This document shows, in pieces, positions 1 through 64,000 of a DNA stretch of 64,000 bases; the first letter of the stretch is position 1, and every line of letters begins with the position of its first letter. Location: positions 186,001-250,000 of the forward strand of contig JAUSCD010000035.1 of NCBI GenBank assembly GCA_030651695.1, written 5' to 3'. A program made the position numbers and the translations under genes. The notes beneath the pieces were generated by a model. The model was not told where the DNA came from, ran no database searches, and worked only from the letters and a program-made list of their open reading frames with translations. Source of the DNA: Pseudohongiella sp. (GTDB lineage Bacteria; Pseudomonadota; Gammaproteobacteria; Pseudomonadales; Pseudohongiellaceae).

Positions 1-135
1 AATTTCGTTGTCAGCCGCCGTCAGGATCTCGTCAGAGACATCAAGCAGCACAACTCGCATACCCTTCTGCGCCGCAGCCTGTGCAACACCTCTTCCCATT
101 ACGCCGGCGCCTACAACGCCAAGTGTATTAATCAT
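1..135 (-). CDS. 3-hydroxyacyl-CoA dehydrogenase family protein, N-terminal 45 residues (runs off the window)
   Basis: Only the first 45 codons are present; the gene continues past base 1. The visible start forms a Rossmann NAD-binding fold: [19 protein letters not shown] contains GxGxxG, followed by a hydrophobic strand ending in an acidic residue (VVLLDVSD), as in 3-hydroxybutyryl-CoA dehydrogenases. The ATG lies two bases after the stop of the polyketide synthase, so the two are almost certainly translated from one mRNA. Homologues of this family occur in polyketide clusters as FkbK/ZmaG-type enzymes that oxidise a glyceryl-ACP on the way to hydroxy- or methoxymalonyl-ACP, and in general fatty acid metabolism as FadB/Hbd-type enzymes. 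The fragment cannot separate these. The family call is secure; the role in the cluster is inferred from position. Confidence 0.8.
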
Positions 136-137
136 GC

Positions 138-3100
138 CTACTCCTGAAGATCGATTTCGTTAGCAAGTTGCCTGAGCAGTTCCGACCGATCCGGTTTTGC
201 CGTAATAGCAGTGCCATGTGTCTCATGTAACGGCTGCAGAGCCTGCAACTGAAGCAGCAACTCGCGGGCCATCACAGTAATATTCGGATAATCCAGAATC
301 AGCGTGGACTTCAACTTAAGGCCCAGCGCAGACTCCAGTTTTTTGCGCATTTCGAGTGACGCAAGCGAGTCGATGCCCATGTCGAGGAAACCGGTATCGA
401 AGTCGATGCGGTCCTTGCCACCAGGGTTTGTCATATCAGCGACGAGGCCAGCCAGATAATTCTGTAACAACTCTCCTGCAGCCCTTTGACTCAACGCCAG
501 CAACTCTGTGGCGAAGGCCGGTTGTTTGAGCCGGGCAGTCTGCACCGATGCCAACTTGTTAGCCGTTGCAACTCCACCTGAACTGATAACACCGCTTGCA
601 TGAGCTGGAAAGAATCCTGCTGCACCGGGCAATTCTGCGAGCTTGTTGGTATCTGCTGCCAGAATAGCGATCTCACTGACAGCAGGATTTGCAAGATAAC
701 GGCCAAGCAGACTGAAGCCTGTATCAACGGTAAGAAAGCCGTACCCTGTGCTGCTGATTCGCGCCAGGTGACTTTCGTTTAGCGTTGCTGTCATGCCGGT
801 CTGATTCCAGGGACCCCACGCTACGCTGATTGTGTGACAACCGCTGCCTGAGTATTGATTGGCAAGGCTGTCAAGAGCCGCGTTGGAAGCACAGTAGTTG
901 CTCTGGCCAGCGCCGCCGAGCCAGCCTGCAATAGAGGAATAATAAACGATGTATCTCGGCTTGAGCGCTTCAAACGCCTTCTGCAGATTGATGGCCGCCA
1001 CAGCTTTCGCCTGCATCAGCGCGGAAAAATCATCGTCTTGCAGCGAGGCAACAAGCCCGTCACGGCGAACGCCTGCGGCATGTATGATGGTTTCCACCGG
1101 CGCCAGCTGCTCTGCTCTTGCCGCTAATGCAGCAACCTGCCCGTAATCACTGACATCGCACTGACAGACCTCTGTACGCGCTCCTTGCTCTTCCAGTGTG
1201 GCGAGAACGGCTTCTGCCTCCTTTGAAGCAGAGGAGCGGCCCGCAAGCAGGAAGTTGCGTGCACCACGCCAGAACATCCACTGAACAGTGAGCAGACCAA
1301 GGCCGCCCAGTCCACCGGTGATGACTTGCAGCTTGTCAGCCGCAAAACTGATCTCCGCAGAGCCGGGGATCAACACTTCAGCTTTCAGTGTGTACACGGC
1401 ACCGGCCTGAATGCGCAACCTGAGCCCGGAATCCACAACCGTGTTCAACAAACCCAGCAGCGCGTGAACACTGCCCGGCTCCTGGTCCATTTCCACTGCG
1501 CGGATATTCCAGTCCTGCAGTTCGTGCGCCGCCGCTACAGCCTGAACAGCAAGCGCGGAACGGCTTGCTACCGTGAGCACAGCAGAAGACTTGTCAGCAG
1601 GCACCCCACCAGGGGGCTGCGTCAATGCAGTCACCACAAGAATCTGGCTGACTGTTGCCGGGCTGGATTGAAGCGAAGCGAGGAAACGGTTCAACGCCGC
1701 ACAGGACTGTGCATCACTGGCGCCACGCGTGGAGGCGTCATCCATGCGATCAACATAAATAAGCGGCAGGCGACTGTCAGGCTTTTCCGCTACAACCAGT
1801 TGCTCTATCAGTAACGGTTCGACACCGGCGCTGCGCAGCTGGGCAGCAAGCCGTTTCACATCTTCAGCATTACCTGCCAGCCATACGCTGTCGACTGCGT
1901 CCGCGAGCTCAACAGCAGATCTGCCGCTGTTTCTGTTGCCACTTTCTCTGACCTCCCAATGACGGGTAAACAGCCTTGGCAACAAACCAGGGCTCCTGGT
2001 GGCGCTCGTATGCCCGAAGGTATTGGCGGCAACCACGCGAAACTCGGTGCCGCGACTTTCAAGCAACACCTGCCCGGCAGCGGACAGCAGACTGACTGTG
2101 GCAATAATCAGAGTCGGCGACTGCTGATGAACCACCGCATGCGCCCATACCTGATCAGGCAGCTTATCGGTGTGGCTCACCAGCATATCGATACGGGCCG
2201 GGACGACTGTCGCAGCAGGCAGCATCGGCAATGCAGCCAGCATGGTTTGCCAGTGACAATCGATCAGACCTGCCGGAATGCCTTGCGCAATGCGTGCCGC
2301 GCTGGTTGTCGGAACATCGAGCAGCGCCAGCGCTTCGTTCTGGCCACGATGAATACTTTTGAAACAAAGGAAAGACTCACCGAGTTCCACCTGCATAGCG
2401 GCCATGTGCGCTTCAATGTCTTGCGGATTCAGCGGTTCGCTGCAACGCTCACGCAGTGCTTCCATGTCCACTACTGCTGATGTGCCCGGCGCATCCGGCA
2501 GCAACTCAGCTGCCACGTGGATCTGCACTGGACTGTTGCTGCCAACAGTCGATGCGGACACACGCAGATCCGCCGGCTGACTGCTTAGCTCAATGCTGGT
2601 CACCGCATTGTTTGCGCTGTAGAGAATCTGAACTGTCCTGTTTTCATCGCCAGCACCCAGATGCATAGGCGCAATAAAGTTGACGTCGCTCAGCATGACG
2701 CGATGTTGCTGTGCCCGCCCATGCCCCGCTTGCTCAAGCCGCAGGAAGTCAGCAGCAGTATGTAGCAGCTGCGATACGTACAACGCCGCCGGCGGCACCA
2801 CAATATCAAAGACCCGATGCTGATCGAGCACAGGGATGGTGGCAGACGAATAGTCGAGCGTATAAAGTTGCTGGCCGAGCCTTGGCAACACCAGCGGCGG
2901 TGCCAGCAGTGGATCGACGTATATACCACGCGCAGATGAGTCCGCCGCTATCGGATCAGGGTCTATCCAGCAACGCTGGCGCTGCCATGGGTAGGTCGGT
3001 AAATGAATTCTGCGGCCATCGAACGCTTCTGAACCAGACCAGTCAATGCTTTGGCCAAGCGTGAACAATGCGGCAAGTGCATTGGCAAATACACGCGTAT

Positions 3101-6100
3101 CGTCATGACCTTTGCGTAGCGATGGCAGCCAGTGCAGCGCAGGTATCGGGTCAAGACTGCTTTCCAGTGCGCGCCCAAGGCCACACAGAATAGCCGCTGG
3201 TCCTATTTCGACAAAACAATTTGCACCGGACGCCAAAGCCTGCTGCAGCCCCTGCATAAACATGACCGGCGCACGCAGTTGCGCACACCAATACTCTGCG
3301 CCTCGTTTGTCGTGTTCCAGCGCAGTGGCATCAAGATTACAAAACACCTGAATATTCGTTTTTTTGAACTTGAGATCTTTTATGCTTTGCTCAAACTCGC
3401 GCTGCACAGTTTCCATATGCCGGGAATGGAAGGCGTGCGAAACATTCAAAGTGGTGATACGGATATCTTGTTGCTGCAGGTAGACACATGCATGCGCAAC
3501 CGATTCCGCATTACCTGTGATGGTAGTATCAACCGGCGAGTTACAACCAGCGATCTGACAATCGGTTCCCGCCTCAAGCAGCAGACTTTGTACTGTGTCG
3601 GCGTCGGCCTTCACTGACGCCATCGCGCCACGCTGCGTCACTGCCTGCATCAGGCGACTGCGCGCTTCCACCAGCACGACCGCGTCCGCGAGACTCAGGC
3701 CACCGGCAGCCCAGACGCCGGCGACTTCACCAATGCTGTGTCCGACGATGAAATCCGGTCGTATACCCAATTGCCGGTAAAGCTGAACAAGTGCGACCTG
3801 GATACAAAACAGTGCAGGCTGGGTGTATTGTGTCTGGCTGAGAATAGCATCTGCCTCAGCATCATCCCCTGCAGCGAGTATCAGATCGCGTATGGAGTGC
3901 TCACGATACGGAGCAAAAAGATGCGCGCAGGTATCAAGGGCCTCGCGGAATATCGGGTGGGTGCCATATAACTGCCTGCCCATGCCTGCGTACTGACTGC
4001 CCTGACCGGTGAACATAAACACGGTGCGATTGCCGGCGGTCACTGGTGCATGATTTTCAGTCGTATTGCTGGTTTGGGTAAGCTGGGACAACAACTCATC
4101 CCGATCCTCTGCCACAAAGGCGCGCCGGCAAGCCATTGCAAGTCGGCCACGTTGTTGTGTGAATGCGATATCGGCTAACGGAACCTCCGGATGGCGCACA
4201 ATGAAGTCGGTGAGCGCTGTGACGCTTTCCCTGAGTGCTGATTCACTGCCAGCCGATACCGGCACTACGTTTACACAAGCTGCGCTGTTGACCGGCTCCT
4301 TGGCTGTAGCCTCTTCCAGAATGACGTGAACGTTTGTGCCGCCTATGCCGAGCGAATTGACACCGGCACGCCGTGGCGTTGCCCCCGCTTCCCACTCGCG
4401 TGTACGGTTGCTGACATAAAATGGCGTGCTCGCAAAACCAATCGCGGGATTGGCTTCGTTAAAATGCAAAGTTGCAGGCAGCGACTTGTGGTGCAGCGCG
4501 AGCACTGCCTTGATAAAGCCGGCAATTCCGGACGCGATGCCCATATGCCCGATATTGGTTTTAACGGAGCCCAGTGCGCAGTAGCCGCTCAGCTCAGTGC
4601 TGTGCCTGAACGCTTTGGTCAGCGCCTGTACTTCGATAGGATCACCGATCGGTGTTCCGGTACCATGGCCTTCCACAAACCCTATGCTTGCGGCGTCTAC
4701 GCCGGCATTTTCGATTGCCTTGGAAATGGCACGGTACTCGCCCAGCATGCTAGGCGCCGTGAACCCCATTTTCTGGCCGCCGTCATTGACCACAGCACTG
4801 CCCTTGATGACCGCATAAATGGCATCGCCATCGGCCTGTGCCTGTTCGAGCCGTTTCAGCAATACTGCGCCAGAACCACTGCCAAATATTGTACCCTTGG
4901 CGTCGCGGTCATAAGCACGACAATGACCATCGGGAGAGTTTATCATCCCTTCTTCGTAATAATGTCCGGCATGTTGTGGCAGCATCAACGCACAACCACC
5001 GGCCACCGCCATATCACACTCACCATCACGCAGCGCCCGGGCGGCTTCATGTACCGCCACCAATGTACTGGAACACGCGGTCTGAATTCCCATGCTGGGG
5101 CCGGTCAGATCCAGTTTGTATGACACACGTGTCGGCAGATAATCCTTGTCGTTAGCGACCATCACGTTAAAGCCTGCCACTGAGTTTACAGTCAGCAGAT
5201 TGCCACCGTTTTCTTCAACCCATGAACGGTTGGCGTAGACGTTGTTCTGAAGATAGGTATTGGTGGCAGCCGATGCATATACCCCAACTTTGCCCAAGGC
5301 CGCCCCTGGTACATAGCCGGCATCTTCAAAGGCCTCCCAGGCCGTTTCAAGGAATACCCGCTGCTGCGGATCAAGCAGTTCGGCTTCGCGTTTTGCGTAC
5401 TTCCAGAAATCGAGATCACAACCTTCAACATCGGCCAGCACTGGCGCAACGTTTACCTGTGCCGGATCGTGTGCACGCTCGGGTGGCACGCCTGCTGCGA
5501 TCGCCTCGGCCGGAGTAAAGAAGGTGAGCGTTTCAACGCCCTCCTCGAGTACACGCCAGAAAGCTTCCGGGCCATGCGCGCCGGGAAAACGACAGGCGAT
5601 ACCGATAACAGCAATATCGCCTGACCGGGCATCGCGATCACCCGCAATTGAAGAATGCACAGATCGCGCAGAATGAACCTGCTCTGCCAGCGCTTTGCGT
5701 CCGGAGAAATGCTCAGCCATCGAGCGTATGGTGGGCGTATCAAACAACTCCACCATAGACACTTCGCGCCCGAGCAGCAATTCGAGCTCATGCTGAATCT
5801 GGATGGCCAGCAGCGAGGATCCGCCCAGTTCAAAGAAGGTTTCGTCGAGATCTACAGTCTCAAGCTTGAGCGCCTGCTGCCAGATTGCGGAGATGCCCGC
5901 GAGCAGCTCCCTGAAAGAACCATCGGCTTCTGTGTCGTCTTCAGACTGAAGCGTGCGGCGCGGTTCCGGCTTCGCAGCCACCCCGCCGGACTGATCAAAT
6001 TCGCCGTTTTCGTAACGACGCTTCAGCTGGCTGCGTTTGATTTTGCCGATTTCGGTACGCGGAAATTCCTCCGGTCTCAACTCGACAAGAGCTCCGACTG

Positions 6101-7664
6101 CTATACCCGTCAGGCGCCCCACTTCGGATCGCATGGCCTTTTCCAGCGTGCTTTTATAGCTGCCGCTCTCCACACCACCCACTGGCGAATAGAAAATTAC
6201 CAGGCTTTCAGTATTCTCCCCGGCGGCGCACACACCCACTGCGGCTACGCAATCACCCGCTACAGCGGGAAATTTACCAACAACAGCCTCGATTTCGTGG
6301 CAGTAATGGTTGTTGCCGTTGATGATCACCATGTCTTTTTCACGCCCGGTGACGTAAAGCTCTCCGGACTTGATATAGGCAAGATCGCCAGTGACAAACC
6401 AGCCATCAACCAACATGCTGGCGTTTAACGCGTCTTCTCCATCGTAACCGTTGAAAACAGATGGTCCTTTCAACAACAGCCTGCCTTCTACTCCCTGGCT
6501 GACGGTTTTGCCTGATTCGTCGACAATTTTCATGGCCGTGCCGGGAATCACCGGCCCCAGTGATACAAAGATGTCGGTGTCAGAGGTGTCCTGTAGCCTG
6601 AAGCCGCCCGACCAGGTGATGCCTGAGCAGGTTTCAACCATGCCGAATGCAGGTCTGAGCGCAGATTCAGGCAAACCAAATTGTTGCAGCAACGTAAGGA
6701 AACGCCGCGCGGTGGCGCTCACCACCGCTTCACCCGCGTTGACCATAAAACGCATGCACGACAGATCCCAGCTGCGAGACTGTAGCTGTTGCTGACGATC
6801 CAGCATCAGCGAGAACACAAAATTCGGAGCCCAGGTTATCGACGCACGCCAGTGGCCGATGAGATCCAGCCAGCGCGTTGGTTCCTTCAGCACATAATCG
6901 ATCGGGACATGCACCTGCATGGCGCCAAGTGCCAGAGGCATCACGCCAAGAAACACCAGCGAGCCAGCATGATCCAGCGACATCCAGTTGAGAGTGACGT
7001 CGTCGGATGTGAAACCGTTCATTTGAATGGTCGCATCTGCCATTGCCAGCATGGCAGCATGGCTCTGGACAACGCCCTTTGCAGCGCCTGTGCTACCGGA
7101 AGTCAGGAACATCGCGGCGGCATCATCTGGCGCAGGCGTATGAAACACAGGTTCCGCCGTAACAGCGCGACAATCGGCGACATTCACAACAGCGCAGTGC
7201 CTCGCATCCGAAGCTCCGAGCAGTACAGAGATGGGCCCGCAGAGCTCAGGAGAGGCCAGGACTGCCTGGCAACGAAAACGGCTGAGCGCCGACACCAGGC
7301 GGTCAGCCTGGCCATTGGGGCGATCATAAAAAGGAGCTGTGTTCAGCGGGACCGGTACAACGCCTGCGAGAATGCAGCCCCAGAATCCAACCAGAACATC
7401 GAGCGCATCGGAGAGTTGCAATACAAGCCTGTCGCCGGGGCGCAATCCAGCACTCTGCAGCCCCGCGCAGAGTTGAGCTGCGTCTGCAAAAAGTTCGGCG
7501 TAAGACAGCGTGCTGGCGTCACCACGCTTGTCGAGGGTCGTTATTCCGGAACACGACTCAAGACGGCGCGCGAGCAACAAGGCCACGAGCTGATTTTCCG
7601 GAACGCTGAACCTGACGCGTTCACACCCCTGTATTTCACTGGCATTTTGATGTGTCACTGACAT
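138..7664 (-). CDS. Type I polyketide synthase with N-terminal AMP-ligase: AL-ACP-KS-AT-DH-KR-ACP
   Basis: This is a 2508-residue single-module modular PKS. The adenylating domain covers about residues 30-550, with [10 protein letters not shown] near 188 and [19 protein letters not shown]. Its [12 protein letters not shown] motif resembles fatty acyl-AMP ligases. ACP1 has Ser617 in [10 protein letters not shown] spans about 683-1110, with Cys864 in TACSST and the His motifs [12 protein letters not shown] and KTNIGH. AT spans about 1215-1510, with Ser1310 in GHSIGE and HAFH at 1410-1413, the malonyl-type signature. DH has His1616 and Asp1802, but the usual Gly of HxxxGxxxxP is Asp. A ketoreductase with ITGGLGGLG near 2114 and Tyr2257 follows, then ACP2 with Ser2433. 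No enoylreductase, thioesterase or reductase release domain is visible. The inferred reaction is activation of a carboxylic acid, one malonyl extension and reduction to a 2-enoyl or 3-hydroxy product that stays on ACP2 until acted on by another enzyme. The starter acid is unknown. Confidence 0.95.
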
Positions 7665-7706
7665 TTACCGCGTGCTGAAGATTCGATACATCCTGCTGGT
7701 TTTTTT

Positions 7707-8645
7707 CTACTCTTCAAGTGCACTGTTTCCCTGACTTGCTGGATTGGGCAACAGCCGGCTGTCCTGAGTATCCAGAATCAGCGGCAAGCCGTTTGCGCTA
7801 TTGCCGATCACCACGACTTTGGCGTTATTCGACTTGGCCAGCTCGAGCGTGGCCTCGATACCACGCCATTGAAGATAACTGTCGGTTATCGCAGGTGCCA
7901 CTGTTTCCTGGAAGTTGCGGATGCCCACAGCTTCGATCTGCTTACGCTCGCTCTCGAGACGCTCGCGCTCCACTCGGAACACATACTGAGCGACCAACTG
8001 CTCTTCAGCCAATTTTTGCTCAATGGCCGTTTTCAGGCTCTCCGGAAGTCTTACATTGGTCATCAGCGTATCCATCAGAACAATGGTGATGTTCGGGTTC
8101 TGGGAGGTAATGGCCCCGATATGATTGGGGTGGGAGTCTGACGTGACTTCATCATAGACATGTCGTTGCACGTCGTTTCTTGCTGTCGTGTACAGCGCCT
8201 CGGCGCTATAGTTCGCAACTGTCTCCCTGAGCACGGAGCCTATTTCAGGAATCAGCATCCGCTGCAGGTACTCCAGACCCACATCCTGATTCAGCTCGAT
8301 GACATTGTGAGGTACTACAACCCACCTGAAAGTCATATCGATTTCAAAATGCAAACCTTCGCGTGACACGACCTGATACGTCTCGGTGTGGTTCAACAGC
8401 CTCAGGTCATACAAAAAGAACCTGTCCCAGGGCCAGATGAACTCTATCCCCTCATCTGCCAGATGGCTTTCATAGTTCGGCGCCCAAGGCATACGTACAG
8501 CATGCCAAACCACGCCTTCGTGCCCGTGAGGAACGACATGCACAATTCTGTCCCACAACAGAATCAACAAAAACAGCAATATAAGTACGGTGAACATAAG
8601 CCCATACCGAAATCGCATGTAGACGCCATACAAATATTTTTTCAC
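7707..8645 (-). CDS. SPFH/prohibitin-domain membrane protein
   Basis: This 312-residue protein has one N-terminal membrane segment (about residues 13-35). A prohibitin homology domain follows, then a charged helical stretch rich in Glu, Lys and Arg (about 215-260, VERERLESERKQIEAVGI) typical of SPFH oligomers. Family members form ring- or cage-like membrane scaffolds and often protect or organise other membrane proteins. The start is a GTG whose bases overlap the exporter stop (GTGA), showing translational coupling with the ABC gene upstream. The PKS starts 42 bases downstream on the same strand. An SPFH protein between an exporter and a PKS is unusual. A scaffold for the exporter or a membrane-bound assembly line is an inference from position only. 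The family assignment is firm. Confidence 0.85.
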   Translation of the reverse strand: MKKYLYGVYMRFRYGLMFTVLILLFLLILLWDRIVHVVPHGHEGVVWHAVRMPWAPNYESHLADEGIEFIWPWDRFFLYDLRLLNHTETYQVVSREGLHFEIDMTFRWVVVPHNVIELNQDVGLEYLQRMLIPEIGSVLRETVANYSAEALYTTARNDVQRHVYDEVTSDSHPNHIGAITSQNPNITIVLMDTLMTNVRLPESLKTAIEQKLAEEQLVAQYVFRVERERLESERKQIEAVGIRNFQETVAPAITDSYLQWRGIEATLELAKSNNAKVVVIGNSANGLPLILDTQDSRLLPNPASQGNSALEE

Positions 8646-10420
8646 TGAACTATGTCTCCCCCGCCCTGGCTTCCGGAAGCAAGCGTAATCCTGCCCTCTT
8701 CCACATGGTAATGATGATCGGCGCAGTCGAAATAACGATCATCATGCGTAACAACCACCAACGTTTTTCCAGACGCTTTAAATTCCGGCAGCAAGGTTCG
8801 GTAGAAAAACTTGCGTGTTTGCGGGTCCTGATCTGCCGCCCACTCATCCAGAATGAGCACAGGCCGGTCTTCCGCCAATGCCAGCGCAAGTGCCATGCGT
8901 TTTTTCTGCCCGGTGGACAGGGCATGGGGGTCGAAACCCGCGCCCAGGTCTGTCGGAAATTTGTCCCTCACTTGCAGTCTTGTCAACCAACCGTCCAGTC
9001 TCGCCAAGCCATCGGCATCCAGAGCGTAAGGTTTGGCAAAGAGATGAAAATCGGCAAAGACACTCGCGAACAGGTCACGATAATTCTGCATCGGGAATCG
9101 GTTCACCAGCATGTCATCGACGCGAATTTCACCACTTTCGCGCGGATACAGCCCGGCCAGCAGCCGAAGAATTGTGGTCTTGCCCGAGCCATTGCCACCT
9201 GTAATGAAAGTGATGGATCCCTGCTCTATTGAGAAATTCAGGTTCTGTACGCTGAATGCATTTTCGGCACCAACAGCTTGCGGCGACCGGTGACTGTATT
9301 TCACCTGCTCCAGTTGGATACGCCTGAAGCCGGTAAGGTCAGGGGCACTGCCGGAGTCATCGGACTCTTCATTCCTCGCCAGGCAGGCATCAACTTCCTC
9401 TTCAAATTTGACAATACCCAGCACTGAGAAACGCGCGACATTAAACTGCTGGATACTTCCGATCACTCCCCCGATGGGGCCGATCAGGAAGAGCACTGCC
9501 ATCACGATTCTGGAAACCTCATCTTTTTCCAGAGGATTCAGGATAGGCAGAAGAAAAATCACCGAGCCGGCCATCAGATAGGATGCCGTTGTGCCAGAAG
9601 CCAGAACATCGGCAAACAGCGAAGCACTGGCTGAGCGGTTCTCATACAGCCCGGATGAAGCTGCCTTGGCATCACGAAGGAACTCTGTGCGTTTGCTGGT
9701 ATTAAGCCTGAGTTCCTTCGCACCCCTGATCCCGGCTTCCATTGAGCGGTCAAGGTTGGCGTTGGAAATGGCTGACTCCCTCATCGTATCAGAGAGTCTC
9801 GCCGAGACAGACAGATACCCCAGTACCGTCACCACAGCCACTACACCTGTCAGCAGAGCAGCAAGAGGTGACAGGAATACCACATAGAAATACATGAAGA
9901 TCAGCAGGCTGAAACACTCGACGCCGGCTGTTATTGTAATGATCGATTGAGACAGAGGGCCGTAGTTTTTTATCAAACCATCCGTTATCGCTTCCTCGGA
10001 AAAGTCTTCTATATTTCTTAATGAAAGTTTTGTGACTTTGCCGACTATCCGTTGACGCCATTGGTGCATGGCTGCCTCGATAGACCTGCTGGACTGGGCG
10101 ATAAGAAAGCGCTGGCAGAAGCGGTAACACAACAACATGACGAGGAAGGCAATGGCGGCGAATATGGAGTATTGCTCCTCGCCAACCAGTTTCGATTCCG
10201 CATTGAGGAAGTACACCACCGCAGTGCCAAACGCCGCACTCAGGATGGCCACGCCCAGCAAGCCTTTGACCGACGGGCTGTCGAACCTGGCCATGCTAAA
10301 CAATCTGGATTTAAACGGATTCTTCAAACGCGGCTGCGGGAGCCGTGTGAGCGAACGCAGGAGAGTATCACCTACCGAGGATGGACCATCCTGATCTGCC
10401 GGATCTTGCTCCAGACTCAT
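8642..10420 (-). CDS. ABC exporter of the cyclic-peptide/siderophore (SyrD/PvdE-like) family
   Basis: The fused exporter half-transporter has about six membrane segments in the first 330 residues and a C-terminal ATPase. Walker A is GGNGSGKTT, the signature is LSTGQKKRMALA, and Walker B with its extension is LILDEWAADQDP. That extended Walker B and LSTGQKKR are characteristic of the family that includes PvdE and SyrD, which move peptide or lipopeptide products or precursors across the inner membrane. No peptide synthetase is visible in the window, so the cargo is more likely the product of the adjacent PKS, possibly elongated by enzymes beyond the left edge. The ATG at 10420 is preferred (592 residues); an in-frame TTG at 10432 would add four residues. 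It is the first gene of the exporter-SPFH-PKS-dehydrogenase operon. Confidence 0.88.
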   Translation of the reverse strand: MSLEQDPADQDGPSSVGDTLLRSLTRLPQPRLKNPFKSRLFSMARFDSPSVKGLLGVAILSAAFGTAVVYFLNAESKLVGEEQYSIFAAIAFLVMLLCYRFCQRFLIAQSSRSIEAAMHQWRQRIVGKVTKLSLRNIEDFSEEAITDGLIKNYGPLSQSIITITAGVECFSLLIFMYFYVVFLSPLAALLTGVVAVVTVLGYLSVSARLSDTMRESAISNANLDRSMEAGIRGAKELRLNTSKRTEFLRDAKAASSGLYENRSASASLFADVLASGTTASYLMAGSVIFLLPILNPLEKDEVSRIVMAVLFLIGPIGGVIGSIQQFNVARFSVLGIVKFEEEVDACLARNEESDDSGSAPDLTGFRRIQLEQVKYSHRSPQAVGAENAFSVQNLNFSIEQGSITFITGGNGSGKTTILRLLAGLYPRESGEIRVDDMLVNRFPMQNYRDLFASVFADFHLFAKPYALDADGLARLDGWLTRLQVRDKFPTDLGAGFDPHALSTGQKKRMALALALAEDRPVLILDEWAADQDPQTRKFFYRTLLPEFKASGKTLVVVTHDDRYFDCADHHYHVEEGRITLASGSQGGGDIVQ

Positions 10421-10626
10421 AATATCGCTCAAAGTATTTCAGTGGAGTCATCACAGCAGGGAGGTGCAGCGAAATAAACTCGAGGAGTTGTTGTTATGTT
10501 GTCACGGACTATTCTGCTGACATGTTATGCAAGCACCTCAAAAGGATGTTACATGCTTCAGCGAAGAATTGTACTGGCATGTTACTATGCAATGCAACCG
10601 CCCGAGCGGCGCAGCAAGTAACAATC
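10421..10626. promoter_or_regulatory. Divergent control region with three imperfect repeats of an ATGTTA...ATGC motif
   Basis: This region separates the exporter/PKS operon (minus) from the phosphopantetheinyl transferase (plus). It contains three related short repeats: ACATGTTATGCAAG at 10520-10533, GATGTTACATGCTTCA at 10545-10560 and GCATGTTACTATGCAA at 10578-10593. The last is flanked by GCAT/ATGC as an inverted half-site pair. Spacing is about 25-33 bases. They could be binding sites for a regulator shared by both directions. An alternative is that they are partly coding, because an in-frame ATG at 10522 would lengthen the transferase through this region. No clear sigma-70 promoter was found. 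Confidence 0.35.
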
Positions 10627-11358
10627 ATGATAAGTTCCGTCGCACCACCACTGTATATCGGCGCCGACTGCCGCCAGGTAAGTTGTCTTTTCGACAGGGG
10701 TCTTTTTCAGGACAGGACGCCCGGCGAACTCGGCCTCGCCCTTCCTTCAACCCTTGACGGCGCGGTACAAAAACGCAAAGCGGAGTTCATCGCCGGGCGG
10801 TATTGTGCCCGCGAGGCCCTCGCCCAACTCCGCGGTTCAGACGTAACCAAGGGGGATACTTCCTGTGCGGACACAACGATCGGAATCGGCGCAAATCGCA
10901 CACCCTTGTGGCCTGCAGGTTTTGTAGGTTCAATTACCCACACCCATGGTTACGCATCCGCGGTGGTCGCGCGCCGCAGCAAGATCCGTGCGCTGGGCCT
11001 GGATTCTGAAACCTGGATCGGGCCCGGGAGCGCGGAAAATGTCAGCCGGCAGATTCTGACCCGACGCGAGGCTTACACTGACAACCTCCATCTGTTTGAA
11101 TCACCTCTGCAGTATTTGACCGTTGTGTTTTCCGCCAAGGAGAGCTTGTTCAAGTGTCTGTTTCCGCTTGTGAACAGGTTTTTTGACTTTCACGCGGCAA
11201 TTATCACTCCCGACGCCTCGGGATCAGGTGCAAACGGCAGCTTCCGGTATGAATTGCTTGAGGATCTGAGTGCTGAATTCTGTGCGGGTTTCAGCGGGTA
11301 TGGAATCTACGCGGTTGACGATACTTACGCTCATACAGCGGTGATGCTGAAAGTCTGA
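10627..11358 (+). CDS. 4'-phosphopantetheinyl transferase, EntD/Sfp superfamily
   Basis: This enzyme transfers the phosphopantetheine arm of CoA to the conserved serine of carrier proteins. The N-terminal part carries the EntD-like block QKRKAEFIAGRYCAREAL. The middle has VGSITHTHGYASAVV. The metal-binding motif is LGLDSE (D-x-E), and the catalytic helix carries FSAKESLFK. The start at 10627 gives 243 residues, a normal length; an upstream in-frame ATG at 10522 would give 278 residues but begins in sequence without family similarity. The gene is divergent from the PKS operon, whose two ACPs (Ser617 and Ser2433) are the likely substrates. The family call is firm; the substrate is inferred from proximity. 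Confidence 0.9.
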   Translation: MISSVAPPLYIGADCRQVSCLFDRGLFQDRTPGELGLALPSTLDGAVQKRKAEFIAGRYCAREALAQLRGSDVTKGDTSCADTTIGIGANRTPLWPAGFVGSITHTHGYASAVVARRSKIRALGLDSETWIGPGSAENVSRQILTRREAYTDNLHLFESPLQYLTVVFSAKESLFKCLFPLVNRFFDFHAAIITPDASGSGANGSFRYELLEDLSAEFCAGFSGYGIYAVDDTYAHTAVMLKV

Positions 11359-11404
11359 GGGCCGGAGCATCTGTCTGGTACGCCCGGCACTGCAGTCACA
11401 GCGA

Positions 11405-11505
11405 AGGGTTGGATGCCACCTGTGCAGCGGGGCACGAGCGAGGAACAATAAGGCGCGAAGCGCCGTTCCGAGGAATGCCCCGCTGCACAGGTAGCATCCA
11501 TCCCT
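11405..11505. repeat. Fold-back element with 30-bp inverted arms (28/30 identical)
   Basis: The left arm is 11405-11434 and the right arm 11476-11505. The arms match at 28 of 30 positions when one is reverse-complemented. The 41-base core nests two further stems: GGAAC/GTTCC and GGCGC-GAA-GCGCC. The whole can fold into one long hairpin. It sits between the convergent ends of the phosphopantetheinyl transferase and secF, 46 bases after the former's stop. It may serve as a bidirectional terminator or mRNA-end structure. Its core differs from that of the elements at 16.2, 16.7, 31.1, 50.3 and 50.5 kb. Confidence 0.8.
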
Positions 11506-11519
11506 GAAGCCCCAAAAAA

Positions 11520-12476
11520 TCAGGGCGTAGAATCCACTTCGTTTTCATCGCGGATCATCTGCGCTACGTCTTCCTTGGTCACCTTGAAGTACATCAGGAA
11601 GTTGCAGGCAATAAACAACGATGTGAAGAAACCCACGCTTACACCCACAATCAATGACAGTGAGAAGCTGTAGATTGCCTCTCCACCCACAATAAACATC
11701 GCCCACAGGGCCAGCAATGTTGTCACAGACGTCACAAAGGAGCGCGCCAGCACCTGATTCAGGGAATGATTGATGATCTCTTCAACATCAGAGCTGCGCG
11801 CAATCCGCAGGTTCTCACGCACCCGGTCAAACACCACAATAGTGTCGTTTAGTGAGTAGCCAATAACTGCCAGCAAAGCTGCCAGCGTAGTCAAATCGAA
11901 ACTGATTTCGAACAGAGAGATAACACCCATTACCACAATCACGTCATGCAACTGAGCGGCAACAGCAGACACACCAAACTTGTACTGGAAACGCAGCGCC
12001 ACGTAAATCATGATGATGATCATCGCAGTCAGCACAGCCAGCGCGGCTTGTTCAGTCAATTCCGAGCCCACACGCGGGCCCACAAATTCAGAACGACGCA
12101 GTTCAACCGGGGTAGCGCTGTTTGCAGACAACACGGCCAGCACTTCTACGCCCAATGACGATGCTGCATCCGACATCTGTGAGCTTTCTGCCTGTTCAAC
12201 CGGCAAACGGACCAGCACATCACGATCTGAGCCAAACGTTGTGACCGTGGCGTCTTCAAAACCACTTTCCAGCAGTTGCCGCCTGACGTCATCAGGGTTT
12301 ACGGCCTGCTGATAACCCACTTCAATCAAGGTGCCGGCCGTAAAATCCAGACCCAGCTGGAAACCTTTCACGGCAATCGTGATCAGCATAAAAATGACTA
12401 CAACGGCGGAGATACTGCCCGTCACCCGGCGTACCTTCCAGCTCATAAAATCTATGTCTTTCTTGATCAGGGCCAT
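11520..12476 (-). CDS. secF: Protein translocase subunit SecF
   Basis: SecF is the partner of SecD in the membrane complex that uses proton motive force to pull proteins through SecYEG. The 318-residue sequence shows the family pattern: one N-terminal membrane segment with a following GLDFTAGTLIEVGY motif, a periplasmic domain, then five membrane segments containing GYSLNDTIVVFDRVREN, the conserved SecD/SecF signature. It follows secD by 35 bases on the same strand, giving the order yajC-secD-secF. Length is normal. No anomaly was seen. Confidence 0.98.
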   Translation of the reverse strand: MALIKKDIDFMSWKVRRVTGSISAVVVIFMLITIAVKGFQLGLDFTAGTLIEVGYQQAVNPDDVRRQLLESGFEDATVTTFGSDRDVLVRLPVEQAESSQMSDAASSLGVEVLAVLSANSATPVELRRSEFVGPRVGSELTEQAALAVLTAMIIIMIYVALRFQYKFGVSAVAAQLHDVIVVMGVISLFEISFDLTTLAALLAVIGYSLNDTIVVFDRVRENLRIARSSDVEEIINHSLNQVLARSFVTSVTTLLALWAMFIVGGEAIYSFSLSLIVGVSVGFFTSLFIACNFLMYFKVTKEDVAQMIRDENEVDSTP

Positions 12477-12511
12477 AATTCTCTGCCTGTTGCGCGAAGT
12501 ATGTTCGCTGC

Positions 12512-14395
12512 TTAAATAGTATTGGCGCCGTCTGACGGCAGCTCTTTGATCGAAGGTCCAATCGACAGGGATTTAACCTGGCGGCCGCCATAGAACATAT
12601 TGATCATAAACCGGGTGACCATAATCGCAGAGAACTGCGATGTAATGATGCCGACCATCAAGGTGACAGCAAAACCTTTCACCGGACCTGAACCCACAGT
12701 AAACAGCACCATGGCTACCAGGAAGGTTGTGATGTTGGCATCCAGGATGGTTGAAAATGCGCGCGAAAAACCAGAGGAAATTGCGTTCTGGGGCGACATG
12801 CCCGCTGCCAGCTCTTCGCGTATCCGGCTGAATATGAGCACGTTGGCGTCTACCGCCATACCGATGGTCAGTACGATACCAAAAATGCCCGGCAACGTCA
12901 GCGTAGCGTTGATGATGGACATAATCGCTGACAACAGTACTACGTTGATGGCCAGCGCCGTCACGGCGGCCACACCAAACAAACGGTAGTAATACAGCAT
13001 GAACAAGGTCACCAGCAGATAACCCAGCGCAACAGCTTCAGCCCCCTGGATGATGTTTTCCCTGCCCAGACTCGGGCCAACTGTCCGCTCTTCCACAAAA
13101 TACATGGGCGCCGCCAGCGCACCTGACCGGATCAAAAGCGACAGGTCGTTAGCTTCGCGCTGACTGAGGCCGGTGATCACAAACTCACGGCCAAGCGCGG
13201 CACGAATCACAGCGTGACTGATCAGACGGCTCTCTTCATAGGACTCCTGCTCTTCGACCAGCACGCCGTTTTCATCAGGTACAAAAACCGAACGGGTGCG
13301 CGTTTCGTTAAGCAGAATATCCATCGGACGGCCGATGTTTTCGCGCGTGACACGGTTAAATTGCTCACCGCCCTGCGCATCCAGATTGATAACTACCTGG
13401 GGCTGACCGTACTGGTCAAGCGCCGAGCGTACGTTACTGACGCGATCACCTTGCAGGATGACATCATTGTCCACACGGATTGTCTGGCCCTGATAGTCAT
13501 AGTTGGTGTAACTGTTGGCAGCCGCACCGGCTTCAGCCTCAAGGTGAAACTGCAGTGTGGCAATACGCTGTAAAATTCGTTTGGCCTGCGCGGTATCCTG
13601 AACACCGGGAAGTTGTACAACCAGACGGTTGGTTCCCTGACGTTGCACCACAGGCTCCGACACACCCAGTGAGTCCACACGGCTCAGAATGGTGGTCTGG
13701 TTGGCACGAATGGTATCTTCCTGCATCTGCTGAATACTTTCCGGGGTCATATTCAGGTCCAGAATAAACTGGCCGTCACGCTCGCGCGCCTGAATCAGCA
13801 GATCGCTGTAACCGTTGCGTATCAGAGTACGCGCCTGAGTTCTGGAAGCGTCATCGTCAAACCGCAGCTCGATTGAATCGGTTCCCGTCACCGTCATCTG
13901 CCGGGTACGAATACGTTGTGCACGCATCTCCTGACGGATGGTACTGAGGGTATTTTCCATACGTCGGGTAAGTGCGGCATCCATGTCGATTTCCATCAGG
14001 AAGTGCACACCACCCTGAAGGTCCAGACCCAGATTCATCTTGGTAGCGCCCATAGCACGCAACCAGTCTGGTGTAGTTGGCGCCAGATTCAATGCAATGA
14101 TGTAGCCACTGCCCAGCGTCTGCTCGATCAGCGATTTGGCCCGCAGCTGTGCCTCAAGACTTTCAAAACGGATCAAACCACCGTTGGAGTTTATTTCCTC
14201 ACCGAAATAAGCCATATCCGCCGCGCGCAAAGCGTCAGTGGCCATACCCAGATCGATTTCCGTGATCGGGTCGTTTTCGTGGGAAATCTGCAACGCGGGG
14301 TCATCGCGGTAGAGGTTCGGCAAGGCATATAAAAAGGCGAGCAGAATAATGCTCACCACCATCACGTTTTTCCATAAGGGAAACTTGTTAAGCAT
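12512..14395 (-). CDS. secD: Protein translocase subunit SecD
   Basis: This is a 627-residue membrane protein with an N-terminal membrane helix, a large periplasmic region (P1 head and base) and six membrane helices. Conserved landmarks are GLDLQGGVHFLMEID at about 120 and, in the C-terminal half, GMAVDANVLIFSRIREEL. It works with SecF and YajC in late steps of Sec-dependent export. The first about 105 residues before the DLQGG motif match the longer gammaproteobacterial form. The gene lies 60 bases downstream of yajC and 35 bases upstream of secF. Confidence 0.98.
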   Translation of the reverse strand: MLNKFPLWKNVMVVSIILLAFLYALPNLYRDDPALQISHENDPITEIDLGMATDALRAADMAYFGEEINSNGGLIRFESLEAQLRAKSLIEQTLGSGYIIALNLAPTTPDWLRAMGATKMNLGLDLQGGVHFLMEIDMDAALTRRMENTLSTIRQEMRAQRIRTRQMTVTGTDSIELRFDDDASRTQARTLIRNGYSDLLIQARERDGQFILDLNMTPESIQQMQEDTIRANQTTILSRVDSLGVSEPVVQRQGTNRLVVQLPGVQDTAQAKRILQRIATLQFHLEAEAGAAANSYTNYDYQGQTIRVDNDVILQGDRVSNVRSALDQYGQPQVVINLDAQGGEQFNRVTRENIGRPMDILLNETRTRSVFVPDENGVLVEEQESYEESRLISHAVIRAALGREFVITGLSQREANDLSLLIRSGALAAPMYFVEERTVGPSLGRENIIQGAEAVALGYLLVTLFMLYYYRLFGVAAVTALAINVVLLSAIMSIINATLTLPGIFGIVLTIGMAVDANVLIFSRIREELAAGMSPQNAISSGFSRAFSTILDANITTFLVAMVLFTVGSGPVKGFAVTLMVGIITSQFSAIMVTRFMINMFYGGRQVKSLSIGPSIKELPSDGANTI

Positions 14396-14455
14396 GTCAG
14401 CTGAACCTTTACCGCTTGAGGCCGGATATCAATTGGCGACTTTTAATTATCGTCT

Positions 14456-14794
14456 TTATGCATCAATAGATTTGATGGTGCCTTTCGGCAGCGCAGCTGA
14501 TACAGATGCTTTCTGCAGATTGAGCTCAACACCGTTCGCCACTTCCACCGTGATGTATTCGGCAGATACTTTGGTCACTTTGCCCAGAATACCGCCTGCT
14601 GTCAGCACCTCATCACCCTTGCTCAGGTTGCTGACCAGTTCACGGTGTTCCTTGGCGCGTTTTGATTGCGGACGCCACAGAATGAGGTAGAACAATACAA
14701 ACATACCACCGATAAACAGCAGGTTAAACATTGCACCACCACCCTGTGGAGCGGCTGCCTGGGCATGTGCGCTGCTGATAAAAAAGTCCATCAT
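14456..14794 (-). CDS. yajC: Sec translocase accessory protein YajC
   Basis: This 112-residue single-pass membrane protein associates with SecDF. The hydrophobic segment is at about residues 20-40 (FNLLFIGGMFVLFYLILWRP), followed by the family motif RPQSKRAKEHRELVSNLSKGDEVLTAGGILGKV. Two ATGs occur in tandem; the outer one at 14794 has a good AGGAG seven bases upstream and is chosen. The N-terminus SSAHAQAAAPQGGG is typical of marine gammaproteobacterial YajC. It is the first gene of the secDF group, separated from tgt upstream by 195 bases that carry a short tandem repeat. Confidence 0.96.
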   Translation of the reverse strand: MMDFFISSAHAQAAAPQGGGAMFNLLFIGGMFVLFYLILWRPQSKRAKEHRELVSNLSKGDEVLTAGGILGKVTKVSAEYITVEVANGVELNLQKASVSAALPKGTIKSIDA

Positions 14795-14889
14795 TATTTT
14801 CTCCTGCTGACCGGCGCTGTGGTTCAGCCGCCGATGTGTTTTTGTGATTGGTATAGAACGATAATGCGGCCACGCCGCAGGGTTTCAAG

Positions 14890-14943
14890 TATTGGGCTAA
14901 AAACAATTATTGGGCTAAAAACAACTATTGGGCTAAAAAACAG
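14890..14943. repeat. Three tandem 18-bp repeats (TATTGGGCTAAAAACAAY)
   Basis: Three head-to-tail units occupy 14890-14907, 14908-14925 and 14926-14943. The first two differ at the last base; the third differs at only a few positions. They lie in the 195-base gap between tgt and yajC on the strand that is transcribed through both, so they sit in the yajC 5' leader or promoter region. The units are AT-rich. Copy number could vary by slippage. A role as protein-binding sites is possible but not shown. Confidence 0.8.
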
Positions 14944-14989
14944 TGCCGGGGTTCAAATACTGAACTTCTACCAGGCTCCTGACGACGAA

Positions 14990-16171
<1,182 letters not shown>

Positions 16172-16180
16172 TCAGAATCC

Positions 16181-16297
16181 GCGGCGCGGTGGGGGATTAG
16201 CGCTTCAGGACACGCCCGTGAATCCATCCCTGGAGGGCTCGGCGGCGGACGTCGTGTCCGCCGACGGTCCTTCAGCGCTATTCCCCCACCACGCCGC
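16181..16297. repeat. Fold-back element with shared GGCGGAC...GTCCGCC core (copy A)
   Basis: The arms at 16181-16210 and 16268-16297 match at 26 of 30 positions as an inverted repeat. The core contains CACGCCCGTGAATCCATCCC followed by the stem GGCGGAC-GTCGT-GTCCGCC. The same core, in one or other orientation, recurs at about 16.7, 31.1, 50.3 and 50.5 kb. Copy A lies upstream of tgt. Its arm sequence is related to that of copy B, which lies in the opposite orientation 370 bases away, so this pair may have arisen by local inverted duplication. Fragments of it appear in the translated frames as Arg-rich pseudo-proteins, which were not annotated. Confidence 0.85.
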
Positions 16298-16396
16298 TAC
16301 CCTCTGTGCCGCGTCGGTTGGGGTTGTGCACTTCGTAAGCGGATGTGCCCGTTATTCTAACTATTACATTCTTTTTTCTGGCAGCTACCGTACCTG

Positions 16397-16459
16397 CTCT
16401 CAGCTCTCAGCTCTCAGCTCTCAGCTCTCAGCTCTCAGCTCTCAGCTCTCAGCTCTCAG
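16397..16459. repeat. Heptanucleotide tandem repeat (CAGCTCT), eight full copies plus partial ends
   Basis: Eight perfect copies of the 7-bp unit run from 16401 to 16456, with CTCT before and CAG after continuing the pattern, so nearly nine units in all. The unit length is not a multiple of three and no gene is supported across it. It lies between the two oppositely oriented fold-back elements in the prfC-tgt gap. Such perfect short arrays are prone to copy-number change by replication slippage and would make a strain-typing marker. Confidence 0.95.
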
Positions 16460-16666
16460 GATTAGTGCAGCAGCCTCGGGCATCCTGTGCAAGCAAACTA
16501 TTCCGCACTCCACGCCCCATCTGATCAGAGCTCCGGTTCCGCGCGTGGCCAGCTGCCATCAAGGGCGCACAGCCCGCTACCAGCGCTGGCTACAGCCCAA
16601 AACCTCGACCTCCCACGCCACCAGCTTACGGAGAGTTCTACCCCACCCCCACGCGGCACTGAAGCA

Positions 16667-16789
16667 GCGCCGGGGTGCCGGGGGGATAGCGCTGAAGGAC
16701 CGTCGGCGGACACGACGTCCGCCGCCGAGCCCTACAGGGACGTACTTGCGGGCGTGTCCTGAAGCACTATCCCCCCGGCATCCCGGCGC
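16667..16789. repeat. Fold-back element with shared core (copy B, inverted relative to A)
   Basis: The inverted arms at 16667-16699 and 16757-16789 match at about 29 of 33 positions. The core contains GGCGGAC-ACGAC-GTCCGCC and GCCGAGCCCTACAGGGACG, ending in GGGCGTGTCC. This is the reverse orientation of copy A. The inner part of the arm (GGGGGATAGCGCTGAAGGA) is shared with A; the outer part is not. It starts or ends 26 bases beyond the prfC stop codon, so it is likely to be transcribed as the end of the prfC mRNA. Confidence 0.85.
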
Positions 16790-16815
16790 GGAAATCAATG
16801 CCCACCCAAAACAAA

Positions 16816-18402
16816 TCAATGCTCGCGAGTGGCGTGGAACGTCACTTCAGGCCAGCGCTCCTGCATTAAAGCAAGATTGACTCGGGTTGGCGGCAAATAA
16901 GTCAAATGATCTCCGCCATCCACCGCAAGATTGTCGTAAGCCTTTTTCTTGAATTCCTCCAGCTTCTTCGCGTCTTTACATTCAATCCAACGCGCACTGA
17001 AAACGTTAACCGGCTCATAAATACAATCAACTTTATATTCATCCAGCAAGCGGTACGCCACGACTTCAAATTGAAGAACACCTACCGCGCCGACAATCAG
17101 ATCATTATTGCGCATCGGCATAAATACCTGCACCGAACCTTCTTCGGCCAGCTGCTTTAACCCTTTTTGTAACGCCTTGGCTTTAAGCGGATCTTTCAGA
17201 CGGATACGGCGGAACAATTCAGGTGCAAAATGTGGAATGCCAGTGAACTGCAGTATTTCACCTTCTGTAAATGTGTCGCCAATCTGGATGGTACCGTGGT
17301 TATGGAAACCAATAATGTCGCCTGACACCGCATACTCAGCCTGTTCACGCTCGCCAGCCATAAACGTCACGGCGTCGCTGATGCGCACTTCTTTGTTGAG
17401 ACGGCAATGCTGCAGCTTTTTGCCCTTTTCATAGGCGCCAGAGCAGATACGAAGGAAGGCGATACGGTCGCGATGATTCGGATCCATGTTCGCCTGAATC
17501 TTGAACACAAAAGCGCTGAACGCGGGCTCTATTGGAGCAATCAAACGCGTTTCTGTAGCACGCGCGCGTGGCGATGGCGCCCACTTGACAAAATCGTCGA
17601 GCATTTCGCGCACACCAAAATTTCCGAGTGCGGTGCCAAAAAATACCGGCGTCATGCGGCCGGCAAGATATTCTTCCAGATCAAATTCATTGCTGGCGCC
17701 GCGCACCAGTTCAATCTCGTCGGCGAACTCGTCAGCGTAAGTGCCGAGCAATTTTTTTGCTTCTGCACTGCGTAATCCCTGCACGCGAATATCATCAGGA
17801 ATACGATCACCCTGCCCTTGCTGGTAAACGTGTACAGTATCGGTGTAGAGATTATAAACGCCTTTAAAACCACGGCCATTGCCCAGCGGCCAGTAAATCG
17901 GCGCGCAGCGGATTTTCAGAATGGTTTCGATTTCGTCAAGCACTTCAATCGGCTCACGGGTATCGCGGTCGAGTTTGTTCACGAAGGTAAAAATTGGCGT
18001 GTCGCGCAGTCGGCAGACTTCCATCAGTTTGATAGTGCGCTCTTCTACACCCTTTGCACCGTCGACGACCATCAGAGCGGAGTCCACCGCTGTCAGAACG
18101 CGGTAGGTATCTTCCGAGAAATCTTCGTGACCCGGGGTATCCAGCAGATTGACTATGGCGTCACCGTACGGGAACTGCATCACGGACGAGGTCACCGAGA
18201 TACCACGTTGCTGTTCCATCGCCATCCAGTCCGATGTGGCATGACGATCGCTTTTTTTGCCTTTGACGGTACCGGCCTTCTGAATCAAACGGCCGAACAA
18301 CAGCAGTTTTTCCGTAATGGTGGTTTTGCCGGCGTCCGGGTGACTGATGATGGCGAAGGTGCGTCGGGTGGCAATTTCGTGTTCAAGCTCAAGATTGGAC
18401 AT
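16816..18402 (-). CDS. prfC: Peptide chain release factor 3
   Basis: RF3 is the GTPase that recycles RF1 and RF2 from the ribosome after peptide release. The 528-residue length is standard. The G domain shows [14 protein letters not shown] (G1), [14 protein letters not shown] (G3) and NKLDRD (G4). Switch I region [13 protein letters not shown] and the downstream translation-factor beta-barrel domain are also recognisable. The ATG at 18402 gives the conserved [20 protein letters not shown] start. The gene is a single unit, divergent from a TetR regulator at 18652, and its 3' end runs into fold-back element B. Confidence 0.98.
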
Positions 18403-18467
18403 AAGTCGGGGTCGTTACAAGACCTTGGCGGTCTGTTGAGTGTCGTAAAAAGGCGCGTATTTTGGCC

Positions 18468-18482
18468 TAGTTGGACCAATTA
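18468..18482. promoter_or_regulatory. Candidate operator, near-palindrome TAGTTGGACCAATTA
   Basis: This 15-base near-palindrome is centred on TTGGACCAA in the 249-base gap between prfC and the TetR-family gene. TetR-type regulators often bind short dyads close to their own promoter, and no other strong dyad is visible in this gap. The position, about 170 bases before the regulator's ATG, is rather far upstream. Treat it as weak. Confidence 0.25.
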
Positions 18483-18651
18483 GACAATCAAAGTGGTTTT
18501 TAAGGTAGCAGTTGCCGGCTGATAATTCTCCAGATAACGGGTTTTCGGGGAATTGTTGCTGTATGCAAGCCACCATGGGCCGGCATAGACTATTCATCAG
18601 AAGGTGAATTAACTACCAATCAGCCCCAAGACCAGAGTACAAAATCAGATC

Positions 18652-19320
18652 ATGTCAGCGAACCCGGGCAGACCACGCGGCGAATCCAACGCCCGACAAC
18701 TACTCATTGAAGCTGCTCACCGGCTGTTCACCGCCCACTCCTATGAGTCTGTTTCAACACGCTCGCTGGCCGCAGCGGCTGGTGTTGACGCCGCTTTGAT
18801 CCGGTACTACTTCGGCTCCAAAGCCGGGTTGTTTGAACAAATGCTTCGGGAAACACTGGCGCCGGTACTGGCTGGTCTGCGTGAAAACAGTCACGGGCAC
18901 ACCGCCGATCAGCAACCTGATCACTCCAACTGTCGTATACCGGAACGCCTTGAATCCCTGATGCTGACCTACTACCGCATCATGGCACCTAACCCCGGCC
19001 TGGCACGTCTGATTCAGCGCGTGCTGCATACAGAAAAAAATACTCCGTCTTATCAGATTGTGAACCGGGTATTTGATGACATCCACACTCTGTCCAGGCT
19101 GTGGATTCAAAAAATGCTGGTTGATGCAGGTCACCTGCGCCCTGATGTTGACCCCATGATGGCGCGCCTGAGTCTGGTCAGCCTGATGGTTTTCCCGCTA
19201 CTGGCACCGCCCATTTTTATGGAAAACAGCGGCATCAGCCTGAAGCCGGGCGATGTTGAGCGCCTGGTTAAACACAATGTCGCTCTGTTGCAACGCGCTT
19301 TGTTTGTGCCAGAACAATGA
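18652..19320 (+). CDS. TetR/AcrR-family transcriptional regulator
   Basis: The 222-residue protein has an N-terminal TetR helix-turn-helix: ARQLLIEAAHRLFTAHSYE, then STRSLAAAAGVDAALIRYYFGSKAGLF. The C-terminal ligand domain (PNPGLARLIQRVLHTE...) resembles the CerR/YbiH group that controls ABC-2 efflux genes in E. coli (ybiH/cecR with ybhGFSR). It lies 82 bases upstream of a HlyD-type lipoprotein and two ABC genes on the same strand, the same arrangement as in that system. It therefore probably represses this efflux operon; the inducer is unknown. Confidence 0.9.
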   Translation: MSANPGRPRGESNARQLLIEAAHRLFTAHSYESVSTRSLAAAAGVDAALIRYYFGSKAGLFEQMLRETLAPVLAGLRENSHGHTADQQPDHSNCRIPERLESLMLTYYRIMAPNPGLARLIQRVLHTEKNTPSYQIVNRVFDDIHTLSRLWIQKMLVDAGHLRPDVDPMMARLSLVSLMVFPLLAPPIFMENSGISLKPGDVERLVKHNVALLQRALFVPEQ

Positions 19321-19402
19321 CGATCGGTGCAAACGCGGTAAGTTGAGAGCATCAACATTCACCCACTCATTTATTGATCAGCAATATTCCGGATACATCA
19401 AC

Positions 19403-20350
19403 ATGAAAATCACACGCCTGACTTTGGTTGTACTCATGCTGTTAACACTCAGCGCATGTGAGCAGGAAAACAGTGGCTGGTACGGCATTGTTGAACGCGA
19501 GCGCCACAGTTTAAGCGCACCTGTCAGTGAACTGATTACCGACGTGCTGGTACGCGAAGGAGATCAGGTCCGCGCGGGGCAGGTTCTGCTGCGACTTGAT
19601 GACAGCAGCGTGCAGGCCCGAATAACACAACGTGAAGCCGAACTGGCTGAGTTGCACGCCGTGCGTGAAGAGCTGACCCAAGGTCCGCGTGGTGAAGCTA
19701 TTGCCCGCGCCGAATCGGCAGTGCAAGGCGCACAAGCCGATGTATTGGACGCCGAACAAAGGTTGCAGCGCGCGCAACAACTTGTGCGTAGCGGTGCGGG
19801 TACTCAGGCGGAAGCTGATCAGACGCTATCTGTCAGAGACCAGGCGGTGGCACGGGTTGAACAGGCGCGGCAACAGCTGGCTGAACTCAGAAACGGTACC
19901 CGACCGGAGCAGTTATTGCAGATTGATGCGCGTATCGCGGCGGCCGCTGCCAGACTCGCGCTGGAACAAAAAGCGTTGCAGGATCTCAGTCTGGTTTCTG
20001 CCCACGACGCGGTGGTGGACAGCCTGCCATGGCAGCTGGGTGATCGTGTTGCACAAGGTGCTCCTTTGATCAGCCTGTTGATCGATCAACAGGCCTATGT
20101 ACGGGTTTATGTGCCAGCTGACGCCCGCGACCGATTGACCCCCGGAACGCAATTGATGGTTCAGCCGGATTCGGACATACCCGCCTTCCCTGCCAACATC
20201 CGCTATATTCGGGCGCAACCGGCATTTACACCGTTTTATGCCCTTAATGAGCGCGACCGGGCACGTTTGATGTATCTCACCGAACTCAGTTTGCCAGAGC
20301 AGCAGTCAGGCTTGCCCACCGGTATGACGGTTGAGGTCAGGCTGCCATGA
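19403..20350 (+). CDS. HlyD-type membrane fusion lipoprotein of an ABC-2 exporter
   Basis: This 315-residue periplasmic adaptor has an N-terminal signal ending in the lipobox LSAC (Cys about residue 19). A biotinyl-lipoyl-like half motif (VSELITDVLVREGDQVRAGQVLLRLDDS) follows, then a long coiled-coil hairpin at about 60-190 and a beta-barrel part. Family members (YbhG-like) link an inner-membrane ABC transporter to an outer-membrane channel. The ATG at 19403 is chosen because it begins the signal peptide; a longer frame overlapping the TetR gene is not credible. Its TGA overlaps the ATG of the ATPase (ATGA), so the two are translationally coupled. No outer-membrane factor is encoded nearby. 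Confidence 0.9.
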   Translation: MKITRLTLVVLMLLTLSACEQENSGWYGIVERERHSLSAPVSELITDVLVREGDQVRAGQVLLRLDDSSVQARITQREAELAELHAVREELTQGPRGEAIARAESAVQGAQADVLDAEQRLQRAQQLVRSGAGTQAEADQTLSVRDQAVARVEQARQQLAELRNGTRPEQLLQIDARIAAAAARLALEQKALQDLSLVSAHDAVVDSLPWQLGDRVAQGAPLISLLIDQQAYVRVYVPADARDRLTPGTQLMVQPDSDIPAFPANIRYIRAQPAFTPFYALNERDRARLMYLTELSLPEQQSGLPTGMTVEVRLP

Positions 20351-21411
20351 GCCAACCGGCAGCGGAATACAACGTGTCATCCCCTTTCAACAAAACTGGT
20401 TTGCACTCACCTCAGGGCAAGACAATTTTCACCGGCGAGTTTGCTGTGGAAACTCAAGGTCTGAGTCTGCGCTTTGGTCAAAAACTTGCAGTTGATGCAC
20501 TGGATCTTAAAATTCCGCGCGGTAGTATTTATGGTTTCCTAGGCCCCAACGGCAGCGGCAAATCCACTTCCATCCGTATGCTCACCGGCTTATTAAAACC
20601 CAGCGCAGGCACCGCCAAAGTGCTTGGCGAAACCCTACCGGGTGCTGAAGAAAAACTGCGCCTGCGTATTGGTTACATGACACAGAAGTTTTCGCTCTAC
20701 GACAACCTGAGTGTGCAGGAAAATCTGGATTTTGTGGCTCGTATTTACGGCATCAAACGCGCGAGTGCAAAACAGCGTCGTGATGAACTGATCGAACTGT
20801 ATGAACTGAACCCTCAACGCAAGCAACTCGCCGGTTCCATGAGCGGCGGCCAGAAACAACGACTGGCGCTGGCCGCTGCCACGCTGCACAAACCGGAGCT
20901 ACTATTTCTGGATGAACCTACCTCCGCCGTGGATCCTGAAAACCGACGTGAATTCTGGGAGCGCCTGTTTGACCTGTCCGATGCCGGCACCACCATTCTG
21001 GTGTCCACACACTATATGGACGAAGCCGAACGTTGCCATCAGCTGGCAATTCTGGATCTTGGCGTCAAACGCGCCGACGGTACACCACAGGCGTTAATGA
21101 ATGCCATGAATGCATGGACCATTGAAGTATCCGGTGACAATCTGCGCGCACTCAAAGCACAACTACAACAAGAAAATGAAGTTGTATCAGCCGCTCAAAT
21201 TGGCGCACGCCTGCGTGTACTGATTCACAAATGCCGCAGCACTGAAGATCCCTTGCTATGGCTACAGCAACGCGCAGGCGGACGCGAACTGGAAATGGTG
21301 CGTCCCAACCTGGAAGACGTATTTGTCAATTGCACCGGCGCACGAGTGACCCAGAATAATCGTCATGCTGACGCTGATGATCAGGCAGAGAGTGCTCACC
21401 ATGTGGAATAG
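20347..21411 (+). CDS. ABC transporter ATP-binding protein (ABC-2 exporter)
   Basis: The 354-residue ATPase has Walker A GPNGSGKSTSIRML, Q-loop context YMTQKFSLYDNLSV, signature MSGGQKQRLALA, Walker B LLFLDEPTSAVD and the H-loop STHYMDEAERC. It has an extra N-terminal 40 residues before the core and a C-terminal extension typical of YbhF/DrrA-type drug or lipid exporters. It starts by ATGA overlap with the HlyD gene and overlaps the permease start by 11 bases. Only one ATPase domain is present, whereas E. coli YbhF has two. Confidence 0.93.
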   Translation: MSQPAAEYNVSSPFNKTGLHSPQGKTIFTGEFAVETQGLSLRFGQKLAVDALDLKIPRGSIYGFLGPNGSGKSTSIRMLTGLLKPSAGTAKVLGETLPGAEEKLRLRIGYMTQKFSLYDNLSVQENLDFVARIYGIKRASAKQRRDELIELYELNPQRKQLAGSMSGGQKQRLALAAATLHKPELLFLDEPTSAVDPENRREFWERLFDLSDAGTTILVSTHYMDEAERCHQLAILDLGVKRADGTPQALMNAMNAWTIEVSGDNLRALKAQLQQENEVVSAAQIGARLRVLIHKCRSTEDPLLWLQQRAGGRELEMVRPNLEDVFVNCTGARVTQNNRHADADDQAESAHHVE

Positions 21412-22522
21412 AATTTTTGCCATTATCAGCAAAGAACTGCGACAACTGTCGCGCGACCGTATGAGTTTTGGTCTGATCGTCATGATCCCGCTGATTCAGC
21501 TCACGTTGTTTGGGTACGCCATCAACACCGATGCCAGAATGCTGCCAGCCGGCGTGCTGGATATGGAGCAGTCATCCTATAGCCGCGCCCTCATTCAGGC
21601 TGTTGAGGCCAGTCAGGTTGTGCAGTTTCAGGCACAATACTTCACGCTGCCGGAAGCCGAAGCGGCCATCACACGCGGTGAAGTGAAAGCCGTTTTATAT
21701 CTGCCTGCTGATCTGGATGGTCGCTTGCTGCGCCGGACTCAAACGGATGCCAATCCGGACATGTCAGAGCCGATTGGCCAATGGCTGGTTGATGGTTCGG
21801 ACACTGTTGTCGCCGGCAGCATTCGCGGCCTGCGCAATATGCCGTTAAACGAAATCCGCGATCAGGCCTATGCGCTGCCCACACCGACCATGGAAGTGGT
21901 GCAGTACTTCAATCCGGAACAACGCACGGTGGTGAATATTGTACCGGGACTGCTCGGCATCATTCTGACCATGACCATGGTGCTGTTCACATCAGCTGCA
22001 ATTGTGCGTGAACGTGAACAGGGTAATATGGAATTTCTGATTACTACACCTGTGCAGCCGTTTGAATTGATGCTGGGAAAAATTGTGCCTTATGTTCTGG
22101 TGGGTTTTATTCAGATCGCCATTATTCTGGGCGCCGGCAATCTGGTATTTGATGTACCGGTGCGCGGTCGTCTGGATTATCTGGCGCTGGCAGCGCTGTT
22201 ATTTATTTGCGCCAGCCTGACACTCGGGCTGGTGATTTCCACCATTGCCAAGAGCCAGCTGCAAGCCATGCAGATGACGGTGTTTGTGTTGCTGCCATCG
22301 ATTCTCTTGTCTGGATTTTTGTTTCCGTTTGAAGCCATGCCGGTGCCGGCTCAATGGATTGCTGAAGTGCTGCCGGCGACACACTTCATGCGTATGTCGC
22401 GCGGCATCATTTTACGTGACGCGGATATTTTCAGTTTGCAGTTTGATGCGCTGGCATTGATCGTGTTCACGATTGTTGGATTGATTGTTGCCTCCAGCCG
22501 CTTCTCCAAACGATTGAACTGA
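21401..22522 (+). CDS. ABC-2 type permease
   Basis: This 373-residue inner-membrane protein has one N-terminal membrane segment (about residues 22-42), a large external loop of about 130 residues, and a C-terminal block of five or six membrane segments carrying the ABC-2 motif REREQGNMEFLITTPVQPFELMLGKIVPY. It closely fits the YbhR/YbhS/YhhJ permease group. The ATG at 21401 (MWNRIFAIISKEL) matches the family start and overlaps the ATPase gene; a longer frame from 21365 is rejected. Only one permease gene is present, so it likely works as a homodimer with the ATPase. Its end converges on the malic enzyme gene. Confidence 0.92.
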   Translation: MWNRIFAIISKELRQLSRDRMSFGLIVMIPLIQLTLFGYAINTDARMLPAGVLDMEQSSYSRALIQAVEASQVVQFQAQYFTLPEAEAAITRGEVKAVLYLPADLDGRLLRRTQTDANPDMSEPIGQWLVDGSDTVVAGSIRGLRNMPLNEIRDQAYALPTPTMEVVQYFNPEQRTVVNIVPGLLGIILTMTMVLFTSAAIVREREQGNMEFLITTPVQPFELMLGKIVPYVLVGFIQIAIILGAGNLVFDVPVRGRLDYLALAALLFICASLTLGLVISTIAKSQLQAMQMTVFVLLPSILLSGFLFPFEAMPVPAQWIAEVLPATHFMRMSRGIILRDADIFSLQFDALALIVFTIVGLIVASSRFSKRLN

Positions 22523-22551
22523 ATTTCCGGGACCAGATACGGCGCGATACC

Positions 22552-24279
22552 CTAACGTGCCCGCGCCGCAATACGCCGGTACTCACGATACGCCGGCGTC
22601 CAGAAATTGTACTCAATAATTTCCAGCAACTCTTCATCCGGAATTTCACGCGCATGCCCCTGGTGCATCGCCATTTTTGCCACTGCAAACGCAATCTTGC
22701 GGCTGATCTGTGGCAAGTCTGTCAATGGCGGCAAAATCGATGCTGTACTGTCTTCGACCTGTGGTGCGTTTTCAGACAAGGTAATACTGGCGACCATCAG
22801 CATTTCATCAGTCACACGCGCTGACTTGCAGGCAATGACGCCCAGTCCGATGCCGGGGAAGATATAACTGTTATTGCACTGAGCAACCGCATAGGTTGTG
22901 CCATTGTATTCTACGCTGCCGAACGGGCTGCCTGTAGCGACGATGGCGCGGCCTTCGGTCCATTCCAGCACCTGGGCCGGATGCGCTTCAACCTGACGGG
23001 AAGGATTGCTCAGCGGCAGAATAATCGGACGCGGACAAGTTTCCTGCATCCGGCGCACAATCTGCTCTGTGAACAGCCCCGGCTTGCCCGAAACGCCGAT
23101 GAGTACGCTGGCGCACACGTTGTTGATGACATCAAACAAACTCGCATACTGGCCGCCCTCCTTGCCTTCAGAGGCTGCTTTGCACTCCTCTAAAGCCCAG
23201 CCGTCGAGCGCCGAGCACGGTTGCAGCAGCCTCTGCTGGAAATCCATCAGATTCTGCATGCCCTCGGTCAGTAACCCGAAGCGATCGACCATAAAAATCT
23301 GTGCACGCGCCTGAGCATCACTCAGACCTTCAGCGACCATAGCGCTGATGATAAGCTCTGCGATGCCGCACCCGGCAGAGCCCGACCCCACAAAAACGAT
23401 GCGCTGAGTGCTTAGCCGCTCACCTTTTTTGCGGCAGGCAGCAAGCAAGGTGCCAAGTGTCACGGCCGCCGTACCTTGAATATCGTCGTTAAAACAACAC
23501 ACACTGTCACGGTGGCGCTGCAGAATTGGCATGGCATTGGGTTGTGCAAAGTCCTCGAATTGGATGAGAACGCCAGGCCAGCGCTGCTGCGCGGCTTCAA
23601 TGAAACTGTCAACAAAAGCGTTGTATTCATCGCCTGTGATGCGCGGGTGGCGCAAACCCATGTACATGGGGTCGTCCAGCAGCGCTTGATTATTGGTACC
23701 GACATCCAGCGTCACGGGCAGCGTGTACGCGGGGCTGATGCCACCACCAGCGGTGTAAATTGAAAGTTTGCCAATGGTGATGCCCATACCGCCGATGCCC
23801 TGATCACCCAGTCCCAGCACACGCTCACCGTCAGTCACCACAATCACTTTGACCTTTTCTTTGGTCACGCTTTGCATGATGTCGCTCATGAACTCGCGCT
23901 CCTCGAAGGACAAAAACAGTCCACGTGCCCTGCGGTAGATATCGGAGAAATGTTCGCAGGCATCCCCCACCGTCGGTGTATAGATGATGGGCAGCATCTC
24001 AACCAGATGTTCGCTGATAAGGCGATAAAACAGCGTTTCGTTGGTATCCTGCACGGCACGTAAATAGATATGCTTGTTGATCGGCTCTGCAAAGCTGCAA
24101 TATTGCATGTAAGCCCGCCTGACCTGACCTTCGATGGTTTCGTAACGCGGCGGCAGCAGGCCCAGCAGGTTGAAGGTACGTCGCTCCTTTTCGGTAAATG
24201 CCCCGCCTTTATTTAACAACGGTGTTTCGAGGAGCGTAGGGCCGGCGTAGGAGATGTACAAGGGTTTATTTGAGGACAT
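22552..24279 (-). CDS. maeA: NAD-dependent malic enzyme
   Basis: This enzyme decarboxylates malate to pyruvate with NAD. The 575-residue length and start ([20 protein letters not shown], then [19 protein letters not shown]) match the large malic enzyme type of E. coli MaeA. Recognisable blocks are [51 protein letters not shown] and [13 protein letters not shown]. It is adjacent to, but separated by 362 bases from, a two-subunit pyruvate carboxylase on the same strand. Together they could set the malate-pyruvate-oxaloacetate balance. Confidence 0.96.
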
Positions 24280-24641
24280 TAAAAACTCTCATGGAAGGCA
24301 ATCGTCAGGCCTATAGTAACCAAAAGGAAGCCTGAAATTTACTTATTTTCGGTTTCCGGACCAAGTGGACGTCGCAAAAGCTGTGCCCATTCCTACGCTC
24401 ACAGCTCACTGAAATCGTTTGATACGGATTGGCAGGTTTTCATGTGCCTGAAAATCGGCGCACACCTCTTGAGTCAGACCCATGTTCATCGGGCAGAAGC
24501 CGCAAAAACAGTCAGGCGGGATATACTTGTTGATCTTAACCACGCCTGACCCGAAAGAATCCCGGGCCAGCTACGCGCTATCGGCTTACAACTTGTATCT
24601 TTAGATGACATGCAAGCGCTGATATCCGGGACGCTGCGGTC
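24280..24641. other. 362-base gap between pycB and maeA; one small Cys-rich open frame
   Basis: No recognised gene lies here. The only frame with protein-like character is at 24406-24543 on the minus strand (described separately). A plus-strand frame of 39 codons starting at 24483 lacks a ribosome site. The maeA promoter must lie in the part close to 24280, but no clear -35/-10 pair was found. Confidence 0.5.
24406..24543 (-). CDS. Possible small Cys-rich protein, 45 residues
   Basis: A GTG at 24543 opens a 45-codon frame with the cluster DCFCGFCPMN and a fourth Cys further on (QEVCADF). It is preceded in frame by a stop at 24571, so it cannot be much longer. It lies between pycB and maeA on their strand. 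No good Shine-Dalgarno sequence precedes the GTG. CxCxxC spacing could bind a metal or redox centre, but it might also be the tail of a decayed gene. No family is recognised, and it may be chance. Confidence 0.2.
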   Translation of the reverse strand: MVKINKYIPPDCFCGFCPMNMGLTQEVCADFQAHENLPIRIKRFQ

Positions 24642-26435
24642 TTACTCAATCTCGATCAAAACCTCACCCGGCGTAACCCTGTCCCCTTTACCCACATGTA
24701 CCGCTTTAACAGTACCGGCTATGGTGGCATGGATTTCGGTTTCCATTTTCATGGCTTCGGTAATCAGTACTGACTGACCTGCTTTGACTTCATCTCCCTG
24801 TTTGACCAGCACCTCCACAATATTGCCAGGCATACCGGTAGTGACATGCCCGGGTTTGCTGGCGCGTTTACGCGCATCACCACCGGCGCTGATGTAGGCA
24901 TTGGTCTGCTCAAACAATACTTCTTCCGGCACGCCATCAAGCGTCAGATAAATACGACGTTTACCATGTTCATGGCCGCCGACACCGGTGATAGCCACCT
25001 GGTAAGTTTCGCCGTGGACATCAATCATAAATTCAGTGGCAACACCCTCTTCCACTGCACGACCACTTTTGGTCACCGGCAACAATGCTTCAGGCACCAG
25101 TGTGCCGGCGGCGCGTTGTTCCAGAAACAGGCGCCCGATGTCCGGAAACATGGCGTAGGTCAGCACGTCTTCTTCAGTTTTTGCCAGCTCTCCGATATCG
25201 TTGCGCAGTTTGTCCATCTCGGCCTTGATCAGATCAGCAGGCCGACCCTCAATGACTTCTTCTTTTCCTATAGCTTTGGTGCGCACGGTGGCATCTACCG
25301 GCGCAGGAGGTTGGCCATAACCACCTTGCAAATAACGTTTTACTTCATTGGTAATGGATTTGTAGCGCTCACCGGTCAGCACATTCAACACGGCTTGCGT
25401 GCCAACAATCTGAGACGTTGGCGTCACTAACGGAGGGTAACCAAGATCCTTACGCACACGCGGGATCTCGGCAAACACTTCGCGGATACGACCTAAAGCG
25501 TTCTGCTCTTTCAACTGATTAGCCAGGTTCGACATCATGCCACCGGGCACCTGATTGATCTGCACAGAAATATCTTCGCGCGTAAACTCGCTCTCAAACT
25601 GATGATATTTTTTACGTACTTCGCGGAAATAATCGGCGATCTCTGTGAGCAGTTCCAGATCAAGCCCGGTGTCCCATTGTGTTCCACGCAAGGCAGCAAC
25701 AATTGATTCTGTTGCCGGATGACTGGTGCCCCAGGCAAAGGAAGAGATTGCGGTATCTATATGATCCGCGCCGGCTTCTATAGCTTTGAGCTGACACTGA
25801 TCCGCCATACCCGCTGTCGCATGGCTGTGAATAAACACTGGCAGATCAACCGCTGTTTTGATTGCTTTAACCAGATCATAGCTTGCGTAAGGCGTCAGGA
25901 GTCCCGCCATATCTTTAATGGCAATGGAGTCGGCACCCATATCGCGCAGCGCCTGAGCCTGCTCCACAAACAATTTTTCAGTATGCACCGGGCTGGTGGT
26001 GTAACAGATAGTGCCCTGTGCATGCTTGCCTGATTTTTTAACTGCGCGAATCGCGGTTTCCAGATTACGCAGATCATTGAGCGCATCAAACACACGGAAT
26101 ACATCGATACCATTGGCTGCGGCCTTCGCAACAAATGCTTCAACCACATCATCAGCATAATGACGGTAACCCAACAGATTCTGACCGCGCAGCAGCATCT
26201 GCAATCGCGTATTAGGCAGAGCTTCGCGCAGTTGTCGCAGACGCTCCCACGGATCCTCTTTAAGAAAACGTACACAGGCATCAAAAGTTGCGCCGCCCCA
26301 TACCTCCAGCGACCAGTAGCCAACTTTGTCGAGCTTGTCGCAGATCGGCAGCATATCTTCGGTGCGCATACGCGTTGCAATCAGTGATTGGTGTGCATCG
26401 CGCAGGATAACGTCAGTGACATGTATCTTTTTCAT
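24642..26435 (-). CDS. pycB: Pyruvate carboxylase subunit B (oxaloacetate decarboxylase alpha-like, biotinylated)
   Basis: This carboxyltransferase half of two-subunit pyruvate carboxylase has 597 residues. The N-terminal barrel starts with KKIHVTDVILRDAHQSLIATRM and has the metal-binding helix DSIAIKDMAGLLTPY and the HSHATAG motif. The C-terminal biotinyl domain has Lys563 in the EAMKMETE site. Homologues are often annotated OadA, but sodium-pump decarboxylases come with OadB/OadG membrane subunits, which are absent here. The neighbour is a biotin carboxylase 27 bases upstream with a divergent LysR regulator, as in the Pseudomonas pycA-pycB/pycR locus. Role: anaplerotic conversion of pyruvate to oxaloacetate. 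Confidence 0.93.
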   Translation of the reverse strand: MKKIHVTDVILRDAHQSLIATRMRTEDMLPICDKLDKVGYWSLEVWGGATFDACVRFLKEDPWERLRQLREALPNTRLQMLLRGQNLLGYRHYADDVVEAFVAKAAANGIDVFRVFDALNDLRNLETAIRAVKKSGKHAQGTICYTTSPVHTEKLFVEQAQALRDMGADSIAIKDMAGLLTPYASYDLVKAIKTAVDLPVFIHSHATAGMADQCQLKAIEAGADHIDTAISSFAWGTSHPATESIVAALRGTQWDTGLDLELLTEIADYFREVRKKYHQFESEFTREDISVQINQVPGGMMSNLANQLKEQNALGRIREVFAEIPRVRKDLGYPPLVTPTSQIVGTQAVLNVLTGERYKSITNEVKRYLQGGYGQPPAPVDATVRTKAIGKEEVIEGRPADLIKAEMDKLRNDIGELAKTEEDVLTYAMFPDIGRLFLEQRAAGTLVPEALLPVTKSGRAVEEGVATEFMIDVHGETYQVAITGVGGHEHGKRRIYLTLDGVPEEVLFEQTNAYISAGGDARKRASKPGHVTTGMPGNIVEVLVKQGDEVKAGQSVLITEAMKMETEIHATIAGTVKAVHVGKGDRVTPGEVLIEIE

Positions 26436-26462
26436 GGGTAATAACTCCTAATTCGCGACGGC

Positions 26463-27878
26463 TCAGATGCCGGCATGGGCAGCAAGTGCTGCGGCAATGG
26501 CCAGGGCCAGTTCACTGGGATTGCGTTTTTCTGAGTAGTTCAGCAGCTGCGGGTGATTGGGCACAAAACTGGTATTAAATTCTCCGCTGCGGAAATCCGG
26601 GTCCTGCAAAATTTCCTGATAATAACGTGCGGTGGTTTTCACACCCTGCAAACGCATATCTGACAAAGCACGTGCGCCGCGATTGAGTGCCTCTTCCCAC
26701 GTTAACGCCCATACCACCAGTTTAAGGCACATGGAGTCGTAATACGGTGGAATGGTGTAACCGGTATAAATTGCAGTATCTGTGCGCACACCCGGGCCAC
26801 CGGGTGCGTAATAACGTGTGATACGGCCAAAACTGGGCAGGAAATTATTTTTGGGATCTTCTGCGTTAATGCGGAATTGCAAAGCGAAACCACGGAAACT
26901 GATATCTTCCTGCCGATAACTCAATGGCAAACCAGCAGCCACGCGAATCTGCTCGCGTACGATATCAACCCCGGTAATCTGCTCTGAGATGGTGTGCTCA
27001 ACCTGAATGCGCGTATTCATCTCCATAAAATAAATTTCGTGACCGGTGACCAGAAATTCAACCGTGCCGGCATTTTCGTAGTTCACTGCTTTGGCAGCGC
27101 GAACAGCCAGCTCGCCCACATACTGACGTTGCTCCGGCGTCAACTGCGGGCTGGGCGCAATTTCGATCAACTTTTGATTGCGCCGCTGAATGGAACAGTC
27201 ACGCTCAAACAGATGAATCACATTGCCCTGACTGTCAGCCAGAATCTGCACCTCGATGTGTTTGGGATCGACAATGCATCTTTCCAGAAACACCTCTGCT
27301 GAACCAAAGGCTTTAGTGGCTTCGGAGATCACACGCGGATATTGCGAACGCAATTCTTCAGGAGTGTCGCAACGACGAATGCCGCGACCACCACCACCTG
27401 ACGTCGCTTTTAACATGACCGGGTAACCAATTTTCTCTGCCACCAGCAGAGCTTCGTCCAGATCGGCAAGATTACCTTCGGAGCCGGGTGTCACTGGAAC
27501 ACCTGCCGCGATCATACTGGCACGGGCTGCCGTTTTATCACCCATACGCGAAATCACGTCGGCATCGGGACCAATAAAACGGATACCACGCTCGGCGCAG
27601 ATGCGCGCAAATTCTGCGTTTTCTGACAAGAATCCGTAGCCGGGATGAATTGCATCACAACCGGTCTGCACCGCCAGATTGACCAGTCCGCGTGCATCCA
27701 GGTAACCGGCAAGAGGATCGTCGCCCAGAAAATAAGCTTCATCGGCACGTTTAACATGCAGGGCATGGCGATCCGGCTCGGTGTAAATGGCGGCCGAGCG
27801 GATATTCATCTCGGCGCACGCCCGCACAATGCGCACGGCAATTTCGCCGCGGTTAGCGATCAGTATCTTTTTCAACAT
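26463..27878 (-). CDS. pycA: Pyruvate carboxylase subunit A (biotin carboxylase)
   Basis: This 471-residue ATP-grasp biotin carboxylase resembles AccC. Landmarks are KKILIANRGEIAVRIVRAC, IHPGYGFLSENAEFA, the Gly-rich loop KATSGGGGRGIR, and FMEMNTRIQVEHTISEQITG. It carboxylates the biotin on PycB. AccC for fatty acid synthesis is usually next to accB; here the gene is 27 bases upstream of pycB and divergent from a PycR-type regulator, which identifies it as the pyruvate carboxylase subunit. Its ATG is at 27878. A perfect dyad sits 97 bases upstream (27975-27994). Confidence 0.93.
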   Translation of the reverse strand: MLKKILIANRGEIAVRIVRACAEMNIRSAAIYTEPDRHALHVKRADEAYFLGDDPLAGYLDARGLVNLAVQTGCDAIHPGYGFLSENAEFARICAERGIRFIGPDADVISRMGDKTAARASMIAAGVPVTPGSEGNLADLDEALLVAEKIGYPVMLKATSGGGGRGIRRCDTPEELRSQYPRVISEATKAFGSAEVFLERCIVDPKHIEVQILADSQGNVIHLFERDCSIQRRNQKLIEIAPSPQLTPEQRQYVGELAVRAAKAVNYENAGTVEFLVTGHEIYFMEMNTRIQVEHTISEQITGVDIVREQIRVAAGLPLSYRQEDISFRGFALQFRINAEDPKNNFLPSFGRITRYYAPGGPGVRTDTAIYTGYTIPPYYDSMCLKLVVWALTWEEALNRGARALSDMRLQGVKTTARYYQEILQDPDFRSGEFNTSFVPNHPQLLNYSEKRNPSELALAIAAALAAHAGI

Positions 27879-27974
27879 CGTTTTTGCTCCAACACCAGCG
27901 CGGCTGCCTGCCTGTGATAAGCGCTAAGCTATTACAGCGCATCAAAAAGCTTAAATTGATTTTACTTCTGCCTA

Positions 27975-27994
27975 GCATAAGGTTTACCTTATGC
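27975..27994. promoter_or_regulatory. Perfect inverted repeat, candidate PycR operator
   Basis: GCATAAGGTTTACCTTATGC is a 9-bp perfect inverted repeat with a 2-base spacer in the 161-base region between pycA (minus) and the LysR regulator (plus). LysR-type proteins usually bind an interrupted dyad in exactly this kind of divergent region and control both directions. The site lies 46 bases before the regulator's likely start and 97 before pycA. Binding is inferred. Confidence 0.65.
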
Positions 27995-28039
27995 ACATAG
28001 AAGAGTCTAATAAATTCAATATGATGGAGCATGTGCATC

Positions 28040-29041
28040 ATGTCGTTTACGCTGTCACAGCTGTTGAATCGTCTGTCGTTCAGGCAGTTACAAGTGTTTC
28101 ACACGGTTTATTTACGGCATGGCTACAGCCGCGCTGCAGATGAACTGGGATTGACACAACCCGCGGTAAGCGCCCAGATCAGACAGTTGGAGCATGCAAT
28201 TGGCCAACCTGTGTTTGAATACGTCGGTAAAAAGCTATACGTCACAGCGGCAGGCGAACAGCTTGCGGAACAGGTGAGCACCATCTTCGCTGGGCTCGAA
28301 CGGTTTCAGATGGATTTGGCTACCTTGCAGGGACAGATACGCGGGGAACTCAGGCTGTCAGCAGTAAGCACAGCGCAATATGTCGTGCCTTATATGCTGA
28401 ATGGCTTTTTACAGCAGTATCCTCAGGTGCAAGTTCAGCTGCAGGTGGTAAACCGCGCCGAAGCATTGGTGCGACTGACCGAAAACCATGACGACTTGAT
28501 CATCATGGGAATGGTGCCGGAATCACGCGCCCTCAATATACTGCCATTTCTGGATAATCTGCTGGTGCCGGTGATGAACGCCAATCATCCACTGTTGGAG
28601 CAGGGGAACCTCACCACTCGCACCTTTCTGGAATCAGGGTTGCTGGTGCGTGAGCGCGGCTCAGGAACACGTCAGGCGCTGGAAAGCTGGTGCTCCCGCC
28701 ATCAGTATCCGCTGCAACCAAAACTACAATTGGGCTCCAACGCCGCTATCAAACACGGCGTATTGGCGGGGCTGGGCGTCGCCGTATTACCACGGCTCAG
28801 TATCAGCGCAGAACTGCGCCTTGGGGACCTGATAATCCCGACGCTGGAAGGTTTTCCGCTACGCCGATCATGGTGCATTGTTTATCCCAACGGAAAACAT
28901 CCTACACCTGTGATGCGAGCCTTTATGGACTATGTCAAAGGCTCGATGAAGCAGCTCCAACTGGATCTTTACTCCGGTCAGTCGCCGGTAGCTACAGGAC
29001 GCGACGGGTCAACTATCCACTCGCTCCACGAGCCAGCATAA
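28040..29041 (+). CDS. pycR: LysR-family regulator of pyruvate carboxylase (PycR-like)
   Basis: The N-terminal winged helix-turn-helix runs SFRQLQVFHTVYLRHGYSRA and LTQPAVSAQIRQLEHAIGQP; the C-terminal part is a LysR substrate domain. EYVGKKLYVTAAGEQL and the NRAEALVRLTENHDDLIIMGMVP block resemble Pseudomonas PycR. Its divergent position next to pycA-pycB supports the name. The start at 28040 is preferred over the ATG at 28031 because GGAG at 28026-28029 is well spaced only for the former, giving 333 residues. The 3' end overlaps the convergent sulfurtransferase gene by 64 bases. Related regulators CbbR and CysB were considered, but the neighbourhood fits PycR best. Confidence 0.85.
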   Translation: MSFTLSQLLNRLSFRQLQVFHTVYLRHGYSRAADELGLTQPAVSAQIRQLEHAIGQPVFEYVGKKLYVTAAGEQLAEQVSTIFAGLERFQMDLATLQGQIRGELRLSAVSTAQYVVPYMLNGFLQQYPQVQVQLQVVNRAEALVRLTENHDDLIIMGMVPESRALNILPFLDNLLVPVMNANHPLLEQGNLTTRTFLESGLLVRERGSGTRQALESWCSRHQYPLQPKLQLGSNAAIKHGVLAGLGVAVLPRLSISAELRLGDLIIPTLEGFPLRRSWCIVYPNGKHPTPVMRAFMDYVKGSMKQLQLDLYSGQSPVATGRDGSTIHSLHEPA

Positions 29042-29835
29042 AGTTTTGGCATGGGAAGTCCTGCCAACACAGCTGCCAGAATATTGTGGCAGGCGGTGAC
29101 TCCGGAACCACAGTAACAGACACGTAGCTGGCCCGGTTCCAGCAGAGGGAATCGGGCACGTAGCAAATCGGCCGTCAACCACAAACCATCTGCTCCAAGA
29201 TTCGCTCCGAATGGAAAACACCGGGCACCGGGAATATGCCCGGCCACTGGATCGATAGGTTCGATTTCGCCGCGAAAACGCTCAGGCGCCCGGGCATCCA
29301 ACAACTGCAAGCCGGCATCGCCTTGCAACAGGTCACGCGCTGACACCAGTAGACTATTGTCAGGACAAGCCACAAAATCACTCGGCCATGGCCTGACTCT
29401 TACGTCTGCGCTTAACGCGAGTCCGGCAGTTTTCCAGGCCGCCAATCCGCCATCCAGCACCAGAACCTTTGTGTGGCCCAACCAGTTGAGCAACCACCAC
29501 AGCCGCGATGGGTAAACGCCGGGGCCGTCATCATAAATAATGACCTGATCAGCTTTGCGCAGACCAATTTCCCGCAAACGTGCTTCCAGAACAGCAGGGT
29601 CTGGCAAGGGATGGCGGCCAGTTTCTCCTGGCACAATCGGCGACGACAGATCGCGATCCAGATCCATATAAACGGCTCCGGGAATATGCCCGGAATCATA
29701 AGCGGCACGACCGTAGGCTGTGTCCTCCAGCTTAAAACGGGTATCGACAAGCAACAGATCCGGCGCATCCAATCTCGCTGCCAGTTGCTCGGCAGATATA
29801 AGGATTTGTGATGGGGTTTTTGCGGGCGGTGACAT
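28978..29835 (-). CDS. sseA: 3-mercaptopyruvate/thiosulfate sulfurtransferase
   Basis: This 285-residue protein has two rhodanese domains. The catalytic Cys242 lies in CGSGVTA, the loop sequence typical of mercaptopyruvate sulfurtransferases (thiosulfate-specific enzymes have CRKGVTA-type loops). The N-terminal domain carries LLVDTRFKLEDTAYGRAAY, GHIPGAVYMDLDRDLS and IIYDDGPGVYPSRLWWLL, as in SseA. It transfers sulfur from 3-mercaptopyruvate to a thiophilic acceptor such as cyanide or a thiol. Its last 64 bases are antisense to the end of pycR; no terminator separates them. Confidence 0.92.
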   Translation of the reverse strand: MSPPAKTPSQILISAEQLAARLDAPDLLLVDTRFKLEDTAYGRAAYDSGHIPGAVYMDLDRDLSSPIVPGETGRHPLPDPAVLEARLREIGLRKADQVIIYDDGPGVYPSRLWWLLNWLGHTKVLVLDGGLAAWKTAGLALSADVRVRPWPSDFVACPDNSLLVSARDLLQGDAGLQLLDARAPERFRGEIEPIDPVAGHIPGARCFPFGANLGADGLWLTADLLRARFPLLEPGQLRVCYCGSGVTACHNILAAVLAGLPMPKLYAGSWSEWIVDPSRPVATGD

Positions 29836-29962
29836 AAGGGCTCCTGCACCAAATCAACGTCAAATAATCTATTCATACATAATACACTTATGCACTGGCT
29901 GGCTTGATAGAGTTTTCCAAGGTATTCTTTGTATTCATAAAACTCGCAACGGAGCCTGTCCC

Positions 29963-30790
29963 ATGAAATCCCTTTTCAGATCACCGCTGATATCTCTGGT
30001 CGCCGGTGCACTTGTCGGTGTGCTGAGCATCGGCCAGCTTGCCGCCCAGGAAAACACAGCACTGCGCGCTGCTATCAATGGCGACCACCGTTCTGAAGCT
30101 AACAAAGCCCGTGATATCTACCGCAACCCTTACGAAACATTGACATTTTTCGGCGTCGAAGCCGACCACGTGGTAATCGAATCCTGGCCGGGCGGCGGGT
30201 GGTACACAGAGATCCTTGCGCCGTACCTGAAAGAAGACGGGCAACTGATCGGAGCAACTTACGACCGCAGCGCTACTCCTCTGGCTGGCTGGATGACAGG
30301 CTCAAATCAGGCCTTCGGTGCGCTGCTGGACAGCAACCAGAGTCTCTATGGTGATGTCGTGATTGCTGAACAATTGACTCAGTCGCGGTCACGCCTGGCA
30401 GATCCGGGCACAGTTGACGTGATTCTCGACTTCCGCAATGCCCACAACTGGTTGGGCATGGGCGCCGAAAATATTGTGATGGCCTGGCACGAAGCTCTGA
30501 AACAAGGTGGCGTGGTTGGTATCGTGGATCACCGCTGGCCCGCCGATCAGGAAGCAATTCCGGGCAACGGTTACATTCATGAACAAACGCTGATTGATCT
30601 GATGACCGCACATGGCTTCAGTTTTGCCGGCAGCTCGGAAGTCAACGCCAATCCGAACGATCCCAAAGATCACGCAGGTGGTGTCTGGAATCTGCCGCCA
30701 ACGCTACGCGGTGTATCAGATGCCGACCGCCCGCGCCTGCTCGGGATAGGCGAAAGCGACCGCATGACGCTGAAGTTCACCAAGATCTGA
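29963..30790 (+). CDS. Exported SAM-methyltransferase-like protein (COG4798 type)
   Basis: The 275-residue protein has a signal peptide (about 1-28, cleavage near QLAAQ). A Rossmann-like domain follows, in which motif I reads VIESWPGGGWYTEILAPYL, the form seen in the exported COG4798 group rather than the usual DxGxGxG. Later blocks (VDVILDFRNAHNW, LKQGGVVGIVDHR) match methyltransferase motifs. The ATG at 29963 is chosen because it opens the signal peptide and has GGAG upstream. Cytoplasmic SAM would not be available in the periplasm, so the activity of this family is unclear. Fold-back element G follows 17 bases after the stop. Confidence 0.8.
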   Translation: MKSLFRSPLISLVAGALVGVLSIGQLAAQENTALRAAINGDHRSEANKARDIYRNPYETLTFFGVEADHVVIESWPGGGWYTEILAPYLKEDGQLIGATYDRSATPLAGWMTGSNQAFGALLDSNQSLYGDVVIAEQLTQSRSRLADPGTVDVILDFRNAHNWLGMGAENIVMAWHEALKQGGVVGIVDHRWPADQEAIPGNGYIHEQTLIDLMTAHGFSFAGSSEVNANPNDPKDHAGGVWNLPPTLRGVSDADRPRLLGIGESDRMTLKFTKI

Positions 30791-30807
30791 TTTTTGGTTT
30801 GAGGTAA

Positions 30808-30889
30808 GGGGCCTTCCACTGTGAATCAGGGGGAGGCCCCTCCGCTGTTCGCGTCGCTCGCATCCCCCTGCTCCACAGCCGAAGACCCT
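30808..30889. repeat. Fold-back element G, 30-bp imperfect inverted arms (23/30)
   Basis: The arms at 30808-30837 and 30860-30889 match at 23 of 30 positions when reverse-complemented, including an exact CAGGGGGA block. The 22-base core reads CCCTCCGCTGTTCGCGTCGC plus TC and does not match the GGCGGAC family. It begins 17 bases after the stop of the methyltransferase-like gene. It may be an older, decayed relative of the other fold-back elements, and could act as a terminator. Confidence 0.6.
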
Positions 30890-31103
30890 GCCCACCACCA
30901 GTGCCACATCAGCTCTTGCTGAACTGCAGCGCCATGCGCACTTGTCTGAAGAACACACAACCCCGACACCTGTGCCAGTTTCAACCGAACTACTGCCGCA
31001 AGGTGCAGTTGCTGCCAACACCACCTCGCTTGGAAGACTATCGGCACGCGGGGTCGATGCCAATTATTCGATGTTTGAAGGGACTAAGTTGACCAGCAAT
31101 CGA
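30890..31103. other. Unassigned stretch between two fold-back elements
   Basis: No recognised gene. An open plus-strand frame runs through 30890-31208 (including STELLPQGAVAANTTSLGRL) but lacks an ATG start and runs straight into element C, so it is more likely a chance frame or a gene remnant than an active gene. With the elements on either side, this forms the 469-base convergent gap between the methyltransferase-like gene and ctaA. Confidence 0.4.
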
Positions 31104-31225
31104 GGGAGCGGCAGTCGAGACTATTGGTCAGAGGGAGCCTCGGCGGACAGGACGTCCGCCGCGGAGCCCCACATGGATGTGCTCGTGGGCGTCTCCCGTA
31201 ACCAATAGTCTCGACTGCCGCTCCC
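31104..31225. repeat. Fold-back element C with perfect 25-bp inverted arms and shared core
   Basis: The arms at 31104-31128 and 31201-31225 are identical at 25 of 25 positions as an inverted repeat (GGGAGCGGCAGTCGAGACTA and so on). The core carries GGCGGAC-AGGAC-GTCCGCC, then GAGCCCCACATGGATGTG and GTGGGCGTCTCC, the same core as at 16.2, 16.7, 50.3 and 50.5 kb. The arm sequence is unrelated to those copies. It ends 34 bases beyond the ctaA stop codon. Confidence 0.9.
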
Positions 31226-31259
31226 GGATGCCAAGAACAAGCCAACCTGACAAAAAGAA

Positions 31260-32234
31260 TCAAACCAACCGAGCGTGCCGGTAATCCATCCACAGCAAAA
31301 ACTGCAAACCGAATATGAGCGAAGCACTCAACAAATGCGTAGGCTGCACCAACATCGGCATCCCCAGATGCCCGAGTGTTGCACCTGACACCACCGCCAG
31401 CACCACCACTGTCAGAATGCCCGCTGCCAGCCGCGTAAGGCTATGCTCAAAACCAAGTGACTTCCACAACATCCACACCAGCCAGACATTACTGAACAGC
31501 ACCACTGCTGAAAACGATCGGTGCACATAGAACACCCAAGACTGGGCTGATATCCACATTTCCCGATCAGCCCCCACCGTGTGGTTGAGGTAATCCATCA
31601 ACTCACGAATCTGAATTCCCAGAGTGATCTGAACAACTGTCAACGCCAGCACCACATAAAGCCACTTACTAAAACGCGGGTCCAGCCCGGCTATAGAGCC
31701 GCCTGCCACACTGCGACGCGCCAGCGCCAAGGCATAAATCAGTGTGCCAACGATCACCAGCGCCATCAGCATGTGCACAGTAATCATGCCCGGCTGCAGG
31801 TTGGATGCCACCACACGGGAGCCAAGCCATGCCTGATACAGCACCATCAGCAACGCCGCCACCGATGCGATCATTATTTTATTGTCGTGTTTGCGCACCG
31901 AAAACGATTTCCATGCCGTTGCCAGAATCAGGAAACCAATAGTGACGCCTACCAGTCTATTGAGGTATTCCGTCCAGGTCTTTACGACATTGAATCGGGT
32001 TTCGGCATAACCGCGGTCTGCATAAATTTCCTGATAATTGGCAGGCAATTGAGCTTCGCTGGTTGGCGGGATCAAGCGACCAAAACAGGTCGGCCAATCC
32101 GGGCAACCCATCCCTGCGCCCGTGGCGCGTACAGACGAGCCCACCAGTATCAGGAAATACACTGCACAGATGGTGAAAATCGCAAGGCGACGCCAGGATT
32201 TCAGAGCAGATGAATCGTCAGTCATAGTGTCCAT
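31260..32234 (-). CDS. ctaA: Heme A synthase (CtaA/Cox15)
   Basis: This enzyme oxidises heme O to heme A for cytochrome c oxidase. The 324-residue protein has eight membrane segments. It shows the Cys-containing loop ATGAGMGCPDWPTCFG and the conserved histidines in ITVHMLMALV, FYVHRSFSAVV and QPTHLLSASL. The fourth heme-ligand region reads WTEYLNRLVG, where many family members have EYxHR; this Asn variant also occurs in other bacterial Cox15 lineages. The ATG at 32234 is preferred to the TTG three bases earlier; another ATG at 32225 is possible. Heme O synthase (ctaB) and oxidase genes are not in the window. Confidence 0.93.
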   Translation of the reverse strand: MDTMTDDSSALKSWRRLAIFTICAVYFLILVGSSVRATGAGMGCPDWPTCFGRLIPPTSEAQLPANYQEIYADRGYAETRFNVVKTWTEYLNRLVGVTIGFLILATAWKSFSVRKHDNKIMIASVAALLMVLYQAWLGSRVVASNLQPGMITVHMLMALVIVGTLIYALALARRSVAGGSIAGLDPRFSKWLYVVLALTVVQITLGIQIRELMDYLNHTVGADREMWISAQSWVFYVHRSFSAVVLFSNVWLVWMLWKSLGFEHSLTRLAAGILTVVVLAVVSGATLGHLGMPMLVQPTHLLSASLIFGLQFLLWMDYRHARLV

Positions 32235-32338
32235 CAAGGCCAGAAGCCAGTGTGCTGCAGCGGCAGGCCGCGGCAGGTTATAGGAGATAAATGCAGCTGT
32301 AATTGCCGCCGGGGACAGTCTTGTTGTGGCGTGGGATT

Positions 32339-33442
32339 TTACTCCGCCTGACCCGAACGGTAAACCGATGGCGTAACGCCGTGCGTTTCTTTGAACGCCT
32401 TATTAAATGACGACAACGAGGCGTAACCAACATCCAATGCTATGCTGGAAATAGGTATATGTTCCTGCGCAGGATCAAGTAACCGCCGCGCCGCCTCTTC
32501 TATACGATACTGATTTAAAAACTGATTAAAATTTCTGTAATGCAGCGACTGATTTATCAGTTTACGCAGACGGTACTCCTGCACTGACACCCGTTCAGCA
32601 AGATCACCAATGGTAAGCCCGGATTCAGCGTACAGACGCTCTTGCTGCATGGCTTTAAGCACACGGTCTATCATCACCTGGTCCTGACGGGAAACGTGCA
32701 TGGCTCCCGGGGCCGGTTCTCCATGTCCGTTGGCATACTTTTCCGCATCCTCCGCCGCAGACATCGAAGGTTTAGGTAATTCGCCAGCCATTTGAATCAA
32801 CTGCGGAGTATCTTTATGAATCTGGAACATGCCCAGATTTATAAAAAGAATGAGCAGAAACATCAGGAAAAAATACAGGCTGTCAGTTTGCTGACTGCCA
32901 TCCCAGAAAAACCCGGCTCCAATAATCAGACCCACGATACTGCCCATGCCTATGGCAAATGGCACCCGCAGTTGGCGTCGCAGCTCAACCAGGTCGGATT
33001 CGCGGCCACGACACGCCATGTAGACCACATGACAGGCGAGCGCCAGCATGATCAGCTGAGGCAGGAAAAACAGGAAGATAAATGTAGCAGAGGACCGCGG
33101 CATCGGGCCTTCGAACATAAATTGGCCGGTTAGCCGCAAAGTCATGTACGCGATAATCATCACCCAGATAAGCGGATGTATACGCTGATCGTCCTCAAAC
33201 AGATAGCGTGCGACTATCCAGAGTACAGCAGGTGCAGCGATAGCCAGCATACGCAGCACCTCGATTATTGGCAGAGCCTGCATCGCGGCCTGGCGCGCCA
33301 ATATGTAAGAGATGACGCACACGCTGAACAGCGCAATCAGATGCGCCAGTCGTTTACCGGGAAAATAGACCAGATATAAACAGGCCAGAAACAATAGTTG
33401 TGAGATCGCCAGAAAACTGCTGGCTGAGTGAATCCATGCCAT
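32339..33442 (-). CDS. AraC-family regulator with N-terminal membrane domain
   Basis: The first about 210 residues contain roughly seven hydrophobic segments, so this regulator is anchored in the inner membrane. The C-terminal 100 residues form an AraC DNA-binding domain: LTIGDLAERVSVQEYRLRKL (first helix-turn-helix) and ISSIALDVGYASLSSFNKAF with VTPSVYR (second). Membrane AraC regulators may sense envelope or small-molecule signals directly, but the ligand here is unknown. It lies downstream of a terminator for the copper-monooxygenase-like operon and could regulate that operon; this is inferred from proximity only. Confidence 0.9.
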   Translation of the reverse strand: MAWIHSASSFLAISQLLFLACLYLVYFPGKRLAHLIALFSVCVISYILARQAAMQALPIIEVLRMLAIAAPAVLWIVARYLFEDDQRIHPLIWVMIIAYMTLRLTGQFMFEGPMPRSSATFIFLFFLPQLIMLALACHVVYMACRGRESDLVELRRQLRVPFAIGMGSIVGLIIGAGFFWDGSQQTDSLYFFLMFLLILFINLGMFQIHKDTPQLIQMAGELPKPSMSAAEDAEKYANGHGEPAPGAMHVSRQDQVMIDRVLKAMQQERLYAESGLTIGDLAERVSVQEYRLRKLINQSLHYRNFNQFLNQYRIEEAARRLLDPAQEHIPISSIALDVGYASLSSFNKAFKETHGVTPSVYRSGQAE

Positions 33443-33573
33443 AAAGTGATAACTAACCCATGTCGTCCATAGCGTTTCGAACGCTGAAGATAAATGAGCA
33501 GATGAGCTAACGCAAGTGCTATCAGGATAGCCCTATGCATCGGAAAAATCGGGAAAAACAGCAGGACTCACCA

Positions 33574-33626
33574 TAAAAATGGCCCTGACGCCTGGTAGAT
33601 CATCAGATCACCCGTCGTCAGGGCCA
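33574..33626 (-). terminator. Rho-independent terminator of the cytochrome/monooxygenase-like operon
   Basis: On the minus strand a perfect 11-bp inverted repeat (TGGCCCTGACG, 33580-33590 with 33616-33626) with a 25-base loop is followed by ATTTTTAT. This is a classical stem plus U-run. It lies about 100 bases after the stop at 33730. Confidence 0.8.
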
Positions 33627-33629
33627 AAA

Positions 33630-33734
33630 GATCATGCAGCAAGGTATTCCGCCCAGACCGCATGATCACCACAACGTCTGTAATACGTGAGCAGTTACTG
33701 GACTGGATCACGTATCCTGATAAAAAAGATCAGG
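33630..33734 (-). other. Chain of three stem-loops in the 3' untranslated region
   Basis: Between the stop of the 33730 gene and its terminator lie three consecutive perfect inverted repeats. CCTGAT/ATCAGG (33716-33721 with 33729-33734) spans the stop codon. ATACGTGA/TCACGTAT pairs 33683-33690 with 33708-33715. GATCATGC/GCATGATC pairs 33630-33637 with 33660-33667. The terminator hairpin makes a fourth. Such a structured tail could stabilise the mRNA, be processed to a small RNA, or act as a leader for the AraC gene. No known RNA family was recognised. Confidence 0.5.
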
Positions 33735-34689
33735 GATTGACGTTAACTGTTACATATTGATCGTGATACAGACCACCATCGTCGGCACGGCCCCACAGGA
33801 TATAGGTGCCTGGCTGATCGAAGGTTACTGTCGTTTCATAAACTCCATCTTCCGGAATGGGCGGAGGAGTCCAGTACGCACCCCAGGGCGAATTGGCGCT
33901 GGCGCGGGTATCTTCCCAAGGCTTGACCTGCGGCGGGAAAAACTCGGCATTGCCTTCACCACGGTAGATGTTCCAGGACAGGAACAAACCATTGGTTTTG
34001 CCTACGGTGATACGTGCCGGCGGACGCTGGAAACGACGCAGCTCAGCCGCTGCCCCCAAACCTGCACCACCACCGAAAGCAGCCGCAGTAGCGTCACCGC
34101 GTGGCTTTGGCAGACCATCATCTTCTACCAGCGTGCGCAACAGCAGGGGTTCGCCGACACGCACATTTCGTACGTTGTCGCCCAGCACAGTGACAACGGG
34201 TGGTGTATTTGCACGTGATTCCGGAGTACTGGTACCTGCACCCAGTGAGCCAGTTTCAGAGGCAATTACAACGCTGTCCACGATGTAGTCCTTGGCGAGT
34301 GTTGCATACGCAACACGGGTTTCCCCATTGGGTGCACGTACTGTCCAGGCGAGCTCTTTGTCACCCCAGTCAGCCGGAACCTGCACCTTGAAAGTAAAAC
34401 GGTTACGACGTGGCAAAAACCGCGTCGGCTGCGAGCGATCAGCATCACCCGGGGAAAAGAAGTTGTTCTCTCCCACCGGAATGTTCAGCTCCTCTTCCCA
34501 GTTTTCGTTGTGATAACCGAAAAGGAAGTTGTAGGTACCGTCATCATTCTGTTCCCAGCCCTCATAGGCCGGTTCAATGTGTTGACCACGGTGGTAAGTC
34601 TGGGCCATCACTGACCCGGACCAGACCATCGCTATACTCAATACAGCTGCCGCAGCAACTGAGCAGGATTGTTTAAAACGAACCAACAT
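33730..34689 (-). CDS. Secreted or periplasmic protein of unknown function
   Basis: This 319-residue protein has a clear signal peptide (about 1-29, ending SGSVMAQ). No family was recognised. The mature part begins with aromatic-rich sequence (YEGWEQNDDGTYNFLFGYHN) and looks all-beta. It has a Gly/Ala-rich insert near residues 205-220 and ends with PGTYILWGRADDGGLYHDQY, which resembles PKD/Ig-like or laminin-type beta domains. It starts four bases after the stop of the cytochrome/monooxygenase-like gene, so the two are co-expressed and probably act together in the periplasm. A role as partner or chaperone of that enzyme is inference. Confidence 0.75.
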   Translation of the reverse strand: MLVRFKQSCSVAAAAVLSIAMVWSGSVMAQTYHRGQHIEPAYEGWEQNDDGTYNFLFGYHNENWEEELNIPVGENNFFSPGDADRSQPTRFLPRRNRFTFKVQVPADWGDKELAWTVRAPNGETRVAYATLAKDYIVDSVVIASETGSLGAGTSTPESRANTPPVVTVLGDNVRNVRVGEPLLLRTLVEDDGLPKPRGDATAAAFGGGAGLGAAAELRRFQRPPARITVGKTNGLFLSWNIYRGEGNAEFFPPQVKPWEDTRASANSPWGAYWTPPPIPEDGVYETTVTFDQPGTYILWGRADDGGLYHDQYVTVNVNP

Positions 34690-34693
34690 TTGC

Positions 34694-36256
34694 TTACTCT
34701 CCCTCGGTCTGGCTGATCATCACACGTGATCGACCCAGCTTCTGTTTTTCTTCATCCGTGAGCGACAGATAGTTGATCTGAGCTTCGGTCATATTTTTCT
34801 TTTCTTCGTCAGTCAGTTCGACCGGTGCAACCAGCGGCGCCAGACACAGCGGGCAACCGATCACATGGTCATTTGGTCCCAGTGCCAGCTTGCGACGACG
34901 ATCTGCCATTTCCTGCAGGAACTGATCTTCGGTCATGGTCACGCGCATGCCCAGATCAATGAACATATTGGTAACGGAGCGGTTACCTGAACCCTGCCAG
35001 TTACGTGAATCGGGCACGTTCGGGTTAGTTGCTGTGTTGTTCATGTAACCAACGATGTGCAGTACGGTGCCGGTTGGCAGCAGTGGAGCCGAATCATTGC
35101 CGAAGGTGTAACCACGAACCCAATTATGGTCGTAGCCGACACACGCCAGCGTTTCAATGGTGTAACCCCAGATGGCTTCCAGACACATACGCTCGCCCGG
35201 GGCGTGCAGGTGCGGCTCGAAAGTCACCACTTTGGTCGGAGTTGTCATGACAGCATAAGCATGCAGCTCCTGACGGTCTTTGTTGCCCGTGATGGAGATA
35301 TCAACACCATTTCCCAGACCAAAAATGGCTGGACGGTATTTTGGCTCATAACCTTCCGGATGGAAGCGGAAACCAATTTCCAGGTGTCCTGTAGTGTCTA
35401 CACCGGTTGAGTGCAGGTGCACAGAGTTAGACACCAGATAGGAATTAGCGCGCAGTAAACGGCCAGCATCTTCATCAAAGATATCCGGATTACGGGCAAT
35501 TTCATGCACCGGCCAGGACACCTGGACACCGTCAGAAGTGCCGTCTTCGTTAAATACCTGAGTACTCCAGATCATGTGGTGAACAATGTTACGGCCACCC
35601 ACAGTGCCGCCGGCAGCGCTCATATCGCGATCGTTGACTTCGCGGATCTCGACCGATTTAACGTAACGATCCTGCGTCAGACCTGTTGGAACGCTGGGGA
35701 TATCACCCCACCAGTCCGGCGCGCCGCCTTCAACAAAGATGTCTTCAGTACGGATAATCAGATCTGGCGGGCCAGCTGCCCAAACACCGCTATCATCCCA
35801 AACCAGCGGAGTGGGAGCGTCGGCTGCGTTACCTCTCGGTACACCACCACGAGCCCAGGAAGAAATCTTCGCCAGTTCTGCATCGCTCAGTGAAGGGTCC
35901 TGTTTGTAGTCCTGAATACCAACATCTTTTTCTGCATACCATGGCGGCATGGCGCCGGCGCGGTCACGCAGATGGGTGCGGTACTCGACCAGTCCTGCCC
36001 AGGGCACAACTTCGTCATATGACACCAGAGACATCGGAGCCACGCCACCGGGGCGGTGACAAGTCTGACAGGCACGCTGCAGGATCGGTTCGATATCCTT
36101 GTGGAACGTGACGTCAGTGCCGGAACTCTGAGCAGCAGCGCTGAGTGGCATAGCCATGCCAATGGCAACGATCAGGCCTGTTGCCCAGCGTAAAACCGGC
36201 ACAGCCTGAGAACTCTGATGGGTAGAGTGCAGTGATGGGGTTTTCAGTATCCGCAC
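34694..36256 (-). CDS. Cytochrome c / copper type II monooxygenase-like fusion protein
   Basis: This 520-residue exported protein has a signal peptide (about 1-43), then a cytochrome c site CQTCH (Cys63, Cys66, His67) within a domain to about residue 130. A PHM-like copper part follows: HHM at 226-228, HLH at 280-282, and PHLHAPGERM with His349, His351 and Met357. Peptidylglycine monooxygenases use two His clusters and a Met to hold two coppers, so this arrangement suggests a copper oxygenase with a built-in electron-transfer heme. The C-terminus has CPLC. The start is a GTG with a perfect AAGGAGGT six bases before it. The substrate is unknown. Confidence 0.75.
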   Translation of the reverse strand: MRILKTPSLHSTHQSSQAVPVLRWATGLIVAIGMAMPLSAAAQSSGTDVTFHKDIEPILQRACQTCHRPGGVAPMSLVSYDEVVPWAGLVEYRTHLRDRAGAMPPWYAEKDVGIQDYKQDPSLSDAELAKISSWARGGVPRGNAADAPTPLVWDDSGVWAAGPPDLIIRTEDIFVEGGAPDWWGDIPSVPTGLTQDRYVKSVEIREVNDRDMSAAGGTVGGRNIVHHMIWSTQVFNEDGTSDGVQVSWPVHEIARNPDIFDEDAGRLLRANSYLVSNSVHLHSTGVDTTGHLEIGFRFHPEGYEPKYRPAIFGLGNGVDISITGNKDRQELHAYAVMTTPTKVVTFEPHLHAPGERMCLEAIWGYTIETLACVGYDHNWVRGYTFGNDSAPLLPTGTVLHIVGYMNNTATNPNVPDSRNWQGSGNRSVTNMFIDLGMRVTMTEDQFLQEMADRRRKLALGPNDHVIGCPLCLAPLVAPVELTDEEKKNMTEAQINYLSLTDEEKQKLGRSRVMISQTEGE

Positions 36257-36528
36257 GGGACACCTCCTTGGTTATTGTTACTGTTGTCCAAATACGATTG
36301 ACGAGCTTATTGGAACATGAATCGATTCACATCGTCTTGCAGATTTATGCAAATGTCTGACGGATTATTGAAAAAGAGCTGACGCAGTTCAAAATTCGAC
36401 AGTAAAAGTTCTGCTGCCAGCATCGAACGCATGTTATAAATGGGCGTGTTATTCAGCCCTGAGCAGAGCGTAATCGTGCGTGAAACCTCAGTAACTCAGC
36501 CCCCCCGACTTCATGCCAGAACTGCCAT
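36257..36528. other. Divergent upstream region between the monooxygenase-like operon and the CopC-like gene
   Basis: The 272 bases hold promoters for both directions by necessity, but no convincing -35/-10 pair, operator dyad or small gene was identified beyond the strong ribosome site of the GTG start at 36256. Confidence 0.4.
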
Positions 36529-37083
36529 ATGAACCAAGCAACCATCATACAAAACGCCAGCTCCTGCCTTACACCGGCCATCAGACTGGCCGCCCGGTTA
36601 ACGCTGGTCCTGATGTTCACATCAATATTCACAATCAGCGGCGCCTATGCACAGCATTTCACTCACACTTACCGCTATACCGGCGATGTCGAGATCGAGC
36701 ATATTCCGGATCATGACGAGGTGCTTGCCAGCGCGCCAGATAACCTGCTGCTGAGATTTACCGACCATGTGTCGCTGGTCAAACTGGTTGTCAAAACTGC
36801 TGAGGGGCAGACCATCAATATTGATTTTCGTTACAACCCGGCACCCGATCGGGTATTTATCTGGCCCCTGCCGGCGCTGCCGGCATCGGACTGGTACTCT
36901 GTGGACTGGGGTGTTATTGACCGGACAAACAAATTGATGTCAGGGCAATTTTTATTCTCTGCCGGACCTGATGCAAAAAAACCTTCAGATCTGGTTCCGG
37001 AAGTCGAATACGAGCACATCATGGTGCCAGATTACAGGCTGCTCAATCTTCAGGACTACCAGCCTGTTGCGCCACAGAACTGA
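36529..37083 (+). CDS. CopC-domain-like periplasmic protein
   Basis: The 184-residue protein has a long N-terminal signal (hydrophobic about 20-42, cleavage near GAYAQ), so the mature chain starts around QHFTHTYRY. The following beta-sandwich (VLASAPDNLLLRFTDHVSLV, a Pro/Ser-x-W turn and SGQFLFSAG near the end) is the CopC pattern. Classical CopC binds Cu(II) with an N-terminal His plus a D-G-H motif just before the final strand. Here an N-terminal His is possible, but the D-G-H position reads DRTNKLMSG, so the canonical site is incomplete. It is divergent from the copper-oxygenase-like operon, suggesting a link to copper handling. It ends 41 bases before the convergent importer operon. Confidence 0.65.
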   Translation: MNQATIIQNASSCLTPAIRLAARLTLVLMFTSIFTISGAYAQHFTHTYRYTGDVEIEHIPDHDEVLASAPDNLLLRFTDHVSLVKLVVKTAEGQTINIDFRYNPAPDRVFIWPLPALPASDWYSVDWGVIDRTNKLMSGQFLFSAGPDAKKPSDLVPEVEYEHIMVPDYRLLNLQDYQPVAPQN

Positions 37084-37124
37084 GCCTGTTGAACCGGGTC
37101 TGCCCGACCGTCTTCACAATGCAG

Positions 37125-38177
37125 CTAAACCAAAGGGAAATGGCATGCTACAAAATGATCTTTTCCCGATCTCTGTTCCAGAGATCCCTGTGTAAGCTCA
37201 CCGGGCACTGCCTGCATAACAGGCTCCCTGTCAGCGCACAGGGCCTGTGCATGCGGGCAGCGGGTGCGGAAACGGCATCCTGATGGCGGGTTTGCCGGTG
37301 ATGGCAAATCACCCTGCAGCAAAGGCAGGTGATCCGGTGGCAGATTGCTGTCCGGATCGATATCCGGGATAGAAGCCAGTAGCGCGCGTGTGTAGGGATG
37401 TGCGGGCCTGGCATAAATCGCTTCGGTATCTCCGATTTCGCATAGTTTACCAAGGTACATTACAGCCACACGATCGCTGATATTTTTAACTACTGCGAGG
37501 TTATGCGCAACAAACACCATGGTGAGCTGATAGCGCTGCTTCATGTCTTCCAGCAGATTCAGAATCTGCGCCTGCACAGAAACGTCCAACGCCGATACTG
37601 GTTCATCACAGATCAATACATCCGGGTCCAGAGCCAGTGAGCGTGCAATACAGATACGCTGACACTGACCACCTGAAAATTGATGCGGGCGCCTGTCCGC
37701 AGCAGCGTCCGGATCGAGCCCGACGGCCTCCATCACTTCACGTACACGGGCTTCCTGATTGGGCCGGCGCCAGATATGCAATCCTTCTGCGATGATGTCT
37801 TTAACTTTTCTTCGGGGATTCAGCGATGAAATCGGATCCTGAAATATCATCTGCAATCCGGTCCGTGTCTGGCGCAACTGTTCACCCGACATTCGAGTCA
37901 GATCCTGGCCCTTAAATATGACCTCACCTGAGGTCGGAGAAGGTAGCTGCATGATGGCGCGGCCCACGGTAGATTTCCCGCAGCCTGACTCGCCAACCAG
38001 CCCCAGAGTCTCGCCTCTCGCCACATCAAGACTGACGTTGGACACTGCCTGCACGGTTTGTTTGCCAACCGCAAAATTCACTACCAGATTTTCAACACGC
38101 AGAACTATGTCATCGCGCTCCCGCAGTTGCGCAGGCTTCTGATTGTCGCTTTGCCTTTCTGTATTCATGTCTGTCAC
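37125..38177 (-). CDS. Peptide-type ABC importer ATPase (DppF/OppF-like)
   Basis: The 350-residue ATPase has Walker A GESGCGKSTVGRAI, Q-loop MIFQDPISSLNPRRKV, signature FSGGQCQRICIARSLAL and Walker B VLICDEPVSALDVSVQ. The C-terminal oligopeptide-transporter domain has CRFRTRCPHAQALC, which in this family holds an iron-sulfur cluster. The signature has Cys in QCQR instead of the usual QRQR. GTG start, overlapping the stop of the DppD-like gene (GTGA). It is the last gene of a five-gene importer. Confidence 0.95.
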   Translation of the reverse strand: MTDMNTERQSDNQKPAQLRERDDIVLRVENLVVNFAVGKQTVQAVSNVSLDVARGETLGLVGESGCGKSTVGRAIMQLPSPTSGEVIFKGQDLTRMSGEQLRQTRTGLQMIFQDPISSLNPRRKVKDIIAEGLHIWRRPNQEARVREVMEAVGLDPDAAADRRPHQFSGGQCQRICIARSLALDPDVLICDEPVSALDVSVQAQILNLLEDMKQRYQLTMVFVAHNLAVVKNISDRVAVMYLGKLCEIGDTEAIYARPAHPYTRALLASIPDIDPDSNLPPDHLPLLQGDLPSPANPPSGCRFRTRCPHAQALCADREPVMQAVPGELTQGSLEQRSGKDHFVACHFPLV

Positions 38178-39259
38178 TGCCCGGACCTCTTTTGCATCAA
38201 TGCAGATGGATCTACACCTGCGGCTACCGGGCGAATGACCGGGTAAAAACAGGCATGCAAATGCCCGGCATCGTCTGCTTTTACCATGGGAGGCCTCTCA
38301 CGATGGCAGCGCTGTTGGGCATACGGGCAGCGTGGCGCGAATGCGCACCCCGGAGCTGGTTTCACCAGTTGTGGCGGTCGCCCCGGTATCGCTTGTAGCC
38401 GGGTATGGCTAGGGTCGCTGATACGGGGTATGGAATTGAACAGCGCTTCGGTATAGGGGTGTTGCATGAATTTGAACAAGGTGCGCGCCGGTGCAATTTC
38501 TACCAGACGCCCGGCGTACATCACCGCGATATTATCGGCGCGGCTGGCTACCACTCCCAGATCATGGGTAATCAACAGCATGCCCATACGACGTTCACGT
38601 TGCAGGGTCGACAACAGATCAAGTATCTGTTTCTGCACTGTGACATCCAGCGCCGTGGTCGGCTCATCTGCGATCAACAGCCCGGGATTACAGGACAAGG
38701 CTATTGCAATCACAACACGTTGACGCATACCACCAGACAATTGGTGTGGATACTGATCAATGCGGTTAACGGCATCAGGTATACCGACGGCTTCCAGCAA
38801 CTCGATGGCACGCATCCTTGCCTGCTGCCTATTCATACCCAAATGTTGCTGCAGCGGCTCAGACAATTGCACACTTAAGCGAAGCACAGGATTCAAGGCT
38901 GTCATTGGATCCTGGAAAATCATGGCCATTGCCGGGCCGCGCAGTTTTTGCAGCTCGCGCTCAGTCAGGCTGGCAATCTCCCGGCCAGACAAACGGATGC
39001 TGCCCTGTCGCAATGCAGTGGCACGTTTTGGCAACAGACTCATCAGCGAGCGCGCCATCACACTTTTACCCGAGCCGGACTCTCCAACAATACCCAGTGT
39101 TTCGCCCTCACCGACGCTGAACGAAACATCTTCTACCGCATGTACCAGACCGGCAGTGCTATTAAGACGCACGGTCAGATTGTTCACCCTGAGAAGCTCC
39201 TTGCCAGCCAGACCATCGCCCTGCTGTGTACCAGCCTTTGAATTATCAGGTTGTCTCAC
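38174..39259 (-). CDS. Peptide-type ABC importer ATPase (DppD/OppD-like)
   Basis: This 361-residue ATPase has Walker A GESGSGKSVMARSL, MIFQDPMTALNPVL, signature LSGGMRQRVVIAIAL, Walker B LLIADEPTTALDVTVQ and the C-terminal cysteine-containing motif GCAFAPRCPYAQQRC. It pairs with the DppF-like protein to drive the heterodimeric permease. It has a GTG start overlapping the stop of the permease gene (GTGA), so translation is coupled. The N-terminal 25 residues are a Gly/Gln-rich extension. Confidence 0.95.
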   Translation of the reverse strand: MRQPDNSKAGTQQGDGLAGKELLRVNNLTVRLNSTAGLVHAVEDVSFSVGEGETLGIVGESGSGKSVMARSLMSLLPKRATALRQGSIRLSGREIASLTERELQKLRGPAMAMIFQDPMTALNPVLRLSVQLSEPLQQHLGMNRQQARMRAIELLEAVGIPDAVNRIDQYPHQLSGGMRQRVVIAIALSCNPGLLIADEPTTALDVTVQKQILDLLSTLQRERRMGMLLITHDLGVVASRADNIAVMYAGRLVEIAPARTLFKFMQHPYTEALFNSIPRISDPSHTRLQAIPGRPPQLVKPAPGCAFAPRCPYAQQRCHRERPPMVKADDAGHLHACFYPVIRPVAAGVDPSALMQKRSGQ

Positions 39260-40146
39260 AGATTGGACTCCCTCACATCAAACCGGCTGCGCAGGCGATC
39301 ACCCACAAAATTTAATGACAACACGGTCAAAAACATCGTGACGGATGGAATTACCGCCACATGCACCGCCGTGGCCAGATGGCGTTTGCCTTCCGAAATC
39401 ATCCCACCCCAGGTGGGCTGCGGCGCCTCCACGCTCAGCCCCAGAAACGCAAGAGCGCTCTCCACAATAATTACCAAGCCCATGGCTACCAGGCCATAGG
39501 CCAGCACAGGCAAAATGACATTGGGCAGCACTTCCCTGATTAATATTCTTGGCGTGCTGGCGCCCATGGCTTTGGCCGCGAGGACATATTCGCGCTGCAC
39601 AACCGATAAGGTATTGGCGCGGGCTACTCGTGCATACGCAGGTATCCACAAAAAACCGATCGCCACTGAAATTGCAAACAGGCTCTGACCGATGAATGCG
39701 ACCAAAGCCAGCAACAGCACCAGCCAGGGGAAAGCCAGAATAATATCAAGTACAGCCATCAATGCGCGCTCAAAATGCCCGCGGAAGTATCCCGCCAGCA
39801 CACCAAGCGCCCCACCTATGATCATACCAATACTGACCGCGGTCAGGCCTATCACAACAGACACCCGCGCGCCGTGGACCAGGCGCGCAAGTATGTCTCT
39901 GCCAAGGCCATCGGCTCCAAGAATATTGGACGTAAAGGGCCCGTTTAACCGGTTGGCTATCACAGGATCAATCGGATCGCGCACTGGTAGCCAGTCTGCA
40001 AACAAGGCACAAAAAGCCACAACAAATAGCCAGAATGAGGCCAGCCAGAAACCCGGCCCGAAGCCACGACCAAACACCTGCTGCAGCGCGCGCGCAAAGT
40101 TCTGCGCACGGCTTTCTATTTTTTGTGGTGTTCTTTTGTGAAGCAT
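39256..40146 (-). CDS. Peptide-type ABC importer permease (DppC/OppC-like)
   Basis: This inner-membrane permease has about six membrane segments. The N-terminal DppC-type extension includes DPIDPVIANRLNGPFTSNILGADGLGRDILARLVHG. The EAA loop reads EYVLAAKAMGASTPRILIREVLPN. The ATG at 40146 with AGGA five bases upstream is preferred over an upstream GTG at 40158, giving 296 residues. Its stop overlaps the GTG of the downstream ATPase gene. It forms a heterodimer with the DppB-like protein encoded 26 bases upstream. Confidence 0.94.
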   Translation of the reverse strand: MLHKRTPQKIESRAQNFARALQQVFGRGFGPGFWLASFWLFVVAFCALFADWLPVRDPIDPVIANRLNGPFTSNILGADGLGRDILARLVHGARVSVVIGLTAVSIGMIIGGALGVLAGYFRGHFERALMAVLDIILAFPWLVLLLALVAFIGQSLFAISVAIGFLWIPAYARVARANTLSVVQREYVLAAKAMGASTPRILIREVLPNVILPVLAYGLVAMGLVIIVESALAFLGLSVEAPQPTWGGMISEGKRHLATAVHVAVIPSVTMFLTVLSLNFVGDRLRSRFDVRESNL

Positions 40147-40172
40147 ATTGTCCTGCACACTTTGTCTGTTAC

Positions 40173-41120
40173 TTAGTCGGAATACCTGACACGTGGATCC
40201 AGCAGTGAATAACAGAAATCCACCAGGAAATTCACCAGCACGTAAGCGGTTGCGATAAACAACACAATACCCTGCACCATCAGCAAATCCCGCTGAAGAA
40301 TAGACTGATACAACAACCTGCCAACGCCGGGTAATGCAAAAATCTCTTCAACAATAATAGCCCCGCTGATAACGCCGCCCAACTGCAGGCCGACAACAGT
40401 CAGTAAAGAAAATGAGGAGGGCTTCAGTGCGTGCCGGGTAAGGATGCGCCAGCTCGGCATGCCCTTGGCCCGCGCCAGCGTGATGTAGTCTTGCTGCAAT
40501 GTGTCGATCAGATCCGTGCGCAACAGGCGCATATACAATGCCAGTTCAATCATGGCCAATGATAACGCTGGCAGTAAAGCGTTTTTCAGATTAGCGCCAG
40601 GTGATACTGAAAACGGTATCCAGCCGGTTGCGGGGAACCATCCCAGATTCACCGCGAAAATCAGGATCAGGAAGATGGCCATCATAAAACCCGGGACAGA
40701 CATCAATGCAAAACCCACACCGCTGATGGTGCGATCAAGACGAGAGCCTGCGAAGTAGGCAGACAGCATTGCCAGAGGAATAGCAAAAGCGAGTGCAATT
40801 ACAATTGCCATCAAACCAAGCTGGATGGTGACAGGTAGCCGCGCCAGAATGGCATCCATTACCAGTTGGCCGGTCATTGGTGAACGTCCGAGATCCCCGG
40901 TCAACGCGCTTCCCAACCAGTCGAAGTAACGTATTAACAACGGCCGGTCCAACCCGAGCTCCAGACGCAATGCTGCAACCGCTTCGGGCGATACACCACC
41001 AGCCCCAAGGATCAGCACCGCCGGATCACCCGGCAGCAGACTGACCAACATGAAAGTAAAAAACGATACCGCAAGCAAAGTGCCAATCAGCCAGGGGAGT
41101 TTTCTGAGCAGCATTTTCAT
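40173..41120 (-). CDS. Peptide-type ABC importer permease (DppB/OppB-like)
   Basis: The 315-residue permease has a first membrane segment at about 10-30 (LAVSFFTFMLVSLLPGDPA), which is the typical DppB start, and five further segments. The EAA loop is DYITLARAKGMPSWRILTRHALKPS, and the C-terminus YSLLDPRVRYSD is typical of the family. It lies 14 bases downstream of the binding protein gene. There are no anomalies. Confidence 0.95.
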   Translation of the reverse strand: MKMLLRKLPWLIGTLLAVSFFTFMLVSLLPGDPAVLILGAGGVSPEAVAALRLELGLDRPLLIRYFDWLGSALTGDLGRSPMTGQLVMDAILARLPVTIQLGLMAIVIALAFAIPLAMLSAYFAGSRLDRTISGVGFALMSVPGFMMAIFLILIFAVNLGWFPATGWIPFSVSPGANLKNALLPALSLAMIELALYMRLLRTDLIDTLQQDYITLARAKGMPSWRILTRHALKPSSFSLLTVVGLQLGGVISGAIIVEEIFALPGVGRLLYQSILQRDLLMVQGIVLFIATAYVLVNFLVDFCYSLLDPRVRYSD

Positions 41121-41134
41121 ATCATCATGCTCCG

Positions 41135-42886
41135 CTACTCACCCTGTTCAATCGCCGCAGCATCCCGCAATGCACTTTGTTCGGCTCTCCAGGCTGCGTC
41201 GTCCAGCAACCATACCTGCGCCCAACTCACTTGCGCCACAGGCATGCCATCGCCCATACGTCCGTCAGGAAAGGTCCAGTCTTTTATGTTGCGAACACGA
41301 GGATTGGCCGCAACCGCGGCCGGGGTCGACCCCGTCCATGTATTTGGCACCTGCTCAGCCAGCAGCATAAGAATGCGCTCAACGGCGGCGTAGCGCAGAT
41401 CAAAATCTGACTCAAGCTGCAAAATCTCCACATTCTGCTGAATTACCGGATGAGTAAAGTTGGTGTAGTTCAGTGGCTGTACATCCGGCGGACCAAAATC
41501 GTTGGTGAAAATAATATAAGGGTCCTGTTCATTACTGGATCGCCAGCAGGTAATCATATAGTCCCCACTGATCGCGCTCTGGATCTGGGTAGCCTGCTCT
41601 ACCTGGCGTAATCTGACTTCAAAGCCGACTGCCACCCACAAGGCCTGGTACATCTGCGCCAGATCAATAAGACTTTGCTCTGGCAAACACATCATTTCCA
41701 GGGACACCGGCGCACCGGGCTGGCGCCCATCAGAGCGCTGCGGATCATTCCTGTAAGATTGCAGTAACTCGCGTGCCCTGGCCTGATCACGTTGCGGCCA
41801 GGCCTCAGCAACACGAGGCGAGAACCAGACGCTGTCCCGATTAAAGTACTGTGTCTGCACCGGAGATATGCCACGCCCCCCAAGCACCTCGATGAGAGCC
41901 TCAGGATCCAGCGCATAAGCCAGAGCCTGCCTGATGCGCGCATCATCTACCGGCGGACGCTGTGCGTTAAAAATTGCACTGCCGCTGCTGTTACCAATCT
42001 GTTCATACAGGTGGATGCCGGACATTGCGCGCAGTCGCGCAACAATGTGCTGACGCAGGGTCTGGATCACGTCCATATCGCTGGATATCAGACTGGCCAG
42101 CCGTGCATCTTCATCGGGCAGAGGCCGAAACGTGATGCCATCAAGGTAAGGCAAACCTTCGCGCCAGTAATTTTCGTTGCGGGCCAACTCCAGCGCATCG
42201 TCGCGACGCCAGTTCACCAGTCTGAACGGACCGGTGCCTACCGGGTACAAACCAGCTTCTTCACCGAGGCGCTGCACGGCTGTCGGAGAAACCGGCCAGC
42301 CTACTGCGCGCGTCAACATATCCGGAAACGGCGCTATTCCTTTACTGAGGTAATAAACCACACTCAGCTCGCCAACCACCTCAACACGCTCCACATCCCT
42401 GATAGAACCGAACGTCACTGAACCCTGACGTTTGTGCAGATTATCAAAATTCCATTTTATCGCTTCAGCATCAAGCGGAGTACCGTCGTGAAATACCACC
42501 CCCGGACGCAGTGTGAGCGTCCATTGGTCAAAGCTCTCGTTGGGAACCAGGGACTGCGCCAGATAGGGCTGAAAACGCCCTTCGTGGTCGAGCCGGATCA
42601 AGGGATCAAATAACGCCATGGCCACGGTGAGAGCCGCCGGTGCAACGTGATTGCCGCGCCCCGGCAACCAGTTATTGGTTTCTCCTTCAAGGGCAACTCG
42701 CAGATGGCCACCACGCACAGGCTCACCCGGGTCTGCTGGCGGCTGGTTGTCACCAGCAACACCAGTGCCCGCAGGCGAGCAGGCTATAAGCAGTAAGGAA
42801 GATGCAACGAGGGGAATAACCTGGCGCAGCAATCCCTGCGAAGCCATAGCCGAATACTGGCGCAAAGTTTTCTTGAAGCCGGTCAC
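41135..42886 (-). CDS. Extracellular solute-binding lipoprotein, family 5 (peptide/nickel/glutathione type)
   Basis: This periplasmic receptor belongs to the downstream ABC importer. The GTG at 42886 with GGGGGAG just upstream is chosen (583 residues). It places a lipoprotein signal (LVASSLLLIACSPAG, lipobox LIAC) near the N-terminus; longer frames to 43081 would bury this signal. Family 5 landmarks are FDPLIRLDHEGRFQPYLAQS, WTLTLRPGVVFHDGTPLDAEAIKWNFD and GTGPFRLVNWRRDDALELARNENYW. The ligand cannot be read from the sequence; dipeptides, oligopeptides, glutathione and opines are all possible. It is the first gene of the five-gene operon. Confidence 0.93.
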   Translation of the reverse strand: MTGFKKTLRQYSAMASQGLLRQVIPLVASSLLLIACSPAGTGVAGDNQPPADPGEPVRGGHLRVALEGETNNWLPGRGNHVAPAALTVAMALFDPLIRLDHEGRFQPYLAQSLVPNESFDQWTLTLRPGVVFHDGTPLDAEAIKWNFDNLHKRQGSVTFGSIRDVERVEVVGELSVVYYLSKGIAPFPDMLTRAVGWPVSPTAVQRLGEEAGLYPVGTGPFRLVNWRRDDALELARNENYWREGLPYLDGITFRPLPDEDARLASLISSDMDVIQTLRQHIVARLRAMSGIHLYEQIGNSSGSAIFNAQRPPVDDARIRQALAYALDPEALIEVLGGRGISPVQTQYFNRDSVWFSPRVAEAWPQRDQARARELLQSYRNDPQRSDGRQPGAPVSLEMMCLPEQSLIDLAQMYQALWVAVGFEVRLRQVEQATQIQSAISGDYMITCWRSSNEQDPYIIFTNDFGPPDVQPLNYTNFTHPVIQQNVEILQLESDFDLRYAAVERILMLLAEQVPNTWTGSTPAAVAANPRVRNIKDWTFPDGRMGDGMPVAQVSWAQVWLLDDAAWRAEQSALRDAAAIEQGE

Positions 42887-43037
42887 ATGCTCCCCCGTTT
42901 TTTGTGTTTTAGCATCCGTGTAGAACGACAGCAACTTAACAGCAAAACGGAGAATGTTACAAGCTTTGTCAGGACAAGCGCCCGAACCTGTGCGACCAAT
43001 GTATTGATGCACAGGATCAAGCGTGTATAAGAAAAAT

Positions 43038-43682
43038 TTAATGCAGGGTGGCGTGCGGCGGGCGTACCAGGCTACTGGCAAAATCAGGATGCAGAAGATC
43101 TGTCTGTTTCACCATCAGCAGGTCATGCCGATCAAGTTTGTCGTATTCGCCGATCGACACCACATCGATTTCATCCAGCAACACAGCCACGACATCTTCG
43201 CCATCCATGTCGACCACTACACAGCGTTTAAAGCCGTCTACAGTGTTCAGCGAGGCAAAGCTGCCAAGATCACAGGCCTGCGGCGGATAGCGCCCGACTG
43301 AGTTTTGCACGATGCCGTGAGACGAATAAGCTGTACCAAAACCGGCAGCAGCAACCACGTGAATGATATCAATAATTTCGGGATCGGTCAGATCAACCCG
43401 GACTGATTCAGCCACTGGCGCGGCAGCGCCAAGTTGATGACACGTGACCAGTTTCAGGAACAGGCTCATATCATCCTGATTCCATTCCAGCATTTCCTCA
43501 CGTTCAGCACGGGAGCTGTCTGATGAGAAACTGACTACGCTGGTTTCGATGGTCAGATCGCGAGACTCCTCTTCCTCATCCTCGGATTCAAACGGCACCA
43601 CCATCGACACCATACAAAAGCCGTCGCTGGATTCTGGGCTGAGACGCCAAAGGAAAGGGATATTACCGGAGAGTTCAACCAT
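43038..43682 (-). CDS. Acidic protein of unknown function
   Basis: The 214-residue soluble protein is rich in Asp and Glu (ESEDEEEESRDLTIE near residues 32-46). It has no signal peptide or membrane segment. No family was recognised. A C-terminal block (LNTVDGFKRCVVVDMDGEDVVAVLLDEIDVVSIGEY) looks like alternating beta strands. A palindrome TTCCACCAGTGGAA sits 55 bases upstream. It is separated by 151 bases from the importer operon that follows on the same strand and may or may not be co-transcribed. Confidence 0.7.
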   Translation of the reverse strand: MVELSGNIPFLWRLSPESSDGFCMVSMVVPFESEDEEEESRDLTIETSVVSFSSDSSRAEREEMLEWNQDDMSLFLKLVTCHQLGAAAPVAESVRVDLTDPEIIDIIHVVAAAGFGTAYSSHGIVQNSVGRYPPQACDLGSFASLNTVDGFKRCVVVDMDGEDVVAVLLDEIDVVSIGEYDKLDRHDLLMVKQTDLLHPDFASSLVRPPHATLH

Positions 43683-43736
43683 AATGCGTCAGACCCTTTA
43701 TAATCATGTGAAAGTACAATAGCACTAGTCTCAGAA

Positions 43737-43750
43737 TTCCACCAGTGGAA
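43737..43750. promoter_or_regulatory. Short perfect palindrome TTCCACCAGTGGAA
   Basis: A 6-bp inverted repeat with a 2-base spacer lies 55 bases upstream of the acidic-protein gene start at 43682. Its position fits an operator for that gene, but no regulator family is indicated by the sequence. Confidence 0.3.
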
Positions 43751-43922
43751 AACCGGCGGTACATTCTCTCAATATGGGCACTGTGGTAACAATTCAATGA
43801 TGGATTTGTTTCCTGCGTTCACACATTTTTCAGCACCGGATGTCAATCGACTATTCGCCAAAAATAGCCAAAAGACCGATTGACTAAGCTCAATTTTTTA
43901 TGAACTTTTTTGTGGCAATTTG

Positions 43923-43957
43923 TTGTCCACAGAATCTGTGGATAAGTCAGTTGATAA
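43923..43957. promoter_or_regulatory. Cluster of three DnaA-box-like 9-mers
   Basis: TGTGGATAA at 43937-43945 is an exact reverse-strand copy of the DnaA box TTATCCACA. TTGTCCACA at 43923-43931 differs from the consensus by one base on the opposite strand. AGTTGATAA at 43949-43957 is a two-mismatch reverse-strand site. They sit within 35 bases next to AT-rich DNA (CAATTTTTTATGAAC and TTTTTTGTGG before, ATTATTCATATAAATC after). dnaA, gyrB or mnmG are not in the window, so a chromosomal origin is not claimed; DnaA-controlled transcription or a titration site is possible. Confidence 0.45.
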
Positions 43958-44259
43958 CTTGCTTACAACGCTCAAAAACACCCGTAAAACAGCCTTCCGC
44001 CTCAGATTGTTCAAATTTTGTACAGTTTCATTATTCATATAAATCAACAGGTTAGCAATTACAACAAGGTATTTTTGCAGACTGTAAAGAAATAGCGCAT
44101 TTGATTGACAGCTCTGACATCAATGTGCATAAAACCCCGGCTGTTCACGGGCAACTGCAATTTCGAACGATTTCTCTATGTTTTTCTTACTGTTTTCCAC
44201 TCTATAATCTGGCGCCGGGATACAGCCAGTTCAACCACGTCAGACAGATGGAAGAGTTC

Positions 44260-44706
44260 ATGAAGCGAAGTCGGGTATACCTGATAATTGGTGCACTACT
44301 GCTGTGCATAATTTTAGTGGCTCTGGCGATTGTGTCGCGAACGAGAGCAGTCGAAGCCGCCAACGTGCTGGCCGTTGAAATCAACAGCCAGGCTTTGAGT
44401 AGCTGGGACGCTGCTCTGATAGTAACGAACTCTGAACCTTCGCTGCTGGCGCAGGGTGGACCCGATTTTTTCTACACCTATTTTGCCGCGCTGCGCCGTC
44501 TCGGGAGTCTGCAGGAAATTGATGACATCGTATTCACGATGGAATTGCCGCGCCTTCTGCTGCCTGGCAGCCAAGGCACTGCCAGCTATACCATGAACGC
44601 GGTTTTTACACAGGGACATGCTGAAATACGCATCACACTAATGCGACGCGATGGCAGATGGTGGTTCAGCGAGTACCTGGTGTTGACACCATTAATGGCT
44701 TCGTGA
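44260..44706 (+). CDS. Small exported or membrane-anchored protein of unknown function
   Basis: The 148-residue protein has one N-terminal hydrophobic segment (about 6-26, LIIGALLLCIILVALAIVSR) that anchors it or serves as a signal. A soluble domain follows with about 120 residues ending ITLMRRDGRWWFSEYLVLTP, a pattern seen in NTF2-like or DUF4864-type domains. The ATG at 44260 is chosen since GGAAGAG lies just upstream; an ATG at 44248 would overlap that site. A frame reaching back to 44101 is rejected. No family is certain. It converges with the small membrane protein gene at 44735. Confidence 0.7.
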   Translation: MKRSRVYLIIGALLLCIILVALAIVSRTRAVEAANVLAVEINSQALSSWDAALIVTNSEPSLLAQGGPDFFYTYFAALRRLGSLQEIDDIVFTMELPRLLLPGSQGTASYTMNAVFTQGHAEIRITLMRRDGRWWFSEYLVLTPLMAS

Positions 44707-44734
44707 GCAGGTGTGAGTAGTTCAGAGAAGGGAA

Positions 44735-44995
44735 TTAATCTTTGCCACGGATACGGCGCACGATGATCCCCGGCAGTTTGATCACCGCCACCAGCAGTGC
44801 TGCAAGCACCAAAACGCCCGCTATCATGAGAACACTGCCAATAAAAAACTGCAGCAACTCCTCAGCTGAGATGTCGTAAGATACTGACAGAGCCCACAAC
44901 GAAGTCAGCGCAATCGCGATGCCAGCAAAAGTGGCACGCACAAGGAACGGAATGCGGCGGCGAGATTTCTTTCTGTTCGGGTCATTTTCCTGCAT
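44735..44995 (-). CDS. Small two-helix membrane protein
   Basis: The 86-residue protein has a basic N-terminus (NRKKSRRRIPFLVRATF), two hydrophobic helices (about 19-40 and 50-75) and a basic tail (IIVRRIRGKD). No family was recognised. It lies 21 bases downstream of the zinc-finger gene on the same strand, so the two are likely co-transcribed. Confidence 0.65.
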   Translation of the reverse strand: MQENDPNRKKSRRRIPFLVRATFAGIAIALTSLWALSVSYDISAEELLQFFIGSVLMIAGVLVLAALLVAVIKLPGIIVRRIRGKD

Positions 44996-45016
44996 GAAAA
45001 TCCTGGGTAGCTGTTT

Positions 45017-45553
45017 TTAAGATCTGCGTTTTTTGCCCGGCTCATCCTTTACAAGCTTTGGCTCTCCGTCCTGATCCGGAAAACTGCTCTGGCACAGAGG
45101 GTACTGCGAACAGCCCCAGAATATCCCGGACCTGCCTTTGCGCTGCTTTAACAAATGGCCGCACTTGGGGCACCGCCAGGCTTTTGCCGGATGACCATCC
45201 TCGTCGGGCAGGGTCACCTTGCAGCCTTTGTTGTAACCAAGGCAGTACCAGTAGATTTTTTTGCCTGAGGTGTCGGAGTCACTCCCCTCTGAGCCAGCTT
45301 TCCTGCCACCATCTGACCGCGCCAGCGGCCTGGTACACACAGGGCAGCGATAACGCTCATCCGGAGTCTCAGAGGGCTTGCCATCACGATCATACAGACG
45401 CGCGTCGCACTCAGGAAACGCGGTGCAACCCCAGAATGGTCCCATTTTTCCTGAAATGCGCCGCATAGGCTGGCGACATTTCGGGCACAGAGTCTGGCGC
45501 ACCGGCTTTTCGTCCGGTCCGGCTTCAACAGCGTCAAACAGGTCTGCACTCAT
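45017..45553 (-). CDS. Topoisomerase-type C4 zinc-finger protein
   Basis: The 178-residue protein contains three topoisomerase I C-terminal C4 zinc ribbons: CPKCRQPMRRISGKMGPFWGC, CPVCTRPLARSDGG with a later YWYCLGYNKGC, and CPKCGHLLKQRKGRSGIFWGC with YPLC. It lacks the catalytic domains of topoisomerase, so it resembles stand-alone proteins such as E. coli YrdD. It probably binds single-stranded nucleic acid. The middle ribbon is interrupted by a Gly/Ser/Lys-rich insert. The ATG is at 45553. Confidence 0.88.
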   Translation of the reverse strand: MSADLFDAVEAGPDEKPVRQTLCPKCRQPMRRISGKMGPFWGCTAFPECDARLYDRDGKPSETPDERYRCPVCTRPLARSDGGRKAGSEGSDSDTSGKKIYWYCLGYNKGCKVTLPDEDGHPAKAWRCPKCGHLLKQRKGRSGIFWGCSQYPLCQSSFPDQDGEPKLVKDEPGKKRRS

Positions 45554-45631
45554 GATCGGACTCCGTTGGCTGCTGCGACTTCTGCCAATCTGCTGATGTG
45601 CGTTATTCTTTCAGACTTGAATTGACACAAG

Positions 45632-46732
45632 CTACGCTGACTGCAGGTATCGCGCCAGGCAAACGAGCAGCTGATTATTTTCTTCAGCTGTCCCTATTGT
45701 AATACGTAGTTTGTCGCGCAGTCTGGATTGATCAAAATAGCGCACCAGAATGCCATCATCCTTCAACTGCTGGTAAAGACTTCTTGCCAGCGCATCGGCT
45801 GCCGCATTAGTGGCCTGTACCGGCACGGAGGCCAGAACAAAATTGGCCTGACTTGGCATGACACTAAAACCCAGTTTACCCAGTTCCGATGTAAGTCTCG
45901 CGCGCTCTGTGCGCACCAGCTGCCAACCTGCCGCAGCCTCGTCGCGTGACGCCAGCGCAGCCTGAGCCAGCGTTTGCGACAAAAAGTCGGTGTTGTAGCT
46001 GTCTCTGGTCTTGTACAGCATCGGCTCCAGCAGCGATGCTGAAGCAATGCCGTAGGCAAACCGCAGGCCAGCCAGCGAGTAGCCTTTGCTCATGGTGCGC
46101 AGCAACAATACATTGTCAAACTCGTGTACCAGTGGCACGGCGTCGTACTCCTGCTCCGGATCAACAAAGTCAGCGTAGGCTTCGTCGATCACCAACACAC
46201 CCTTGAATTCAGAAGCCAAATGACGCAATCGGCTTGCGGGCAGCAATTTGCCAGAGGGGGCATGTGGATTGACCACAAACGCAAGCTTTGCACCCTCAGC
46301 ATTCAGGCGCGCAGCAAAGTCTTGCGGCAGTGACCAGTCCTCGGTTAGCGGAATACGCGCGACCTGGCACCCCTGAACTGCTGCCAGAACCGGGTAGAGA
46401 GAGTAACTCGGCTCTGCCATACCCAGAATTTCACCAGCATCAACAAACGTGGTGATTGCCAGACGCAGCAATTCATCACCACCGTTGGTCGCCATGATAT
46501 TGTCACGGCTGACGCCGTGCATGCGGGCAGCTTCATCACGAAAACCGTTTGCAAACGGCTGAGGATAACGGCGCAGGCTCTCAACATTGATACTGCGCAA
46601 CGCCTCTGCTACTGCCGCTGTCGCCGGATAAGGGTTCTCGTTGGTATTCAGCTTGATGACCTTTTGCTGTGCCGGTTGTTCGCCCCAGGTATAACCTTCC
46701 ATGCGGCGGATATTCGATCTTTCGTAGCTCAT
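45632..46732 (-). CDS. hisC: Histidinol-phosphate aminotransferase
   Basis: This PLP enzyme converts imidazole acetol phosphate to histidinol phosphate in histidine synthesis. The 366-residue form starts at the ATG 46732 (MSYERSNIRRMEGYTWGEQP). Fold-type I landmarks are KLNTNENPYPATAAV, NGGDELLRLAI, FVVNPHAPSGKLLP, VIDEAYADF and the PLP lysine in TMSKGYSLAGLRFAYG. Its ATG overlaps the TGA of the upstream lipoprotein gene (ATGA), so expression is coupled. A longer frame to 46774 lacks family similarity. Other his genes are not in the window, so it might be the second HisC paralogue found in many Pseudomonadales. Confidence 0.93.
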   Translation of the reverse strand: MSYERSNIRRMEGYTWGEQPAQQKVIKLNTNENPYPATAAVAEALRSINVESLRRYPQPFANGFRDEAARMHGVSRDNIMATNGGDELLRLAITTFVDAGEILGMAEPSYSLYPVLAAVQGCQVARIPLTEDWSLPQDFAARLNAEGAKLAFVVNPHAPSGKLLPASRLRHLASEFKGVLVIDEAYADFVDPEQEYDAVPLVHEFDNVLLLRTMSKGYSLAGLRFAYGIASASLLEPMLYKTRDSYNTDFLSQTLAQAALASRDEAAAGWQLVRTERARLTSELGKLGFSVMPSQANFVLASVPVQATNAAADALARSLYQQLKDDGILVRYFDQSRLRDKLRITIGTAEENNQLLVCLARYLQSA

Positions 46733-47571
46733 TCCGTGCCTGCCTGCTGATACGTTAATGTTCGGTTGTTCCATCCCTGCCGCCAGCGTTCTTCGCCACG
46801 CTCAGCCGGAGAATTGTCTATACGTCGCGCCAGTACTGCTCTGGCTGCTGCTGCAAACCGGGCCAGTACCTCGTCCTGTGATGGATTGGCCAGCATTTGT
46901 TCCAGCACCTGCAACAGTCCCCAGCCCTGCCCCTGATAGCGCTCGCTTTCAGCTGTCCCTTCACCCTTGAAGTTGACGTAGTCTATCAGGGCATACATGC
47001 CGTGTGGCACTGCCGCATTGGCAACCTCATAAAACAATCTGCTCACATCTTCAGCATCCCGGCTGGCAGCGCTGATTGTGGGCAGGCTCTGCTGCAGACG
47101 ACGGATAATAAATTCCGCCTGCACCCCTCTGGTTTGTAGCAGAAACTCTCGCAACTCGCTCAATCGTGGTCCGTCCAGCTCTGCCAGAAATTGTTCGCGG
47201 GTTTGCCATGGCGAGTTCCAGCCGGGCAGTCCGGACAACCACGCGGGCAGACTGACACCACGCGCGACATAAAATCCCAGCAGCTGAGGAAAACTTTCTA
47301 CAAACCTTTCCTGCTGACCTTCCCGATACCAGATGAAGTGGCCAATGCCCAGAGACGGAAAGTCTTCACCCACATTCCAGCTGGTCAGGCAACTGACCTG
47401 GCGATTACATTCATTTGCGAAAATCATATCTGCAACCCAGGCAGCCTGATCGTCACTCAGGACAGGTAATTCCCGGCTTTGCGCATCAGCTTTTGTACTG
47501 CAAGACAGCAAAAAAGCCGCCAACACCATCAATGCGACAGGAAATCGCAAACCTCTGACAAATTTGTTCAA
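46729..47571 (-). CDS. Lipoprotein or exported protein with lysozyme-like GIGH motif, function unknown
   Basis: The 280-residue protein has a signal peptide with lipobox-like LLSC (Cys about residue 24), or cleavage after KADAQ. The segment IFANECNRQVSC with PSLGIGHFIWY about 20 residues later recalls the E...(T/S)xGIGH active-site arrangement of T4-type lysozymes, but the catalytic function is not established. It starts with a TTG at 47571 and its stop overlaps hisC. It follows rimI by 28 bases. Homologues occur widely in Gammaproteobacteria as hypothetical exported proteins. Confidence 0.6.
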   Translation of the reverse strand: MNKFVRGLRFPVALMVLAAFLLSCSTKADAQSRELPVLSDDQAAWVADMIFANECNRQVSCLTSWNVGEDFPSLGIGHFIWYREGQQERFVESFPQLLGFYVARGVSLPAWLSGLPGWNSPWQTREQFLAELDGPRLSELREFLLQTRGVQAEFIIRRLQQSLPTISAASRDAEDVSRLFYEVANAAVPHGMYALIDYVNFKGEGTAESERYQGQGWGLLQVLEQMLANPSQDEVLARFAAAARAVLARRIDNSPAERGEERWRQGWNNRTLTYQQAGTE

Positions 47572-47599
47572 ACACAGTTCTCCAAACCGGACTGACTGC

Positions 47600-48079
47600 T
47601 CAGCCCAGATGACATGACAGAATCAAAGCATCTTCCTTGAATGTGGTACCAGCCTCTGCCGGATAATATTGACGACGCTCACCCACCTGCACAAAGCCGA
47701 GCGAATAATACAGCGCACGAGCGGCTTCGTTGGATGGACGCACCTCAAGAAAACAGGTGTCAGCCCCAAGGCGCCGTGCTTCTTTCAATAAATGCTGCAG
47801 CATCCGTCGACCACAGGCTTTACGCCGCGCATCCGGATGTACACATAGAGTCAGAAGATGACTTTCCCCAAGCGCAGCGCTCAACACGCCATGGGCAAGA
47901 ATACGATCGCGGGTAGCAAGCACCCAGCATTCATACCCCGCCCGCAGGCAATCCAGAAAAATGCGCTTGCTCCAAGGATTCGGATAAGAAATTTCTTCAT
48001 TTTTGACAACAATATCCAGATCACTGGGCCGCATACGACGGCAAATGACCTGACCGGCATCGGTAATAGTCTGGAACAT
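47600..48079 (-). CDS. rimI: Ribosomal-protein-S18-alanine N-acetyltransferase RimI
   Basis: This GNAT acetyltransferase modifies the N-terminus of ribosomal protein S18. The 159-residue protein starts at the ATG 48079. Landmarks are EEISYPNPWSKRIFLDCL near the N-terminus (family ExxxxxPW), the acetyl-CoA motif LCVHPDARRKACGRRMLQHLL, and EVRPSNEAARALYYSLGFVQVGERRQYYP. A longer frame to 48103 would need a TTG and lacks similarity. The order with the HolD-like gene upstream matches E. coli holD-rimI. Confidence 0.92.
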   Translation of the reverse strand: MFQTITDAGQVICRRMRPSDLDIVVKNEEISYPNPWSKRIFLDCLRAGYECWVLATRDRILAHGVLSAALGESHLLTLCVHPDARRKACGRRMLQHLLKEARRLGADTCFLEVRPSNEAARALYYSLGFVQVGERRQYYPAEAGTTFKEDALILSCHLG

Positions 48080-48145
48080 AAACGCCTGCAACTCTCCCCG
48101 CAATTATTCCCACTGGTATGTATTACACGGGCCTGGCACCCGATG

Positions 48146-49075
48146 TTATCTGTTCAGTCTTTCGCGCAGCAACTGCATAGACTGCCAGGCTTCGCGTTTA
48201 AGACCAGCGTCCTTTTCCATTGCATGCAGGGAATGCGTTGCCAGCATGGCGAATCCGAACTGCTGATGAATGCGCAACTGCGTGCTTTGCGCCTCTTCGC
48301 GCCCAGTCACAACCAACTCACCCGCCCCCGGCTGCTCAAGGAACCATGGCAGTCCGTCGGACAAGACCAGCAACATGGCACAATTTTGTTCACGCAAGCG
48401 GCGGGCAATAAAACCATCTGCTGCCTGACGCGCGGCGGTGGCGTCCGCCGGCAAGCCGAGATCGTCGGCTAAGGGCCAGTGGAAGTTCTGGTCAACCAAC
48501 ATCAGCGCCTGCCAGGGTGTGTGCAGTGCCGCGAGCAAACGCGTCAGCATTTGCCGGCAATTGGTGGTGAGTCGGCTATTGCCCGCAGGCAACATCGCCA
48601 ACACAGCGAGTCGTTTGTCTACGTTGAACCAACTAAAACCAAAATTATCTACTTCTTCATTCTGTTTATAGTCATCAATCCGGCCGCCGCCTGAGTCTTG
48701 GTTCGTGAGGACCACAGCAGAACGATCCGCAACAGGGGCCGGCACAACTGGCTCAACTGGTTTTTTGACAAGTAATTCTGCCAACTGCGCGGCAGCCTGT
48801 CTTGCATTGAGCACACGATCAGCTGCCGGATGTGCCGGCTTATTGCTGATGACAGCAGGCTCGCCCGGCAAGGAAGATTGAGTGCCGGCGTTTGGCCCCA
48901 AAGTCAGGCTCGCTACTACAGCGCCATCCGATCGCTGGCCAACATCCGGCTCATCCAGAAAGTTCTGCAGACACTGCTCATGGGACAAGGCCGCTCCGGG
49001 CAATGGCGCACGCGGAAGCCAGCTTGTGATACCCATTTCTTTTAGCAAGATCCGGCGAAGCCGTTCAGCGGCCAT
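48146..49075 (-). CDS. HolD-like protein (possible DNA polymerase III psi subunit), diverged
   Basis: The 309-residue protein starts with LRRILLKEMGITSWLPR, which resembles the N-terminal QLQQLGITQW peptide by which psi (HolD) attaches to the clamp loader. The remainder, including WFNVDKRLAVLAMLPAG and QALMLVDQNFHWPLADD, is much longer than E. coli HolD (137 residues), with a Pro/Ala/Val-rich middle (about 80-160) that looks disordered. Immediate linkage to rimI matches E. coli holD-rimI. Long HolD-like proteins are found beside rimI in Pseudomonadales. The ATG at 49075 is chosen; ATGs at 49114 and 49153 are alternatives. The assignment rests on the N-terminus and gene order. Confidence 0.5.
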   Translation of the reverse strand: MAAERLRRILLKEMGITSWLPRAPLPGAALSHEQCLQNFLDEPDVGQRSDGAVVASLTLGPNAGTQSSLPGEPAVISNKPAHPAADRVLNARQAAAQLAELLVKKPVEPVVPAPVADRSAVVLTNQDSGGGRIDDYKQNEEVDNFGFSWFNVDKRLAVLAMLPAGNSRLTTNCRQMLTRLLAALHTPWQALMLVDQNFHWPLADDLGLPADATAARQAADGFIARRLREQNCAMLLVLSDGLPWFLEQPGAGELVVTGREEAQSTQLRIHQQFGFAMLATHSLHAMEKDAGLKREAWQSMQLLRERLNR

Positions 49076-49282
49076 AAGTGGTGCCTGTCTGGGGAAGTTA
49101 GGATGCGAGCGCATTATACGGTACACAGGAGGCGGTTGTCTGGAAGCCTTCAATCATTGTGGGCACCCACCGGTCACGTGATTGCCCGGCATTTTTGTTG
49201 AATGCCCGCCGGCAAACATGTTTGAATCGTGGCCTTTCACCAGATCGAGATTTATCTCACCACGTTAAACAGGGGAACAATA

Positions 49283-50266
49283 ATGAAAGCGCTACTATGC
49301 AAATCCTACGGCCCACCCGAAAACCTGGTTATTGAGGAAGTACCAGATCTTGAGCCGGGCGCCGGCGAAGCAATTGTCCAGGTCTACGCCGCCTCTTTGA
49401 ATTTCCCTGACACCCTTCAGATACAGGGCAAATATCAGTTTCAGCCACCGATGCCGTTCTCCCCCGGCTCTGAAGTCGGCGGAGTCATCATCAAACTGGG
49501 TGAAGGCCTGCAAGGTTTTAAAGTCGGTGACCGCGTCATGGCGACACCCTCGATCGGCGGCATGGCCGAGCAGGTCCGCTGTGCTGCAAGCGGCTTGCGA
49601 AAGATCCCGGACAGCATGGACTTTAAGACTGCTGCCGGTTTTGCCATGGTCTACACCACCTCATACCATGCTCTCAAACAGCGCGCCAACATCAAACCCG
49701 GCGAAACTCTGCTGGTATTGGGTGCCAGCGGCGGCGTTGGCATGGCTGCCGTGGAACTGGGCAAACTGATGGGCGCGCGCGTAATAGCGGCAGCCAGCAG
49801 CGACGAGAAACTCGCCTTTGTTCAGCAGGCAGGCCCTGACGAACTGCTGAACTACGGTGACGGCGACCTCAAGGAAAAAGTCAAAGCCCTGACCAACGAC
49901 CGCGGCGCCGACGTCATTTATGACCCGGTAGGCGGCGATCTGTTCGATCAGGCCACCCGCAGCATCGCCTGGAATGGTCGCCTGCTGGTAGTGGGCTTCA
50001 CCAGCGGGCGAATCCCATCTTACCCTGCCAACCTCGCCCTGCTCAAAGGCAGCTCCATGGTCGGCGTGTTCCTCGGCCGCTTCCGCAAAGAAGAGCCGGA
50101 AGAATACGAACGCAACTTCAGAGAGCTGTTTGATATGTATACCGCCGGCAAGATCAAACCCATCGTCACCGAGTCTTTCGCCTTCAACGACTACGTAGCC
50201 GCCTTCAGCGTCTTTCGTGACCGCAAAGTCATGGGCAAAGTTACGTTCGAAATCAAGAAGGAATGA
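49283..50266 (+). CDS. NADPH:quinone oxidoreductase-type zinc-independent MDR reductase
   Basis: The 327-residue protein belongs to the medium-chain dehydrogenase/reductase family. It has the substrate domain ASLNFPDTLQIQGKYQFQPP, then a nucleotide fold with LVLGASGGVGMAAVELGKLMGA. The zinc-binding Cys/His of alcohol dehydrogenases are absent, so it fits the quinone oxidoreductase (Qor) group. The ATG at 49283 with AGGGGA upstream begins MKALLCKSYGPPENL, the common family start. It lies upstream of, but is separated by 515 bases and two fold-back elements from, an acyl-CoA ligase on the same strand. Its physiological substrate is unknown. Confidence 0.9.
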   Translation: MKALLCKSYGPPENLVIEEVPDLEPGAGEAIVQVYAASLNFPDTLQIQGKYQFQPPMPFSPGSEVGGVIIKLGEGLQGFKVGDRVMATPSIGGMAEQVRCAASGLRKIPDSMDFKTAAGFAMVYTTSYHALKQRANIKPGETLLVLGASGGVGMAAVELGKLMGARVIAAASSDEKLAFVQQAGPDELLNYGDGDLKEKVKALTNDRGADVIYDPVGGDLFDQATRSIAWNGRLLVVGFTSGRIPSYPANLALLKGSSMVGVFLGRFRKEEPEEYERNFRELFDMYTAGKIKPIVTESFAFNDYVAAFSVFRDRKVMGKVTFEIKKE

Positions 50267-50307
50267 CCAGTCGGAATCCGCGTCCGGGTAGAGGCGGATT
50301 GTTTTCA

Positions 50308-50423
50308 GGAGACGCCCACAAGCACATCCATGTGGGGCTCCGCGGCAGACACAGTCTGACCGCCATGGATGGCGGGAATGCCGGTTTTGCAGGAGCAAAA
50401 ACCGGCCTGTCCGCCGAGGCTCC
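50308..50423. repeat. Composite fold-back element D (shared core interrupted by extra hairpins)
   Basis: The element has the ends GGAGACGCCCACAAGCACAT...GGCTCC and the core pieces GCTCCGCGGCAGAC and CTGTCCGCCGAGGC, as in the other copies. The loop of the core stem is replaced by extra hairpins: CCGCC-ATGGAT-GGCGG, and GCCGGTTTTGC paired with GCAAAAACCGGC. The outer arms are weak. It begins 41 bases after the stop of the quinone oxidoreductase gene. It may be an element into which another hairpin inserted. Confidence 0.7.
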
Positions 50424-50502
50424 TTCAATCAGCCAGCCTTGCCCCGGGCGCTCTTTGCCAGCAAATATGCAGTGGTAGTCAGTGGTAAATCGATGGCACG
50501 TA

Positions 50503-50621
50503 GCCCCCGGTGTGTGGGGTGTTGGTTGCGGGTGCGTCGGGGGACAGGACGTCCGCCGCCGAGCCCCCCCCGGTTGGGTTCACGGGCGTCTCCAGCAACC
50601 AACACCCCACACACCGGGGGC
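50503..50621. repeat. Fold-back element E with perfect 27-bp inverted arms and shared core
   Basis: The arms at 50503-50529 and 50595-50621 are identical at 27 of 27 positions as an inverted repeat (GCCCCCGGTGTGTGGGGTGT and so on). The core carries GACAGGACGTCCGCCGCCGA, GAGCCCCCCCCGG and CACGGGCGTCTCC, matching copies A-D. The arm sequence is unrelated to that of the other copies. It lies 79 bases after copy D and 160 bases before the acyl-CoA ligase start. Confidence 0.92.
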
Positions 50622-50708
50622 GGAGCCTGCCAAAAGCAACCGCTCCAAACCAACAGTCATTTAGACTGAGCATACGCTCTCCCGACACAGAACGCAGGTC
50701 AAACGCCC

Positions 50709-50736
50709 TTGATTCCCGATTGTGTCAACGTATAAT
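50709..50736 (+). promoter_or_regulatory. Sigma-70-type promoter of the acyl-CoA ligase gene
   Basis: TTGATT at 50709-50714 and a perfect TATAAT at 50731-50736 are separated by 16 bases. A start point near 50743 would give a leader of about 40 bases before the ATG at 50782. It lies downstream of fold-back elements D and E, so the ligase has its own promoter. Confidence 0.75.
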
Positions 50737-50781
50737 GCGGCTCTTTCGTAATCCGACTGTCCACCGGAAAGCACAAAAACT

Positions 50782-52515
50782 ATGTTAACAGCGCAACAAA
50801 TAGAACAAGATCTTAACAGCCTTAAAGACATCGTCATCAAACTCAGATCACCGGGCTCTCCACTGGCTGTCACCACCACCATCATCGACGGCATTGAACA
50901 AACTGTTTTTGCCAACACTCCCAAAAATCTGCGACAGGTCTATCAACTGGGCCTGCAGGCAAAAGACAAAGACTTTCTGATTTACGAGCAGGAGCGTTTC
51001 ACTTTCGGCCAATCACTGGCCACTGCAGAAGCCATGGCACAAACCCTGCTCAATCGCTACCAGATAAAAAAAGGCGACCGGGTCGCCATCTGCTCACGCA
51101 ATTACCCGGAGTGGTGCCTGGCCTACATGGCCGCCACCATGATTGGCGCGATTGTGGTGCCGATGAATTCCTGGTGGCAGAGCAATGAACTGGTGTATGG
51201 CCTCAATGACAGCGGCAGCAAAGTACTGTTTGCTGACCAGGAACGCATCAACACCCTGGCTCCGGTAATGGATCAGGTCAGCGTGGAAATCATCGCTATC
51301 AAACCCGAAGCACCAACTACTCAATTTCCGGAGTTCCATGCGCTGGTAGCGGAAGGTCTGACCAGCCCGCAACACAATCTCGACGACATTGATGTGCAAC
51401 CGGAAGATGAGGCGTCAATCATGTACACCTCGGGGTCCACCGGCACACCCAAGGGCGTGCTGTCTACTCATCGCAATATTGTTAACGCTTTGTACAGCTG
51501 GGTTTTTGGCAAAGAAGCGACCGATATCCTGCGCCCCGATCTGGTTGAGGATAATCCTGAGTTTGATCCCGGCATTCTGTCCAATGTACCGCTGTTCCAC
51601 GTCACCGGCTGCCACGCACAGTTTCTTGTGAGTTTTGTGTATCTGCGCAAGTTTGTGATGATGTACAAATGGAATGCCGAAAAAGCGCTGGAACTGATCG
51701 AGAAGGAGCGTCTTTCCGTTTTGCATGGTGTACCCACCATGACTTGGGAAGTGATGCACTCACCGATGTTCGATAAAACAGACCTGCGCAGTCTGCGCAC
51801 CGTGCAGAGCGGCGGAGCAGCGCGTCCGCCCGGTCATCTGAGCATGATGCAGAAAAAATTCGACACTATTGTACAGCCGGGTCTGGGTTATGGGCTGACA
51901 GAAACCAATGCCATTGGTGCGACTATCACGGGCGCGTTCTACCTGTCCAAACCCGAGAGCACGGGTCGTCCTACGCAACCTGTTACACAAATCAGAATTG
52001 AGGACGAACAAGGCAATGTGCTGCCCAACGGTGAGATCGGAGAGATCTGCATTAAAGGCGCCACCGTCATGAAAGGTTACTGGAACCGTCCTGCTGATAC
52101 TGCCGCAGTCATCAGAGATGGCTGGTTTCATACCGGCGATATCGGCCTGCTTGATGAACATGGTTTTGTGGTCATCAAAGACCGCGCCAAGGACATTGTT
52201 ATCCGTGGCGGCGAGAATGTCGCATGCGCAGAAGTTGAATATGCCTTGTCAGAGCACGCTGATGTGTTTGAAGCCGCAGTATATGGTCTGCCGGATGAAC
52301 GTCTCGGGGAAATTGTTGGCGCCACTGTAATGATCCGACCGGGTGCCTGTGTAAACCAGGAACAATTACAGGCATTCCTGCGCGAGCACATTGCCCATTA
52401 TAAGGTGCCCAGTCACATCTGGTTACAAACCGATCAGCTCGAGCGAATCGCGACCGGCAAAATCGCAAAAAAATTACTGCGCGAGCAAGCAATAACACGA
52501 CTTGGATTAGCCTGA
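50782..52515 (+). CDS. Acyl-CoA ligase (AMP-forming)
   Basis: The 577-residue adenylate-forming enzyme activates a carboxylic acid to its CoA thioester. Motifs are MYTSGSTGTPKGVLSTHRN (A3), PGLGYGLTETNAIG (A5), WFHTGDIGLLDEHGFVVIKDRAKD (A7-A8) and the catalytic lysine in RIATGKIAKKLLRE near the C-terminus. It resembles long- or medium-chain fatty acid and cyclic acid CoA ligases; the substrate cannot be read from the sequence. It has its own promoter. The N-terminal 60 residues are an extension. It is distinct from the adenylating domain of the PKS. Confidence 0.9.
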   Translation: MLTAQQIEQDLNSLKDIVIKLRSPGSPLAVTTTIIDGIEQTVFANTPKNLRQVYQLGLQAKDKDFLIYEQERFTFGQSLATAEAMAQTLLNRYQIKKGDRVAICSRNYPEWCLAYMAATMIGAIVVPMNSWWQSNELVYGLNDSGSKVLFADQERINTLAPVMDQVSVEIIAIKPEAPTTQFPEFHALVAEGLTSPQHNLDDIDVQPEDEASIMYTSGSTGTPKGVLSTHRNIVNALYSWVFGKEATDILRPDLVEDNPEFDPGILSNVPLFHVTGCHAQFLVSFVYLRKFVMMYKWNAEKALELIEKERLSVLHGVPTMTWEVMHSPMFDKTDLRSLRTVQSGGAARPPGHLSMMQKKFDTIVQPGLGYGLTETNAIGATITGAFYLSKPESTGRPTQPVTQIRIEDEQGNVLPNGEIGEICIKGATVMKGYWNRPADTAAVIRDGWFHTGDIGLLDEHGFVVIKDRAKDIVIRGGENVACAEVEYALSEHADVFEAAVYGLPDERLGEIVGATVMIRPGACVNQEQLQAFLREHIAHYKVPSHIWLQTDQLERIATGKIAKKLLREQAITRLGLA

Positions 52516-52762
52516 AAAAAACTTGGTCAGGCTATTGCAATCTTCTCTTTTATACCCATAATTCGCATCGTGAACGCCGGGCCGGGCAGAGGACTCCAAA
52601 AGAGCACTCGTTCCGGTAAAAACCTGCTTCATGCGCTGAGATCTGCAGGTTTTTTATCACCTGCCGATAAACTCAGCGGTGGATGTTGATCTCACCTGTA
52701 ATCCAGGTCTGATCAAATGCTCATAACGATTCCGCATACCGGGGTTAACAGAGAGTATTCAT
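52516..52762. other. Gap after the ligase gene
   Basis: The 247 bases contain a weak stem GCCTGA/TCAGGC directly at the ligase stop, a stretch of about 80 bases without features, a Rho-independent terminator (52619-52656) and the promoter region of the small gene at 52763. A short RNA ending at the terminator is possible, but no promoter of its own was seen. Confidence 0.4.
52619..52656 (+). terminator. Rho-independent terminator downstream of the acyl-CoA ligase
   Basis: AAACCTGC pairs with GCAGGTTT around an internal loop, followed by TTTTAT. It lies about 100 bases after the ligase stop, so it ends either the ligase mRNA or a small RNA from the same gap. Confidence 0.75.
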
Positions 52763-53041
52763 ATGAAAAGTCATCCGTGGGAAGAATTAACTGACGGTTC
52801 GAAAGATTTTTTTGACGCTGGTAGTTTCACAGCCGAGGCAGAGTTTGATGACGAGCCTCTGGATAAAAACACTCAACGCCGTCGTCTGACCGATCTGCGT
52901 CGCAGCACTGAAGAGCGACTCGATTGGAAGCGCATGTATGGCGATCTCCAGTTTGATGATATGGATGACGATCGCGTCATGCGTGACAGCGACAACGCTG
53001 ATTATTACGACGAGTCATCCGACGACGTCGTAGACGATTAA
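52763..53041 (+). CDS. Small acidic protein resembling the PA3496 family
   Basis: The 92-residue protein has a basic central helix (KNTQRRRLTDLRRSTEERLD) followed by acidic sequence DLQFDDMDDDRVMRDSDN and an acidic tail. The Lys/Arg-rich helix preceding an acidic C-terminus resembles PA3496-type small proteins of Pseudomonas; the similarity is by pattern. AGAGAG precedes the ATG at 52763. It lies 56 bases upstream of the Anbu gene on the same strand, with a hairpin between them. Confidence 0.6.
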   Translation: MKSHPWEELTDGSKDFFDAGSFTAEAEFDDEPLDKNTQRRRLTDLRRSTEERLDWKRMYGDLQFDDMDDDRVMRDSDNADYYDESSDDVVDD

Positions 53042-53056
53042 TCGATTTAATGTGCT

Positions 53057-53082
53057 CAGGGTGCCCTTTCAACCGCACCCTG
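53057..53082 (+). promoter_or_regulatory. Intergenic stem-loop before the Anbu gene
   Basis: CAGGGTGC (53057-53064) pairs perfectly with GCACCCTG (53075-53082) around a 10-base loop. It ends 15 bases before the Anbu ATG and is not followed by a T-run. It may protect the mRNA, set the ratio of the two genes, or act as an attenuator. Confidence 0.5.
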
Positions 53083-53097
53083 TCGTCACGAGAGCCT

Positions 53098-53868
53098 ATG
53101 ACTTATTGCGTAGCCATCGCTGTCGATGCCGGCTTGGTATTCTGTTCAGATTCCAGAACCAATGCCGGCATTGATCAGGTCAGTACTTACAGTAAAATGC
53201 ACCGTTTTGGTGTTGATGGGCAGCGACAGTTTGTCATTTTGTCAGCTGGCAATCTGGGAACGTCTCAGGCCACGATCGCGCGCGTAAAGCGTGACATCAA
53301 AGACCGCGCCATTCAAAGCCTGCTGACCGTCGAAACCATGAGCGAAGCGGCTGATTATCTCGGCGCCATCAGCCGGGCCGAACAGGAAAAACACGCAAAG
53401 CGTGCCGGTGGTTTTGGAGCGAGTTTTATAATCGGCGGTCAGATTGCAGGTAAAAAACACCGCATCATGCTGGTCTACGCTGAAGGCAATCACATCACCA
53501 GTTCTCACGATACGCCTTATCTGCAGATTGGTGAGAGCAAATACGGCAAACCTATTCTTGACAGAATCCTCACACGTGATCTTAATCTCGACACCTGTGC
53601 GTTGTGCGCGCTGGTTTCGATGGATTCCACCATGCGCAGTAATCTCAGTGTTGGACCACCTATAGAAATTTTGGTGTACCGTACAGATTCGCTGGTCCAG
53701 GAAACCCCGTTGCGCTTTGAAGAAGGCAGTGAGTTTTTGCGCGAAGTAAAACGCAGCTGGGATCAAAAACTCAAGGATGCTTTCCGCCAGATGCCACCCT
53801 TTGCATGGGCGGCCAGCTGGGACAAATCGAAGGATAAAGCGGTTAATCAGGACGAGGATAACGACTGA
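53098..53868 (+). CDS. Anbu/BPH proteasome-like protease
   Basis: The 256-residue protein belongs to the ancestral beta-subunit (Anbu) family of the proteasome/HslV superfamily. The start MTYCVAIAVDAGLVFCSDSR places the nucleophile Thr directly after Met, as expected for Ntn hydrolases, and FCSDSRTNAGIDQ is the family signature. The C-terminal extension (about 60 residues, WDQKLKDAFRQMPPFAWAAS) is typical. Anbu usually sits in an operon with a transglutaminase, an alpha-E protein and a circularly permuted ATP-grasp protein; none are near here. A frame from 53050 is rejected because it hides the Thr. Its substrate is unknown. Confidence 0.9.
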   Translation: MTYCVAIAVDAGLVFCSDSRTNAGIDQVSTYSKMHRFGVDGQRQFVILSAGNLGTSQATIARVKRDIKDRAIQSLLTVETMSEAADYLGAISRAEQEKHAKRAGGFGASFIIGGQIAGKKHRIMLVYAEGNHITSSHDTPYLQIGESKYGKPILDRILTRDLNLDTCALCALVSMDSTMRSNLSVGPPIEILVYRTDSLVQETPLRFEEGSEFLREVKRSWDQKLKDAFRQMPPFAWAASWDKSKDKAVNQDEDND

Positions 53869-53874
53869 TTTTTT

Positions 53875-53905
53875 AATCGGAGCCAGTGTGTGACCGGCTC
53901 CGATT
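53875..53905. terminator. Probable bidirectional terminator between the Anbu gene and htpX
   Basis: AATCGGAGCC (53875-53884) pairs perfectly with GGCTCCGATT (53896-53905) around an 11-base loop in the 47-base gap between the convergent genes. The following T-run is short on the plus strand (TTTACTC) and absent on the minus strand, so termination strength is uncertain. Confidence 0.6.
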
Positions 53906-53915
53906 TACTCACGCG

Positions 53916-54785
53916 TTATCGGGCGTTGCGTAAACGCTCTATACGCTCAGACAATGGCGGGTGTGAACTGAACAACTTGGACGCCCTGTTGTTGATCCCG
54001 AATGCCACCAGCTCATCGGGCAAATGCGTAGGTTGTCCTGCCTTCAGCCGTTCAAGGGCAGCAATCATATTCTGACGACCTGCCAACGCTGCGCCACCGG
54101 CATCCGCACGGTATTCGCGCTGCCGGCTGAACCACATCACAATCATGGACGCCAGAATGCCCAGCACCAGTTGCGAAATGATGGACGTGATAAAAAACGC
54201 CGGGCCGTGGCCGCTTTCCGTTTTAAACACGGCACGGTCAACTACATGCCCGATAATGCGTGACAGGAATATCACAAAAGTGTTCACCACGCCCTGAATC
54301 AGCGTGAGGGTCACCATGTCACCGTTAGCTACGTGACTCACTTCGTGCGCCAGCACGGCTTCGGCTTCCTGCTTGGTCATGGTGTTAAGCAAGCCGCTGC
54401 TGACCGCTACCAGTGAACTGTTGCGCGTCGCTCCTGTGGCAAAAGCATTCACTTCCGGCGAATTAAAAATCGCCACTTCCGGCATCGCGATACCAGCCGC
54501 TTTCGCCTGCGCCGCTACCGTAGTCAGCAGCCATTGCTCAGTAGCATTTGCAGGCTGGGTGATGACACGGGCACCAGTCGAGCGTTTAGCCATCCATTTG
54601 GACATGGCCAGCGACATAAACGAACCACCAAAACCAATGACAGCAGAAAATACCAATAGCGAGTTGTAGTTCAGACCACTACCACTTTCGTCCAATATGC
54701 GATCAACACCCAGCACGCGCAGTACAATACTCAGCACCAGCAAAATGGCTATGTTGGTCAGTAAAAACAGGCCGATTCGTTTCAT
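53916..54785 (-). CDS. htpX: Membrane-bound zinc protease HtpX
   Basis: The 289-residue protein is a heat-shock-linked membrane protease that degrades misfolded membrane proteins. It has two N-terminal membrane segments, the zinc motif [15 protein letters not shown] (HExxH), two more hydrophobic stretches and [16 protein letters not shown], which supplies the third ligand Glu. The ATG at 54785 ([15 protein letters not shown]) matches the family; a TTG six bases earlier is not needed. It begins 12 bases after the DUF1704 gene and is the last gene of the acnA operon. Regulation through CpxR is known for E. coli htpX; no Cpx box is evident here, because expression seems to come from the operon. 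Confidence 0.95.
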
Positions 54786-54797
54786 CTTCAAGGTTCC

Positions 54798-56135
54798 TCA
54801 ATCTACTGCAGAATCAATCACTTTGTTGTAAAGCGGTGCAACTTTTGGCATACCGGTAAAAAGTTTATGAAAGTGTTTTTGCACCCGCGCCATATTAATC
54901 ACTGAAATGCCGCTTGCAAACCCAAACCACACATAAAGACCGTTTAAGTCACGAAACATGGCAGGAATATAATGGGGGCCCGCTATCGTGCCTTCAAGGT
55001 AGTGCTGATATAAAACTGGTATGTCATCCAAAGTGACTTTGCCAACAAACAACATAGGCAGTATTTCAGGCACGCCTGAATGGATCGCGCTGCGCATAAA
55101 ATTGACGTTTTCCACAAATCCGCGCAGATACGACAAATCCTTGGTAAAGACAGAGCCGCCTCTCAGGGTGCCTCCCCGGAAAACGCGCTGGGTAATTTTA
55201 TAGGCTTCTTCCTGTCGCAATCCACGGTTATGAAAGAAACGATAAACTTCTGTGAAATCAGCACCCTGCTCAGCCATATCAACAGCCACCACCCGATCGC
55301 TGACCTTTAGTGCGCGTTGTGGATACGAGCTGAATGTCAACGTTTCCATCAACACGGCGAGCCCCTCCTGACAGGCGGTGACCCGCGGCGAACCGACACT
55401 CAGCCAGCTCGCCCATGGCTGCTTGCGACCATTTAACGTGGTGCCTACATGCACCCAACCTTCGTGGACTTCCAGTACCTGCAGATCAATATCGGTAAAT
55501 TCCACATCCTGATTGATCTTGATATAGTCACCACCAGCAGCGGCGTCCGAGACGATACCGTCACTCAGAATGACTCTTATATCACCAGGCTGGAAATAAT
55601 TGCCGAGTTTGTTTTGAAGAATCTCAACTGCTGTCGCTGCGGAAATATGCCGTTCGTAAGGCCGGCTTAAATGCTCGGCAGCGGGCAGGGAAAAAATCTC
55701 ACACAGGCTTTCACCCAACTGGCGCAGAGATTTGCGGTCGCCTCGCAGATGATCCCGGGCCGAGCCATAAAGCGCGCGGCTACACCGACCGAAATCGACA
55801 GTACCACGTGCCTTTAACAGCTCAATTACCAACAGATACTGATCAATGGTATCGCTCATGATGCCGCCCAGACCATCGCTACGCCCCAGGCAGCGCTTCA
55901 CTTCTTGTTTCAGCTCTTTGAAGCGCTCTTTCAATACGTCTGGCTCAAACCCCAGACTGATGCGTTGGTAGTAGTCTTGATCAAGAGCGGGCAGCTCTTT
56001 GCCTTCTCTGGCAAGAAAATCGGCTTTTATATGGCCTGGCCATTTGATGGCATCCAGAATCCTGATGGGACGTTGTAGCTCAATCAGACGATCAGAAAGT
56101 TTTTTTACCTGAGACTGGTAATCGACCAGAGTCAT
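54798..56135 (-). CDS. DUF1704 / QEGLA-motif metallocarboxypeptidase-like protein
   Basis: The 445-residue protein contains EVHEGWVHVGT (HExxxH) and TACQEGLAVLMETLTF, the hallmarks of the DUF1704 family (bacterial flavohemoglobin-modulating QEGLA proteins and eukaryotic tyrosine carboxypeptidases MATCAP). The second motif provides the Glu that completes the zinc site. The bacterial substrate is unknown. Its start overlaps the stop of the aldehyde dehydrogenase gene (ATGA), so it is translationally coupled to TCA-cycle genes. The cytoplasmic location is inferred from the lack of a signal peptide. Confidence 0.85.
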   Translation of the reverse strand: MTLVDYQSQVKKLSDRLIELQRPIRILDAIKWPGHIKADFLAREGKELPALDQDYYQRISLGFEPDVLKERFKELKQEVKRCLGRSDGLGGIMSDTIDQYLLVIELLKARGTVDFGRCSRALYGSARDHLRGDRKSLRQLGESLCEIFSLPAAEHLSRPYERHISAATAVEILQNKLGNYFQPGDIRVILSDGIVSDAAAGGDYIKINQDVEFTDIDLQVLEVHEGWVHVGTTLNGRKQPWASWLSVGSPRVTACQEGLAVLMETLTFSSYPQRALKVSDRVVAVDMAEQGADFTEVYRFFHNRGLRQEEAYKITQRVFRGGTLRGGSVFTKDLSYLRGFVENVNFMRSAIHSGVPEILPMLFVGKVTLDDIPVLYQHYLEGTIAGPHYIPAMFRDLNGLYVWFGFASGISVINMARVQKHFHKLFTGMPKVAPLYNKVIDSAVD

Positions 56136-57523
56136 CGGATCACTGTAGATTTGATGTTGGTGAATTCACGCAAACCAAAATGACTGAGCTCGCGTCCGTA
56201 TCCGGAGGCTTTTATACCACCAAACGGCATACGCGGGTCGGATTTTACAAAATCATTTACTGCACAATTTCCTGACTGCAGCTGCGCTGCGACTTGTCGC
56301 GCTCTTATGCCATCACGACTGAACACACCACTTCCCAAACCAAACTCTGAGTGGTTTGCCAGACTGATCGCTTCTTCATCACTGCGCACCCGTATCAGTG
56401 CCGCAACAGGCCCGAACAATTCCTCATCAAACGCTGGCATACCCGGCCGCACTTCGCCGAGTACAGTCGGCGGATAAAACGCATCGCTCTCAGATTCACT
56501 GACACGCAACCCTCCACACACCAGCACAGCGCCCAGGCGCACACTTTCTGCCACCTGGGCTGCAAGATCCTGTGCGAGATCTGGTCTTGCCAGAGGTCCT
56601 ATATCAGTGTCTGATAACATGGGGTTGCCGGACGTCTGCAACCGGAACGCAGCGGCAAATTTTTCGGCGAATTCACCATAGATGCTGTTGTGCACCAAAA
56701 ACCGCTTGGCAGCGATACAACTTTGACCATTGTTCAGCAGCCGACTGGTGACACATTTTTCGACTGCCATGTCGATATCCGCATCTTCGAGCACCAGATA
56801 TGCATCACTGCCTCCCAGCTCCAGTACGCATTTTTTCAAGTGGCGGCCAGCGGTTGCAGCGATTTTTCGCCCGGCATCAGTGCTACCGGTAAAACTGACC
56901 GCGCTCACCAGGGGATGTTCGATCAATGCCCTGGCATCGCCACCAGACACCAGCAAGCTTTTGAACAAAAATTCAGGTGCCCCTGCTTCCAGACAAACAG
57001 ACTCTATAGCAAGTGAGCAGCCCGGTACATTGGATGCGTGTTTTAACACAACTGCATTGCCAGCCATAAAGGCAGGCACCAGGCACCGGAACACCTGCCA
57101 GAACGGAAAATTCCACGGCATGACAGCCAGTACAATTCCCAGCGGTTGATAACTGATGATACGTTCGGCATTGTCATCGGAGGCAATCAATTCATCTGCT
57201 ATATATGCAGGGCCGTGCCGGGCGTAGTAATCACAGGCATCAGCGCATTTTTGTACTTCGGCTTTGGCGCTGACCAGGGTTTTTCCCATTTCCTGAGTTG
57301 CCAGGGTGGCCAACTCCTGCTCGCGCTTGCGTAACACCTGTGCAAGTTTTTCGAGCAATCTGACGCGGACAGAGACATCAGTGTTTTTCCATTGTTGCTG
57401 TGCAGCGCTGACTTTTTGCAGCACAGTATCCAGCTGCAAAAGATCAAACTTTGTATAAGTCCTGAGCGCTTGCCCATCAAACGGATTGATACTGCTTAAC
57501 TCACTGTTCTGAGCAGAATTCAT
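56132..57523 (-). CDS. NAD(P)-dependent aldehyde dehydrogenase, succinate-semialdehyde type
   Basis: The 463-residue enzyme fits the short succinate-semialdehyde dehydrogenase group (E. coli Sad/YneI-like). Landmarks are the coenzyme motifs VLAVMPWNFPFWQVFRCL and SFTGSTDAGRKIA, the general base Glu in VLELGGSDAYLVLED, and the catalytic Cys in NNGQSCIAAKRFLV. It oxidises succinate semialdehyde to succinate, which would feed the TCA cycle alongside the linked fumarase and aconitase. It lies 17 bases after fumC, and its stop overlaps the DUF1704 gene. Confidence 0.88.
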   Translation of the reverse strand: MNSAQNSELSSINPFDGQALRTYTKFDLLQLDTVLQKVSAAQQQWKNTDVSVRVRLLEKLAQVLRKREQELATLATQEMGKTLVSAKAEVQKCADACDYYARHGPAYIADELIASDDNAERIISYQPLGIVLAVMPWNFPFWQVFRCLVPAFMAGNAVVLKHASNVPGCSLAIESVCLEAGAPEFLFKSLLVSGGDARALIEHPLVSAVSFTGSTDAGRKIAATAGRHLKKCVLELGGSDAYLVLEDADIDMAVEKCVTSRLLNNGQSCIAAKRFLVHNSIYGEFAEKFAAAFRLQTSGNPMLSDTDIGPLARPDLAQDLAAQVAESVRLGAVLVCGGLRVSESESDAFYPPTVLGEVRPGMPAFDEELFGPVAALIRVRSDEEAISLANHSEFGLGSGVFSRDGIRARQVAAQLQSGNCAVNDFVKSDPRMPFGGIKASGYGRELSHFGLREFTNIKSTVIR

Positions 57524-57540
57524 ATCGGATGTCCTCTGAA

Positions 57541-58935
57541 TCAGGGTTGTGGTGAAATCATATCCTGAGGTCTGACGGCAGCATCAAAATCCTCCGCCGT
57601 CATCAATTCAAGACCGATCACAGCCTCGCGCAGAGCAAGATTGTTGGTGTCTGCATAACGGGCAGCCTGCGCTGCTTTTTCATAACCGATCACCGGGCTC
57701 AACGCCGTCACCAACATCAGTGATCGGGTGACATTGGCATTCAACTGCGGTTCGTTGGCTTGCAAGCCCCGGATACAATGATGGTTGAACGCATGCATGG
57801 AATCGCGTAACAGACCTATTGATTCCAGTAGCGTGTGAATGATCACCGGCTTGAACACATTGAGCTGAAAGTGCCCCTGACTGCCAGCCATCTGGATGGC
57901 GGTCTGATTACCCAGCACCCGTGTGCACACCATGGTTATCGCCTCGGCCTGGGTCGGATTGACTTTGCCGGGCATGATAGAGCTACCGGGTTCATTGGCA
58001 GGTACCCGCAACTCAGCTAACCCACAGCGCGGACCGCTGTTCATCAAACGTATGTCGCTTGCAATTTTGAACAGGGAGGTGGCCAACACCCCAAGCCGGC
58101 CATGCAGATCCAGTAACGCTTCGTGCGCAGCCAGCGCCATAAAATGATTGTCTGCCGGCTTGAATGGCAACCCGCTGAGCTGACTGATTTTTTCGCATAC
58201 CAGTGCCGCCCAGCGCGGATGTGTGTTCATTCCTGTACCCACAGCACTACCACCAATCGCCAGTTTATAAATGCCCGGCATAACCGCTTCAAGCTGCTGG
58301 CAAGCGTAGTCCAACTGGCTTTTGAACGCCGAGAACTCCTGCCCCAGTGTTATGGGCGTGGCGTCCATCAGGTGTGTGCGACCGCTTTTTAACAGCCCGG
58401 AAAATGCGTCAACTTTCTCTTGCAAGGCGACGCGTAAATCATTCAACTCTGTCAGCAGCAACGGCATCTGCTGGGCGCTGACAACATGCATCACCGTAGG
58501 GAATACATCATTGGAGGACTGCGACATGTTGACGTGATCATTCGGATGCAGAGGCTGGTACGCACCACGTACAAAACCGGCGAGTTCATTGCCACGATTG
58601 GCAATCACTTCGTTCAGGTTCATATTGGTTTGTGTGCCGCTGCCAGTCTGCCAGACGCTGAGCGGAAACTGATCAGCATGACGGCCAAGCAGGATTTCAT
58701 CACAAGCTGCCACCACCAGGTTTTTTTTGTCGGTACCCAGTTTTTCAAGCTCATGATTGGCCAGTGCGGCAGCTTTTTTTACCAGGGCAAAGGCTTTGAT
58801 AAATGCAGACGAAAACCGATCCTGGCCGATCGCAAAGAAATGCAGCGAACGCTGTGTCTGCGCGCCCCACAACACATCTGCAGGGACTTCCACTGCACCC
58901 AGACTGTCATGCTCAATACGGTGAGTAGCACTCAT
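57541..58935 (-). CDS. fumC: Class II fumarate hydratase
   Basis: This enzyme hydrates fumarate to malate without an iron-sulfur cluster. The 464-residue length is standard. The superfamily signature GSSIMPGKVNPTQAEA is present, along with SGTQTNMNLNEVIANRG and the catalytic His/Ser context RTHLMDATPITLGQEFSAF. Its ATG follows the acnA stop with no spacing, implying a single transcript. Unlike FumA/B, it is resistant to superoxide. Confidence 0.96.
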   Translation of the reverse strand: MSATHRIEHDSLGAVEVPADVLWGAQTQRSLHFFAIGQDRFSSAFIKAFALVKKAAALANHELEKLGTDKKNLVVAACDEILLGRHADQFPLSVWQTGSGTQTNMNLNEVIANRGNELAGFVRGAYQPLHPNDHVNMSQSSNDVFPTVMHVVSAQQMPLLLTELNDLRVALQEKVDAFSGLLKSGRTHLMDATPITLGQEFSAFKSQLDYACQQLEAVMPGIYKLAIGGSAVGTGMNTHPRWAALVCEKISQLSGLPFKPADNHFMALAAHEALLDLHGRLGVLATSLFKIASDIRLMNSGPRCGLAELRVPANEPGSSIMPGKVNPTQAEAITMVCTRVLGNQTAIQMAGSQGHFQLNVFKPVIIHTLLESIGLLRDSMHAFNHHCIRGLQANEPQLNANVTRSLMLVTALSPVIGYEKAAQAARYADTNNLALREAVIGLELMTAEDFDAAVRPQDMISPQP

Positions 58936-61611
58936 TTATCGGGCCATTAACTTGTTAACAACATAAGGCATGATGCCACCATCCAGGTAGTAAGCCACTT
59001 CATCGGCAGTATCCAGGCGGCACAACAAATCTACCGACTGGACCTGACCGTCAGCGGACACAATTTTCATACGCACACTCATGCCTGCACGGATTTCCGA
59101 CAGTCCTGTCAGAGTGATGATTTCAGAACCGTTCAAGCCCAGAGTTTTGCGTGTCACCCCTGCCGGAAACTGCAAGGGCAACACCCCCATACCAGCAAGA
59201 TTGGAACGATGTATACGTTCAAAACTTTCTGTGATAACCGCACGCACGCCCAGCAGTCTGGTGCCTTTTGCAGCCCAGTCGCGGCTGGAACCGGTACCAT
59301 ATTCTTTTCCGGCAATTACAACCTGTGGAATGCCGGAAGCCTGATAAATCATGGCAGCATCGTAAATGCTCATCAGCTCATTTTTATCACCTGACTGCAA
59401 TAGGGTCATACCTCCTTCCACCCCATCCAGCATCTCATTACGTATTCTCACATTGGCAAAGGTGCCACGCATCATGACTTCGTGGTTACCACGACGCGAA
59501 CCATAGGAGTTGAAGTCTTCGTGCGCGACGCCCTTGCCAGTCAGATAACGGCCGGCAGGAGTGCTGCTGCCAATTGCGCCTGCCGGAGAAATATGATCCG
59601 TGGTCACTGAGTCACCCAGAAGCGCCAGTATACGGGCGCCATCAATGTCACCTGACAGTGGCGCCATTTCAGGCGCGAAATACGGAGGATTCTGTATGTA
59701 TGTTGAGTCGTTGTTCCAGGCGTACGTTGCGCCTTCTGCTACCGGCATCGCATTCCATTCATCATTGCCGTCAAACACATTAGCATAGTCAGCCGCAAAC
59801 ATGTCTCGGCTGACCACCGACATAGCCTGACGGATTTCCTGACTGGAAGGCCAAAGCTCTTTCAGAAAAACCGGCTGCCCGAAGCTGTCAGTTCCTAACG
59901 GCTCAATGTTCAGATTGATATCTGTAGTACCGGCCAAGGCAAATGCAACCACCAAAGGTGGAGATGCCAGCCAGTTGGCACGCACACGCGGATGAATACG
60001 GCCTTCAAAATTCCGGTTGCCTGATAATACTGAACTTACGGTCAATTTCCCGCTGACAATAGCTTCATCTATTTCTTCTGCCAGCGGCCCGGAGTTGCCT
60101 ATGCAGGTAGTACAACCGTAGCCCACCAGATTAAACCCGAGGGTATCGAGCGCCGACTGTAAACCGGCTTTTTCGAGATAATGCGTCACTACCTTTGATC
60201 CGGGTGCCAGCGACGTTTTAACCCAGGGCTTTACCGACAAACCGCGCGCAACTGCTTTCTGTGCCAGCAGCCCGGCCGCCATCATCACCGCCGGATTGGA
60301 AGTATTTGTGCACGAAGTGATCGCAGCTATCACCACGTCGCCGTCACTCAGGCTCCATTCACGACCCTGCACCGGCGCCAGCGCTTTTTTGCCATCAATA
60401 AACAACGCGCGGGTCGCTTCGCCCAATCCGGGCAATGGCACACGATCCTGCGGCCGCGTGGGTCCTGCCAGACTCGGCTCAACACTACCAAGATCAAATT
60501 GCACTGTACTGGAGAAGACCGCCTGACTTGTTTTGTCGCGCCACAGTCCCTGCATTTTGCTGTATTGCTCAGTAAGCCGGATGGTCGCCTGATCACGACC
60601 AGTCAATTCCAGATAGCGCAGCGTTTCTTCGTCGACGGCAAAAAAGCAGCAGGTTGCACCATATTCCGGCGACATATTGGCGATCGTTGCACGATCCGCC
60701 AGACTGAGTTCATCCACACCGTCACCAAAAAACTCCACAAACTTCCCAACAACACCATGCTGACGTAAAAGCTGGGCAACGGTCAGCACCAGATCCGTCG
60801 CTGTGACCCCTTCAGGCAAACGCCCCTTCAGCTCCACCCCGACGACTTCAGGTATACGCATGGACAATGGCTGGCCGAGCATGGCGGCCTCGGCTTCAAT
60901 GCCGCCCACTCCCCAACCCAGTACCGCCAGGCCATTGACCATTGTCGTGTGACTGTCCGTACCAACAAGGGTATCGGGATATGCCCTCATGACACCATCT
61001 GCCGGGCTTGACCATACACAACGTGACAGGAACTCCAGATTGACCTGATGGCAGATACCAGTGCCCGGTGGCACGACCCGAAAATTATCAAAAGCTTTCT
61101 GGCCCCAGCGCAGAAACTCATAACGCTCACGGTTGCGATCCATTTCTATACGGACATTTTCCAGGTACGCAGCCGGATTGGCAAACCTGTCAACCATGAC
61201 GGAGTGGTCAATAACCAGATCGACCGGATTCAGGGGATTGATGCGTGCCGGGTCACCCTGTTTTCCACCTGAACCACGTAACGCCACTGCATCCCGCATA
61301 GCAGCCAGATCTACTACCGCGGGCACACCGGTAAAGTCCTGCATCAAGACCCGGGCTGGCATAAAGGAGATCTCATGATCAGACTGACGCGTTTTCGGCC
61401 AGTCCAGCAAAGTGCAGATGTCGTGCTCGCTGGCGTACCCCTGCTCGCGGTGCCTGAGCAGATTTTCCAGCAAAATCTTCAGGGTTACCGGCAACTGGTC
61501 AACACCGCTGAAACCAGCCTCGGTCAGAGCATACAGGCTGAACACCTCGTAATCCGTGCCCTCACATGTCAGCTTGCGCCGGGTATCCGGGAGTGAATGC
61601 AGTTCGCTCAT
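58936..61611 (-). CDS. acnA: Aconitate hydratase A
   Basis: AcnA isomerises citrate and isocitrate in the TCA cycle. The 891-residue protein has iron-sulfur ligands Cys434 (SCTNTSNP), Cys500 and Cys503 (GYGCTTCIGNSG). The C-terminal swivel domain has GDSVTTDHISPAGAIG and KEYGTGSSRDWAAKG. The ATG at 61611 has AAGGAG eight bases upstream. It is the first gene of a five-gene operon (acnA-fumC-aldehyde dehydrogenase-DUF1704-htpX). The N-terminal region LTCEGTDYEVFSLYAL matches AcnA rather than AcnB. Confidence 0.97.
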   Translation of the reverse strand: MSELHSLPDTRRKLTCEGTDYEVFSLYALTEAGFSGVDQLPVTLKILLENLLRHREQGYASEHDICTLLDWPKTRQSDHEISFMPARVLMQDFTGVPAVVDLAAMRDAVALRGSGGKQGDPARINPLNPVDLVIDHSVMVDRFANPAAYLENVRIEMDRNRERYEFLRWGQKAFDNFRVVPPGTGICHQVNLEFLSRCVWSSPADGVMRAYPDTLVGTDSHTTMVNGLAVLGWGVGGIEAEAAMLGQPLSMRIPEVVGVELKGRLPEGVTATDLVLTVAQLLRQHGVVGKFVEFFGDGVDELSLADRATIANMSPEYGATCCFFAVDEETLRYLELTGRDQATIRLTEQYSKMQGLWRDKTSQAVFSSTVQFDLGSVEPSLAGPTRPQDRVPLPGLGEATRALFIDGKKALAPVQGREWSLSDGDVVIAAITSCTNTSNPAVMMAAGLLAQKAVARGLSVKPWVKTSLAPGSKVVTHYLEKAGLQSALDTLGFNLVGYGCTTCIGNSGPLAEEIDEAIVSGKLTVSSVLSGNRNFEGRIHPRVRANWLASPPLVVAFALAGTTDINLNIEPLGTDSFGQPVFLKELWPSSQEIRQAMSVVSRDMFAADYANVFDGNDEWNAMPVAEGATYAWNNDSTYIQNPPYFAPEMAPLSGDIDGARILALLGDSVTTDHISPAGAIGSSTPAGRYLTGKGVAHEDFNSYGSRRGNHEVMMRGTFANVRIRNEMLDGVEGGMTLLQSGDKNELMSIYDAAMIYQASGIPQVVIAGKEYGTGSSRDWAAKGTRLLGVRAVITESFERIHRSNLAGMGVLPLQFPAGVTRKTLGLNGSEIITLTGLSEIRAGMSVRMKIVSADGQVQSVDLLCRLDTADEVAYYLDGGIMPYVVNKLMAR

Positions 61612-61752
61612 AGGCAGGTCTCCTTCTGAATGAAGCCTGAGTATACCCCATCCCTCTACTGGTATCGTGCTTCAGCAGAGGTTAAGCTGTCGTATCGGAC
61701 AATAGCTCGGACGCCAGATGCCTGACAGTGATCAATGCAGTAGAGAAATAGC

Positions 61753-63567
61753 TTGAAAATTAAGGTTTTATACACAGCCCTAACCATGATGTGCACCCTG
61801 GGCATGACGCCATTGGCGGCGCAGGCGCAATTTCCTGTCCCCCGGATAAACATAAGCGGTGCACCGGAAGCACTGACCGAAAACATCCGTGCCCATATCG
61901 GTTCCCTGGACGCACGCTGCAATACCAACCTGCGTGGATTGAACCGCTTGTTGCCAACGCTCCGCCGTGATATCGACCGGGCTGCGCAGGCACTTGGATA
62001 CTATCAATCCACCCATCGCATACAGTTTACAGAAGCCATGGCGGCGCCTGCCGACAGTGAAAGTGCTGCCAGCACCGGGAACACCGTGCCGAGCGGTTGC
62101 TGGCAACTTGAAATATCGATCGTGCCGGGCGAACCCGTAAGATTCGGCGATATAAGAATAGAGATCACTGATCCGGAGTCCCGCGGATTGTTTACACCTG
62201 TGCTGGCAACACTGCCCATGCAGCGCGGCCAAACACTGGATCACAGTCAGTACGAACGGCTGAAATCGATGATCAGCAGTCATGCTATCGAAAACGGATT
62301 TTTCGCAGCACGGTTTGTGCGCTCGGAATTGAACATTGATTTGCAGAATAACCAGGCCGCTGTTGATATCGCGTTTGAACCGGGCGAGCGCTATCGTTTT
62401 GGTAGTGTCACCATCAGCCCCCTGGACGAATTGTCAGACGACTTCCTGTCGCGGTTCCTGACCTTTGAGACCGGCGATGACTATTCGTCAGCCGACCTGA
62501 TCAAACTCCGGCAGAACTTCAATGACAGTCAATATTTCAATCAGGTTGCAGTGACGCCGCTTATTACTCAAGCAGCGGATCAGGAAGTACCGGTGAGCAT
62601 CGATCTGTCCATGCGGCCACGACGCGCTTACTCAGCGGGTGCTGGTGTCAGCACCGACAACGGCCCGAGGTTGCGCCTGAATTATGAAGACAGATATATC
62701 AACAGGCGCGGACACCGCCTGAATGCAGACCTCGCAGTGTCTACACTGCAACTTGAGCCAAGTCTCAGTTATGTTGTTCCGTTGACCGACCCTGTGAACG
62801 ACAGCCTGCGTTTTTCTGCAGGTTTTCAACGCCAGGAGACGGACAGCTATATCAGCAACACCTACCGCCTGGGGGTCACGTATCGCTCTGTTGTATGGGA
62901 CAACTGGGTACAAAACATTTTTGTGAACTATCAGAGCGAAAAAGCCGAGCTGACCAATGTCAGTGAGGAACGCATGAATATCCAAAACCGCACCAACTCT
63001 ACTATTTCAGGTATCAACTGGGCACGCACGCGCGCCGATGATCCGATATATCCGACCAGCGGCTGGCGACTGTTTTTGCAGACAAGCGGCGCACATGAGA
63101 ATCTGCTGTCTGATATCACATTCGCGCAATTCTATGGCAGTGCCAAATTCATAAAAACCCTGGGGCCGGGTCGGTTGTTACTAAGAACTGAGGCAGCCAC
63201 CACGGTTGCTGATGAGGTGCTGGAACTGCCAATCTCAGTCCGCTTTTTCACCGGTGGTGATCAAAGCGTCAGGGGCTACCAATATCAGGAACTGGGGGCT
63301 ACCAATGCCGAAGGCGAAGTCGTCGGCGGTAAACATTTGCTGGTTGGCAGTGTCGAATACGATATACGTGTGCGTGGCGGCTGGTCTGTTGCTGCTTTTG
63401 TGGACTCAGGTAACTCCTTCCGCGATTTCGGCAACATGAGCCTGAAAGAGAGTGCCGGCGTCGGTATTCGGTGGCTGTCTCCGATTGGTCCCATACGCTT
63501 TGACGTGGCAAAAGGCCTGGACGACGGCAGCGTGCGATTCCACATTACCATGGGGCCGGATCTATGA
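61753..63567 (+). CDS. tamA: Translocation and assembly module protein TamA
   Basis: This outer-membrane Omp85 protein acts with TamB in transport or lipid homeostasis of the outer membrane. The 604-residue protein starts with a TTG at 61753 and a signal peptide (CTLGMTPLAAQAQ, cleavage near 26). Three POTRA domains (about 30-260) and a C-terminal beta-barrel follow. Conserved barrel features are YPTSGWRLFLQTSG, FFTGGDQSVRGYQYQELG (the Omp85 lid loop RGY) and the terminal strand SVRFHITMGPDL. Its stop overlaps the ATG of tamB. It is divergent from acnA. Confidence 0.95.
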   Translation: MKIKVLYTALTMMCTLGMTPLAAQAQFPVPRINISGAPEALTENIRAHIGSLDARCNTNLRGLNRLLPTLRRDIDRAAQALGYYQSTHRIQFTEAMAAPADSESAASTGNTVPSGCWQLEISIVPGEPVRFGDIRIEITDPESRGLFTPVLATLPMQRGQTLDHSQYERLKSMISSHAIENGFFAARFVRSELNIDLQNNQAAVDIAFEPGERYRFGSVTISPLDELSDDFLSRFLTFETGDDYSSADLIKLRQNFNDSQYFNQVAVTPLITQAADQEVPVSIDLSMRPRRAYSAGAGVSTDNGPRLRLNYEDRYINRRGHRLNADLAVSTLQLEPSLSYVVPLTDPVNDSLRFSAGFQRQETDSYISNTYRLGVTYRSVVWDNWVQNIFVNYQSEKAELTNVSEERMNIQNRTNSTISGINWARTRADDPIYPTSGWRLFLQTSGAHENLLSDITFAQFYGSAKFIKTLGPGRLLLRTEAATTVADEVLELPISVRFFTGGDQSVRGYQYQELGATNAEGEVVGGKHLLVGSVEYDIRVRGGWSVAAFVDSGNSFRDFGNMSLKESAGVGIRWLSPIGPIRFDVAKGLDDGSVRFHITMGPDL

Positions 63568-64000
63568 TTGAAGCCAAGAGCCCTGATGCTAACCGGGAAA
63601 AGTTGTCGATCTCACCGCTTCGCCGCGCGCTGCGCTGGGCCTGGCGGCTATCCGCCGCCATTGTGGCACTTTTTCTTGTGGCTCTGGTGACGCTGACAAT
63701 TGCACTCAGCACACATAGCGGCAGTCAATGGGTGCTGGCTCAGGTAACTCAGCAACTGAACAACAGCGGGCAGAGTTTTTCCTACATGACAGCCGACGGC
63801 ACTTTTTTGCAAGGCCTGAACCTGAGCGGCGTACGGTGGCAAAGCGGCGACAGCCAACTTCGTATCGAACAACTGCACAGCCGGTGGAATCCGATGACAC
63901 TGCTAGACGGCGAATTCAATCTGGAGTCGCTTCGCATCGCAGGTCTGCAGCTCGACTGGACAAGCGCACCATCCCCCAGCGAACCGACCCCACCGTTTGT
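63564..64000 (+). CDS. tamB: TamB, N-terminal 145 residues (continues past the window)
   Basis: The ATG overlaps the tamA stop (ATGA). A cytoplasmic basic segment (SPLRRALRWAWRLSA) is followed by a single membrane anchor (about 30-50, IVALFLVALVTLTIALSTHS) and the TamB start pattern SGSQWVLAQVTQQLNNSGQ. TamB is a very long periplasm-spanning beta-helical protein that bridges the inner membrane to TamA and is implicated in phospholipid transport. Only a small part is visible here. Gene order and the N-terminal pattern make the call firm. Confidence 0.93.
   Translation, partial: MIEAKSPDANREKLSISPLRRALRWAWRLSAAIVALFLVALVTLTIALSTHSGSQWVLAQVTQQLNNSGQSFSYMTADGTFLQGLNLSGVRWQSGDSQLRIEQLHSRWNPMTLLDGEFNLESLRIAGLQLDWTSAPSPSEPTPPF

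Follow-up and report, generated by a model that had tools for sequence, protein, structure and literature searches.

By analogy, the nearest precedent for the repeat described here is the REPIN. In the part of the report by Bertels and Rainey (2011; PMC3116915) drawn on here, REPINs are REP doublets that form hairpins, with a variable middle in which compensatory changes are common. Our repeat resembles them in consisting of short, dispersed extragenic units with a long hairpin and an inverted arrangement, and in having a part where length and pairing outweigh sequence, as seen here in arm length and in pairing within versus between copies. It differs in that REPINs are conserved at their ends, whereas this repeat is conserved in its tip and weakly at its ends; in that no RAYT link was found (30 Y1_Tnp loci and the genomes of genus g8, see below); and in a tip carrying two GGA hairpins. 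The initial annotation of the locus had known of no named element family with a shared core and arms private to each copy. This was too strong, as REPINs are reported with a variable, length-constrained and compensating hairpin (PMC3116915).

The GTAG/CGTC-tagged REPs and TIRYT elements, as presented in excerpts of Di Nocera (2013; PMC3733652), are likewise intergenic palindromes lying near gene ends and forming dimers. Some TIRYT/REP elements adjoin degenerate REPs to unrelated stem-loops, and long TIRs unrelated to each other are mentioned for such elements in the same excerpts. The present repeat differs in having copy-specific arms of about 27 bp around a common tip, and a GTAG/CTAC tag in a minority of copies (24 of 115). 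Perfect stems and two-sided changes are also features of hairpins made by template switching which, according to the portion of PMC8794818 used here, can create and maintain perfect RNA-hairpin stems; this is a mutation mechanism and not a repeat family.

No description of the present family was recognised among the papers listed in searches of the open-licence PubMed Central literature. Repeat families are usually recognised by common sequence. Here fold and stem length are kept and much of the unit is unrelated between copies, so that repeat finders relying on alignment would pick up mainly the tip. With this family, many natural replicates are available for studying how long perfect stems arise and persist, be it by selection, template switching or exchange.

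A common core between copy-specific arms

The window, that is, the whole stretch of 64,000 nucleotides analysed, contains five copies of the common core (core I), each found by the core model (R1) with E below 1e-14. This agrees with the original proposal that the core at 50503-50621 recurs at four other loci in the window. The features are as follows.

50494-50499, + strand: TGGCAC motif left of the 50503 arm, read from the sequence; the motif occurs in a minority of copies
50503-50529, + strand: left arm of the 50503 copy, 27/27 complementary to 50595-50621
50531-50593, + strand: core I (tip) of the 50503 copy, two hairpins; model R1, 75.7 bits
50595-50621, + strand: right arm of the 50503 copy, reverse complement of the left arm
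50308-50423, - strand: partner core I copy; model R1, 69.3 bits; an insert lengthens hairpin 1
31104-31128, + strand: left arm of the 31104 copy, 25/25 complementary to 31201-31225
31134-31196, + strand: core I of the 31104 copy; model R1, 89.4 bits; loops CAGGACG and CATGGATG
31201-31225, + strand: right arm of the 31104 copy, 25/25 complementary to the left arm
16208-16270, - strand: core I copy; model R1, 88 bits; forms a -+ pair with the 16697 copy
About 16181-16207 and 16271-16297: arms of the 16208 copy, 23/27 paired
16697-16759, + strand: core I copy; model R1, 85.6 bits
16667-16696 and 16760-16789: arms of the 16697 copy, 26/30 paired

The sequence bears out the perfect 27/27 arms first noticed at 50503-50621, as well as the perfect 25/25 arms at 31104-31225, which are unrelated in sequence to the former. 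Perfection does not extend to the 50308 copy, whose arms have decayed to 18/28 paired positions. At a tolerance of 3 mismatches, the 3.86-Mb genome contains the 50503 arm at no sites other than the two within this copy. Both perfect copies fold as a single long hairpin on either strand, with z scores of -6.5 and -5.7 (50503) and -10.6 and -10.3 (31104). Hairpin 1 of the 50503 copy retains GGA; hairpin 2, judging from the sequence, has lost it.

Scanning the window for inverted repeats of at least 16 nt and at most 200 nt apart yielded five pairs: three belonging to the core I family, one flanking a second, unrelated core at 11405-11505, and one 16-nt palindrome. A search with the exact core pattern at up to 3 mismatches gave 8 matches against a shuffle mean of 3.4, a weak test as 3 of 100 shuffles also reached 8. 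Between the 16208 and 16697 copies lies an array of nine perfect 7-base GCTCTCA units (16396-16459). Lengthened cores like that at 50308-50423 are also found at L013:1442-1555, L015:1501-1613, L027:1507-1617 and L129:258-371; in these, hairpin 1 is extended by an insert of some 50 nt that brings in two hairpins with CATGGATG and CAGGAGC on the opposite strand.

Distribution and genomic context

A covariance model built from 16 cores matches at least 72 of 119 genomes of the bacterial family, in 6 of 8 genera (E≤0.01), and at least 13 places in the source Pseudohongiella-type genome; owing to the stricter filters used, with no more than 44 candidates scored per genome, genome-wide core I counts are lower bounds. 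Detailed analysis started from 133 model matches in 89 sources, some regions having been chosen because they held pairs. Dropping 9 matches (6 duplicates of the same place and 3 partial) left 124 distinct copies. Flank counts refer to 115 copies (those short of flank left out), mismatch counts to 112 (weak-arm copies left out) and loop counts to 115 cores (lengthened cores left out).

Neighbouring copies are arranged "-+" in 34 of 34 pairs, 95-518 nt apart, in a sample in which some regions were chosen for holding pairs. In 34 of the 41 copies scored, out of 51 loci, the right-hand neighbour of the folded strand (defined below) is a gene whose 3' end faces the copy, neighbours being ORFs of at least 100 aa rather than annotated genes. 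The claim that every copy lies near a gene end is to this extent upheld.

A first contig pattern search gave no match, nor did the plasmids and phages searched. The second contig pattern search returned 8 stretches, three of which (L034, L035 and L039) are the core I repeat; on reading, the other five look like chance matches. Many contigs of genome G029 have one end no more than a few bases away from a core (L174, L176-L179, L181, L184, L189), and contig ends near a core are also seen at G064:C32 and G021:C24, which suggests that core I hairpins break assemblies or sequencing. G029 also contains another repeat of about 85 nt (L234:1029-1115, equivalent to G029:C17:51029-51115), with many 79-97% matches in the same and related genomes.

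Fold of the tip and of the arms

The tip is predicted to combine two hairpins with a short helix that closes it. In the tip helices, 98.7% of cells are paired and two-sided changes outnumber one-sided changes 350 to 6, a level attained in 0 of 500 shuffles, the alignment being one fitted to the structure. A plain MAFFT alignment of 16 cores still gives two-sided changes in 10 of 14 pairs.

Arm mismatches were scored on the strand reading the core as GGAG..CTCC. On this strand, 129 mismatches are G.T and 24 are A.C (112 copies). After removal of similar arms, the mid-arm figures are 70 and 10 (71 copies), or 37 versus 5 when counted by copy (sign test, p=4e-7). Since the two types are expected in equal numbers in the absence of a strand effect, the asymmetry points to folding of the GGAG..CTCC strand, which is probably the folded one, as RNA or single-stranded DNA. 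The strand exposing GGA in the loops is the same strand.

Arm length falls between 26 and 30 nt in 74 of the 115 copies with enough flank. Mean complementarity between the arms of one copy is 0.83 in G000, 0.87 in G029, 0.89 in G077 and 0.78 in G074, against 0.54, 0.51, 0.54 and 0.54, respectively, for arms from different copies; between-copy values reach the within-copy median in 1/156, 0/380, 0/756 and 16/342 cases. The initial view that arms pair within a copy and are unrelated between copies thus stands for most copies and fails for some in G074 and G077. Arm privacy is a matter of degree because arms are related among different copies in G074 and for a few copies in G077; the sharing of arms among many copies, named at the outset as fatal to the templated fold-back idea, was encountered solely with some copies of these two genomes. 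In G074, two copies have common arms (0.96) and cores at 0.70. Some copies carry decayed arms. As arms are near random between most copies, the terminal inverted repeats common to the copies of a MITE are not seen.

Copies with identical cores also have mostly unrelated arms. Among paralogues with cores at least 95% identical, left arms agree at 12/27 positions or fewer in 27 of 46 pairs and at 15/27 or fewer in 37 of 46. In seven same-locus pairs, arms are identical at 20-27 of 27 positions and cores at 60/64 or better in six and 52/65 in one, arms and cores diverging at similarly low rates; two further pairs in this comparison are of doubtful orthology. In the pair with the 52/65 core (L133/L129), the arms are kept at 26/27 and 25/27.

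We consider it somewhat probable that this is a REPIN-like repeat, dispersed in the genome and preserved as a folded single strand with a length of some 120 nt or slightly more. A stem of around 27 bp, nearly fixed in length and free in sequence, would carry the tip with its GGA loops. The arms would look private because only their pairing and length are constrained, and they may be the product of ancient divergence or of wholesale replacement; selection or inter-copy exchange may keep the tips similar. The account draws on observed features, namely the anatomy, the tip covariation, the arm length, the strand asymmetry of mismatches, the "-+" pairs and the change of tip inside kept arms. It is seemingly the fold that is conserved, as opposed to an insertion duplicating adjacent sequence. 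The element would act by presenting a hairpin, RNA being a likelier form than single-stranded DNA. Several findings count against this explanation. Same-locus pairs show similarly low divergence in arms and cores, yet paralogues with near-identical cores mostly have quite dissimilar arms; one-sided intermediates are scarce in the tip helices; promoter-like sites are not enriched upstream of the folded strand (see below), and spacers between neighbouring copies can be as short as 95 nt, which leaves little room for a promoter; the folded strand is usually antisense to the adjacent gene (34/41); a strand preference would equally be expected of enzymes that bind single-stranded DNA; and the outer motifs occur in a minority of copies.

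The GGA loops and CsrA/RsmA

CsrA/RsmA may be the ligand of the two GGA loops. A stronger functional claim, compatible with the REPIN-like explanation, would make the transcribed folded strand a decoy RNA whose two GGA loops, set on a rigid stem, capture a CsrA dimer, with the scattered copies serving as sponges or as marks on transcripts. We regard this as possible, if on the unlikely side. In its favour, GGA is present in both hairpin loops of the folded strand in 107 of 115 cores, CANGGANG is the sequence of hairpin 2 in 110 of 115, and 20-23 nt separate the two GGA in the 105 cores in which the position of each could be assigned. According to the sections used of the respective papers, CANGGANG hexaloops are high-affinity CsrA/RsmE sites with a best spacing of about 18 nt (PMC4894983), and ANGGAN in hairpin loops is the RsmA-family motif (PMC3791407). 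The agreement between the GGA-loop strand and the strand favoured by the arm mismatches speaks for the same reading; the presence of csrA in 110 of 119 genomes is permissive and uninformative.

On the other side, a scan for a sigma-70-like consensus upstream of the folded strand showed no enrichment (2 versus 4 of 122 at a score of at least 9), and the antisense orientation noted above counts against a transcribed decoy, as does the lack of GGA in hairpin 2 of the 50503 copy. The inserts of lengthened copies put their hairpins on the opposite strand. Genomes G069 and G072 (at least 28-40 core matches; 88% and 81% complete) gave no csrA match. Rfam produced 0 matches in the window at gathering score; with E up to 10, hits were mostly to microRNA families, along with RsmY at 10.3 bits, far under the cut-offs. 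The repeat resembles CsrB/RsmZ-type sRNAs in its GGA-bearing hairpin loops, in CANGGANG and in the similar spacing of paired sites (excerpts of PMC4894983 and PMC3791407). Those sRNAs are encoded by one or few genes with their own promoter, whereas core I occurs as many short dispersed copies in which the sigma-70-like scan revealed no such promoter. Should CsrA/RsmA indeed bind the GGA loops, a global regulator would be under the influence of dispersed repeats.

Outer motifs and mobility

Beyond the arms, 36 of 115 copies have GGCAC some 40 nt to the left of the core (4.1 in shuffles; 4 on the right side), and 37 of 115 have CG[GA]AG some 32 nt to its right (5.8 in shuffles). CTAC, which is GTAG on the other strand, occurs right of the arm at +25 to +44 in 24 of 115 copies, against 8.0 in shuffles and 4 on the left. 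A sigma-54-like reading of TGGCAC was dropped by eye. Because the GGCAC and CG[GA]AG motifs stand at a near-constant distance and arm length is near-fixed, we infer that the arms are internal to the repeat unit. The motifs differ between left and right and occur in a minority of copies, and so do not amount to the two inverted conserved REP ends of a REPIN.

The repeat could also be a single-stranded DNA element moved strand-specifically by an HUH or similar enzyme, present or lost, with the hairpin as substrate. We rate this as rather unlikely. Several observations would suit it: the strand asymmetry of arm mismatches, the CTAC excess, the dispersal in inverted pairs as in REPIN and BIME, and a difference in presence between near-identical flanks in G064 and G083 (see below). 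TnpA_REP works on one strand of folded single-stranded DNA, and a strand preference is also expected of such DNA-binding enzymes (part of PMC8266576). Against it, none of 30 Y1_Tnp loci drawn from a longer list contains core I within about 1.5 kb on each side where the contig allows. In genus g8, 10 of 11 genomes have no Y1_Tnp among the matches listed, and 9 of those 10 have core matches numbering at least 3 to 44. A RAYT-flanked element was rejected on these two grounds, which also make upkeep of the repeat appear to proceed without a linked RAYT transposase.

A second core in the same design

The fourth inverted-repeat pair of the window encloses a different core.

11405-11505, + strand: second design; 30-nt arms, 28/30 paired, enclosing core II (about 11435-11475)

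Core II reads GAGCGAGGAACAAT..GTTCCGAGGA and is unrelated to core I, in the same arm-core-arm design. In relatives, arms of 10-27 nt flank it in 20 of 21 loci examined; the core II loci (window 11405-11505; L260, L261, L267-L293) include same-locus copies from different species. Its arms are less private, because 11 of 20 have a common inner GGG[GA]CAT; GGCAC lies left of the arm in 5 of 20. Core II matches 10 of 119 genomes (E≤0.01), mostly Pseudohongiella-type species with few core I copies. Six genomes (G001, G002, G004, G005, G006, G011) have 2-8 core II and 0-2 core I matches, and five (G003, G007, G012, G013, G014) have 0-2 core II and 9-16 core I matches. The source genome has 3 and 13, respectively; G008, G009 and G010 have no core II and 2-4 core I matches.

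These data raise the prospect of modular structured repeats, with stems of similar length and mostly copy-specific sequence carrying interchangeable tips, at least two of them unrelated within one genus and mostly in different species; the dispersed double-GGA tip would titrate CsrA/RsmA, and each new copy would receive a newly made perfect stem. We think such a scheme unlikely, and the inner segment common to core II arms makes it slightly less probable.

Orthologous and empty sites

The initial annotation envisaged that a core, upon landing, has the adjacent host sequence copied in inverted orientation on its other side, so that an empty site should carry one arm. The gap corresponding to 50267-50781 measures 6-162 bp in G001, G002, G004, G006, G008, G009, G010, G011 and G013 and is copy-free by reading (the G013 anchors being weak); in G003, G012 and G014 it holds other copies. 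The G005 stretch (L135) reaches the contig end and was excluded. G007 (L131) retains one arm as the remnant of a copy that G014 and G003 possess, as would be expected either of a one-armed site or after a deletion. At locus 30791-31259, 6 of 14 congeners keep the left neighbour and a short gap, and 8 of 14 have another left neighbour. In none of the 13 + 14 orthologous loci does any stretch match a window arm more closely than the top-scoring one of 60 shuffled arms does, congener matches being mostly about 65-81% identical, so that old arm traces could be lost.

A closer comparison is afforded by G064 and G083, whose alleles differ by a whole arm-core-arm unit between flanks identical at 186/191 and 242/248 positions. 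Neither arm is present in the G083 allele where G064 has the unit. A target-site duplication was looked for in this one allele pair, and only TGG was found at both junctions. G083 may have lost the unit by deletion rather than never having had it. At another site, G083 has a "-+" pair where G064 (and by reading also G080) has a hybrid joined inside two cores.

The G007 remnant aside, the one-armed empty site was not borne out, and templated fold-back of the host flank finds no support in the 27 orthologous loci or the near-identical G064/G083 pair. Copying of adjacent host DNA by a landing core is further opposed by the outer motifs beyond the arms in a minority of copies, by the near-fixed arm length and by the locus at which arms were kept while the core differed (L133/L129).

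In a broader version, new perfect arms would be made at the birth of a copy by fold-back or template switching, from the flank or from other sequence. Since same-locus arms are stable and paralogues with similar cores differ in theirs, slow drift alone fits poorly, and arms may be birth-made. The perfect 27-bp arms, the two-sided tip changes with few intermediates and the one-armed G007 remnant lend themselves to this reading, and template switching, able to create or repair perfect stems (part of PMC8794818), is a candidate source of new arms. The same orthologous loci and G083 allele argue against it, however, as do the outer motifs and the near-fixed arm length; the G.T excess, too, bespeaks mismatches tolerated stepwise on one strand. 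We hold it to be improbable.

That the copies are ordinary intrinsic transcription terminators is hardly credible, in spite of strong hairpins positioned behind stop codons: no T-run follows either arm in the two window copies read (50503 and 31104), the tip is conserved with covariation, and the folded strand mostly runs antisense to the gene next to it.

In G060 (L238), the gap orthologous to a G029 copy contains an inverted pair of the GTGGGAGCGGGC..GCCCGCGA type, resembling a Pseudomonas REP. Half of this pair is also found left of the G029 copy, and a related one occurs in G080 (L246).
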